Shown: in pieces, positions 1 to 39,556 of the stretch
Layout: each line of letters opens with the position of its first letter
How positions within the stretch are numbered: position 1 is the stretch's first letter
Assembly: GCF_017940685.1 (NCBI RefSeq)
Contig: NZ_JAGAYD010000105.1
Location: 1 to 39,556 of the forward strand
From: Butyrivibrio sp.
GTDB taxonomy: Bacteria > Bacillota > Clostridia > Lachnospirales > Lachnospiraceae
DNA: 39,556 bases
Reading direction: 5' to 3'
Made by a program: the position numbers and the translations under genes
The notes under the pieces: model-generated
Database searches by the model: none
What the model saw: only the letters and a program-made list of their open reading frames with translations
What the model was told of the DNA's origin: nothing

Positions 1-149
1 GGGTCACAGGGAACATACAGAATGTTTGCAGACTCAGGCCATTCCTGCTTAAGGTCCTCAAAAAAGCCATAGCATTCCCCAGGATCTTTTTTCTCATAAC
101 TATCTATTTCCTGATAAGGAATAAAACTGCCTGTAAGATACAAAACCAT
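1..149 (-). CDS. N-terminal part of a peptidase S51 / type 1 glutamine-amidotransferase-like protein (cut by window edge)
   Basis: Only the first 49 codons are present; the gene continues past base 1. The start ATG (147-149) has GGAG placed 7 nt upstream. The visible protein opens MVLYLTGSF and continues with an acidic stretch and a segment GFFEDLKQEWPE followed by a hydrophobic strand ending ILYVPCD. This layout (first beta strand, loop, helix, strand ending in a small-molecule-site loop) is what I remember for the peptidase E-like family with a class I amidotransferase fold in Lachnospiraceae. The catalytic Ser lies outside the window, so the activity cannot be confirmed. It lies 58 nt downstream of the esterase gene in the same direction and may be co-transcribed with it. 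Confidence 0.45.
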   Translation of the reverse strand, partial: MVLYLTGSFIPYQEIDSYEKKDPGECYGFFEDLKQEWPESANILYVPCD

Positions 150-207
150 AGGTTTTCTCCTATATGTCTGCAACAATGAGGTATATACAAGTTAATTGTA
201 TCACTTT

Positions 208-837
208 TTATGCGTTTTGGTTAATGACCCATGAAAAAGCCTTGGCTGTTCTTATATCTGGATCTCTAAAATGATTGCCAGGGTTCCACTCAAGGGTCGT
301 TACGATCTGCTTGTTTTGAAGGATTGCATGGGCTCTGCGGATATCGTCACCCACCTTCGCCATAACAGGGTTTCTTACCTTTTCTTCTTTGTCTCCAAGA
401 CTTAAATACACTTTGGAAGCTTTCAGATCGCTTTTTTCCATGTAATCTACAAATCCCGGAAACCAGATAGATGGGGATGCTGCTGCAACGCCCTCAAAGA
501 TATCCGTCTGATAGGCTGCCCAAAGGGCAAAGAGACCTGCAAGTGAGTATCCGCCTATGTAGTAAGTCTTGCTGTCGTCGGCGCACTGGGAAAGTACCTC
601 TTTTAAGGCAGCTTCTGCGTTACCGCCAAAGTCCTCCTTCCCAAACACAGCAGGAGCCTGCCATGGTGAAAGGTCATTGTTCCAGTTATTGATCTTCAGC
701 GCAACAAGGCGAAAGTCCATCTTGGCATTTTTACTTATAAGAGCGACCTCGTTTTCAATTCCTTCAAGGTCATGTTCGTCCACCATCTGGATCAAGACTA
801 TATTAGCATCGGGATTTCCAAATTCTAGTTTATTCAT
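208..837 (-). CDS. Putative alpha/beta-hydrolase esterase (esterase D-like)
   Basis: A 209-residue soluble protein. The nucleophile elbow GGYSLAG puts the catalytic Ser at residue 98. Asp149 in the LSLGDKEE segment and His189 in the PGNHF segment are the natural acid and base of the triad. The segment after the elbow (GLFALWAAYQTDIFEG, then SPSIWF) is typical of the esterase D/enterochelin esterase-like superfamily. There is no signal peptide, so it should be cytoplasmic; the substrate is unknown. The AAGGAG ribosome site sits about 16 nt from the ATG, farther than usual. Upstream are three helically phased CTTAAG palindromes, the first overlapping this ribosome site, so control by a dimeric regulator is possible (inference). 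Confidence 0.75.
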   Translation of the reverse strand: MNKLEFGNPDANIVLIQMVDEHDLEGIENEVALISKNAKMDFRLVALKINNWNNDLSPWQAPAVFGKEDFGGNAEAALKEVLSQCADDSKTYYIGGYSLAGLFALWAAYQTDIFEGVAAASPSIWFPGFVDYMEKSDLKASKVYLSLGDKEEKVRNPVMAKVGDDIRRAHAILQNKQIVTTLEWNPGNHFRDPDIRTAKAFSWVINQNA

Positions 838-855
838 AGCGTTATTCCGTAAACT

Positions 856-896
856 CCTTAAGGCTTTCTTAAGATTAACAGCAGAAATTCTTAAGA
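856..896. promoter_or_regulatory. Three phased CTTAAG palindromes in a divergent intergenic region (candidate operators)
   Basis: CTTAAG occurs at 857-862, 868-873 and 890-895, so the centres are 11 and 22 bp apart (one and two helical turns). The last two lie in a 12-bp direct repeat, TTCTTAAGATTA (866-877 and 888-899), with the 8-bp palindrome TCTTAAGA at the core. The first, CCTTAAGG, overlaps the ribosome site of the minus-strand esterase. The third overlaps a possible plus-strand -35 (TTAAGA 891-896, 16 nt before TACAAT 913-918) for the Rpn-tail gene. No regulator is known; the function is inferred from spacing. Confidence 0.4.
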
Positions 897-986
897 TTAC
901 TGTTGTCCTATTTACAATGATATCACAGGATGCTATAGTCGCAGTGACAGGATTTCTTCGTAGCTAACAGGAAGGAGGCCATTGAT

Positions 987-1238
987 ATGTGTTCGCTTGA
1001 ATGTACAGCAGAAGAGCAACTGCAGGTATTTGCTGATGAGGCATATGACAAAGGGTTAGCACAAGGTATCTCTCAAGGTATTACCCAAGGCGTGTCTCAA
1101 GGAATAACAAGTGTCAATGAACTGTATTCATGGCTTTTTGAAAATGACAGATCTTCAGATGTATTAAGAGCAACTTCTGATCCTGACTATCTTGAAGTTC
1201 TATTTAAAGAATACAGAGATGCAACTGGAATACAGTAA
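987..1238 (+). CDS. Stand-alone C-terminal tail of an Rpn (YhgA-like, PD-(D/E)XK) nuclease
   Basis: An 83-residue protein with an excellent ribosome site (AGGAGG, 8 nt before ATG). Residues about 22-41 are a tandem tetrapeptide pattern, QG(I/V)(S/T) repeated four times. The region after it (ELYSWLFENDRSSDVLRAT, then a short helix) matches the ends of Rpn-family recombination-promoting nucleases in Clostridia as I remember them. The nuclease domain is absent, and nothing upstream on this strand encodes it. It is either a decayed gene whose last third survives, or a dedicated short product. In E. coli Rpn systems an internally started C-terminal form blocks the toxic full-length nuclease. The good ribosome site and the adjacent terminator favour an expressed gene. 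It is convergent with the zinc-ribbon operon. Confidence 0.5.
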   Translation: MCSLECTAEEQLQVFADEAYDKGLAQGISQGITQGVSQGITSVNELYSWLFENDRSSDVLRATSDPDYLEVLFKEYRDATGIQ

Positions 1239-1265
1239 TACACCATATCTTTTCTTAGATATAAC

Positions 1266-1292
1266 AAGGCCGTGGCATTCGCCACGGCCTTT
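1266..1292. terminator. Bidirectional rho-independent terminator
   Basis: Perfect 11-bp inverted repeat AAGGCCGTGGC / GCCACGGCCTT with an ATTC loop, between the convergent ends of the Rpn-tail gene (+) and the zinc-ribbon gene (-). T residues follow on the plus strand, and the complementary A run at the other side gives a short U tract on the minus strand. It probably ends both transcripts. Confidence 0.8.
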
Positions 1293-1330
1293 AATATACT
1301 GATCACGCTCATATTGAGAGTTTAAAATTC

Positions 1331-1567
1331 TCAGGCATTCTTAAGCTCTTTATACTGTGCTCCAGTAAGTACCTCTGAATCGCCGCAGCAAGGGCAAACG
1401 ATAAGGCGCTTTGAAGTCCAGCCAAGAACCGGAATGTAGAAAAGTGTAACAGCAAACTTCTCTCTTGCAAGAGTTCTCTCTACATCGTGATGGCAGTTAG
1501 GGCATACGCATCTGCCAAGATTTCTGTCTAATTTGATCTTTTTTCTTGTTCCGTATAAAATAAACAT
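1331..1567 (-). CDS. Zinc-ribbon protein
   Basis: A 78-residue protein with two cysteine knuckles, CPNC (residues about 22-25) and CPCC (about 58-61), separated by a hydrophobic stretch around FYIPVLGW. This fits the small zinc-ribbon family of Firmicutes (MFFIIG-type N-terminus, ribbon split by a hydrophobic strand pair). Zinc binding is very likely; the biological role is unknown. It is the second gene of a two-gene operon, 16 nt after the 141-codon gene, and ends just before the bidirectional terminator at 1266-1292. Confidence 0.65.
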   Translation of the reverse strand: MFILYGTRKKIKLDRNLGRCVCPNCHHDVERTLAREKFAVTLFYIPVLGWTSKRLIVCPCCGDSEVLTGAQYKELKNA

Positions 1568-1583
1568 CTTTACTCTCCTCCTA

Positions 1584-2009
1584 TTAAGCTATAAGGCTTC
1601 CTTCATTTGCTTTGCAGCGCTCTGCAAGAGTGCTGAGTACAGTGTTGAAATCAGGTACGTTCTGTACTTTTGAACATTTTGAGAAATAGAAGGTCTCGCC
1701 ATTAATAGTCTCTACAGCTATAGCCTTGAAGTTGTAATCGTAAGAGCCATAGAAGCAGTTTGAGCAGTAAACATTTGTGATATCCTTGACAGGAAGGATA
1801 ACAATGCTTCTCTTGAAATCCCCAAAGTGACATACATAGTTTGCAGTGATCATAACCTGCGCCTTGGCAAGATTAAGCACGCCAGCGCCCTGTGACTCAG
1901 TAAGGAAAGAGTTAAGGTACTCTTTACCCCGGCCGTTTTCAAGAGCTTTCTCTACTGCTAAAGCGTTTTTTTCCTTGTCCATGTTAAATACTTTTTCGAA
2001 TTTTAACAT
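1584..2009 (-). CDS. Hypothetical protein, possibly a PH-like beta domain
   Basis: 141 residues, not recognised. A helical N-terminal third (about 1-50) is followed by alternating beta-type strands (MITANYVCHFG, RSIVILPVKDITNVYC, FKAIAVETINGETFYF) that read like a bacterial PH-type fold, then a C-terminal helix. It contains a CSNC pair at residues about 82-85, which could be redox-active or metal-binding. The start has AGGAGG 7 nt upstream. It is the first gene of the operon with the zinc-ribbon gene and has its own near-consensus promoter. A nuclease or transcription-factor role cannot be argued from what is visible. Confidence 0.55.
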   Translation of the reverse strand: MLKFEKVFNMDKEKNALAVEKALENGRGKEYLNSFLTESQGAGVLNLAKAQVMITANYVCHFGDFKRSIVILPVKDITNVYCSNCFYGSYDYNFKAIAVETINGETFYFSKCSKVQNVPDFNTVLSTLAERCKANEGSLIA

Positions 2010-2022
2010 CTTTTTTCCTCCT

Positions 2023-2040
2023 TAGGTGGAAACCCACCAA
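2023..2040 (-). promoter_or_regulatory. 5'-end leader hairpin next to the ribosome site
   Basis: On the minus strand GGTGG-GTTT-CCACC forms a 5-bp G/C-rich hairpin. It begins at or within 2-3 nt of the transcription start predicted from the promoter at 2047-2075 and ends 2 nt before the AAGGAGG ribosome site. Such a position usually protects the mRNA 5' end or tunes access of the ribosome; here this is inference. Confidence 0.4.
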
Positions 2041-2046
2041 GGCACG

Positions 2047-2075
2047 ATTATACTACGCCCACAAGGATTGTTCAA
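2047..2075 (-). promoter_or_regulatory. Sigma-A-type promoter of the zinc-ribbon operon
   Basis: On the minus strand, -35 TTGAAC (2070-2075) and -10 TATAAT (2047-2052) are separated by 17 nt. The expected start is near 2040, leaving a leader of about 30 nt with AGGAGG. The -10 is a perfect consensus, so this should be a strong promoter. Confidence 0.75.
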
Positions 2076-2145
2076 GTTTTAACAAGCTGTTATTCGCAAT
2101 TTGATGCTTTTAGCATGTTTTCGATTATCATTCACTGTTTTGATG

Positions 2146-3657
2146 TCATCTTTTCACCTGCTCAGAAAGTGATTCCTCCAAGAGCTTGGGATTCTCGATC
2201 AGAGTCTTCATAAGCCTGATTGAGCGGGCATAGTAGAATCCGTCAGATATTCTCTCATCTATTGTAAATGCCAGATCAAGCTCTTTTTTCATGGTGACAT
2301 TTCCGTCCTGATCGTGGTAAGGCTTGAACTTCTTGGTTCCTATTATAATAAAGATTGAATTGGTTCCCCAGTTCATCAGGTGGTGATATCCAATATCAAG
2401 GCCAAGGGATCCAAGGTTTGACAGCACTACAGAACACTGGTAAGGGTCTGTTGCTATAACAGACTGTGGCATCCAGCCGTGTCTGTCTAAAAACCTTGCT
2501 ATAGCACCGATAAGGTGTTTACCCGGGATCTTCATAATAAAGTTCATGGCTTCGGTGGACTCATCGTCCTCCTTCTTGCAGAGAGCTATCTGCTCTCTTA
2601 CTTTATGACTTATGGTGAAAAGAGTGTCCGTATCCTCTGCAACAATCCTTGCAAGGGTCTCATCTGCATCATCCCTGAACTCTTTTTTTACCGTAAAAGC
2701 TGCCGTGACACATCTTCTCTGGTACATGGTCTGGTTGGCGATAAAACGGTTCATCTGAGGTCTTTGCCTTATGGTCCTGAGAGCCGCTGCTATAACTATG
2801 TCAAAGATAGCAATTCTTTCATCAGGGTGCTCTTTGTTATAGTTTCTTATGTATTCCTCTGTACCTGCAATTTCCACTGAGAGCTTCATGTAGGCCTCAT
2901 TGTCACATCTGTTTGGATACATCAGTGGCATAATGTAGTGCATGGAATCTATGTCTCTTATAAGCTCTCCGTCACGCCGATCTCCGATTCTTCTTTTTCC
3001 CAATTTAATATCCCTTCCAAATAAAACAATTTCCAGAAACAAATAAAGTATAACTGCAGCACATACATCGATAAAGGAATGCTGCTTAACAAAACACACC
3101 GATATGCATATCATAAATGACCACAGGGCTAAAAGAACCTTTTTTATGAGCTTGTGATCTCTTGCTGCAAGATGCGCTGACAAAACAGCCAGGGTATATC
3201 CCACATGAAGCGACGGACAAACTCCCGTAGGTGTATCCACCTTATAAATATACCCCAGAAGCCTTGTAAGAACGTTATCATGTGCAAAAGCTTCCGGCCT
3301 CATGTTCTGAACAGAGGGCCACAGGATATAAGTGATGACAGCTATTATCTGCATACCTACGATGAGCTTTTGCGCCCTGACAAAGCCCTTTATGTCATAT
3401 AGCACAAAATAAAGGAGCGACAATACCATGAAAAAATACCAGGATACATAGAATATAACAAAATATTCATTGAAAGGTATCAGATCATCGATCCTACTGT
3501 GGACCACGTGACAGCTGCTCTCCGGGATAAAATTCTCTGTCATGAGATACATGACAAGGTATCCTACCCACCCCAGCAGCAACAGTAAATGCCTGTATTC
3601 ATTACTTGTAATATTGGATAGTCTTAGTTTTCTATAATCAACAACCGGTTTTTTCAT
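2146..3657 (-). CDS. Fusion of a PAP2/inositolphosphotransferase-type membrane domain with an E2-acyltransferase-like domain
   Basis: 503 residues in two parts. Residues about 20-215 are a polytopic PAP2-superfamily domain of the Aur1/Ipt1-like type: PSLHVGYT at 148-155 and KQHSFID at 191-197, giving His151, His193 and Asp197 as the catalytic set. Residues about 220-503 resemble the catalytic domain of 2-oxoacid dehydrogenase E2/chloramphenicol acetyltransferases, without lipoyl or subunit-binding domains: the SNLGSLG strand, the GTNSIF segment, and DERISDG at 467-473. True E2 enzymes have HRxxxDG; here Glu468 replaces the catalytic His, as I recall also for related clostridial proteins. The gene starts inside the stop of the acyltransferase gene (TAATG), so the two are translationally coupled. 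Lipid head-group or acyl transfer at the membrane is the likely role; the exact reaction is unknown. Confidence 0.7.
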   Translation of the reverse strand: MKKPVVDYRKLRLSNITSNEYRHLLLLLGWVGYLVMYLMTENFIPESSCHVVHSRIDDLIPFNEYFVIFYVSWYFFMVLSLLYFVLYDIKGFVRAQKLIVGMQIIAVITYILWPSVQNMRPEAFAHDNVLTRLLGYIYKVDTPTGVCPSLHVGYTLAVLSAHLAARDHKLIKKVLLALWSFMICISVCFVKQHSFIDVCAAVILYLFLEIVLFGRDIKLGKRRIGDRRDGELIRDIDSMHYIMPLMYPNRCDNEAYMKLSVEIAGTEEYIRNYNKEHPDERIAIFDIVIAAALRTIRQRPQMNRFIANQTMYQRRCVTAAFTVKKEFRDDADETLARIVAEDTDTLFTISHKVREQIALCKKEDDESTEAMNFIMKIPGKHLIGAIARFLDRHGWMPQSVIATDPYQCSVVLSNLGSLGLDIGYHHLMNWGTNSIFIIIGTKKFKPYHDQDGNVTMKKELDLAFTIDERISDGFYYARSIRLMKTLIENPKLLEESLSEQVKR

Positions 3658-4415
3658 TATAATCTTTCATTAAACGGATAATCTTTTTTTGAAACATTGG
3701 GGTAAGGCACCACCCGGTGTCTTGGCTGGGCGTAAGCAAGCTCTGATATGCTCTCCTGAAGGTACTTACATATCCTCTCAGCTTCATCTTTTTGGGAAGC
3801 CTTAGGGTCGTACATTATGGGCTTTCCAAATACCAGCTTGTGAAGTCCGGGGCAGACATACATAGGCACAAAAGGGACAGGCTCTTTATACTGTCTGTAG
3901 TAGTACTTGGCCACATGGACAAATCCCCTCTGAAACTCATGAACTATATTGTTATATTCTGTGTAGTCCTCAGGAAAAATAACAATCATAGCTCCCTCTT
4001 TAAGCTTGTCGCAGGATAGCTGAAAGGTCTTCATGACGCGCTTATCCCTGTAAACAGGCAGTGTATCTGCATTAGTAAAAATAATCTCCGCAAGGCCCGG
4101 GATTATATATGAAAAGAGCCTGTAAAAAGGCCTTAGGAGAGCCGGCTTTTTTGACCAGAAATCCTTGTAGGCATAGTCTGCAACCTTCTCTCTTTCCATC
4201 ATCTCAGAAATACACCAGGTGTAGTGTTTCCTGGGAAAATAAAGCTCTGCTGCAATAGGGCCATAGGCCTGGGAGTGATTGCCAACAACTATTGCAGGCC
4301 CGTCAGGAAGGTTCTCGCCTTTTTCTGTCTGATATGCAGGTATCACAATGGATACTATCTTCCTTGCTATCCTGTACACTATGTGTTTCAATTTCCACCT
4401 CCGGATGAGATTCAT
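3657..4415 (-). CDS. Lysophospholipid acyltransferase-like protein (PlsC superfamily)
   Basis: Up to 252 residues. The PlsC block I is VVGNHSQAYGP (NH at 46-47), but the Asp of NHx4D is Gly here. Block III looks like VIFPEDYTEYNN (from about 145) and a later PFVPMYV fits block IV. I remember close clostridial proteins with NHxQMHGP, so the change may be a family trait. Start choice: the first ATG (4415) has no ribosome site and would lie about 7 nt from a start predicted from TATACT at 4429-4434. A TTG at codon 9 (4389-4391) has GGAGG 6 nt upstream (4398-4402) and is the more likely start. It is coupled by TAATG to the PAP2 fusion downstream, which suggests one shared lipid pathway. Confidence 0.7.
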   Translation of the reverse strand: MNLIRRWKLKHIVYRIARKIVSIVIPAYQTEKGENLPDGPAIVVGNHSQAYGPIAAELYFPRKHYTWCISEMMEREKVADYAYKDFWSKKPALLRPFYRLFSYIIPGLAEIIFTNADTLPVYRDKRVMKTFQLSCDKLKEGAMIVIFPEDYTEYNNIVHEFQRGFVHVAKYYYRQYKEPVPFVPMYVCPGLHKLVFGKPIMYDPKASQKDEAERICKYLQESISELAYAQPRHRVVPYPNVSKKDYPFNERL

Positions 4416-4448
4416 TCCCCAAAGTATGAGTATAACCTATTTTAAAGA

Positions 4449-4494
4449 AAAAAGCAGATGCTGAGAAGTAAATCTTTCTCAACACCTGCTTTTC
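4449..4494. terminator. Long imperfect hairpin with U tracts (bidirectional terminator)
   Basis: AAAAGCAGnTGnTGAGAA pairs with TTCTCAnCAnCTGCTTTT around an 8-nt loop. On the minus strand it is followed by TTTTTTCTTT, a strong U tract; on the plus strand by TTTTCTTCC. It lies just upstream of the acyltransferase gene, where no minus-strand gene ends, so the transcript it stops is unclear (see findings). Confidence 0.65.
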
Positions 4495-4603
4495 TTCCTT
4501 ATACGAATGAAAAATAGTAGGGGAAATTTTTTTGATTTATAAATAACTTGCGAGAAAACCCCTTCCGATGAAATCGATGAAATCGGATGTGGGATGAATT
4601 GCC

Positions 4604-4632
4604 TTTACACGAACAACTGTTCGTGATAGAAT
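4604..4632 (+). promoter_or_regulatory. Sigma-A promoter with an operator in its spacer
   Basis: -35 TTTACA (4604-4609), a spacer of exactly 17 nt, and -10 TAGAAT (4627-4632). The start is expected at about 4638-4640. The spacer is almost filled by the LexA-type dyad at 4608-4625, so a bound repressor would cover the promoter. It drives the plus-strand structured RNA and the small gene at 4915. Confidence 0.8.
4608..4625. promoter_or_regulatory. LexA (SOS) box
   Basis: A perfect 8+8 bp dyad, CACGAACA-AC-TGTTCGTG. Its core CGAACAACTGTTCG (4610-4623) matches the Gram-positive LexA/DinR consensus CGAACRNRYGTTYG at all but one position (C for the second R). It sits between -35 and -10 of a good promoter, the classic place for LexA repression. 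No other gene in the window shows such a site. Confidence 0.75.
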
Positions 4633-4637
4633 AAACA

Positions 4638-4850
4638 TATCGGAACCTTGAAAACTGTATATAGCGGGTTGTGCCATGAATCTAACAAACAAAGAACCTA
4701 TGGCACGTAAAATATACAAGGTGTTTGTTCCCAAGCGCCACAAGCGCATATATAACACTTAAAGTATGCCGAAGGGACTTCCCGACGGAGTAGCGGCACA
4801 GTGAACGTGCCTTACTATACCGCATGGTATTGTAGAAACCATTTCCGATA
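4638..4850 (+). ncRNA. Candidate structured RNA under SOS-type control
   Basis: Helices found by eye. The 5' end (4638-4645) pairs with 4843-4850 over 8 bp (TATCGGAA/TTCCGATA), closing the molecule from its predicted first nucleotide. Stacked inside: CCTTG 4646-4650 with CAAGG 4717-4721; TATAT 4658-4662 with ATATA 4712-4716; GTGCCAT 4671-4677 with ATGGCAC 4700-4706. The loop of that last stem (AACAAACA 4684-4691) pairs with TGTTTGTT 4722-4729, a pseudoknot. Smaller hairpins: GCGC 4735-4738/4744-4747; TGCCG 4767-4771/CGGCA 4794-4798 (or GGCAC 4795-4799/GTGCC 4807-4811); ATACC 4817-4821/GGTAT 4826-4830. No RNA family is recognised. It could be a cis-acting leader of the next gene or a separate RNA. 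A 28-codon ORF lies inside but lacks a ribosome site. Confidence 0.5.
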
Positions 4851-4856
4851 ACATCG

Positions 4857-4874
4857 GTCATGGTAGTTCATGAC
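4857..4874 (+). promoter_or_regulatory. Hairpin upstream of the 65-codon gene
   Basis: GTCATG-GTAGTT-CATGAC, a perfect 6-bp stem. It contains the ATG at 4870, which would be an alternative, longer start of the following gene, and it overlaps a competing hairpin CCGAT-AAC-ATCGG (4845-4857). The latter competes with the closing helix of the RNA, so the 3' end of the leader could switch between two forms (inference). Confidence 0.35.
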
Positions 4875-4914
4875 TATAATAGGAAAAGAAAAACATGTTT
4901 GGGAGAGCCAGGTT

Positions 4915-5112
4915 ATGAATATTCATCTTTGCAAAGGGGACGAAACCTTAGACGAGGCCCTTAAGTATATCAACGAGCACGACAAGGAAAATAAGAAGTA
5001 CACTTTCGATAAAGAAAAAGACAGGTGCTATATAGGAGATAATGCATTCTCCTCGGCACCTGTCCTTATCAACTACAAAAACACATACTACGCGCTTCAC
5101 GAAGTAGAATGA
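4915..5112 (+). CDS. Small orphan protein of the SOS-type unit
   Basis: 65 residues from the ATG at 4915, or 80 from the ATG at 4870. The shorter form is preferred because GGGAG lies 9 nt upstream of 4915, while the earlier ATG is buried in a hairpin and has no ribosome site. The protein is small, charged and soluble, with a helix (DETLDEALKYINEHDKE), a Lys/Asp-rich turn and two or three beta strands ending YYALHEVE; one Cys is at about residue 6 and one near 38. I do not recognise a family. It is the only protein gene of the plus-strand unit and is followed by a strong terminator, so induction by DNA damage is predicted. Confidence 0.55.
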   Translation: MNIHLCKGDETLDEALKYINEHDKENKKYTFDKEKDRCYIGDNAFSSAPVLINYKNTYYALHEVE

Positions 5113-5130
5113 TCAGGTGCGCAAACAAAG

Positions 5131-5161
5131 AGAGACGGTATGAGCCGTCTCTATCTTTTTT
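5131..5161. terminator. Rho-independent terminator between convergent genes
   Basis: Perfect 8-bp stem AGAGACGG / CCGTCTCT with a TATGAG loop, followed on the plus strand by ATCTTTTTT. It ends the SOS-type unit. On the minus strand it is followed by TTTGTTTG and can also end the long murE-rsgA block. Confidence 0.85.
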
Positions 5162-5171
5162 CATTCATGTA

Positions 5172-5747
5172 TTACTGTATATCCTCTATTAGTCTTCTCT
5201 TGCCACCTATAGATTCGTAGACAAATATTTCGCAGTTCTTGGGACGGGGGCGCCAGATTATGCCGCTTTTTTTGCCCTCTAGGTAGCCTCTTATGGGACG
5301 GATTATTCCGCCGTGGCAAGCCACAAGGACATTCTCGTAATCCTTCTTTTCAAGTTCCTCAATAAATGACGCTGTTCTCTCCCTCATCTCCTTTATGGTC
5401 TCAACCCCCTTTGGGGCAGGAAATATTTCCGGAAGTGTCCAGTACGCGATCATCCTTGGTCCTGTGGCAAAATAACCCATAAGCTCATACTTGCCAAAAT
5501 CTGCCTCAATGATCCTCTCATCAGTTATGATCTGATCCTCACTGACATTACCAATGATGGACGCTGTCTTCACCGCCCTTATAAGGGGACTTGAATAGAC
5601 CGCGTCAAACTTAATATCCCCAAGCTGTTTTCTTCTCTCGGTAGCCTGAGCCATTCCAACTTCGTTAAGGGGGATATCACTTCTGCCCTGCATCATTCTC
5701 TTTTTGTTGTAGTCAGTCTGTCCATGTCTTGTAAGATATATCTTCAT
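5172..5747 (-). CDS. Histidine phosphatase family protein (phosphoglycerate mutase-like)
   Basis: 191 residues. The RHG motif is at 7-9 (LTRHGQTDYN), followed by QGRSDIPLNEVG, and the second catalytic His lies in VACHGGIIRP near the C-terminal third. This is the cofactor-dependent phosphoglycerate mutase/CobC-like superfamily; the length suits a small-molecule phosphatase rather than a true mutase. Its ATG overlaps the rsgA stop (ATGA), so the two are translationally coupled. In many Firmicutes rpe and a thiamine pyrophosphokinase gene follow rsgA; here this phosphatase does. The substrate is unknown. Confidence 0.8.
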   Translation of the reverse strand: MKIYLTRHGQTDYNKKRMMQGRSDIPLNEVGMAQATERRKQLGDIKFDAVYSSPLIRAVKTASIIGNVSEDQIITDERIIEADFGKYELMGYFATGPRMIAYWTLPEIFPAPKGVETIKEMRERTASFIEELEKKDYENVLVACHGGIIRPIRGYLEGKKSGIIWRPRPKNCEIFVYESIGGKRRLIEDIQ

Positions 5748-6661
5748 CTCTTTTTCCCCTTTGAGTAATCTGGTCTCATTCCCTTAAGTTCAGAATAGAT
5801 AACCTTGTAGTTGTCGTATCTGACCTTTGATACTTTCCCTTCTTTTACGGCGTTTTTTACGCCACAGTCTGGCTCAGCTATATGTGAGCAGCCTCCGAAT
5901 CTGCATTCCGGTTCATATTCTACAAACTCAGGATAATAATTCATAAGAGAATCCGTATTTACATCCCGAAGCTCCAATGAAGTAAATCCAGGAGTGTCTA
6001 TTATGAAGGTTTCTTCCTCATCATCTGTAAGCTCTTTTACCAAAAAGAGCTCTGAATGCCTTGTAGTGTTTTTGCCTCTGTCGATCTTTTTTGAAAGCTC
6101 CCCTGTCTGCATGCTGGCATCAGGTACAAGCTTATTTAAAAGAGATGACTTGCCAACGCCGCTTGGTCCCGCAAGAGTTGAGGTCTTACCTTTTAAAAGA
6201 GTCTTAAGTTCATCAAGACCACGTTCCTCTTTTACGCTGATGAAAAGGACCTGGTATCCACACTTTTCATATGCGTCGTAAAGCTCCTGCTGTTCCTCCC
6301 CCGTTGCTATATCCTGCTTGTTAAAGCAGATGATAACCGGAAGCGAAGCCTGCCTCATGGTGATAAGGAACTTATCGAGAAGGTTGTAATTGGGGTTTGG
6401 CTTAACAATGGCAAACAAAATAACCGCCTGGTCTACATTGGCAACAGGCGGTCTTATTAGCGTATTGGTCCTTGGCAGGATCTTTACAAGATTCCCCTGC
6501 CTCTGGTCCTCATCTATTATTTCAATCTCAACATTATCGCCTACTATTGGTTTTATACCATCTTTGCGAAAGATTCCCTTGGCCTTGCATTCATAAACTA
6601 AAGGCCCTTTGACCTCCACATAGTAAAACCCGGCGATACCCTTGACTATCCTTCCCTGCAT
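5744..6661 (-). CDS. rsgA: Ribosome small-subunit biogenesis GTPase RsgA
   Basis: 305 residues, the normal length. An OB-like N-terminal domain is followed by a circularly permuted GTPase: G4 NKQD at 114-117, then G1 GPSGVGKS at 165-172, G2 around RGKNTTRH, and G3 DTPG at 222-225. A zinc site follows (Cys253, Cys258, His260, Cys266). It acts in late maturation of the 30S subunit and in (p)ppGpp-sensitive stress responses. It starts 6 nt after the prkC stop and overlaps the downstream phosphatase by ATGA, in the conserved stp-prkC-rsgA order. Confidence 0.97.
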   Translation of the reverse strand: MQGRIVKGIAGFYYVEVKGPLVYECKAKGIFRKDGIKPIVGDNVEIEIIDEDQRQGNLVKILPRTNTLIRPPVANVDQAVILFAIVKPNPNYNLLDKFLITMRQASLPVIICFNKQDIATGEEQQELYDAYEKCGYQVLFISVKEERGLDELKTLLKGKTSTLAGPSGVGKSSLLNKLVPDASMQTGELSKKIDRGKNTTRHSELFLVKELTDDEEETFIIDTPGFTSLELRDVNTDSLMNYYPEFVEYEPECRFGGCSHIAEPDCGVKNAVKEGKVSKVRYDNYKVIYSELKGMRPDYSKGKKR

Positions 6662-6667
6662 AAAGGG

Positions 6668-8707
6668 TTAATTCTCCTGAGTAAATGTCACTGCTCTGGT
6701 TACTGTGTACTCGATGCTGTCTCCACCAGTTGTTTCGCCTGTATCAGGATTGGTGGTGGTTGGAGTTGTTGCAGTATAAACAAAAGTGATGGTTCCTGTA
6801 GGTGCTGTAATACCCTTATAGGTGCCCTGAACAGGGAAATCAGATGTTGTGGTGCTAAGAAGTGTGGTGCCATCTGAAGTCACCAGAGTAACCTTAACAG
6901 GAATGCCATAATTGTAGTTCTCGCCTTCAGTAGGTGCTGAAATATCGGCGTTATAGCTGTATGTAACACTTGCAGGTCCTGTTGAGAGTTCCATGTTGAT
7001 CTTGGTGCCCTCTGAAACTGATGTGCCAACAGCAATTGACTGGGCACAGATAAGACCTGTAAGATTTGAGTCTTCGTTGCTGGTCTCAACAATGCTGCCT
7101 GCTTCAAGTCCAGCCTCAACCAGTGTAATGACAGCATCCTCTGATGTCATACCAATGATATTGGGAACTGTAACCTGGCCCTCAGACTTGGCTGTTGAAA
7201 CCTCGGTTGTTGCTGCAGATGCGCTGTAGTTTGATCCATCGCTGACATAAACCTTGATCGTTGATCCGCTCTTTGCTCTCTCCCCTGCAGAAGGAGAAGT
7301 TGAAACTACTGTATCCTTGGCAGCTGTATTCTTAGAATCTGCCTCTTTACTAACCTTAAAGCCCTTATCATCCTGAAGGATCGAAACGGCCTCTGCGTAT
7401 GTCTTACCAGTAACATCAGGGATCTGTATGCCATCTGTATTGTCCTCTGAATCTGCTGTGATGGACTGTGCTGCGCTGCCATCTTCTGAAGCTTCATCAG
7501 ATGCGCCAAACAGCCCAAGGCTTCTTCCAAGAAGAAGCAATACTATAAATCCAACAAGTGCAGCTGAAATGATGGCCATAATAATGGTCATCTTCTCAAT
7601 CTTGCTACCACCCTGATTGGATGAAGAAGAACTGCGGCGGTTCCTGTTTCGCGGCCTGTCGTAGTCATATAGGTCATCCATCTCGTCATAGTCAGATCTC
7701 TTTTTCCTACGTCCGCTGTCGTAATCATCGTAGCGGTCATCTTCGTCGTACTCGCCCATGACGTCGGCCTTAAGTCTCATCTGCTCTGTGTCAGACAATC
7801 TCTCACCGGCCTCGGCCATTTCCTCCTCAGACGCAACTCTAGTAGCACCCTCTTCATCAGGATCCACAAGATTAACAAAGTCCTTGTCAGGAGTTATAAG
7901 TGATCTCTTAAGGTCTGCAATTAGCTCTGCAGCGCTCTGATAACGTCTGTCAGGGCTCTTCTGGCAGCACTTAAGGACAATCTTTTCAACACTTATTGGA
8001 ATCTCGTCGTTGTACTCAACAGGACTTGGAAGGTCCTCCTGAATGTGCTTGATGGCAATGGCAACAGTCGTATCGCCATTAAAAGGGACTCTTCCTGTGA
8101 GCATCTCAAACAGTGTGATACCAAGTGAATAGATATCACTCTTGGCATCGCTGTAGCCACCTCTTGCCTGCTCTGGAGAGGTGTAATGGACGGAGCCCAT
8201 GACGTTGGAAGTTATGGTGTTGCTGGTAGCGGCCTTGGCAATACCAAAGTCTGTGACCTTAACCTTCCCTTCCTTGCTGATCATAATGTTCTGAGGCTTG
8301 ATATCCCTGTGAATAATGCCGTTGTTGTGGGCAGCCTCAAGACCCATTGCAACCTGGATTGCAATGCTGACAGCCTCTTTTACGGAGAGGCGGGATTTCT
8401 TTTCAATATATTTCTTAAGCGTGATGCCATCAACCAGCTCCATTACTATGTAGTTGATGCCATCCTCATCGCCAACATCATAGACATTAACAGTGTTAGG
8501 ATGAAGGAGTCCTGCAGTGGACTGAGCCTCTACACGGAACTTGGACACGAAATTCTCATTCTCTGAAAACTCCTGCTTTAATACCTTCACTGCCACAAGT
8601 CTGTTTAATTTATGATCTTTTGCTTTATATACATCGGACATTCCGCCGGTGCCGATCTTTTCAAGCACCTCGTAGCGATCGCCGATCACCATCCCTATCT
8701 TAACCAT
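6668..8707 (-). CDS. prkC: Membrane Ser/Thr protein kinase with PASTA domains
   Basis: 679 residues. Kinase domain about 10-270: glycine loop GTGGMSDVY (19-27), Lys41, HRDIKPQN (133-140), DFG (153-155). A long acidic/Arg/Ser-rich linker (about 290-370) leads to one membrane helix (about 373-398). Outside the cell are only two clear PASTA repeats (about 427-491 and 511-577), and then a Thr-rich beta region (578-679) that is not PASTA. Relatives often have three or more PASTA repeats. The kinase senses muropeptides/lipid II and controls growth and wall synthesis. The gene overlaps stp by 8 nt, the usual kinase-phosphatase couple; GGAGG stands 5 nt before its ATG. Confidence 0.95.
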   Translation of the reverse strand: MVKIGMVIGDRYEVLEKIGTGGMSDVYKAKDHKLNRLVAVKVLKQEFSENENFVSKFRVEAQSTAGLLHPNTVNVYDVGDEDGINYIVMELVDGITLKKYIEKKSRLSVKEAVSIAIQVAMGLEAAHNNGIIHRDIKPQNIMISKEGKVKVTDFGIAKAATSNTITSNVMGSVHYTSPEQARGGYSDAKSDIYSLGITLFEMLTGRVPFNGDTTVAIAIKHIQEDLPSPVEYNDEIPISVEKIVLKCCQKSPDRRYQSAAELIADLKRSLITPDKDFVNLVDPDEEGATRVASEEEMAEAGERLSDTEQMRLKADVMGEYDEDDRYDDYDSGRRKKRSDYDEMDDLYDYDRPRNRNRRSSSSSNQGGSKIEKMTIIMAIISAALVGFIVLLLLGRSLGLFGASDEASEDGSAAQSITADSEDNTDGIQIPDVTGKTYAEAVSILQDDKGFKVSKEADSKNTAAKDTVVSTSPSAGERAKSGSTIKVYVSDGSNYSASAATTEVSTAKSEGQVTVPNIIGMTSEDAVITLVEAGLEAGSIVETSNEDSNLTGLICAQSIAVGTSVSEGTKINMELSTGPASVTYSYNADISAPTEGENYNYGIPVKVTLVTSDGTTLLSTTTSDFPVQGTYKGITAPTGTITFVYTATTPTTTNPDTGETTGGDSIEYTVTRAVTFTQEN

Positions 8708-9461
8708 CTATTCCTCCATCGCGCGGGGTCTCTTCTGCAAAGGGCTCGATCAGAATAACCGCAATGTTGTCCTTGCCGCCGTTGTTATTGGCAGCCACAA
8801 CCAGCTTTTGAGCCTTTTCGACTATATCCCTCTGGCCGCTTACTATCATGCGGATCTCTTCATCCTCAAGCATGTTGGTAAGACCGTCAGAACACAGAAG
8901 GACCATATCCCCACGATTTAACTCCACATTAAAAAAGTCGATGTCTACTGTTTCAGTGGCACCGATTGCCCTAGTGATTATATTTTTATCCAGATGAGTC
9001 CTTGCGGTCTCTCTGTCAATACCACCCATTCTGACCATCTCTTCAACCAGGGAGTGATCTCTTGTGATCTGAGTGATCTTGTCATTGATAACGTAGAGCC
9101 TTGAATCTCCTACGTTGGCAACCTGCAGATATCTTCCAAGAACCGTGCATGCTACTACAGTAGTTCCCATGCCAAAGAGTTCCTCGTTCTCTGCTGCCTT
9201 TTCGCGAAGCTTTCTGTTGGCAATCTTGATGGCATTTTCCAAGATCTTTACCGGGCTCTGTTCAAAGCTCTTTTCAATCTCTTCAACCATTGTGTCTACT
9301 GTAAATCTTGATGCATAGTCACCGGCGTTGTGGCCTCCCATGCCATCAGCAACAATGAACACGTTTGAGAGATTTCCAATCTTCCTGTCAGATGAAAAGA
9401 CATAATCCTGATTCAGTTTTCTCTTTTTTCCGATGTCGGTAATGGAAAAAGTCTTAAGCAA
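8700..9461 (-). CDS. stp: PP2C-type Ser/Thr phosphatase (PrkC partner)
   Basis: 253 residues. PPM motifs: NQD at 17-19, DGMGGHNAGD at 39-48, the GDSRLY strand, the CSDGLTNML block and GGKDNIAVIL near the end, all metal-binding Asp residues kept. It removes phosphate from PrkC and its targets. The start codon is TTG (9459-9461) with GGAGG 5 nt upstream; no ATG in frame fits. It lies 54 nt downstream of rlmN, without an obvious promoter in the gap, and overlaps prkC by 8 nt. Confidence 0.95.
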   Translation of the reverse strand: MLKTFSITDIGKKRKLNQDYVFSSDRKIGNLSNVFIVADGMGGHNAGDYASRFTVDTMVEEIEKSFEQSPVKILENAIKIANRKLREKAAENEELFGMGTTVVACTVLGRYLQVANVGDSRLYVINDKITQITRDHSLVEEMVRMGGIDRETARTHLDKNIITRAIGATETVDIDFFNVELNRGDMVLLCSDGLTNMLEDEEIRMIVSGQRDIVEKAQKLVVAANNNGGKDNIAVILIEPFAEETPRDGGIDG

Positions 9462-9515
9462 AATTGCCTCCTGGTGGTACCTCTAAATTTCATCACGGAA
9501 AAAAAGCAGGTGGTC

Positions 9516-10580
9516 TTAATTTCCTTGTAAATGGCGCCTTCGCAACTGCCCGCAGGCTCCATCAATATCCCTGCCCATTTCTCTTCTAATAGTAACATTT
9601 ATTCGGCTTTTTTCAAGTTTATTTTTGAACGCCACAGCACCAGAGCGGTCTGTGGGCTTAAAGTCTCTCTCTTTGATGGGGTTCACCGGTATCAGGTTAA
9701 CAACTGCGTTAAGCCCTGACAAAAGAGCTGACAGCTCCCTGGCATCTTCCTCGGTATCATTTACTCCTGCCACCAGCGAATACTCAAAGGTCAGCTGGCG
9801 CCCTGTCTTTTCAAAATACGCTTTGCAGGCGTCCAAAACCTCACTTATGCTGTATTTGTTAGCTATTGGCATTAGCTCTTTTCGCTTTTGGTCATTGGAT
9901 GCGTGTAATGAAAGAGCAAGATTGATGGAAAGCCTTTCATCTGCCAGCCTCAGAATATTTGGAACTATTCCGCAGGTTGAAACTGTAAGGTTTCTCTGGC
10001 CAAGGTTCATTCCATTTTCATCAGTTAAAAGCTTGATAAACCTAAGAAGGTTATCGTAGTTATCAAGCGGCTCTCCGCTTCCCATAACAACGACTCTTCC
10101 AATCTTTTCTCCCGTATATCTTGCAATGGAATATATCTGATCCAGCATCTCTGAAGGAAGGAGGTTTCTTACAACGCCATCAAGGGTAGATGCGCAGAAC
10201 TTACAGCCCATGCGACATCCTACCTGGGATGAAATGCAGACGCTGACTCCAAACCTGTACTTCATGAAGACGCTCTCAATAACGTTACCGTCAGAAAGTG
10301 CAAAAAGGAATTTCTTGGTCTCATCAATATGAGACTCCTGGACCTCAACTACTTCGAGGCTTGTAAAAGAAAAGTCCCTGGCCAGCTTTTCCTTAAGGGA
10401 CTTGGGGATATTGGTCATTTCATCATATCCACCTGCCTGCTTGACATGGAGCCACTCAAAGAGCTGTTTTGCCCTGAAAGCCGGTTCATTCATGCCCTTT
10501 ATGCATTCCTTAAGTTCATCAATATCAAGGGACTTTAAGTCTATTTTATTGTCTGTTGCTAAAATATATTCTTTTTCCAT
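9516..10580 (-). CDS. rlmN: Dual-specificity rRNA/tRNA adenine C2-methyltransferase RlmN
   Basis: 354 residues. The radical SAM cluster motif Cx3Cx2C is at Cys122, Cys126 and Cys129 (CRMGCKFC). The methyl-carrying catalytic Cys is Cys343 in DGACGQL. The GEPLDNY segment matches SAM binding. It methylates A2503 of 23S rRNA and A37 of some tRNAs. The ribosome site is weak (GAGG 14 nt before ATG), so translation may depend on the upstream permease gene, whose stop is 16 nt away. Confidence 0.96.
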   Translation of the reverse strand: MEKEYILATDNKIDLKSLDIDELKECIKGMNEPAFRAKQLFEWLHVKQAGGYDEMTNIPKSLKEKLARDFSFTSLEVVEVQESHIDETKKFLFALSDGNVIESVFMKYRFGVSVCISSQVGCRMGCKFCASTLDGVVRNLLPSEMLDQIYSIARYTGEKIGRVVVMGSGEPLDNYDNLLRFIKLLTDENGMNLGQRNLTVSTCGIVPNILRLADERLSINLALSLHASNDQKRKELMPIANKYSISEVLDACKAYFEKTGRQLTFEYSLVAGVNDTEEDARELSALLSGLNAVVNLIPVNPIKERDFKPTDRSGAVAFKNKLEKSRINVTIRREMGRDIDGACGQLRRRHLQGN

Positions 10581-10596
10581 AAGTTAATACTGATCC

Positions 10597-11811
10597 TCAC
10601 TCGGTTCTAAGAGCTTCGATAGGATCAAGATCTGCTGCTCTCTTGGCTGGATAGATTCCAAAGAAAAGACCTATTGCTGTTGATATCATAACTACAATTG
10701 CCACAAGAAGCGGATTTACCATGAAAGAAAATCCCACTATCTTGCAGATAAGAGCCGCAATTGACAGTCCAAAAGCAATTCCTATTATTCCACCTGTGAA
10801 GGTAAGAATAGCTGCCTCAGCAAGGAACTGCACAAGGATAGAAGATGTTGTGGCTCCAAGGGACTTTCTGATGCCAATCTCTCTGGTCCTTTCTGTAACG
10901 GATACTGTCATGATATTCATGACGCCGATACCGCCAACAAGAAGTGATATTGCTGCGATGATGGCTACTACTGAAGTTACAATGTTCAATATAGAATTGG
11001 TTGTCTGGTCAAATCCAGATCCGGAGGATAGCTTTACTGCGTTTTCTCCGCGAAGCTCCATTACATTTTCCACAACTGGTCTTGCCTGTGACAGAACCTT
11101 GTTCTTGTAGTCGCCATCCAGATAGATATTAAAAGTGGTGACAGAATTATCGATGTTCATATCAAAGGAGTTTGCCACTGCAGTATATGGAGCATCCATG
11201 GCTACCATTGCATCCTCTCCCCAGCTTGAGTAGGCAATATCCATGGAAGTATCTTCCCTTATACCAATGACTGCGAAATCTGCTGTAAGGTCAAAGGCTG
11301 TAATGGACACGGTCTGTCCTATTACATCCTCATAGCCAAAGAGATTATTGGCCGCCGTCTGACTAATGACAACTACATTTTTGGCATCATCCACATCGCC
11401 CTGGTTGTAGTATCTGCCGTGAAGCATCTTGATGCCAGAGGACTCCTTTGAGGCTTCCATTCCACCAGTCAGCATTACTGAAAAGCTGTTTCTTCCTGCC
11501 ACAGCGGTGCCAAAAGCACTTATATTTGGGCTGACGCCGTAGATGTCGCTAAGAGCTCCCTGTATAGCAAGCAGGTTCTCATAAGTAAATGTCTTATCTG
11601 TTTTGGTGACATCAAGGCTGACAGAAACAGATGTAGCTCCGATGGAATCTATCTCACTGTTGATGGTAGCTTTCATACCATCACCGATTATAAGCACTGT
11701 AAGCACAGAAGAAATACCGATTATGATACCAAGCATGGTAAGAAATGATCTTCCCTTGTTGCTGCCGATGCTGGCCAGTGCGCTTTTAATATACTCTCCA
11801 AATGTACCCAT
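10597..11811 (-). CDS. MacB/FtsX-type ABC transporter permease without its ATPase
   Basis: 404 residues. N-terminal membrane helix (about 20-45, GRSFLTMLGIIIGISSVLTV), a large outside domain (about 50-270, MacB periplasmic-core-like), then three helices in the FtsX domain, with the signature SVTERTREIGIRKSLGAT at about residue 310. Family members work in transport or mechanotransmission with a MacB/LolD-like ATPase and often an adaptor protein. Neither is found in this window, so the partner must be encoded elsewhere. The gene sits between rsmB and rlmN, which are usually adjacent. Confidence 0.85.
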   Translation of the reverse strand: MGTFGEYIKSALASIGSNKGRSFLTMLGIIIGISSVLTVLIIGDGMKATINSEIDSIGATSVSVSLDVTKTDKTFTYENLLAIQGALSDIYGVSPNISAFGTAVAGRNSFSVMLTGGMEASKESSGIKMLHGRYYNQGDVDDAKNVVVISQTAANNLFGYEDVIGQTVSITAFDLTADFAVIGIREDTSMDIAYSSWGEDAMVAMDAPYTAVANSFDMNIDNSVTTFNIYLDGDYKNKVLSQARPVVENVMELRGENAVKLSSGSGFDQTTNSILNIVTSVVAIIAAISLLVGGIGVMNIMTVSVTERTREIGIRKSLGATTSSILVQFLAEAAILTFTGGIIGIAFGLSIAALICKIVGFSFMVNPLLVAIVVMISTAIGLFFGIYPAKRAADLDPIEALRTE

Positions 11812-11826
11812 GTAATAAACTCCTGA

Positions 11827-13227
11827 TCATACCCTCTTTAGCTTTGCTATGAAAAATCCATCTGTGCCAAAGGCTCCAGGGATAAGCTGAATATAACCAT
11901 TTTTTGCTGACCTTACAAGTTCCTGCCCAAAAGTGCCCTCAGTAAGCGCCTTTGGAAGCTTTTCTGAAAAGTCCACCATCTCAAAAGGAAGCTCCAAGCA
12001 GATGCGCCCTACCATCTCCTCATTCTCCTGTCTGTTAACTGTACAGGTGGAATACATTAAAGTTCCGCCGGGTTTTACATAATCCCAGACAGTCTTTATG
12101 ATCTCCCACTGAAGAGAGGACAGTTCCGTAAGTCCCTTTTTTGAGGCGTTATATTTAATGTCATTCTTTCTGCCAATTATACCAAGTCCTGAGCAGGGAA
12201 GGTCAAGGAAAATCACGTCCGCCTTGTTTTCCATATTTCGGTCGTGGATCTTGGCATCGTGAAGCTCAACTTTAACGTTTCCAAGTCCCATGCGCTCAGC
12301 ATTTTCCCTGATGAGTTCGCACTTTCTCTCGGACACATCACGGGATAGTACCGTACTTGCTCTCTCGGCTGCATGAAGGCTCTTTCCACCAGGTGCTGCA
12401 CAGACATCAACAACAACGTCGGAAGGCTCCACACCTGCGATCTCAGTCACAAGCATTGAGCTTACGTCCTGTACAAAGAATGCTCCCTCATCAAATCCCG
12501 GAAGGAATCTGATATTATCAGTCTTTTCAAGTTCAAGGGCATAGGGCAGGATGTCACTTCTTTTAACCACAACACCTGCAGCAGATAGCTTTTCAATGTA
12601 ATCACCAAAAAGCTTATCATCACTATCTGTGTCTTTGCCATAGAGTTTCTTAAGAGCGTTGGCGCTTAGCCTTACTGTAGTTGGTCTTGGCTCTAAAAAG
12701 AACTTAAGCATCCCTTCAGTTTTTTCAAAACCATAGACGTCTATCCACATATCGCAGATCCACTTTGGCATGGAGTAGAGAGTTGAAAGGTACTCTGATC
12801 CCCCATCAATAGCTTTATCAGGGTAAGCTATCTTGTCCCTGTTTCTTGCGATATTTCTAAGAACTCCGTTTACAAATCCCTTAAGTCCCTGGAACTTATG
12901 CTTGCCAGCCAGCTTGACCGCCTCATTGCAGGCCGCAGAATCCGGAACCTGATCCATAAACAGTATCTGATACACACTCATACGAAGGAGATTCCTGATA
13001 AAGGGCTGCATCTTGGCTGTAGGCGTCTTGGAAAATGTATCAAGGATGTAATCGATCTGTATCTGTCTCTCGATGCAGCCATCCACAACTCTCTTCATAA
13101 AGGCCTTGTCCCTGGTCTCAAGATAGTCATATTTATTTAAGCTGTCCTTTAAAAGAGATGGCTTTCTTACGCCATCTCTCTCGTATTCTATAAGTATATT
13201 CAAAACCAGCTCTCTGACGTTAGCCAT
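11827..13227 (-). CDS. rsmB: 16S rRNA (cytosine-967 C5)-methyltransferase
   Basis: 466 residues, slightly above the usual 430-450. A NusB-like RNA-binding domain covers about 1-150. The SAM methyltransferase domain follows, with CAAPGGK (motif I), DLPCSGLG (motif IV Cys) and STCTVNRQENE (motif VI catalytic Cys). It makes m5C967 in 16S rRNA. It starts 6 nt after the yugP stop in the fmt-yugP-rsmB run. Confidence 0.95.
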   Translation of the reverse strand: MANVRELVLNILIEYERDGVRKPSLLKDSLNKYDYLETRDKAFMKRVVDGCIERQIQIDYILDTFSKTPTAKMQPFIRNLLRMSVYQILFMDQVPDSAACNEAVKLAGKHKFQGLKGFVNGVLRNIARNRDKIAYPDKAIDGGSEYLSTLYSMPKWICDMWIDVYGFEKTEGMLKFFLEPRPTTVRLSANALKKLYGKDTDSDDKLFGDYIEKLSAAGVVVKRSDILPYALELEKTDNIRFLPGFDEGAFFVQDVSSMLVTEIAGVEPSDVVVDVCAAPGGKSLHAAERASTVLSRDVSERKCELIRENAERMGLGNVKVELHDAKIHDRNMENKADVIFLDLPCSGLGIIGRKNDIKYNASKKGLTELSSLQWEIIKTVWDYVKPGGTLMYSTCTVNRQENEEMVGRICLELPFEMVDFSEKLPKALTEGTFGQELVRSAKNGYIQLIPGAFGTDGFFIAKLKRV

Positions 13228-13233
13228 AAACCA

Positions 13234-13935
13234 TTAGTCCCTTCGTCTTCCATTCATAAGAACAAATCTCATAAGCTGAACAGCAGCTGCCGCCGCACTG
13301 GCAACATAAGTCATGGCTGCTGCCTTGAGCACTTTTCTGCCGCCGTCTATTTCTTCAAAGGATAAAAGTCCTGAATTTTCCAGGGTTAAAAGAGCTCTTC
13401 TGGAAGCATCAAACTCCACCGGGAGGGTTACAAGCTGAAAAAGAACTGCCAGCGAGAACACCCATATCCCAACAGTCACAAGGGGAGAAAAGCTAAGGAA
13501 CAGTCCCAATACAATAAGTGGAACCCCTGCCTTTGATCCAAAGCTTGCCATGGGAAGAATGGAGCTTCTTATCCTCAAAGGCAGATACCCTTCCTGGTGC
13601 TGCATCACATGTCCGCACTCGTGAGCAGCCACACTTATTGCTGCAACACTTGCAGAATTGTAGGTGGCCTCTGAAAGGTTAACTGCCCTGCTTCTTGGAT
13701 CGAAGTTGTCAGTAAGGTCTCCTCCAATATACTGAACTATTACATCATCTATTCCGTTTCTTCTAAGTATCTCAAGAGCTGCCTGAGCACCTGTAAGGCC
13801 GCATCCGGCAAGGACCTTTGAGTACTTCCTGTAAACAGACTTAACTCTAAAGCTTGATATCATGCAGATGACAGCCATTACTATCATCAGAATATACATA
13901 AGAAAATCTACATCCAATCCTCTTGAATAATACAT
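13234..13935 (-). CDS. YugP-type membrane zinc metallopeptidase
   Basis: 233 residues. An N-terminal membrane helix (about 11-28), the zinc motif HECGH at 105-109, and two or three further hydrophobic segments (about 128-165 and 205-225). This is the neutral zinc metallopeptidase family of Firmicutes typified by B. subtilis YugP. The substrate is unknown. Its place between fmt and rsmB is common in this phylum; it is separated from both by 14 and 6 nt. Confidence 0.9.
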   Translation of the reverse strand: MYYSRGLDVDFLMYILMIVMAVICMISSFRVKSVYRKYSKVLAGCGLTGAQAALEILRRNGIDDVIVQYIGGDLTDNFDPRSRAVNLSEATYNSASVAAISVAAHECGHVMQHQEGYLPLRIRSSILPMASFGSKAGVPLIVLGLFLSFSPLVTVGIWVFSLAVLFQLVTLPVEFDASRRALLTLENSGLLSFEEIDGGRKVLKAAAMTYVASAAAAAVQLMRFVLMNGRRRD

Positions 13936-13949
13936 GCCTTTGCCTTTCT

Positions 13950-14942
13950 TTATCTAAGGATTGTTCCTACCTCCAGCTTGTTTCCCAGAAGGAATGACTT
14001 AACATCCATCCTCTTTTTGCCCTCAAGCTGCACCTCCAGGATTTGAAGGTAGTCACTTCCGCAACTTACTACAAATGAATCTCTGGTCAAAAGAACTATC
14101 ATTCCAGGCTGTGGTTTTCCTGCCCATGCGCCTTCCTTACCTCCGCTTAAAGATTCATAGTCCTTACACAGTCTCTTAAAGTCTATCTCCGACAAAGTCT
14201 TGGCCTGCCATATCTTGAGCATCTTACCCCCAAGATATGTAAAGGCAGAAGGCCATGGATTAAGACCTCTTACAAGATTTCTTATTTCCTCTGCGTCCCA
14301 TTCAAAATCAATCCTGCCCATGTCCTTGGAAAGTTTTCCGCACTTTGTTGCCCTTTCCTCATCCTGTGGAACAGGAGTAAGCTCGCCTTTTTCAATTTTA
14401 GGAAGAGCCTCTACGATAAGTTCTCCGCCAAGAGCAGCAAGCTTATCGAACAGTCCTCCTCCGGTCTCGTCCTCTGAAATAGGAATCTCTCTCTGAAGAA
14501 GAATATCTCCGGTATCCATTCCTGCTGCCATCTGCATTATAGTGACGCCGGTAGTTTTTTTGCCATCGATTATAGCCTGCTGTATGGGAGCAGCTCCCCT
14601 GTATTCAGGAAGGATCGAAGCGTGGATATTGACGCATCCAAACTTTGGAATATCAAGGATTTCCTGGGACAGGATCTGTCCAAAGGCTGCAACCACATAT
14701 ATGTCAGCGTCGTACTTTTTAAGCTCTGCCACATTTTCAGGAAGTTTGATCCTTACCGGCTGAAATACCGGTATATTGTGCTCAAGGGCACAGGCCTTTA
14801 CGTCTGATATCTGAAGCTCTCCGCTTCTGCCCTTGGGCTTGTCTGGCTGAGTCACCACAAGTAAAACCTCGTGTCCTGCCTCGATTATTTTCTCAAGGGC
14901 AGACCTTGCAAAATCAGGTGTCCCCATAAAAACTATTTTCAT
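13950..14942 (-). CDS. fmt: Methionyl-tRNA formyltransferase
   Basis: 330 residues, normal. The formyltransferase domain has NIHASILPEYRGAAPI at about 105-120 (catalytic Asn105 and His107) and DTGD at 143-146. The C-terminal OB-like tRNA-binding domain runs from about 215. It formylates initiator Met-tRNA with 10-formyl-tetrahydrofolate; the formyl group is later removed by Def. In most bacteria def and fmt are neighbours; here a 2.6-kb MATE fusion gene lies between them. Confidence 0.97.
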   Translation of the reverse strand: MKIVFMGTPDFARSALEKIIEAGHEVLLVVTQPDKPKGRSGELQISDVKACALEHNIPVFQPVRIKLPENVAELKKYDADIYVVAAFGQILSQEILDIPKFGCVNIHASILPEYRGAAPIQQAIIDGKKTTGVTIMQMAAGMDTGDILLQREIPISEDETGGGLFDKLAALGGELIVEALPKIEKGELTPVPQDEERATKCGKLSKDMGRIDFEWDAEEIRNLVRGLNPWPSAFTYLGGKMLKIWQAKTLSEIDFKRLCKDYESLSGGKEGAWAGKPQPGMIVLLTRDSFVVSCGSDYLQILEVQLEGKKRMDVKSFLLGNKLEVGTILR

Positions 14943-14955
14943 ATGTTCATTCTCC

Positions 14956-17610
14956 TTAAAGACGCTTTAGAATAACCTTTTTTTGACTTATTGTAAAGGT
15001 CGATCTCTTTTTTACTACTTCCCTGCAGTAGTCAAGAGTTTTCTGCATCCTTCCTGTCATTTCCACAAGACCATCGATGATATTCTGCTCATCGCTCTCA
15101 TAGGAAAGAACGAAGGCTCCCCCTGTCATAGTCATGGTCTTTATGGCATTTAACTTTTTATTTTCGACGATCTCAATTTCATCAGTAAGTGATTCTATGT
15201 CGTAAAGAACGATGGGGTTTCTGGTGGCCACAACGTCAACCTCATCAGCCAGCCTTATGAGACTTGCAAGATAAGGAAGATTGATGGTATTTCCATTTGG
15301 CACCTTAAGATCAGATGGATACTCTTTTTCATCAAGAAGATCTGTCTTTCTGTGACCTCTTGCAATCTGCCTGATGGCAAAGGCATGCTCATCTGATGGG
15401 ATCTCAAAAACGTCCTTATACTTCTCAATAAAGTAACCGCTAAAGTCATTGTGCCGAGTCCTGACAAAGTCTGCCTTGGTTGCATTTGGATGGTCCTTAA
15501 AGAACTCAGAATATCCAAACTTTTCCTTGCACTCCTCAAAGTCCTTTTCGCTGATGCCCATTCCTGCATCATGAAGGTAGCATGCCATGAGAAGACAGTA
15601 CACTTCATCCTTATTTAGCTTTTCAATCTGTTCTTTTCCTATGAGCCTGTTACATGAATCAATAACTGTCATGCTGTGGAGCTCAGAGTGATCAGTATAC
15701 TCAGGAAACAGGCGCCTGTACCTGGTAAGGACCTTACCGCAGGCAAAAACTGAATCCTTAAACTTCTGATGAAGTTCCTTATCGAGGGCCCAAAGCCTCT
15801 TTTCCAAAAGGAAATCCGCATCTTCTCTCTCGATGAGGTTCTCCTGTCTGATCGTTATGGTAAGTACATTAAGTCCTAACATGTTCTGATAATTGACGTC
15901 ATCAGCAATGTCATAGACCATTCGTATACCAAGGTTGTCCATTCCGCCATCTTCTGAAGAAAGCTGTGCCATCTCTTTTGGATCAAAGGCAGGACAATCA
16001 TCCTTAAGGCGAAGCACCAGATGGTCCTCCAAGAAGATAGCCATAGCAGTTAAAAAGTGGCTCTTTTTATCAGCATTAAATCCCCTCTCCACTATGTTTA
16101 CTGCAATTTCCTCAACACAAAGTCCCGCTATGTAGGAGCTCTTTTTATCCATGGAATGCTCTGTGCAGAATTCCTGTATCCTTGCTGCAGCATTTGCAGC
16201 GCCGTCAAGAGTGCTTATGGATATATCAAGTACGTCTTCAGGGGCAACGCCAAAGCCTTTTTTAATAAACATGACCTCGTCTAAATTTCTTGGAACATGT
16301 TTCCAATAGATGACGCCGTAAATTGGAAGTAAGAGGATAGTCATCACAATGCCAATAGGATTGGCAAGCCACACGCCCATAGCTCCCATGACAGGTGCCA
16401 GGATAAGGGATGGAATGACCATGGCAAAAAAGCCGTCAAATATGGACTGAATATTTACAAACAGATTATGTCCCATAGCCTGCATGTAATTGGTAAAGAT
16501 CTGGCAGATAAGTATCAGCGGGATGCAGAAGGAATAAATAACAAACAGATGATATGCCAGGTGATATACGTTTGAATTTCTGTCAGGGAAGAATATTCCT
16601 GTAAGGAAAGGTGATATAGCAAAGATCACTGCTGCCACCAATACAGAAAGTGCCATACCCTTGGTAAATACAAGGCGCAGCGTCTTTCTCATGGATATCT
16701 TGTCCTCTTCTCCAACAAATACGCTTATCAGCATCCTTACTATAGCGCCGTTGCCAAGGCAGTATGCAATGAATATACCGCATACCATGTTAAAGGAGGA
16801 CATGGCTGAAAGGCCATCGCTTCCGGCATATTGCAAAAGAAGCCTGTTGATGACCATATATCTTAGTGCTATGCAAAAAACAAGCATGGCTCCCGGAAAT
16901 CCTATCTTGATAAGGGGCCATAAGTCTTTCCATAGTATATTTGCAAAACTGTAGCGAAGCTGTGCCTTGGAAGTAACGTAATAAGGCACAAGAATAAGAA
17001 AATACACAAAATTACTAAAAGATGTGGCAAGAGCCAGTCCCCAGATACCCATATCAAGGACTGCTACGAAGACAACATCAAGGATCACGTTTGAAATTAT
17101 CATACCTGCAATTCCAACGTAGCCCCTTAGTGACTGACGCTCCATCTGCAGAAACGCCGCCAGCTGCTGAGCAAAGAGCATTGGAATAATGCCAATGCCA
17201 TAGCCCACAATATAGGTCACAAGAGCGCCCTTAAGCTCATTGTTTGCACCAAGAACTACCGCTAAAGGTCCTGGAATAATGAGACTTACAGCGGTCAAAA
17301 CCACACCTACTATCAAAGTGACAGTAAGATTCAGGGAAAAGATACCTTCTGTGCTTTTGCTCTCTCCCCTGCCCATATATCTTCCGCACAGGACTGCGGT
17401 TCCTCCCAGGAGAACCGAACCCGCAGCGGTCATGATCTCAACCATGGAATAGTATAGTCCAACGACTCCCACAGCAGAGGCATCTATGTAGCGCCCAGCC
17501 ATGGCTCCATCCACGATGGTGTTGATGGCTCCCATGGCAAATATCATTATCTGCACCGGAAGCATGCCAAAAAACAGCCTCGAAAGAAGCTTGTCAGAGT
17601 TATTTTTCAT
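14956..17610 (-). CDS. Three-part fusion: MATE transporter, GHKL (RsbW-like) ATPase, HD phosphohydrolase
   Basis: 884 residues. Residues 1-450 form a MATE-type multidrug/metabolite antiporter with about 12 membrane helices (opening LFFGMLPVQIMIFAMGAINTIVDG cut short: the VDG at 33-35 is typical). Residues about 460-590 resemble an anti-sigma-factor-like histidine-kinase ATPase: N-box EEIAVNIVERG (500-510), DDCPAFDP (537-544), GGMDNLGIRMV (555-565). Residues about 605-884 are an HD-type hydrolase: His641/His645, HD at 680-681, His720, His753, and LADE at 787-790. That pattern fits the HD-CE group, often linked with GHKL ATPases as I recall. It sits in the def-fmt operon, 31 nt after def and 13 nt before fmt. 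A signal-gated exporter is a guess; the ligand is unknown. Confidence 0.85.
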   Translation of the reverse strand: MKNNSDKLLSRLFFGMLPVQIMIFAMGAINTIVDGAMAGRYIDASAVGVVGLYYSMVEIMTAAGSVLLGGTAVLCGRYMGRGESKSTEGIFSLNLTVTLIVGVVLTAVSLIIPGPLAVVLGANNELKGALVTYIVGYGIGIIPMLFAQQLAAFLQMERQSLRGYVGIAGMIISNVILDVVFVAVLDMGIWGLALATSFSNFVYFLILVPYYVTSKAQLRYSFANILWKDLWPLIKIGFPGAMLVFCIALRYMVINRLLLQYAGSDGLSAMSSFNMVCGIFIAYCLGNGAIVRMLISVFVGEEDKISMRKTLRLVFTKGMALSVLVAAVIFAISPFLTGIFFPDRNSNVYHLAYHLFVIYSFCIPLILICQIFTNYMQAMGHNLFVNIQSIFDGFFAMVIPSLILAPVMGAMGVWLANPIGIVMTILLLPIYGVIYWKHVPRNLDEVMFIKKGFGVAPEDVLDISISTLDGAANAAARIQEFCTEHSMDKKSSYIAGLCVEEIAVNIVERGFNADKKSHFLTAMAIFLEDHLVLRLKDDCPAFDPKEMAQLSSEDGGMDNLGIRMVYDIADDVNYQNMLGLNVLTITIRQENLIEREDADFLLEKRLWALDKELHQKFKDSVFACGKVLTRYRRLFPEYTDHSELHSMTVIDSCNRLIGKEQIEKLNKDEVYCLLMACYLHDAGMGISEKDFEECKEKFGYSEFFKDHPNATKADFVRTRHNDFSGYFIEKYKDVFEIPSDEHAFAIRQIARGHRKTDLLDEKEYPSDLKVPNGNTINLPYLASLIRLADEVDVVATRNPIVLYDIESLTDEIEIVENKKLNAIKTMTMTGGAFVLSYESDEQNIIDGLVEMTGRMQKTLDYCREVVKKRSTFTISQKKVILKRL

Positions 17611-17641
17611 GGGTGGACCTCTCTTTTAAGGATCTATAGTA

Positions 17642-18151
17642 TTACTCCTTAGATTCGTACTCTTCCTGTTGTCTTGCTATAAGTTCCTCATTGTCGATGA
17701 GGTCTCCCTCAACCTTCTCAACATACATATGACCGTCAAGGTGGTCAAGCTCATGACAGATAGCTCTTGCAAGAAGTTCTTCACCTTCAATTATGTACTC
17801 ATTTCCATCAAGGTCTGTTGCCTTGGCCTTTACATAGTTAGGTCTTGTTACGATCCCGCTCTTTCCAGGAATTGAAAGACATCCCTCGTATCCGGTCTGC
17901 TCTCCGCTACTTTCAAGGATTGTAGGGTTGATCATAACAAGGGGCTGATCTGCTTCAGGTGAAACATCTATCACAACGATCCTCTTAAGGACACCAACCT
18001 GAGGAGCCGCAAGACCTACGCCATTTGCTTCATACATGGTGTCAAGCATATCCTCAACCAGTTCCTTAACTCTTGGAGTTATCTCTTTTACTTCCCTGCA
18101 CTCTTTTGCAAGGACGTCATCTCCATATTCTCTGATAGTTCTAAGTGCCAT
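17642..18151 (-). CDS. def: Peptide deformylase
   Basis: 169 residues. All three motifs are intact: GVGLAAPQVG at 44-53, EGCLS at 89-93 (metal ligand Cys91), HELDH at 133-137 (His133, Glu134, His137). It removes the formyl group from new proteins. It lies 63 nt after priA and 31 nt before the MATE fusion in the same direction. I saw no convincing promoter in the 63-nt gap, so it probably belongs to the murE-priA transcript. Confidence 0.97.
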   Translation of the reverse strand: MALRTIREYGDDVLAKECREVKEITPRVKELVEDMLDTMYEANGVGLAAPQVGVLKRIVVIDVSPEADQPLVMINPTILESSGEQTGYEGCLSIPGKSGIVTRPNYVKAKATDLDGNEYIIEGEELLARAICHELDHLDGHMYVEKVEGDLIDNEELIARQQEEYESKE

Positions 18152-18214
18152 TATTAATCTACCTTTCTATACTAAATGTTACTGTTAACCTGCTAATATA
18201 CCTATACAAGAAGT

Positions 18215-20470
18215 TTACCCATGCATTGGATCAAAGTCAAATTGAGTGACCACGCCCTTAAGCTCTCCCATCTGTTCAAGCTCTTTTACATACCCTTCAA
18301 GGGCATCTTTGAGCATCACCAGTTTGTCGTAGTCATCGTGCTTTACATAGATAGCCATCCTGTAAACATCGTTGATCCTGGCTATTGGTGCAAGGGCTGG
18401 TCCTATGAATATGGCCCCTTCTACTCTTTTCCCCTCCATCATAGCCCTGAACCTTGAAGCGTACTTCATGCCCGCATCCTCGTCCTTAGACTGGATCTGG
18501 ACACACATCATATGGGAAATTGGCGGGTACCGCAGTAGATCCCTGTAGGCTATCTCTTCTTCATAAAAAGCCTTAAAATCCTGTCTGGCTGCAGTCTGTA
18601 TGCTGTAGTGCTCAGGGTCATAGCTCTGGATCACCACATTGCCTTCTTTACTGCCTCTTCCGGCTCTTCCTGCAGCCTGGGTAAGAAGCTGGAAAGTCCT
18701 CTCACTGGCCCTAAAGTCGCTGGCGTAAAGAGACATGTCAGCCGCAAGGATACCTACCAGGGTAACGTCCGGAAAATCATGACCCTTTACGATCATCTGT
18801 GTTCCCACCAGTACATCTGCTTCTTTATTGGAAAAAGCTGACAGTATGCTGTCATAGCTTCCCTTGGTCCTGGTGGTGTCTGCATCCATCCTAAGGACCC
18901 TTGCAGATGGCCAGAACTTTTTCACCTCGTCCTCTATCTGCTCCGTTCCTGCCCTGAAGGAGGACACATATTTAGAGCCGCACTTTGGGCACACCTTAGG
19001 CCTTATCTCCTCATGGCCGCAGTAGTGGCACACAAGCCTTCCTCCTCTGTGCTCTGACAATGACACATCGCAGTGAGGGCACTTAAACACATGGCCGCAG
19101 CTCCTGCAGGAAATAAAACCAGCAAGTCCTCTTCTGTTAATAAACAGCATGGCCTGCTCGCCCTTTGAGAGCTTTTCGTTCATAAGCTCCTGCAGCCTTC
19201 TTGAAAAGATGGATCTGTTACCGCATCTAAGTTCCTCCCTTAGGTCTGCCATTTCAACCCTGGGAAGAGTTCCACCAGTTAACCTTCTGTTTAGTTCAAA
19301 CAGATGATACTCCCCGTTTAGCGCCCTGTAATAGGACTCAAGTGACGGAGTTGCAGAGCCAAGTACAACTGCTGCCCCATCAGGAAGAAGCCCTGATAAA
19401 TAGATAGCTGTTTCCCTGGCGTGATATTTAGGGCTGTTTTCGCTCTTATAGGTAGATTCGTGCTCCTCATCTATTATGATGATCCCCGTGTTTGGAAACG
19501 GGGTGAAAAGAGCTGATCTTGGCCCTATTATGATGTCTATATCGCCGCTTCTTGCTCTCTCCATCTGGTCATACTTCTCCCCAGGAGAAAGCGAAGAATT
19601 CATTACAGATACCCTGTCTCCAAAGTGTCTGTAAAAGCGCATAAGAGTCTGGTATGTAAGGGCAATCTCAGGTATTAGGACTATTGCCTGCTTGCCCCTT
19701 TTAATCATGTCGTCAATGAGAGCAATGTAAACCTCTGTCTTTCCACTTCCTGTAATTCCGTGGATAAGGTAGGTATCTCTTTTGCCCTCATCGTAGTCTC
19801 TTTTGACTGTATCTACGATATTCTGCTGCTCAGGACTTAATACCTTGTCCTTGTATCTGTCGGAGGTGGCAGCCACAGGGTTTCTGTAGTACTCTTCCTC
19901 TTCGATCCTTATCATTCCGGTGTCTGCCATGCTCTTTAAGGTTACAGCACTGACACCAAGCTTACTGGTTATAAGCCCGTAGGGAATCCTCTCAGAAGGG
20001 TTTTCTAAAAGTTCCTTAAGTATCCTCTCTCTGGCCTTTTGCTTCTTGCGGACACTTTCATTGTAGGCGTCTATGGCCTCTCTTTCCGGGAGCCTTAAGG
20101 AAACGAACTTGTGGACCTGCCTCTTTTGCTTTTTATAGGTGGGGACCACAGTCTTAAGGGCTGCTATCATGGTGGAGCCATAATATCTCTTCATCCAGGC
20201 AGCAAGCTTTATGGAGATGTCCTCTGCTGTGTCGATCCCCTCTGAAAGAGAAATGATCTCTTTTATCTTGTCTTCATCCCAGTTTGTCTCATCGGAAAGT
20301 TCGATTACATAACCCTTTCTTTTGGTGTTTCCTCTGCCAAAGGGCACGTCAACACTGCATCCGATCTCCACCTGGCCAAGGAGCCTGTCCGGGATCCGAT
20401 ACTGAAAGAGGCGGTCAACCTTCTCATGGGATATGTCTATGATTATGTTTGCGTATTTGGGAAAAGACAC
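18215..20470 (-). CDS. priA: Primosomal replication-restart helicase PriA
   Basis: 751 residues. N-terminal DNA-binding domain, winged-helix region, Walker A GITGSGKT at 238-245, DEEH box at 334-337, then two interleaved zinc sites formed by eight cysteines (455, 458, 464, 467, 481, 484, 494, 497), and helicase motifs up to the AAGRAGR segment. It reloads the replisome at stalled or repaired forks. It is 15 nt after murE, an unusual but not unique partner; downstream def is common for priA in Firmicutes. Confidence 0.97.
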   Translation of the reverse strand: MSFPKYANIIIDISHEKVDRLFQYRIPDRLLGQVEIGCSVDVPFGRGNTKRKGYVIELSDETNWDEDKIKEIISLSEGIDTAEDISIKLAAWMKRYYGSTMIAALKTVVPTYKKQKRQVHKFVSLRLPEREAIDAYNESVRKKQKARERILKELLENPSERIPYGLITSKLGVSAVTLKSMADTGMIRIEEEEYYRNPVAATSDRYKDKVLSPEQQNIVDTVKRDYDEGKRDTYLIHGITGSGKTEVYIALIDDMIKRGKQAIVLIPEIALTYQTLMRFYRHFGDRVSVMNSSLSPGEKYDQMERARSGDIDIIIGPRSALFTPFPNTGIIIIDEEHESTYKSENSPKYHARETAIYLSGLLPDGAAVVLGSATPSLESYYRALNGEYHLFELNRRLTGGTLPRVEMADLREELRCGNRSIFSRRLQELMNEKLSKGEQAMLFINRRGLAGFISCRSCGHVFKCPHCDVSLSEHRGGRLVCHYCGHEEIRPKVCPKCGSKYVSSFRAGTEQIEDEVKKFWPSARVLRMDADTTRTKGSYDSILSAFSNKEADVLVGTQMIVKGHDFPDVTLVGILAADMSLYASDFRASERTFQLLTQAAGRAGRGSKEGNVVIQSYDPEHYSIQTAARQDFKAFYEEEIAYRDLLRYPPISHMMCVQIQSKDEDAGMKYASRFRAMMEGKRVEGAIFIGPALAPIARINDVYRMAIYVKHDDYDKLVMLKDALEGYVKELEQMGELKGVVTQFDFDPMHG

Positions 20471-20485
20471 ATCGCCCTCCTAAAG

Positions 20486-21979
20486 TTAATTTATGCCCCG
20501 TTCTTTTAAAATGTCTGCGATAAGTTCTCTCTCGTCCATGTGATGCTTTACGCCCTTGATCTCCTGGTAATCCTCATGTCCCTTACCTGCAAGAACGATG
20601 ATGTCGCCCTGCTCGCCGTGATCTATTGCGTAGGCGATGGCCTCTTTTCTGTCTGTTATCTTGATATACTTGCCATCTGTCTTTTTAATGCCTGTCTCGA
20701 TATCGTTAATGATATCCTCAGGCTCTTCAAATCTTGGATTATCAGAAGTGATAATGGTAAAGTCAGCGTATTTTCCAGAGACTTCACCCATCTCAAAGCG
20801 GCGCAGTTTACTTCTGTTTCCTCCGCAGCCAAAGAGGCAGATAAGTCTGTTTGGACGGTAGTCACGAAGTGTTGTAAGAAGGCTCTTAAGAGCCATTGCA
20901 TTGTGGGCGTAGTCAATCATAAGTGTAAACTCATCAGATACCTTCACCATCTCGATCCTGCCCTTTACCTTGGCGTCCTTAAGTGCATCTGCGATTTCCT
21001 GTGGAGTACAGTCAAAGTGTCTTGCAACTGCAATAGCACACAAAGCGTTGTAAACGCTGAACTTACCAGGTGTTACTACTTCAGCATGTACATTTATAAG
21101 GCCCTCTGTATCAAAGAAAACTCCAAGGTTACCTGGTTTTCTTATGTATGCAAGGTTGATGGCTCTTATGTCCACATCCTTGTTAAAGCCGTAGGTCTCA
21201 ACCTGGCAGGTATGTCCCTCTAATATATCATCTGTGTGGATGTCATCACCATTACAGATACCGATCCTGCACTGTTTAAACAAAAGTCCCTTACAGTGCA
21301 TATAGTCGTCAAAATCCTTGTGCTCATTAGGTCCAATGTGGTCTGCCTCAATATTGGTAAAGATACCTATATCAAAGATAAATCCCTGGCTTCTGTGAAG
21401 CATAAGTCCCTGGGATGAAACCTCCATTACTACAGTATCGCACCCTGCTTCAACCATTCTGGCCATATATTCCTGAAGGTTGTAGGACTCAGGTGTTGTG
21501 TTCTCAGCATGGATATGCTCATCACCAATGATAACTTCTATTGTCCCAATAAGACCAACCTTGTGGCCTGCATTTTCAAGCATTGACCTTATGAGATATG
21601 TAGTTGTGGTCTTACCCTTTGTTCCTGTGATTCCAATTGTTTTAAGCTTGCTGGCAGGGTGATCAAAATATGCAGCAGATATAAATGCCATTGCATATCT
21701 TGTATCCTTGACTCTGACAACAGGCATATCGCAGCCTTCCGGAAGTTCTACATCGCTCTCTGCAACAATGGCTCCTGCTTTCTTTTCTGCAGCCTGTGCC
21801 GAAACGCTGTGGCCGTCGAAGTTAGCTCCTTTGATGCAGATGAAAAGAGATCCTTCCTCAATCTTTCTGTTATCGTTAACCACATTCTTTATTTCAACAT
21901 TCTCAGGGTCAACCACCTGTGATGAGTTGCCCGCAGTTACCGTATATTCAAGCCCCTCAAGCAATTTTTTCAATTTCAT
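20486..21979 (-). CDS. murE: UDP-N-acetylmuramoyl-tripeptide synthetase MurE (meso-DAP type)
   Basis: 497 residues from the chosen start. An ATG five codons earlier (21994) is rejected because the ribosome site GGAGG is formed by its own first codons and lies 8 nt before the ATG at 21979. Mur ligase features: ATP loop GITGTKGKTTTTYL, the central domain with conserved His and Lys, and DNPR in SDNPRFEEPED, the signature of the meso-diaminopimelate-adding enzyme (lysine enzymes differ there). It adds the third residue of the peptidoglycan stem peptide. First gene of the long minus-strand block; a palindrome and AT-rich promoter-like region precede it. Confidence 0.95.
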   Translation of the reverse strand: MKLKKLLEGLEYTVTAGNSSQVVDPENVEIKNVVNDNRKIEEGSLFICIKGANFDGHSVSAQAAEKKAGAIVAESDVELPEGCDMPVVRVKDTRYAMAFISAAYFDHPASKLKTIGITGTKGKTTTTYLIRSMLENAGHKVGLIGTIEVIIGDEHIHAENTTPESYNLQEYMARMVEAGCDTVVMEVSSQGLMLHRSQGFIFDIGIFTNIEADHIGPNEHKDFDDYMHCKGLLFKQCRIGICNGDDIHTDDILEGHTCQVETYGFNKDVDIRAINLAYIRKPGNLGVFFDTEGLINVHAEVVTPGKFSVYNALCAIAVARHFDCTPQEIADALKDAKVKGRIEMVKVSDEFTLMIDYAHNAMALKSLLTTLRDYRPNRLICLFGCGGNRSKLRRFEMGEVSGKYADFTIITSDNPRFEEPEDIINDIETGIKKTDGKYIKITDRKEAIAYAIDHGEQGDIIVLAGKGHEDYQEIKGVKHHMDERELIADILKERGIN

Positions 21980-22034
21980 GTCAATGCCCTCCATTTTTTA
22001 TTTTTTCGACACAATTCTGACACATTTATATATT

Positions 22035-22066
22035 ATTATAATAATCAAGATGTGAGCAATCACATC
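22035..22066 (-). promoter_or_regulatory. Possible murE promoter with overlapping dyad operator
   Basis: A perfect dyad GATGTGA-GCAA-TCACATC lies at 22049-22066. On the minus strand it overlaps a weak -35 (GTGATT), 17 nt before a perfect -10 TATAAT (22035-22040). The TGTGA-N4-TCACA form resembles Crp/Fnr-family sites, but the spacing is Fnr-like rather than Crp-like and no regulator is identified. A poor -35 with a clean dyad suggests regulated expression (inference). An RNA hairpin is the alternative reading. Confidence 0.4.
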
Positions 22067-22079
22067 TCCCCCTCATAAG

Positions 22080-22120
22080 AAACCGCAGGCACACGCGCAA
22101 CGCGTGTGTTTTTGTGGTTT
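22080..22120. terminator. Hairpin downstream of recJ
   Basis: An 8-bp G/C-rich stem CACACGCG-CAA-CGCGTGTG is extended by AAACCGCA/TGTGGTTT across an internal loop. On the minus strand only a short GGTTTCTTAT follows, so as a recJ terminator it is weak; the T-rich side faces the plus strand. It separates recJ from the murE promoter region. Confidence 0.5.
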
Positions 22121-22169
22121 TAGGGGTTCTTTTTTTATTCTCATTTATAAAAAACCCATTTTCAGGCCA

Positions 22170-23981
22170 TTACAGGCAGTAATCACTCATCACCATCTGA
22201 ATGGTATTTTTCCCCATGTAGCTGTTGATATTAGGGTAATAGGCAATCTTGATCGTCATATTGCCATCAGTAAATCCGCCATAGAGATCATCTACTGCCC
22301 CATCTCCAAAGCTTTCTTTCAAAAACTCATGGAAGCTGTCCATATCTCCAAAGTACATCATCTCATATACTTTTCCGCTCTCATCTGAGACTCTGTATTT
22401 TCCGCAATTCTTATTTTTCCCAAGTATCCTTCCAGATAAAAGCTTTACACCCTTCCATGCAAATACAGGCTTGGTATTTCCATTGCCAAAGGGCTCAAGA
22501 AGCGAAAACTCACCTATAAGGTCTTCATCAACGGCGCTAAAAGGAAGAGCCATATCAAGGTGAAGTACCGGAACAAAGTCCTCCTCAGAAAGGCTGCAGT
22601 TCTCATTGAGGCGCTTTCTAAGCTCTTCAATGTTGTCCACAGGAAGAGATAAACCAGCTGCCATCTTGTGGCCTCCAAATTTGGTAAAGAGTTCTTTTAC
22701 CTTAGAGAGCTCAGCGAACATGTCGTACTGCTCAATGGATCTTCCGGATCCCTTAGCCATTTTAACGCTCTTACTATTCTCTGCTTCGCCATCTTCACTG
22801 GCAGCCTCTGTAAGGATGATGGTTGGCCTGTTGTATTTTTCTCTGATCCTTCCAGCAATGATCCCTGCTATAGATTCGTGAACCTCCGGAATGAACACCA
22901 CAAGAACCTTTGGAAGTCCATCTCCACTTATCTCAATATCAATAAGATCACTTGCCCTTTCTACTCCCTTGACAGTCATGTCCTTTCTGGAGTCGTTTAA
23001 GTCTTTCAGGTCAGTTGCTATGGAAACTGCTCTATTGTAGTCCTCCTCCAAAAACAGTGACATTGCACGGGATGCAAGATCCAGCCTTCCAGATGCGTTA
23101 AGACATGGGCCTATTACAAATCCGTAGTGGAATGCTGACATAGCGCCTGCGTCGAGCTTATTGACGTTGATAAGGGCCATAAGTCCAAGATTCTTAGTAT
23201 CTGCAATCCTTTTAAGAGACTCTTTTACTATTACCCTGTTCTCGTCCCGAAGCTCCATAACATCGCAAACAGTGGCAAGGCCTGCAAAAATGAGCATCTC
23301 ATCAAAAAAGTCCTGAACTTTCATTTCACACATGCGCCCAAGCTCCATAGCCATAACCTGAAGGAACTTGTACGCCACTACTGCTCCGCAGATTTCCTTA
23401 AAAGAACTGCCATCATCCCTTCTCTTGGGATCTATAACTGCATCCCCTGCTGGAAGTATTTCTTTTTCTCCATCTACAGGAACCTCATGGTGGTCAGTAA
23501 CTACAACTGTCATGCCCTTATCTTTGGCGTGGGCAATCTGATCAAAAGCTGCTATACCATTGTCACAGGTAAGGATAACGCTTTTTCCTGCTTCATATGC
23601 ATCATCTACCAGTTTGACGCTAAGGCCGTATCCGTCCTTAACTCTGTCTGGAAGGACATAGTCGACGTTTGCCCCAAACATCCTAAGGCCACTTACAAGA
23701 ATATAAGTGGAGCAGATGCCGTCCACGTCATAGTCACCAATAACTCTTATGGTGCTATTCTTATTTATCTCATCTATTATGATGGCAGCACCCTTTTTAA
23801 TATCAGACAGCTCATAAGGGTCATGTAAAAGAGATTTATCCCCATGAAGATACATCTCAATATCTTCGTCTGAGGTAATCCCTCTGTTTGTAAGAAGTCT
23901 TGCAGTAATATCCCTGATACAAAACTTTTTTGCAGTTGCTGCAAAGTCTGACTTCTTCATGCTCACCATCCATTTTGACAT
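22170..23981 (-). CDS. recJ: Single-stranded-DNA 5'-3' exonuclease RecJ
   Basis: 603 residues, a size common for Clostridia. DHH phosphoesterase motifs: GDYDVDG at 82-88, CDNG at 139-142, DHH at 163-165, then the linker helix, the DHHA1 motif GGHKMAAGLSL and a C-terminal OB-like part. It degrades ssDNA in recombination and mismatch/base excision repair. It has its own promoter, whose -35 lies in the loop of the preceding terminator. GAGG is 6 nt before the ATG. The C-terminal domain is somewhat shorter than in larger RecJ proteins. Confidence 0.95.
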   Translation of the reverse strand: MSKWMVSMKKSDFAATAKKFCIRDITARLLTNRGITSDEDIEMYLHGDKSLLHDPYELSDIKKGAAIIIDEINKNSTIRVIGDYDVDGICSTYILVSGLRMFGANVDYVLPDRVKDGYGLSVKLVDDAYEAGKSVILTCDNGIAAFDQIAHAKDKGMTVVVTDHHEVPVDGEKEILPAGDAVIDPKRRDDGSSFKEICGAVVAYKFLQVMAMELGRMCEMKVQDFFDEMLIFAGLATVCDVMELRDENRVIVKESLKRIADTKNLGLMALINVNKLDAGAMSAFHYGFVIGPCLNASGRLDLASRAMSLFLEEDYNRAVSIATDLKDLNDSRKDMTVKGVERASDLIDIEISGDGLPKVLVVFIPEVHESIAGIIAGRIREKYNRPTIILTEAASEDGEAENSKSVKMAKGSGRSIEQYDMFAELSKVKELFTKFGGHKMAAGLSLPVDNIEELRKRLNENCSLSEEDFVPVLHLDMALPFSAVDEDLIGEFSLLEPFGNGNTKPVFAWKGVKLLSGRILGKNKNCGKYRVSDESGKVYEMMYFGDMDSFHEFLKESFGDGAVDDLYGGFTDGNMTIKIAYYPNINSYMGKNTIQMVMSDYCL

Positions 23982-24015
23982 ATCACACCTCTAAATAAAA
24001 TAATAAAAAAAGCTC

Positions 24016-24044
24016 ATTATATTGGAAAAGGTGCAGGCTGTTAA
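24016..24044 (-). promoter_or_regulatory. recJ promoter overlapping the secDF terminator
   Basis: On the minus strand -35 TTAACA (24039-24044), spacer 17 nt, -10 TATAAT (24016-24021); start expected at about 24009. The -35 hexamer lies in the loop of the terminator hairpin at 24027-24056. Confidence 0.75.
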
Positions 24045-24056
24045 ACCTGCACCTTT
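24027..24056. terminator. Terminator after secDF
   Basis: The 11-bp stem AAAGGTGCAGG / CCTGCACCTTT with an 8-nt loop lies just after the secDF stop on the minus strand, flanked by A/T-rich tracts on both sides. The minus-strand U tract is short (CCTTTTCC). Confidence 0.7.
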
Positions 24057-24074
24057 AAAAATACTCTGGTTAAA

Positions 24075-26375
24075 TTATTCAGCAGTCTTCTTACCAAAGA
24101 ATGTCTTAAAGCCAGTCTTAAGGTCGTACCACAAAGGTGATGCAACAAAGATTGATGAATATGTTCCGCTTATCACACCAACCATAAGAGGAAGTGCAAA
24201 TGCCTTGATATCAGCAACACCAAATACATAAAGAGCAAGTACTGTGAAGAAGGTTGTAAGCGATGTGAAAAGGCTTCGTGTAACTGTCTGTGATACAGAT
24301 GTGTTAACAAGCTCAGCCATTTCCTTCTTGCCAGTTGCAAGATGCTGATTCTCACGGATACGATCAAAGGTTACGATAGTATCGTTGATTGAGTAACCAA
24401 TGATTGTAAGTACTACTGCAATGAATGTATTACCAACAGCAAGTCTTGTAAATGCGTAAGATACGATAACGATAAGTGCATCATGTGCAAGAGCGATGAT
24501 AGCTGCAGCACCGAACTTGATGTCCTTGAATCTGATCCAGATGTAGATAAGCATAAGGATAAGTGCAATAACAAGGGCCTCAACAGCGCTTGATCTCATC
24601 TCTGAACTGATAACACCACTGATGGTCTCAGCAGCGATATTGTCTGAAGCTACACCGTAGTTGTCCTCAAGAACTTTCTCTACAGCCTCTCTCTGATCTA
24701 CAGATAAGGTTGTCGTCTTGAAAATAACCTGATTAGTTCCAGATACTGTCTGGATAAGGATCTCGTTGATACCTGCTGCAGACTTGATATCGTTTGCTAC
24801 AGTCTGCTCAAGTTCTGAAAGCTCGTATGTTCTGTCAAATGTAACTGTTGTAGATGTACCACCTACGAAATCAAGGCTGTAGTTGAATGCTCCCTTACCT
24901 GCGCCGGAGTTAACACCCATAACCACAAAACCGGCTATGATAATAGCGCATGAAATGCCGTAGAAGATCTTTCTCTTTCCAACGAAATCAACCTTTGGAG
25001 CTTCCTTAGCCTTGCCATAAAGAACAGGGCTCTGAAGTCCTATACCGTAAAGGATAGATGTGATGGTTCTTGTAACAACCAGGGCTGTGAACATTGAAAG
25101 GATGATACCAAGGATAAGTGTCTCTGCAAATCCCTTGATACTACCAGTTCCAAGGAACCACAGAACTGCTGCTACGATAAGAGTTGTTATATTACCATCA
25201 AGGATTGATGAAAGGGCTTTGTTGTAACCGTTCTTTCTTGCTTCATCAACAGCCTTGCCAGATCTTATCTCCTCCTTGATCCTGGAGAAAACAAGAACGT
25301 TAGCATCAACCGCCATACCAATTGAAAGGATGATACCTGCAATACCAGGAAGTGTAAGTGTCATGTCAAATGCTGAGAGAAGGAACACAATAAGTCCTGA
25401 GTAGAATGCAAGGGCAAGTGTTGCTGAAAGACCAAGTATTCTGAAGAATACGATCATGAAAATCGCAATAAGTGCAAATCCAACTGCTGCAGCTATAAGG
25501 CTGGTTCTGATAGCATCTGAACCAAGCTGAGCGCCTACAACGTTTGAACGAAGTTCGTTGAGCTGAAGCTTAAGTCCACCGATACGGATCATGGAAGCAA
25601 GGTTGTCTGCTGCCTCAAAGGACTCCATACCTGTGATAACTGCCTTACCATCTGTGATAGCAGCCTGAACATTAGGTACGCTGATAAACTTTCCATCGTA
25701 GTAGATACCAATGCTCTCACTTGCTGCAAAAGCCTTGGTTGTTGCATCAGCGAAAGCCTTTGCTCCATCTTCTGTAAACTCAAGAGAAACTACTGGCTCC
25801 TGTGCGCCGTATGAATCCTGCTGATATACAGCCTGAGCTACCTCTACGTCGTTACCACCAAGAACAATAGAACCATCTGCCTGAAGCTCTTCGATTGTCT
25901 TGTTGAGCTGCCAGCCATATATGAAATTGCCGTCCTCATCTGTCTCAAGAGTTCCATCCTCATTGATTCCAGAATGATATGTGTAGTTATCTGCACCAGA
26001 AGCATCTGTCTGAGCTATGAAGTACAGATTACCAGGCTGACCAAGATCCTCTAAGATCTTGTTTGCATCAGATACACCAGGGATCTCAATGTTGATCCTG
26101 TTTGAACCTTCCTGATATACAAGAGCCTCTGTGCTGTACTGCTGTACACGCTGCTGGAGCTTGAAGATTGTGTCAGACATATCCTCTTTGCTTGGATTCT
26201 CATCACCTACTACCTCGTATGTGATGCTGACACCACCTGCAAGATCAAGTCCAAGATCGATGCTTGAAAGTGATCCTGACTTGTCTGCGCCAAGTCCGTT
26301 TACCGCTGTGTATCCAAGTCCCCCAAGAAGTCCAAGGCACAGAATCAGCGCCAAAACATACTTTAACCGTTTCAT
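24075..26375 (-). CDS. secDF: Fused protein-export subunit SecDF
   Basis: 766 residues joining SecD (about 1-440) and SecF (about 460-766) in one chain, as in many Firmicutes. SecD part: signal-anchor helix (about 5-25), GLDLAGGVS at about 42-50, large P1 domain, and the membrane motif GMAVDANVLVFSRIKEE. SecF part: a second anchor, then GYSINDTIVTFDRIREN. It uses the proton gradient to complete Sec export. It starts 18 nt after the SCIFF maturase gene, so the peptide, its maturase and SecDF form one operon. Confidence 0.95.
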   Translation of the reverse strand: MKRLKYVLALILCLGLLGGLGYTAVNGLGADKSGSLSSIDLGLDLAGGVSITYEVVGDENPSKEDMSDTIFKLQQRVQQYSTEALVYQEGSNRINIEIPGVSDANKILEDLGQPGNLYFIAQTDASGADNYTYHSGINEDGTLETDEDGNFIYGWQLNKTIEELQADGSIVLGGNDVEVAQAVYQQDSYGAQEPVVSLEFTEDGAKAFADATTKAFAASESIGIYYDGKFISVPNVQAAITDGKAVITGMESFEAADNLASMIRIGGLKLQLNELRSNVVGAQLGSDAIRTSLIAAAVGFALIAIFMIVFFRILGLSATLALAFYSGLIVFLLSAFDMTLTLPGIAGIILSIGMAVDANVLVFSRIKEEIRSGKAVDEARKNGYNKALSSILDGNITTLIVAAVLWFLGTGSIKGFAETLILGIILSMFTALVVTRTITSILYGIGLQSPVLYGKAKEAPKVDFVGKRKIFYGISCAIIIAGFVVMGVNSGAGKGAFNYSLDFVGGTSTTVTFDRTYELSELEQTVANDIKSAAGINEILIQTVSGTNQVIFKTTTLSVDQREAVEKVLEDNYGVASDNIAAETISGVISSEMRSSAVEALVIALILMLIYIWIRFKDIKFGAAAIIALAHDALIVIVSYAFTRLAVGNTFIAVVLTIIGYSINDTIVTFDRIRENQHLATGKKEMAELVNTSVSQTVTRSLFTSLTTFFTVLALYVFGVADIKAFALPLMVGVISGTYSSIFVASPLWYDLKTGFKTFFGKKTAE

Positions 26376-26393
26376 AATCCTTATATCCTCCGT

Positions 26394-27830
26394 TTAACCT
26401 TCTTCTTCGGCTAATGCCGCTTTTATCATAATCGCACACTCGATGCGCTTCTTCTGAAGTTCGCATCCGTGCTTATATGTCGTATTGATGTCGCCATTGA
26501 AGTTATATGCATTGGCAGCACAACCGCCGCTGCAGTAATATCTGGCAAAACATTTCTCGCATTCAGGCCTTGAGTAGACATTGCTCTTTTTAAACATCTC
26601 TCTGATGTCAGGTCTTGTGATGCCATCAAAGACATTGCCCATGATGAAATCTTCATTACCTACAAACTGGTGACATGGATAGAGGTCTCCCCATGGAGTA
26701 ACTCCAAGGTACTCACATCCTGAACCACAGCCAGAAAGTCTCTTGGCTACACATGGTCCACCCTCAAGGTCTATATTAAAGTGGAAGAAGTTAAAGCCTT
26801 TCCCCTCTTTATGTCTCTTTATGTAATACTGGGCAAGTTTGTCGTACTCCTCACAGAGCTTGGGAATGTCCTCATCCTTAAGTGAGTACCAATCCTCAGG
26901 CCTGGCTACTACTGGCTCAACTGAGATCTGCTTAAAACCAAGCTCCACAAGATGCTTAACATCCTCAGAAAAATCCAGATTGTTGTGAGTAAAGGTTCCT
27001 CTTACGAAGTACCTGAGCTGATGACGGGACTCTGCTACCTTCTGGAATTTAGGTACTATGTCGTCGTAGCTGCCCTGTCCGCCCTTTCTTGGCCTCATGA
27101 AGTCATGTACCTCTTTTCGGCCGTCTATTGAAAGAACGATGTTGCCCATTTCTTTATTTACATATTCAAGGATCTCATCATTAAGAAGAGTTCCGTTGGT
27201 AGTGATGGTAAATCTAAAGTTCTTGTTCTTTTCTTTTTCAATGCTGCGTCCGTACTCTACGATCTTCTTGACTACTTCCCAGTTCATAAGGGGTTCGCCG
27301 CCAAAGAAATCAACCTCGAGATTCCTTCTGTTTCCTGAATTGGCCACAAGGAAATCAAGAGCCTTCTTACCAACCTCTTCAGTCATGAGAGCTCGTCTGC
27401 CGTGGTACTCACCCTCATCCGCAAAACAGTACTTACATCTAAGATTGCAGTCATGGGCGATATTGAGACAAAGAGCCTTGACTACAGTATCCCTGTTCTG
27501 GAAATCATCTACATAATTCTCATATACATCATCTGTATAAAGAACTTCTGAAGCACGCAGCTCCAGTATTTCTGAAATAGCCTCTCCTATATCCTCAGAA
27601 GAGTACCCAGATGAGATTTCTGACATAGCGCTTACTTCACTGAAAAGCTTCTGGAAATCCTCATCCCCTTCCTTGTCGGTGTCAATAGCTGCTGCAGTTC
27701 CGTGATAGGAAACCAGCATCTTTTCTACAACCGGAACAAGGTCGTAAACAACGTCATCAACAACGTGTACTGATCCGGAATTGACATCAAGTACGATGTT
27801 GTAGCCGCCGTTCTTGTATGCATGAACCAT
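26394..27830 (-). CDS. scfB: Radical SAM/SPASM maturase of the SCIFF peptide
   Basis: 478 residues. N-terminal RiPP-recognition-like region opening MVHAYKNGGYNIVLDVN, the radical SAM Cx3Cx2C at Cys128, Cys132 and Cys135, and a Cys-rich SPASM domain from about 360 (including GCGSGCEY, YPCHQF and CEKCFARYYCSGGC) that should hold two extra [4Fe-4S] clusters. It makes Cys-to-alpha-carbon thioether links in the six-Cys peptide encoded just upstream. AGGAG stands 9 nt before the ATG. An intergenic hairpin separates it from the precursor gene, which would favour more precursor than enzyme. Confidence 0.95.
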   Translation of the reverse strand: MVHAYKNGGYNIVLDVNSGSVHVVDDVVYDLVPVVEKMLVSYHGTAAAIDTDKEGDEDFQKLFSEVSAMSEISSGYSSEDIGEAISEILELRASEVLYTDDVYENYVDDFQNRDTVVKALCLNIAHDCNLRCKYCFADEGEYHGRRALMTEEVGKKALDFLVANSGNRRNLEVDFFGGEPLMNWEVVKKIVEYGRSIEKEKNKNFRFTITTNGTLLNDEILEYVNKEMGNIVLSIDGRKEVHDFMRPRKGGQGSYDDIVPKFQKVAESRHQLRYFVRGTFTHNNLDFSEDVKHLVELGFKQISVEPVVARPEDWYSLKDEDIPKLCEEYDKLAQYYIKRHKEGKGFNFFHFNIDLEGGPCVAKRLSGCGSGCEYLGVTPWGDLYPCHQFVGNEDFIMGNVFDGITRPDIREMFKKSNVYSRPECEKCFARYYCSGGCAANAYNFNGDINTTYKHGCELQKKRIECAIMIKAALAEEEG

Positions 27831-27878
27831 ATAAAAAAACTCCTAACTAACTAGCGTTTAATGCCATACGCAATAATA

Positions 27879-27904
27879 GGCAGCGACCATACTGGGTCGC
27901 TGCC
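27879..27904 (-). terminator. Strong intergenic hairpin between SCIFF peptide and maturase genes
   Basis: Perfect 10-bp stem GGCAGCGACC / GGTCGCTGCC with a 6-nt loop, followed on the minus strand by TATTATTG rather than a pure U tract. Likely a leaky terminator or an RNA-stabilising element that sets the precursor:maturase ratio. Confidence 0.6.
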
Positions 27905-27934
27905 CCAAATGATTGCTTAAATTATCGGAAAACC

Positions 27935-28081
27935 TTACTTGCTAAGCTGCTCACAGCTCTGGTTTCCTACTGTGCAAGAAGTCTTGCAAGCTGACTGGCA
28001 TGATGTCTGGCACTCACCACATCCGCCCTTCTTCATTGACTCCTTAAGGTTTCTTGTTACTAATGACTTAACATGCTTCAT
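27935..28081 (-). CDS. scfA: SCIFF ribosomal peptide precursor (six cysteines in forty-five residues)
   Basis: 48 residues. A basic helical leader (about 1-18, containing RNLKESMKKGG) is followed by a core with six cysteines at 21, 24, 28, 32, 36 and 43, almost identical to SCIFF peptides of other Clostridia as I recall them. It is the substrate of the adjacent radical SAM enzyme, giving a ranthipeptide; the family's biological role is still debated (quorum or metabolic signalling has been suggested). GGAGG stands 7 nt upstream. It has its own extended -10 promoter. Confidence 0.95.
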   Translation of the reverse strand: MKHVKSLVTRNLKESMKKGGCGECQTSCQSACKTSCTVGNQSCEQLSK

Positions 28082-28143
28082 AATATTGCCTCCTACTTGA
28101 ATATGCTAAAAACGTGCATTTCGAGTTTAATTTACGTCGATTC

Positions 28144-28171
28144 AGTATATCATAAAATATTAATAAGTTAA
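28144..28171 (-). promoter_or_regulatory. Promoter of the SCIFF-secDF operon
   Basis: On the minus strand -35 TTAACT (28166-28171), 16 nt, then TGA-TATACT, an extended -10 (28144-28149). The -35 overlaps the stop codon of the CNNM/CBS gene. The leader is about 55 nt. Confidence 0.65.
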
Positions 28172-29439
28172 AGGTTTTTTTCTTCTGGAGCAGAATTAAC
28201 AGTGATAAGTACCTTGGTGATCCTGTTGCCCTTGATTCCTCTCGCAGTAAGGGTTGTTCCGTCATCTAATGTGACTGTCTCTCCGTATCCCGGAAGCCTG
28301 TCCAGGGCCTCTATCATAAGACCGCCAATTGAGTCATAGTCCTCAGAGTCAAGACTTGTTCCCAGCTCGTCGTTGATATCATCAAGCTTCATGTTGCCTT
28401 CTACAAGATATCTTCTTCCACCTATGTTCTTGATAAGGTTGATCTCGTCAAGATCGTATTCGTCTCTGATCTCACCTACGATCTCCTCAAGAAGGTCCTC
28501 TAAGGTGATCATTCCAACTGTTGCCCCGTACTCAGAAAGCACAAATGCAACGTTCTGGGACTTTTCTCTCATCTCCACCAGAAGGTCAGCTGTCTTTTTA
28601 AACTCGTAGGTGTAATAAGCTTTTCTCAAATGATCGCTGATCTTGAAGTTTTCCTTATCTTCAAGAAGGATAAGGTCCTTGACGTTGATAAGTCCAATGA
28701 TATTGTCCTGATCTCCACCATCATACACAGGGATCCTGGTGTACATGTTCTCTTTAAAGATCTTCATGACCTCGCCGTAATCAGCCTCAGTGCTGACGCA
28801 GGACATATCAATCCTGGGGATCATGATGTCCTTAGCCACTGCATCTGAAAAATCAAAGACGTTGTAGATGATCTCTTTTTCACCGCTCTCAATTACGCCG
28901 TCCTCATGGCTTACATCCACGTAGGTCTTAAGCTCATTTTCTGTCATGGCCTTGCGGTTTTCTGTATCTACATTGAGGATCTTAAGGACCACTGTGGCAA
29001 ATCCATTTATGATGAAGCTAAAGGGCGTCATCACAAAGAGCAACACAGAAATTACTCCCGAATACCACAAAGAAATATTCTCAGCGTAAGCTGTTGCAAT
29101 GGTCTTAGGTACGATCTCTCCAAATATAAGAACCACCAGAGTAAGTATTCCGGTTCCGATACCTATTGCAAAGCTGCCAAACATATCCGTTACAAGCACA
29201 GTCATAAGGGCAGATGCACTAAGGTTTACTATGTTATTGCCAATAAGAATCGCAGACAGGACTTTTTGAATATCCCCGGTAAGGTCCAGTACCCTTCCAG
29301 CCCTTTTATTGCCCTCATCGAAAAGAGCTTTCATCCTGACCTTGTTACAGGTCATAAGGGCCGTTTCTGCAGATGAGAAAAATGCAGAAAGAAGAACCAG
29401 CACCACTAGGATTATTATCCTGATCACATGTATGTCCAA
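28168..29439 (-). CDS. CNNM/CBS/CorC-domain membrane protein (HlyC/CorC, formerly hemolysin, family)
   Basis: 423 residues. N-terminal DUF21/CNNM domain with four hydrophobic segments (about 1-155), two CBS motifs (about 205-325, with the IPRID and RIPVYDGG segments), and a C-terminal CorC/HlyC beta domain. Members are linked with Mg2+ or Co2+ export and resistance; the toxin name is historical. It lies 18 nt after hisS and is likely transcribed from the hisS promoter. Confidence 0.85.
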   Translation of the reverse strand: MDIHVIRIIILVVLVLLSAFFSSAETALMTCNKVRMKALFDEGNKRAGRVLDLTGDIQKVLSAILIGNNIVNLSASALMTVLVTDMFGSFAIGIGTGILTLVVLIFGEIVPKTIATAYAENISLWYSGVISVLLFVMTPFSFIINGFATVVLKILNVDTENRKAMTENELKTYVDVSHEDGVIESGEKEIIYNVFDFSDAVAKDIMIPRIDMSCVSTEADYGEVMKIFKENMYTRIPVYDGGDQDNIIGLINVKDLILLEDKENFKISDHLRKAYYTYEFKKTADLLVEMREKSQNVAFVLSEYGATVGMITLEDLLEEIVGEIRDEYDLDEINLIKNIGGRRYLVEGNMKLDDINDELGTSLDSEDYDSIGGLMIEALDRLPGYGETVTLDDGTTLTARGIKGNRITKVLITVNSAPEEKNL

Positions 29440-29457
29440 CTGACAGATCTCCTTCCA

Positions 29458-30723
29458 TTAATTAAGAGGGTTTAAATAAAACTCCTTAAAGTCTGTATAG
29501 CCCTGATCAGTAAGCTGCTGCTTCTGGAACTTCTTGTTCTTGTTCATCCTTACCACAAGAACCTGCTTTCCTGAAGCTCTTTCCTCCTGAGCCTCTTTAA
29601 TGATCTCAGAAAGTCTTTCGCCGCCAATTCCTTTCTCAATAAGGAATGCAGTTTTTTCGCTCTCACCAGGGATCTTAAAGCCCTCGTCCATCATGATCAT
29701 GATGATCCTCTCAAATCCAATGGAGAAGCCACAGGCAGGAGTGTCCTGTCCAAGGAACTTACCAACCATCTTGTCATATCTTCCGCCGCCACCGCAGCTT
29801 CCGCCGTACTGTGGCATTGAAACCTCAAAGATAGTTCCAGTATAGTAGCTCATTCCACGAACGAGAGTAGGATCAAATACCATCTCAAATTTTGAAGTCT
29901 TGGTTGCATCTACAGATGCGATGATCTCTGAAAGGCCTTCCCTTACTTCATCTGAAAGGAAATCTCCAAGCATATCTGCAATGACCTTAAGGCCATCAAG
30001 ACCCTCTTTTCCTTCTGCTGCTCTGAAAAGATCAAGGTACTTGTCGATAGATGCCTTATCAAAGCCCTCTTTTAAGAGCTCCTCAGATACGCCATCAATT
30101 CCGATCTTGTCCATCTTATCTAGAGTTATGAACACTTCGTCGTAGCGCTCCTTGGGAAAAGAGCTATAAGCAGCCATTGCCTTAAGTATCTGCCTGTCAT
30201 TGATCCTGATCTTGAAATCCTCAAAGCCAAGTCTTCCAAGAGTTGTTGTAGTTGCAAGGATAAGCTCTATCTCTGCAAGGTTGGAAGCCTCTCCTAAAAT
30301 ATCAATATCGCACTGCATAAACTGGCGATATCTTCCCTTCTGAGGTCTGTCTGCTCTCCATACATTTCCCATCTGAAGTGCCTTGAATGGAGAAGGGAGC
30401 TCTCCCTGATGTGCAGCATAAAAGCGTACAAGAGGAACTGTAAGATCATAGCGAAGACCTGAATCAGTAAGGTCATTCTCGCTCTGTGCTGTCTCGAGAT
30501 TAAGCTTTTCTCCTCTCTTCATTACCTTGAAAATGAGTTTTTCATTTTCGCCGCCCTGTTTGCTATTAAGGTTTGCAAGGCTCTCTACTGCAGGAGTCTC
30601 AATGGATGTAAATCCAAACTCGCCATAGGTCTTTTTAATAATGCCTATTGCGTAATCCCTAAGCTGCATTTCAGCTGGGAGAATATCCTTCATACCGGTT
30701 ACAGGTTTTTTTACAAGTGACAT
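29458..30723 (-). CDS. hisS: Histidyl-tRNA synthetase
   Basis: 421 residues. Class II motifs: motif 2 around WRADRPQKGRYRQFMQCDID, motif 3 GFSIGFERI, and the histidine-specific RGMSYYTGTIFE and GGGRYD segments. A C-terminal anticodon-binding domain (about 320-421) is present. GGAGG is near the start. No T-box leader is seen: only about 60 nt of leader with a 5'-end hairpin, though hisS in Firmicutes is often T-box controlled. Confidence 0.93.
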   Translation of the reverse strand: MSLVKKPVTGMKDILPAEMQLRDYAIGIIKKTYGEFGFTSIETPAVESLANLNSKQGGENEKLIFKVMKRGEKLNLETAQSENDLTDSGLRYDLTVPLVRFYAAHQGELPSPFKALQMGNVWRADRPQKGRYRQFMQCDIDILGEASNLAEIELILATTTTLGRLGFEDFKIRINDRQILKAMAAYSSFPKERYDEVFITLDKMDKIGIDGVSEELLKEGFDKASIDKYLDLFRAAEGKEGLDGLKVIADMLGDFLSDEVREGLSEIIASVDATKTSKFEMVFDPTLVRGMSYYTGTIFEVSMPQYGGSCGGGGRYDKMVGKFLGQDTPACGFSIGFERIIMIMMDEGFKIPGESEKTAFLIEKGIGGERLSEIIKEAQEERASGKQVLVVRMNKNKKFQKQQLTDQGYTDFKEFYLNPLN

Positions 30724-30747
30724 AAAACTATCCTCCTAATACAAATC

Positions 30748-30787
30748 CAGTGTGACGCTCTTTAGGTCACTAATGGGCGACACACTG
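30748..30787 (-). promoter_or_regulatory. 5'-end hairpin of the hisS leader
   Basis: CAGTGTG pairs with CACACTG (7 bp), then one A/A mismatch and CGC/GCG, around an 18-nt loop. The hairpin begins at or within a few nt of the start predicted from the promoter at 30792-30821, so it caps the mRNA. It has none of the T-box elements. Confidence 0.5.
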
Positions 30788-30791
30788 ATAG

Positions 30792-30821
30792 ATTGTACTA
30801 TATTAGCGCCTTTTTTGGCAA
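30792..30821 (-). promoter_or_regulatory. hisS promoter
   Basis: On the minus strand -35 TTGCCA (30816-30821), spacer 18 nt, -10 TACAAT (30792-30797). It begins 8 nt after the stop of the upstream EAL gene; no good terminator separates them. Confidence 0.6.
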
Positions 30822-30828
30822 CGTATTA

Positions 30829-32784
30829 TTAATGGTTGTTCCCCCGCAAAAACTCAAGGAACTGGCTCATTGGCATAGGCCTTGCATAGAAGAATCCCTG
30901 GATGTTGTCACAGCCAACTCTGATGATCTGTTTAGCCTGTTCTTCTGTTTCAACTCCCTCTGCCACGATCTTTTTTCCCATAGACTTGATGATCTTGACG
31001 ATATTGATCATGACCATGTAGCTTGTCTCTGATTCAAAAGCTGACTGGACAATGCTCTTATCAAGTTTAAAGATATTAACGGGAAGAGATGCAATTCTTG
31101 CCATGTTGGAATATCCGGTTCCAAAATCATCCATTGAGAAATTGATCCCCTGGGCAGAGAGCTTTTCTATGTTGGCATCCATTGCAGAAGAAATATCCTC
31201 AGAGTATGTCTCTGTTATCTCAAAGTTGACCTGATCCGGATCGATACCATACTTGTTCATGGTCTTTAATATATTGTCTGCCAGATTTGCCTGGATACAG
31301 TCAACAACTGAAAGGTTCACCTCCACATACTCAAGACCATGAGCCATGGCATCAGATTCTGAGAGCATCTTACATACGCTGTCAAGAACAAAGGCGTCGA
31401 TCTCAATGACCATACCATTTCTTTCAGCCACTGGCATAAATACTGCAGGGGAGATAAATCCAAGGTGAGGATCACGGAGTCTTAATAGCGCTTCGCAGGA
31501 TATAAACTTACCCTTTTCCGGATTGTAGATGGGCTGATAGTAGACCTCCAAAAGTCCGTCATCGAGAGCTCTTTTTACTATGGAATCTATCTTCTTGTCG
31601 TGCTCTACATGCTTAAGATTAAGGTCAGAAACCCTAAGGACATCCTTGTTATGACGAAGTATCGCCTTATTGATGACACCTCTTACCTCATTGAACTTAT
31701 CAAGGGTGTCGATCTCATCAGGGAATCCTATAACATAAGGGTGCTCAACCAGCCTTACTTCCTCATCATTGATGATCCAGCTCTCCTTAAAGCGCTTTCT
31801 GATCTGCTCCGCAGCCTTTTCTATAAGCTGGTCGTCAGGGTCAACTCCAGGGAACACCAGTAGAAAACTTCCATCGTCCGTAAAAAAGATATGACCATCC
31901 TGACTCATCTGCTTAAGATAAGCAGTAATCTGATTTAAAAGCTCCGACACGCCCTCCAGGGACTGTCCGCCAGTGATGGCATTTAATCTTTCAATATAGA
32001 CGCCAAACACCGTAAACATCTTCTTCTGGATAAGGTTGTTGCCCACTATGAAGTCCAGGGCATTTCTTGTTCCTGCTCCCGACTGGCTGTCGACAAACTC
32101 GCTGGGGTTCTGGAAGGTGTACACGCACAAAAGGATCGACAGTGATACCGCAAACTCAAAAAGCGACGTGGATCTTGTTAAAAAACGAAGCGGAACAGAA
32201 ATAAGCATAAGCAAGAAGTAAACTGCTATCGATACCTGCTTTTCCGTGCTCATACCTTTTGCATATTTGATGAACAGATAAAAAGCAAAGGGGAAGTAAA
32301 TCCAAAGACCAATTCCAACTGTAAGCCCCTGGGGAAATCTGTAATGTAAATCTCCAATGTCACTGATATAGTAGAAGAAATCAGAAACAAAGCCGCTCAT
32401 AAAAAATAGCAGCACAAAGACCTGTGGCAGGAACAGGATAGCTTTTTTCCAAAACTTATCAATTTCAATCCTGTAGATTGAGAGCATGTAGAGCATTGAA
32501 AGATAAGCCATTGTGTATGCGCAGAGCTTCTCCACCACAAGAACAATGTCATTAAAGTCTGATGAAAATGCCAGGTGGACCACATTTACGTTCATCCACA
32601 TGCTATGGAACAGTCCTGCAAGGTTTAGCAGCACCGCATCCGCAATGATAAATCCAAATATCTGCTTTTGCCTGCTATCATAGGTCTCTTCTGAGGCATT
32701 GATAACAAACGCAACCAGCACGATCAGTAAGGATGCGATGGAGAAATATATATTGTAATTGTAGGGGTCCATGCCAAAAACCAT
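30829..32784 (-). CDS. Membrane GGDEF(degenerate)-EAL c-di-GMP phosphodiesterase
   Basis: 651 residues. Six or seven hydrophobic segments cover about 10-225. A degenerate GGDEF domain follows (TDDGSF at 302-307 in place of GGDEF). The EAL domain (about 400-645) keeps the catalytic set: Glu431 (EAL), Asn490, Glu522 (EITET), Asp552/Asp553 (DDFG), Lys573 (KLD), the Glu of EGVET and Gln629. It should hydrolyse c-di-GMP, with the GGDEF part as a possible GTP sensor. GAGGG stands 6 nt upstream and the previous gene ends 2 nt away. Confidence 0.9.
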   Translation of the reverse strand: MVFGMDPYNYNIYFSIASLLIVLVAFVINASEETYDSRQKQIFGFIIADAVLLNLAGLFHSMWMNVNVVHLAFSSDFNDIVLVVEKLCAYTMAYLSMLYMLSIYRIEIDKFWKKAILFLPQVFVLLFFMSGFVSDFFYYISDIGDLHYRFPQGLTVGIGLWIYFPFAFYLFIKYAKGMSTEKQVSIAVYFLLMLISVPLRFLTRSTSLFEFAVSLSILLCVYTFQNPSEFVDSQSGAGTRNALDFIVGNNLIQKKMFTVFGVYIERLNAITGGQSLEGVSELLNQITAYLKQMSQDGHIFFTDDGSFLLVFPGVDPDDQLIEKAAEQIRKRFKESWIINDEEVRLVEHPYVIGFPDEIDTLDKFNEVRGVINKAILRHNKDVLRVSDLNLKHVEHDKKIDSIVKRALDDGLLEVYYQPIYNPEKGKFISCEALLRLRDPHLGFISPAVFMPVAERNGMVIEIDAFVLDSVCKMLSESDAMAHGLEYVEVNLSVVDCIQANLADNILKTMNKYGIDPDQVNFEITETYSEDISSAMDANIEKLSAQGINFSMDDFGTGYSNMARIASLPVNIFKLDKSIVQSAFESETSYMVMINIVKIIKSMGKKIVAEGVETEEQAKQIIRVGCDNIQGFFYARPMPMSQFLEFLRGNNH

Positions 32785-32786
32785 CT

Positions 32787-34739
32787 TTATCCCTCTTCAA
32801 AATAGTCGTCAATATATTTTACAAAAGAGCTGTCCTTCATAGGTCTTCCCATGTAATCTCCAATAAGGAAATCACAGCCAAGCTTTTCAGCAGTCTCTTT
32901 TTCCTTCTCCGAAGCAATATCCGCAGCACCAACAAAAATGCTGATGTCATGGAAAAGATTAACTATTCCTGATGTCACTTTAAACATAAGCTCAGACTCT
33001 CCGGCCTTTACCAGGATATCGTGGTCCAGGTTCACCTGAGTTACAGGAAGCGCCAGGATCTTATCAAGGTCTCCGTATCCGCTTCCAAACCTGTCTACAA
33101 CTATTGAGCACTTCATCTCACCAAGGAGCTTTAAGTTTCTTTCAGCCACGGAATTCATGGTGGACACAGTGGTCTCAGTAAGCTTTAAGGATATCCAGGA
33201 AGCTTCTGCTCTCTCTTCTCTGATTATCTTTTTAAGGCGGCGCAGCAGATCATTTCTTGATATCTCTCCCTGGCTCATGCCAACAATTGCTCTGTACTTA
33301 CCGTTCTTATCTCCGGCGTTCCAGAATGCCAGCGCTCTGCATGCCTTTCGATATACAAATTCATCAGTCTCAAGAAGCGTCTGAGTTACTCTGGTATCAG
33401 GAATATGGCCTCTCATGTCGATCTCATTGCCATACTCATCTGTGAAAAAGCAAAGAGCGTCCGCGCAGTAATTGATCCTGTATGCCTTGGACAGCATAGG
33501 CTGGAACTTTACAAGTGCTGACTTTTTATCGATGCTGTTTCTTGCAAGGACGTCGTAGTCCATTACCTGTGTCAGCTCATCAATACCGCTCTTATGAATA
33601 TCAACAATCACATCTTTTTCAAGCTCTATGCTGTCAATTACAGCATCCACCTTGGTAATGAGCTCAGCGGCAGTTTTGTAGTCACTTGGATAATTGATCA
33701 AAAAGCAGTGTCCCTCTACTCTGATGGACATGTTTGCAAACTCCCAGGGCTCATGTAGTCTTAGGGCAATCTTATTCAAAAGAGCATTTATCCTCTTGGA
33801 ATCTGTAGAGTGGATGATCACTGCAAAAACATAGTCTGAATATCTGTAAGCATAGCTTTGAAGTCCGTACTCTTTTCTGCCGACACTCTTTAAGTAACCT
33901 GCTATTTTTTTCATAACACTAAGAGCCTGAGCATAACCGATCTCATCACTCAGAGCTCTGATATTATCTATTGTCACAAAGATAGTACTGTTTGCATTAT
34001 TTCTGTCAGTTTTTATATCAAGGCCTTCAAGGAAAGCTTTTCTGTTAAGGATATTGAGGCTGTCATCTACCATCTCGCTTGGGTTTTGCAGGGAGATATA
34101 AACCAGCGTAATGGAAAGGGCACTCATTAGATTCTCGATGAGAACGTTCGGGAAAAAGAACTGTACTATGACTCCGGTAATTACAAGCACAACATAGGAA
34201 AGGATCACCATCTTGGTCCTGTTTCGCATGAACCTTTTATACTTAAACAGGATAAGACAGCCATACCCCATGTAATAGGCAGCAAGGATATAGTACATGA
34301 CGATAAGAGGACCTCTGTGATACTGGCCATTCTGGTCATAACTAAACAGGATCGGAACAAAAATATTGATGATGACCAGCACTACGCCTATAACATGTCC
34401 AAGCATTACTGTCAGAAAATCAGGTACTTTCCTGATGTCCACATATATATCAAGAACGGAAAGGATGTAGATAAGATAACAGAATCCAGAGCCCAGATGG
34501 GCAACAAAATAGACAGAGCCAAAGAACATCTCAAGAGGATGATACCAGGCAGCAGAAACCGGCTTCATCTGGAGATATGTCTCGCAGCGTTCAGCCACAG
34601 AAGCTGTAAAGACAGCCAAAAAAAGCATAGCATAAGCTCTCTGCCTGTATGCTGGAACCAGCTTTCTGGACAGAGAGACAACTGCTACTGTAAGTAATAT
34701 GCAAATAGCGCAGATATCAAAGTAAAAAATATAATGCAT
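32787..34739 (-). CDS. Membrane GGDEF-EAL paralogue with both domains degenerate
   Basis: 650 residues with the same plan as the next gene: hydrophobic segments (about 8-215), a GGDEF-like domain with SDYVF (301-305) at the signature, and an EAL-like domain. EAL is ADAL (Glu to Asp427), DDFG is VDRFG (second Asp to Arg550), KLD is NLD (Lys to Asn570), EGVET is GAADI, and QGFFYARP is IGDYMGRP. It cannot be an active phosphodiesterase or cyclase; a binding or partner role is likely. The spacing of 2 nt to the active paralogue suggests joint translation. GGAGG is 6 nt before the ATG. Confidence 0.85.
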   Translation of the reverse strand: MHYIFYFDICAICILLTVAVVSLSRKLVPAYRQRAYAMLFLAVFTASVAERCETYLQMKPVSAAWYHPLEMFFGSVYFVAHLGSGFCYLIYILSVLDIYVDIRKVPDFLTVMLGHVIGVVLVIINIFVPILFSYDQNGQYHRGPLIVMYYILAAYYMGYGCLILFKYKRFMRNRTKMVILSYVVLVITGVIVQFFFPNVLIENLMSALSITLVYISLQNPSEMVDDSLNILNRKAFLEGLDIKTDRNNANSTIFVTIDNIRALSDEIGYAQALSVMKKIAGYLKSVGRKEYGLQSYAYRYSDYVFAVIIHSTDSKRINALLNKIALRLHEPWEFANMSIRVEGHCFLINYPSDYKTAAELITKVDAVIDSIELEKDVIVDIHKSGIDELTQVMDYDVLARNSIDKKSALVKFQPMLSKAYRINYCADALCFFTDEYGNEIDMRGHIPDTRVTQTLLETDEFVYRKACRALAFWNAGDKNGKYRAIVGMSQGEISRNDLLRRLKKIIREERAEASWISLKLTETTVSTMNSVAERNLKLLGEMKCSIVVDRFGSGYGDLDKILALPVTQVNLDHDILVKAGESELMFKVTSGIVNLFHDISIFVGAADIASEKEKETAEKLGCDFLIGDYMGRPMKDSSFVKYIDDYFEEG

Positions 34740-34762
34740 GCGCCGCCTCCGGCTTATTCAGG

Positions 34763-35023
34763 TCAGAGCCACTTAAGAGGGTTACTGATCTCTTTCGCTC
34801 TGGAAAAAATATCGTCGCTGCTTCTTTTCAGATACTCCTCCAGATCTCTGATCTCTTCATCGGAAAACCCACTTTGCCTTTGGATGATCCCCTCAGGGAG
34901 AACACCCTCAGCCATTTGTCTGCCAGATTCTCCATCTCTTTCAAATTGTACTCTTATGACCTTCTTGCCTTCCTTGTTGCGAAGGATAGCTGAATAGGTC
35001 ATGGTGATCTCGCTATCAAGCAT
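34763..35023 (-). CDS. Small hypothetical protein at the head of the c-di-GMP operon
   Basis: 86 residues from the ATG at 35023, with GGGG about 8 nt upstream. A longer reading starting at 35101 is rejected because it begins in the GH35 terminator. The first half looks beta-rich (MTYSAILRNKEGKKVIRVQFER), the second half is a charged helix (SDEEIRDLEEYLKRSSDDIF). No family is recognised. It lies 23 nt before the degenerate EAL gene. I saw no promoter in the short gap after the terminator. Confidence 0.55.
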   Translation of the reverse strand: MLDSEITMTYSAILRNKEGKKVIRVQFERDGESGRQMAEGVLPEGIIQRQSGFSDEEIRDLEEYLKRSSDDIFSRAKEISNPLKWL

Positions 35024-35055
35024 AGGCTTTCCCCAAAATCCCAAGCGCGCGGGAT

Positions 35056-35105
35056 GAAAAAAACAAAATAGTGCTATCGGAGCGCAAAATTCCGATAACA
35101 CTATT
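35056..35105 (-). terminator. Terminator of the GH35 operon
   Basis: A 15-bp stem (35067-35081 with 35091-35105, one G/U pair) and a 9-nt loop, followed on the minus strand by TTGTTTTTTTC. A very strong rho-independent terminator, 18 nt after the GH35 stop. Confidence 0.9.
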
Positions 35106-35123
35106 ATACGTCAAATAAGTAAA

Positions 35124-37313
35124 TTATGAAATATCGATAATATGTAACGTCGTCAGATGTACACCCAGGAGCCTCTGGGCCTTTCCATCCTGCATCTGTG
35201 GCCAGTTCTGAAGATAGATGGCATCTGTCTCTTTAAGAGGTTCTATCATAAGGTCAAAAGAGATTTCTTTTCCTTCACCATATTTATCAAAAAATCTCTT
35301 AAGTCCTATCTCAAAGTCCTGTCCTGTGTAGAAATTGTCAGAAACAAGCTCGCCATCCTTGTAAAGGGATGCGCAACTGCCCTCGTAAGAGATATTTGCG
35401 AAGATCTCAGAAAGGCCATCAAGGCTTCCTGGAAGTGTGATCTTGTAGCTTGCGTCACTTATCTTCTCAAAGGATGCTCTCTTGTCATTAATGACAGCGT
35501 TCTTGCCCTCATATACCGCAAAAGCATCTCCTGATAAGAATTCCCCTGGACCTGCAACCTCTGATACCTTGTCAAAGCCAAATGGCGCTTTGTCAATGTC
35601 AGGATATACCCTGAAGGAAGGTTTTACTTTTCCCTCATCTTCTGAAACCGATAAGTAGAGCCTTACCTTGCCATCAGCAGAAGTTACTGCTTCACCCTTT
35701 GATACTATAAGGTGGTCTCTTCCATCAATTGTTACCTTGACTGCGTGAAGGGCTTCTTCTTTGGTGATGGTTATGATGCTGTTTCCATCAAGGTCCCCTT
35801 TTACGTCGGCGCTTATCTCTCTATCAGTATCCGTATAGAACACGTAGGCGTTCTTTCCTGATCCGCCAGCATCTTTTAATACGCAAAGAGGCGTTGCATC
35901 TACGGTCAAAAGAGCTTTCTCCCCCACCTTCATGTTAAATGGGTAAAAGAAGTAATCTCCGTTTTCAATATCTCTTTTGCCAAAGGATGCAAGAACTTCT
36001 CCCTGCTCTGAATAAGCTGAAAGCTCCTGATCCTTGTGAGGAGCCATCTCATATCTTCTCTGATAGTTGTTTACAAAAAGATATCCTCTCTTTATATCAC
36101 CATCAGTCTTGTATCTGACCGCACTTCTAAGGCTCTTTAAGTCTTCAGGCTTTAATGGATTACCAGGCTGCGCAGTGTAAGCCATATCTGTCAGGTCATC
36201 GCCAAAGTCGTGGATGAAGGTGCCAAGGAGCCTTACGTGCCTGTAAGATTCTTCCATCTGACCATACTCACGTAGTGGTGCGTTAAAATCGTAGGAGCAG
36301 ATCGGAAGGTCATTGGGGTAGCCAGTTTCTCTGGACTCCTGAAGAGTTGTAAGCTTTCCCTTAGGATTGGTGCCACCATGATACATGTAATAGCCCACAA
36401 GGTTTGCACCGCTTGCGATCTTCACCATGGTCATGGCCTCTGTGTCATCGCCTGTTGCGATGGGCCTTCTGTGCTTCGTTACCTGAAGTCCGCCTCCAAG
36501 CTCAGCTGTAAGATATGGGAACTTGTCCATATCAAAAGTTATGCCATCTCCAAGGCCGTGGTCTGAACCAATGTTATGGTCGTTCCTCTCCCTTGTGAAG
36601 ATGTAGTTGCCGCTTGGCTCGATCTCAGTGGTTCTCTGATCCCAGGGCGCCTCGCAGTAGCCACCCATTACAGGAAGCATTCCACCTGTCACAGCTCCTC
36701 CCCAGCCTGTGGCCGTATAGATTGGAGTATTAAAGCCTATCTCTTTTGCCATGGATAAAAGGGTCTTCATGTGCTGCTCGCCCTCTTCTCCATTTTTACC
36801 ACCGCAGTGTCCGTATTCATTTTCAATCTGAATGCCAATTACAGGACCACCATCTCCGATGAAAAAGCCTTTGGCCTGCTCATAGGTCTTTTCATAAAAA
36901 GCTCTCACATGCTGAAGGTATCTAGGAGCATCGGTCCTTACTTCGTAGCCATTTTCCCTGGCATCCTTAAGGAGCCAGTCAGGGAAGCCTCCATTTCTTG
37001 CTTCACCATGGGCCCATGGGCCAATTCGAAGGATGCAGTATAGTCCGCATTTTTTAACTGTTTCAAGGAATTTCTTAAGATTTCTATCCCCTGTAAAATC
37101 AAACTCTCCGTGAACCTCTTCGTGGTGGATCCAGATGACATACAGTGAAACAATATCTATTCCACCAGCCTTCATCTTTAAGAGTTCTTCTTCCCAGTAC
37201 TTAGCCGGGTATCTGCTAAAGTGCATCTCTCCCATCATTGGGAAAAAGCGCCTTCCGTCCACAAGTAGGCTGACTGGGTCAAAGGTTACCTTTGACCTTT
37301 CTGTAATCTTCAT
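35124..37313 (-). CDS. GH35 beta-galactosidase
   Basis: 729 residues. The (beta/alpha)8 domain shows GEMHFSRYP (28-36), the MKAGGIDIVSLYV strand, RIGPWAHGEARNGGFPDW, the acid/base Glu166 in IENEYG (163-168) and the nucleophile Glu271 in TAELGGG (269-275). Several beta domains follow (about 400-729). There is no signal peptide, so it acts in the cytoplasm on imported galactosides, for example oligosaccharides from galactan or arabinogalactan (inference). It is the last gene of the ABC permease-lacI operon, 10 nt after lacI. Confidence 0.93.
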   Translation of the reverse strand: MKITERSKVTFDPVSLLVDGRRFFPMMGEMHFSRYPAKYWEEELLKMKAGGIDIVSLYVIWIHHEEVHGEFDFTGDRNLKKFLETVKKCGLYCILRIGPWAHGEARNGGFPDWLLKDARENGYEVRTDAPRYLQHVRAFYEKTYEQAKGFFIGDGGPVIGIQIENEYGHCGGKNGEEGEQHMKTLLSMAKEIGFNTPIYTATGWGGAVTGGMLPVMGGYCEAPWDQRTTEIEPSGNYIFTRERNDHNIGSDHGLGDGITFDMDKFPYLTAELGGGLQVTKHRRPIATGDDTEAMTMVKIASGANLVGYYMYHGGTNPKGKLTTLQESRETGYPNDLPICSYDFNAPLREYGQMEESYRHVRLLGTFIHDFGDDLTDMAYTAQPGNPLKPEDLKSLRSAVRYKTDGDIKRGYLFVNNYQRRYEMAPHKDQELSAYSEQGEVLASFGKRDIENGDYFFYPFNMKVGEKALLTVDATPLCVLKDAGGSGKNAYVFYTDTDREISADVKGDLDGNSIITITKEEALHAVKVTIDGRDHLIVSKGEAVTSADGKVRLYLSVSEDEGKVKPSFRVYPDIDKAPFGFDKVSEVAGPGEFLSGDAFAVYEGKNAVINDKRASFEKISDASYKITLPGSLDGLSEIFANISYEGSCASLYKDGELVSDNFYTGQDFEIGLKRFFDKYGEGKEISFDLMIEPLKETDAIYLQNWPQMQDGKAQRLLGVHLTTLHIIDIS

Positions 37314-37323
37314 ATATACTTCC

Positions 37324-38319
37324 TCATTTCGTACTTTCTTTTAAAATAACTTCGTATCCGCCCAGGGTCTTGCTGGATACATGGCCTCCAGCGATCATAT
37401 CAAGAAGTGTCTTGGCAGCGTTGGCTCCAAGATTTCTGTCGTTGAAATTAAGTGATGTCACCGATGGAACTGCATTCTCCAAAATAGAGCTGTTGTAGAA
37501 GGATGCTACGCGGATGTCTTCAGGGATCCTTATATGTTCATCCCTGCACCTTGCCATAACTTCTCCCGCAATGGCATCATCCATGCACACTATTCCATCG
37601 ACGTTTTTCTTTTGCAGTTCCTTTAAGATGTTTCCAACCTTTGAAACATCCTCAATCTCCAGGTAGATAAGACCAGGGTCAGCCATAAGATTTGCCTCTT
37701 CAAAGGCAGCAAGAAAACCTTCCTGCCTTGTCCTTGTAATGATGTGATTGGTGTTTCCGCCAATGAGCGCCAGCTTTTTAAGGCCCTTCGCAATAAGGAT
37801 TGAGGTAAGTTCCTTGCAGGCAGAGAAATTGTCATTGTCCACATAGACCACATCACTATCATAGGTCTTGCCAACAGCCACAAAAGGGATCCCGGATTTT
37901 TTTAAATAGTAAACCGCATCGTCTTTTGCCAAAGTCCTTGTAAGGATGATGCCATCCACCTTGTGGTTGTCGATGATCCTCTTGATGCCTGATATGTCAT
38001 CTCCGCTGATCAGAGAGACTATCACATCGTATCCAAAACCTGAGGTAACTTCGCTGATACCTATCATGCAGCGTTGGAAGAACGGAAGGTCTACCGCATT
38101 GTAGTCATCAGGCCATATTACGCCTATGTTGTAGGTCTTTTGTCCAGCCAGTGCCCTGGCATTTATGTTTGGTATGTAATTATGTTCTTCAATGAAGCTC
38201 ATGACCTTTTGCCTGGTGTCATCTCCGACTCTTCCCTTTCCTGAAATAGCACGGGAAACTGTAGTCTTGGAAATTCCGAGGGCTCTGGCCACGTCATCGA
38301 TCGTAATTTTTGAGCCCAT
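37324..38319 (-). CDS. LacI-family transcription regulator
   Basis: 331 residues. N-terminal helix-turn-helix TIDDVARALGISKTTVSRAI (5-24) with the hinge helix near NARALAGQ, followed by a periplasmic-binding-like sugar domain starting YNIGVIWPDD. Likely a galactoside-responsive repressor of this operon. It lies between the permease and GH35 genes, 20 and 10 nt away. No operator is visible here; the operon promoter is outside the window. Confidence 0.93.
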   Translation of the reverse strand: MGSKITIDDVARALGISKTTVSRAISGKGRVGDDTRQKVMSFIEEHNYIPNINARALAGQKTYNIGVIWPDDYNAVDLPFFQRCMIGISEVTSGFGYDVIVSLISGDDISGIKRIIDNHKVDGIILTRTLAKDDAVYYLKKSGIPFVAVGKTYDSDVVYVDNDNFSACKELTSILIAKGLKKLALIGGNTNHIITRTRQEGFLAAFEEANLMADPGLIYLEIEDVSKVGNILKELQKKNVDGIVCMDDAIAGEVMARCRDEHIRIPEDIRVASFYNSSILENAVPSVTSLNFNDRNLGANAAKTLLDMIAGGHVSSKTLGGYEVILKESTK

Positions 38320-38339
38320 TATGTTTAAGTCCTCTCAGC

Positions 38340-39203
38340 TTAGCCTTTTACTGCTCCGCCAGTTACACCTTCTACATAGTATTTCTGAAGGAACATGAAC
38401 AGAAGGGTTACAGGGATTGCAACTAAAACGCCGCCTGCACAGAATCTTGTGAAATATCCCTGATAATCATTGGTCCATACCCATCTTGTCATACCTACCG
38501 CAACGTTGTAGCTGGAGTCGTGACCAAAAGCTACATAGGAAGCAAATACGTAGTCGCACCATGGAGCCATGAAGGCAACCAGTGCTGTATAAATGATGAT
38601 AGGCTTACTCATTGGAATGATCATTGTAAGGAATATCCTTGCTCTTGTGGCGCCATCAATTCTTGCTGCCTCGTCAAGAGCCTTGGGTATTGTATCAAAA
38701 TATCCTTTGCAGACATAGTATCCCATTCCGCAGCTTGCTACAGTTACAAGGATAAGTCCTGGGATAGCTCCTGCCTGTGTAAGTCCAAACTGTTTAAGAA
38801 GGAAGTACAGACAGATCATGGTAAGGAATCCTGGGAACATTCCAAGGATCAGCCAGAATCTCATAAGGAAGGTCCTTCCTGCAAATCTCATTCTTGAAAG
38901 AGCATAGCTTACGCAAAGCTGGATAAGTGTCTGAAGAGCTGCCACGCACACAGCGATGACTATTGTGTTTTTGTACCATAAAAGGTAATTGGTCTGGGCT
39001 GTGTCAAAGAGGAACTTGTAGTTATCAAGGCTAAAGCTCTTTGGCACAAGGTAATCAACCATTCCGCCATACTCTGTGGCATAGGACCTGAAGCTCTGAA
39101 GCACAAGCCCCACGAATGGGAACAGCCAGATAATGCTTATGATCACCAAAAGTATATATGTAAGTACATTGCTTATTGTTTTCTTTGTTTTGTATGATTT
39201 CAT
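38340..39203 (-). CDS. Carbohydrate ABC transporter permease, MalG type
   Basis: 287 residues with six membrane segments and the EAA loop EAARIDGATRARIFLTMIIP (about 183-202), which contacts the ATPase. CUT1-type sugar importer subunit. Its ATG overlaps the stop of the MalF-type gene (TAATG). The substrate is probably a galactose-containing oligosaccharide, judged from the GH35 neighbour. Confidence 0.92.
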   Translation of the reverse strand: MKSYKTKKTISNVLTYILLVIISIIWLFPFVGLVLQSFRSYATEYGGMVDYLVPKSFSLDNYKFLFDTAQTNYLLWYKNTIVIAVCVAALQTLIQLCVSYALSRMRFAGRTFLMRFWLILGMFPGFLTMICLYFLLKQFGLTQAGAIPGLILVTVASCGMGYYVCKGYFDTIPKALDEAARIDGATRARIFLTMIIPMSKPIIIYTALVAFMAPWCDYVFASYVAFGHDSSYNVAVGMTRWVWTNDYQGYFTRFCAGGVLVAIPVTLLFMFLQKYYVEGVTGGAVKG

Positions 39204-39556
39204 TATTGGAAGCCCTCCTCATCTCTTACTGATGGAAGCATGTTGTAAACAACCAGCGAAATGACCGCTGTCACAACAAATACCATGATACCGATAACTG
39301 CTGCCATTCTGTAGTTGGTATCATTGACTGTCATCTTGTACAGCCAGGTGATAAGAAGGTCTGTATTACCTGCCTTTTCTGCAAGGTTAACAGATTGTGG
39401 TTTACCTTGAGTAAGAAGGTAGATAACGTTGAAGTTGTTAAGGTTTCCAGTGTACTGTGTAAGAAGGAATGGTCCTGTTACAAACAGCATGTATGGAAGT
39501 GTGATGCTCTTAAACATCTGCCATGGATTAGCGCCGTCAATCCTTGCGCTCTCGTA
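39203..39556 (-). CDS. C-terminal part of a carbohydrate ABC transporter permease, MalF type (cut by window edge)
   Basis: At least 117 codons are open to the window end; the start lies outside. The visible part begins in the EAA loop (YESARIDGANPWQMFKSITLP), followed by two or three membrane segments and the end NMLPSVRDEEGFQ. It is the partner of the MalG-type permease with which it overlaps. The binding protein and further genes should lie beyond base 39556. Confidence 0.9.
   Translation of the reverse strand, partial: YESARIDGANPWQMFKSITLPYMLFVTGPFLLTQYTGNLNNFNVIYLLTQGKPQSVNLAEKAGNTDLLITWLYKMTVNDTNYRMAAVIGIMVFVVTAVISLVVYNMLPSVRDEEGFQ

Follow-up and report, generated by a model that had tools for sequence, protein, structure and literature searches.

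The window analyzed here (39,556 nucleotides of contig NZ_JAGAYD010000105.1, Butyrivibrio sp., assembly GCF_017940685.1) carries at positions 4541-4871 of the forward strand a 331-bp unit without a recognizable gene, which is dispersed in the source genome and is probably a non-autonomous transposon of the IS200/IS605 type, specifying an SOS-controlled omegaRNA and depending on TnpA and TnpB that act in trans. An earlier note on this stretch had placed a possible SOS-linked structured RNA at 4638-4850; this interval covers the unit incompletely, and the mobile element that carries the RNA was absent from that description.

Extent, copies and mobility of the unit

The source genome contains six copies of the unit including that of the window, with 88-100% identity and in unrelated surroundings (the copy on contig C58 is cut); a diverged seventh unit scored 42 bits with the covariance model R1 described below. 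Over the loci fetched at that stage, 35 unit cores were counted. The alignment used for structure (A2) comprises 31 distinct long units and excludes two cut units (L099 and L076), a unit missing its 5' part (L080), and a truncated second match in L094; unit boundaries were checked in 30 units, the same set minus L073 (G000:C96:35949). In L073, the RNA and the promoter box are intact and the left end is unrelated; it is therefore probably a recombined or immobile unit.

All 30 boundary-checked units have TTAT immediately to their left (4537-4540, + strand, in the window); the script pattern required this tetranucleotide, and zero units were skipped. The right terminus is GTAGTTCAT, with the variant GTGGTTCAT in L078 (n = 30). 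Imperfect subterminal palindromes mark both ends, the left end of L073 being the exception; hairpins with at least 10 pairs were found at 30 of 30 left ends and at 31 of 31 right ends. In the window, the imperfect left-end hairpin (4558-4594, +) has extra loop bases, the same left end being found at the start of IS605-type elements with tnpA and tnpB, and the right-end hairpin with the end GTAGTTCAT (4838-4871, +) follows the same design as in tnpB-bearing elements.

The limits of the unit were set by an empty-site junction at the window locus, which in two relatives (L222 and L226) reads TTTAT followed across the junction by GACTATAATAGG, with TTAT intact and the target not duplicated; because AT stands at the end of both sides, the cut position is defined only to within two bases. 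The joined flanks of 12 of the 30 units were searched against 80 Butyrivibrio genomes with three candidates scored per genome, a scheme that may miss empty sites. Matches running through the junction were obtained for four of the 12 queried loci at 81-100% identity, namely the window locus (G006, 97% over 180 nt; G022, 95% over 132 nt), L061 (G009, 100% over 180 nt; G077, 94%; others at approximately 70-80%), L067 (G067, 98%), and L075 (G004, 96%; G032, 91%; G083, 81%), and for a fifth, L069, at 76% (G083); the seven other queried loci had no through-junction match in the 80 genomes. Judged by these empty sites, the units are mobile, and they insert on the 3' side of a constant tetranucleotide with no duplication of the target. 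The TTAT at 4537-4540 is also expected to be the TAM for TnpB.

An exact pattern scan returned 11 stretches from the GTDB genome collection, all titled as Butyrivibrio or Lachnospiraceae, and three from IMG/VR, and the INPHARED phage records gave no match at E 1e-5. A family-wide scan of 397 genomes with R1 under stricter filters found three genomes including the source; the other two scored 65 and 55 bits, like tnpB 3' ends. At E 0.001, the unit matched 13 Butyrivibrio genomes, of which 12 hold units once G068 is omitted; the match in G068 (34 bases, E 9e-4) was rejected as probably due to chance, and by eye it lies inside a permease-like frame. One full unit (L168, 3976-4303) is located in a 13.6-kb viral contig between endolysin-like and serine-recombinase-like frames, and the same contig has a reverse-transcriptase-like frame at 755-1942 (all by eye).

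Promoter and LexA-type box

Upstream of the RNA lies a sigma-70 type promoter (4604-4632, +), recognized by its sequence, with a -35 element TTTACA at 4604-4609, a -10 element TAGAAT at 4627-4632, and a 17-bp spacer; the spacer contains CGAACAACTGTTCG (4610-4623, +), a sequence match to LexA-type boxes. This geometry is uniform: all 37 distinct unit promoters combine a box fitting YRAAYNNNNGTTYR with a 17-bp spacer between -35 and -10, 33 of them fit CRAACNNNNGTTYG, and the second and last-but-one positions of the box are symmetric in 31 (G-C in 24, A-T in 7; mixed in 6). The exact pattern CGAACNNNNGTTCG occurs six times in the source genome; five occurrences belong to units, and the sixth precedes the gene of a Y-family polymerase. 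Allowing one mismatch gives 17 places, consisting of five units, six positions upstream of SOS genes (recA, lexA, three genes of Y-family polymerases, and a UvrD-like helicase; lexA was identified by Pfam PF01726, the others by eye from translations), and six where no such neighbor was seen (all inspected except C250). The box is rare in this genome, since the backward control pattern is commoner (191 vs. 17). In the unit, the box overlaps the promoter and is the same as that before recA, lexA, and the polymerase genes, and the SOS linkage proposed earlier holds at the sequence level; the RNA is presumably controlled by LexA. The divergent tnpA/tnpB promoters of related transposons also contain a LexA-like dyad, RAACNNNTGTTT, in all 21 distinct regions (GAAC in 18, AAAC in 3).

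A link between IS605-type elements and DNA damage is known from Deinococcus, where transposition of ISDra2 is triggered by irradiation, not through TnpA expression (PMC2806898). Since that trigger does not act through TnpA expression, SOS control at the level of promoters, as suggested here by their LexA-type boxes, would be a different route.

The RNA and its homology to the tnpB 3' end

The RNA, with a start near 4639 predicted from the promoter, consists of a 5' domain (4639-4762) and an omegaRNA core (4763-4871), both on the + strand. The predicted 5' domain contains a stem (4656-4662/4712-4718), a covarying hairpin (4670-4678/4699-4707), and a further hairpin (4735-4738/4744-4747). The predicted core contains a hairpin (4769-4776/4781-4788) followed by stem 1 (GGCAC/GUGCC, 4795-4799/4807-4811), stem 2 (UUAC/GUAG, 4812-4815/4832-4835), which encloses stem 3 (AUACC/GGUAU, 4817-4821/4826-4830), and stem 4 (4838-4864), which is the right-end hairpin of the transposon. 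GAAC in the loop of stem 1 (4803-4806) is predicted to form a pseudoknot with GTTC (4866-4869), located just before the expected 16-nt guide GACTATAATAGGAAAA (4872-4887, +), which would derive from flanking DNA at a position deduced from ISDra2; the 30 units have 30 different 16-mers as guides. At the 5' end of the RNA, GAACCTTGAAAACTGTATAT (4643-4662) bears a possible resemblance to rrn boxA antitermination signals. Exact CTTGAAAACTGTATA occurs at five places in the source genome, all in units, and at 17 more with one or two mismatches; near four of the mismatched places (L176, L177, L182, and L184), no rRNA gene was recognized by eye.

Across the 31 copies, 98.6% of cells are paired in this omegaRNA-like structure, and ten pairs are changed on both sides, compared to 3.3 ± 1.3 in shuffled columns (0/500). 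On four of five measures, no shuffle among the 500 scored as high as the structure, with the caveat that related copies may exceed shuffles without structure, least so for pair counts; the fifth measure, further pair types, was not above shuffles (51/500). A control with slid partners gave 28-44% pairing and 0-5 pairs changed on both sides. The predicted pseudoknot is paired in 124 of 124 cells, including six changed cells that all form G-U pairs. Stem 2 is weakest, with two pairs unpaired in 7 and 4 of the 31 copies. The best supported helix is the hairpin at 4670-4707, where four pairs are changed on both sides and at least 7 to 9 pair-state changes are needed at three pairs (parsimony, on a tree without the tested columns), a count that may be inflated by exchange between copies. 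Nothing corresponding to the 5' domain was found outside these units.

The RNA thus appears structured, as the earlier note had claimed, through a different set of helices. The complementarities that the note had described are real, both for the closing helix (TATCGGAA at 4638-4645 with TTCCGATA at 4843-4850, perfectly complementary) and for the 8-bp pseudoknot (AACAAACA at 4684-4691 with TGTTTGTT at 4722-4729, perfectly paired), and its 213 nt fold at -62.8 kcal/mol vs. -46.8 ± 3.95 for dinucleotide shuffles (z -4.05; 0 of 200 as good); extending the fold to 279 nt changes z to -2.72, with 2 shuffles as good. As conserved features, the closing helix and this pseudoknot were rejected, since they show no concerted variation beyond shuffled columns in the 31 distinct copies: one pair is changed on both sides (at least as many in 481 of 500 shuffles), the covariation score is reached by 152 of 500, and 88.3% of cells are paired (26 of 500). 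Pair 54-85 is present in 2 of the 31 copies, and pair 1-225 is missing from 15 of them. The right-end hairpin of the transposon uses as its 5' arm what is also the 3' strand of the closing helix.

Homology to known omegaRNA regions was examined with two covariance models. R1 (110 positions) was built from standalone units only and run on 40 chosen sources; the window copy, itself one of the 31 model sequences, scored 131.2 bits. R1 matched the tnpB 3' end in 22 of 22 type-A loci given, 21 of them at E 4.5e-13 to 2.5e-10 and L117 at 4.1e-5. Other matches fell on L007 and L110 (degenerate or mini units), on the plasmid TnpB L139 (9e-4), and on L108 (1.6e-3); the remaining ten of the 36 matches had E values of at least 0.07, and L133 had no match. 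Since the right-end hairpin alone could explain part of these matches, R2 was built without it and searched against 321 kb from 56 sources, among them loci of SOS genes and plasmid stretches without units; its 24 matches were the same 22 tnpB 3' ends (E 1.7e-5 to 8.3e-4), the standalone unit L141, and L139 at 0.6. The sources given hold 24 tnpB 3' ends, the two others belonging to diverged TnpBs of the plasmid pCY360 (L139, at chance level with R2, and L133, without a match); the 22 type-A ends correspond to 21 distinct places, since L045 and L112 coincide, and L128, L134, and L135, which contain only the last 26-32 residues of tnpB, were outside both searches. A 49-nt segment that stops where stem 1 ends also aligns to a type-A tnpB end, with a score reached by 0 of 5000 mononucleotide shuffles.

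By homology and architecture, the unit RNA is probably an omegaRNA: its 3' part is related to the RNA region at the tnpB 3' end, and the order of stem 1, loop-to-3'-end pseudoknot, and stems 2, 3, and 4 is present, with a weak stem 2. It does not overlap a tnpB 3' end within the same element and is classed as a standalone variant, because the unit has no tnpB. The statement that the RNA belongs to no known family stands for Rfam and fails for the 3' 109 nt, which are homologous to the omegaRNA region at the tnpB 3' end. Rfam returned no family at gathering score in the window; at E values up to 5 (4450-5170) there were four matches far under their gathering scores, none of them to HEARO, IscB omegaRNA, or group I introns. 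HEARO/IscB omegaRNA and group I intron IStrons are other cases of RNA within IS605-type elements.

The closest described architecture is that of the ISDra2 omegaRNA, in which, likewise, the loop of stem 1 pairs with bases before the guide (GTTC at 4866-4869 corresponds to its positions -6 to -3), stem 2 encloses stem 3, the end hairpin is stem 4, and the guide lies past the right end (PMC10097598). The sizes are also close, with approximately 232 nt from the predicted start to the right end of the unit and a scaffold numbered from -231 in ISDra2 (PMC10097598). The ISDra2 omegaRNA overlaps the tnpB gene (PMC10097598); in contrast, the unit has no tnpB, its own LexA-box promoter, a conserved structured 5' domain, and a short stem 3.

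Gene-less derivatives of IS605 elements are known as PATEs, palindrome-associated non-autonomous elements of Haloquadratum and Halanaerobium, one of which (in Halanaerobium) retains the final 58 nt of tnpB along with the right end (PMC3119063; PMC7290912). The unit resembles them in having IS605 ends without genes, and differs from PATEs as portrayed in these papers in forming a family of many uniform copies that have a promoter and an SOS-type operator and specify a covarying RNA. The existence of PATEs and of ends-only elements of the same family on pCY360 would suit a passive deletion derivative, in which only the ends matter and the rest is tnpB residue carried along by TnpA, with an RNA that is not used. 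This explanation is unlikely, since box and spacer are kept in every distinct promoter, the changes in the pseudoknot loop all preserve pairing, and the hairpin at 4670-4707 covaries outside both ends and outside the tnpB-like part, even if exchange between copies could inflate the tree count. The preferred reading remains a unit with a functional RNA, which is presumably transcribed and loaded by TnpB in trans.

The partner transposon and a possible guide-RNA drive

IS605-type elements with divergent tnpA and a 467-aa tnpB were found through matches restricted to the left ~67 bp of the query; their left end is the same as that of the unit, and their right end has the same design. The unit thus has its ends in common with an element encoding a Y1 transposase (tnpA matches Pfam Y1_Tnp, E 1.6e-35); in the source genome, the fetched stretch ends before tnpA does. 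A TnpB match at E 1e-40 was found in 40 of 80 Butyrivibrio genomes, four of which (G061, G062, G025, and G071) have only a 34-36% kind, and in 10 of the 12 unit-bearing genomes vs. 30 of the 68 others (Fisher p 0.025), a co-occurrence that is blurred by draft assemblies. The unit-bearing genomes G076 and G091 have no TnpB match at E 1e-40, G076 with fragments, and several other unit-bearing genomes contain only TnpB pieces.

TnpB is a nuclease related to CRISPR enzymes. The partner TnpB contains OrfB_IS605 and Cas12f1-like_TNB domains and has no phmmer match in PDB at E 0.01. By eye, it has GHN where the canonical RuvC-II glutamate is expected (L044, 783-2183, and seven aligned sequences, A5); none of the seven deviates at the aspartate of DPG/DFG/DLG, at an EE found in an alternative position, or at the last aspartate. 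Since no canonical RuvC-II glutamate was seen and the EE stands elsewhere, TnpB activity is uncertain. The DPG first motif and the alternative EE recall the Fanzor-like TnpBs, whose zinc-finger cysteines the partner TnpB does not have by eye (PMC10711439).

In the window, a 65-aa frame (4915-5112) begins 43 nt past the unit and is followed by a terminator-like hairpin (5131-5152), and SOS read-through into this frame could occur; a longer frame from 4870 has no Pfam match at E 0.001. Together with the unseen canonical glutamate, this arrangement would accommodate an RNA that guides a nuclease-dead, TnpB-like repressor or otherwise regulates nearby genes, for example by such read-through. That explanation is very unlikely, given the aspartates and the EE that are invariant in 7 of 7 TnpBs and the right flanks of the 30 units, which all differ, so that there is no constant neighbor gene.

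The non-autonomous transposon with an SOS-controlled omegaRNA would operate as follows. Without tnpA or tnpB, the unit keeps both ends and a complete omegaRNA scaffold under its own putatively LexA-controlled promoter; TnpA from a related transposon in the same cell would mobilize it in single-stranded form, with TTAT sites as targets. LexA would be cleared upon DNA damage or in the presence of other single-stranded DNA, and tnpA, tnpB, and the standalone RNAs, all with boxes in their promoters, would be made together. By analogy with published TnpB work, TnpB would bind the unit RNA, use the ~16 nt past the right end as guide, and cut a copy of the site that lacks the unit and consists of TTAT plus guide; homologous recombination with a unit-bearing copy, with RecA also induced, may then restore or spread the unit. 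On this basis, the unit may tentatively be regarded, at somewhat short of even confidence, as a gene-less guide-RNA satellite that spreads by means of a borrowed transposase, employs a borrowed TnpB nuclease as a site-specific gene drive for itself, and has built up on a megaplasmid, the SOS response setting off transposase, nuclease, guide, and RecA alike.

The plasmid pCY360 of Butyrivibrio proteoclasticus B316 (G063:C3; L201-L219) carries 14 near-full units, 13 of them on one strand (p 0.0018), and no units were found at E 0.001 elsewhere in its host genome. All 18 full 20-kb bins of the plasmid have a negative GC skew, and the sign turns positive only over the final 1.4 kb, a pattern that fits one-directional replication combined with the lagging-strand habit published for IS608 and ISDra2 (PMC6006769). 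pCY360 is listed in PLSDB as MPF_T and non-mobilizable. Ends-only mini elements of ~50 to 90 bp, whose hairpins are the same as those of the units or related to them, occur on this plasmid near 319738-319792, 333621-333710, 37925-37980 (-), and 201245-201300 (-), the ends of the latter two being approximate. In the TnpB gene drive described for IS200/605 elements in plasmids, the guide records the insertion site and copies without the IS are cut (PMC11870625); the enrichment of units on pCY360 fits such a drive, with the difference that tnpB is inside the element there and TnpB would act in trans for the unit.

The guides on pCY360 bear on a further alternative, a decoy, in which the SOS-made standalone RNA loads TnpB with harmless guides and thereby restrains the partner transposon or protects the host. 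All 14 guides have their own site; the AT-rich guide of L091 has a second site at one mismatch, and several have second sites at two or three, and the only second site preceded by TTAT within three mismatches is that of L043, at three. The near-absence of such second targets (0 of 14 guides, L043 excepted) would agree with a decoy, as would the same scaffold in many copies with the box in all of them; on the other side, a guide always corresponds to the empty site belonging to its own unit, a point in favor of retention. Sequence by itself does not separate the two readings, and the decoy is considered quite unlikely. PATEs and omegaRNAs are each already known; among the open PMC papers that literature searches listed, no title or abstract beginning described a gene-less family of many uniform copies whose omegaRNA has a promoter of its own with a LexA-type box.

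A guide-only element that multiplies would illustrate how guide and nuclease gene can become separated. A split of this kind has been proposed for the way in which Cas12 systems that have a separate RNA gene arose from TnpB (PMC10097598). SOS control of transposase, nuclease, and guide would provide an IS605-type drive with a host signal and with a testable reason for its timing, cutting at the moment when RecA is plentiful.
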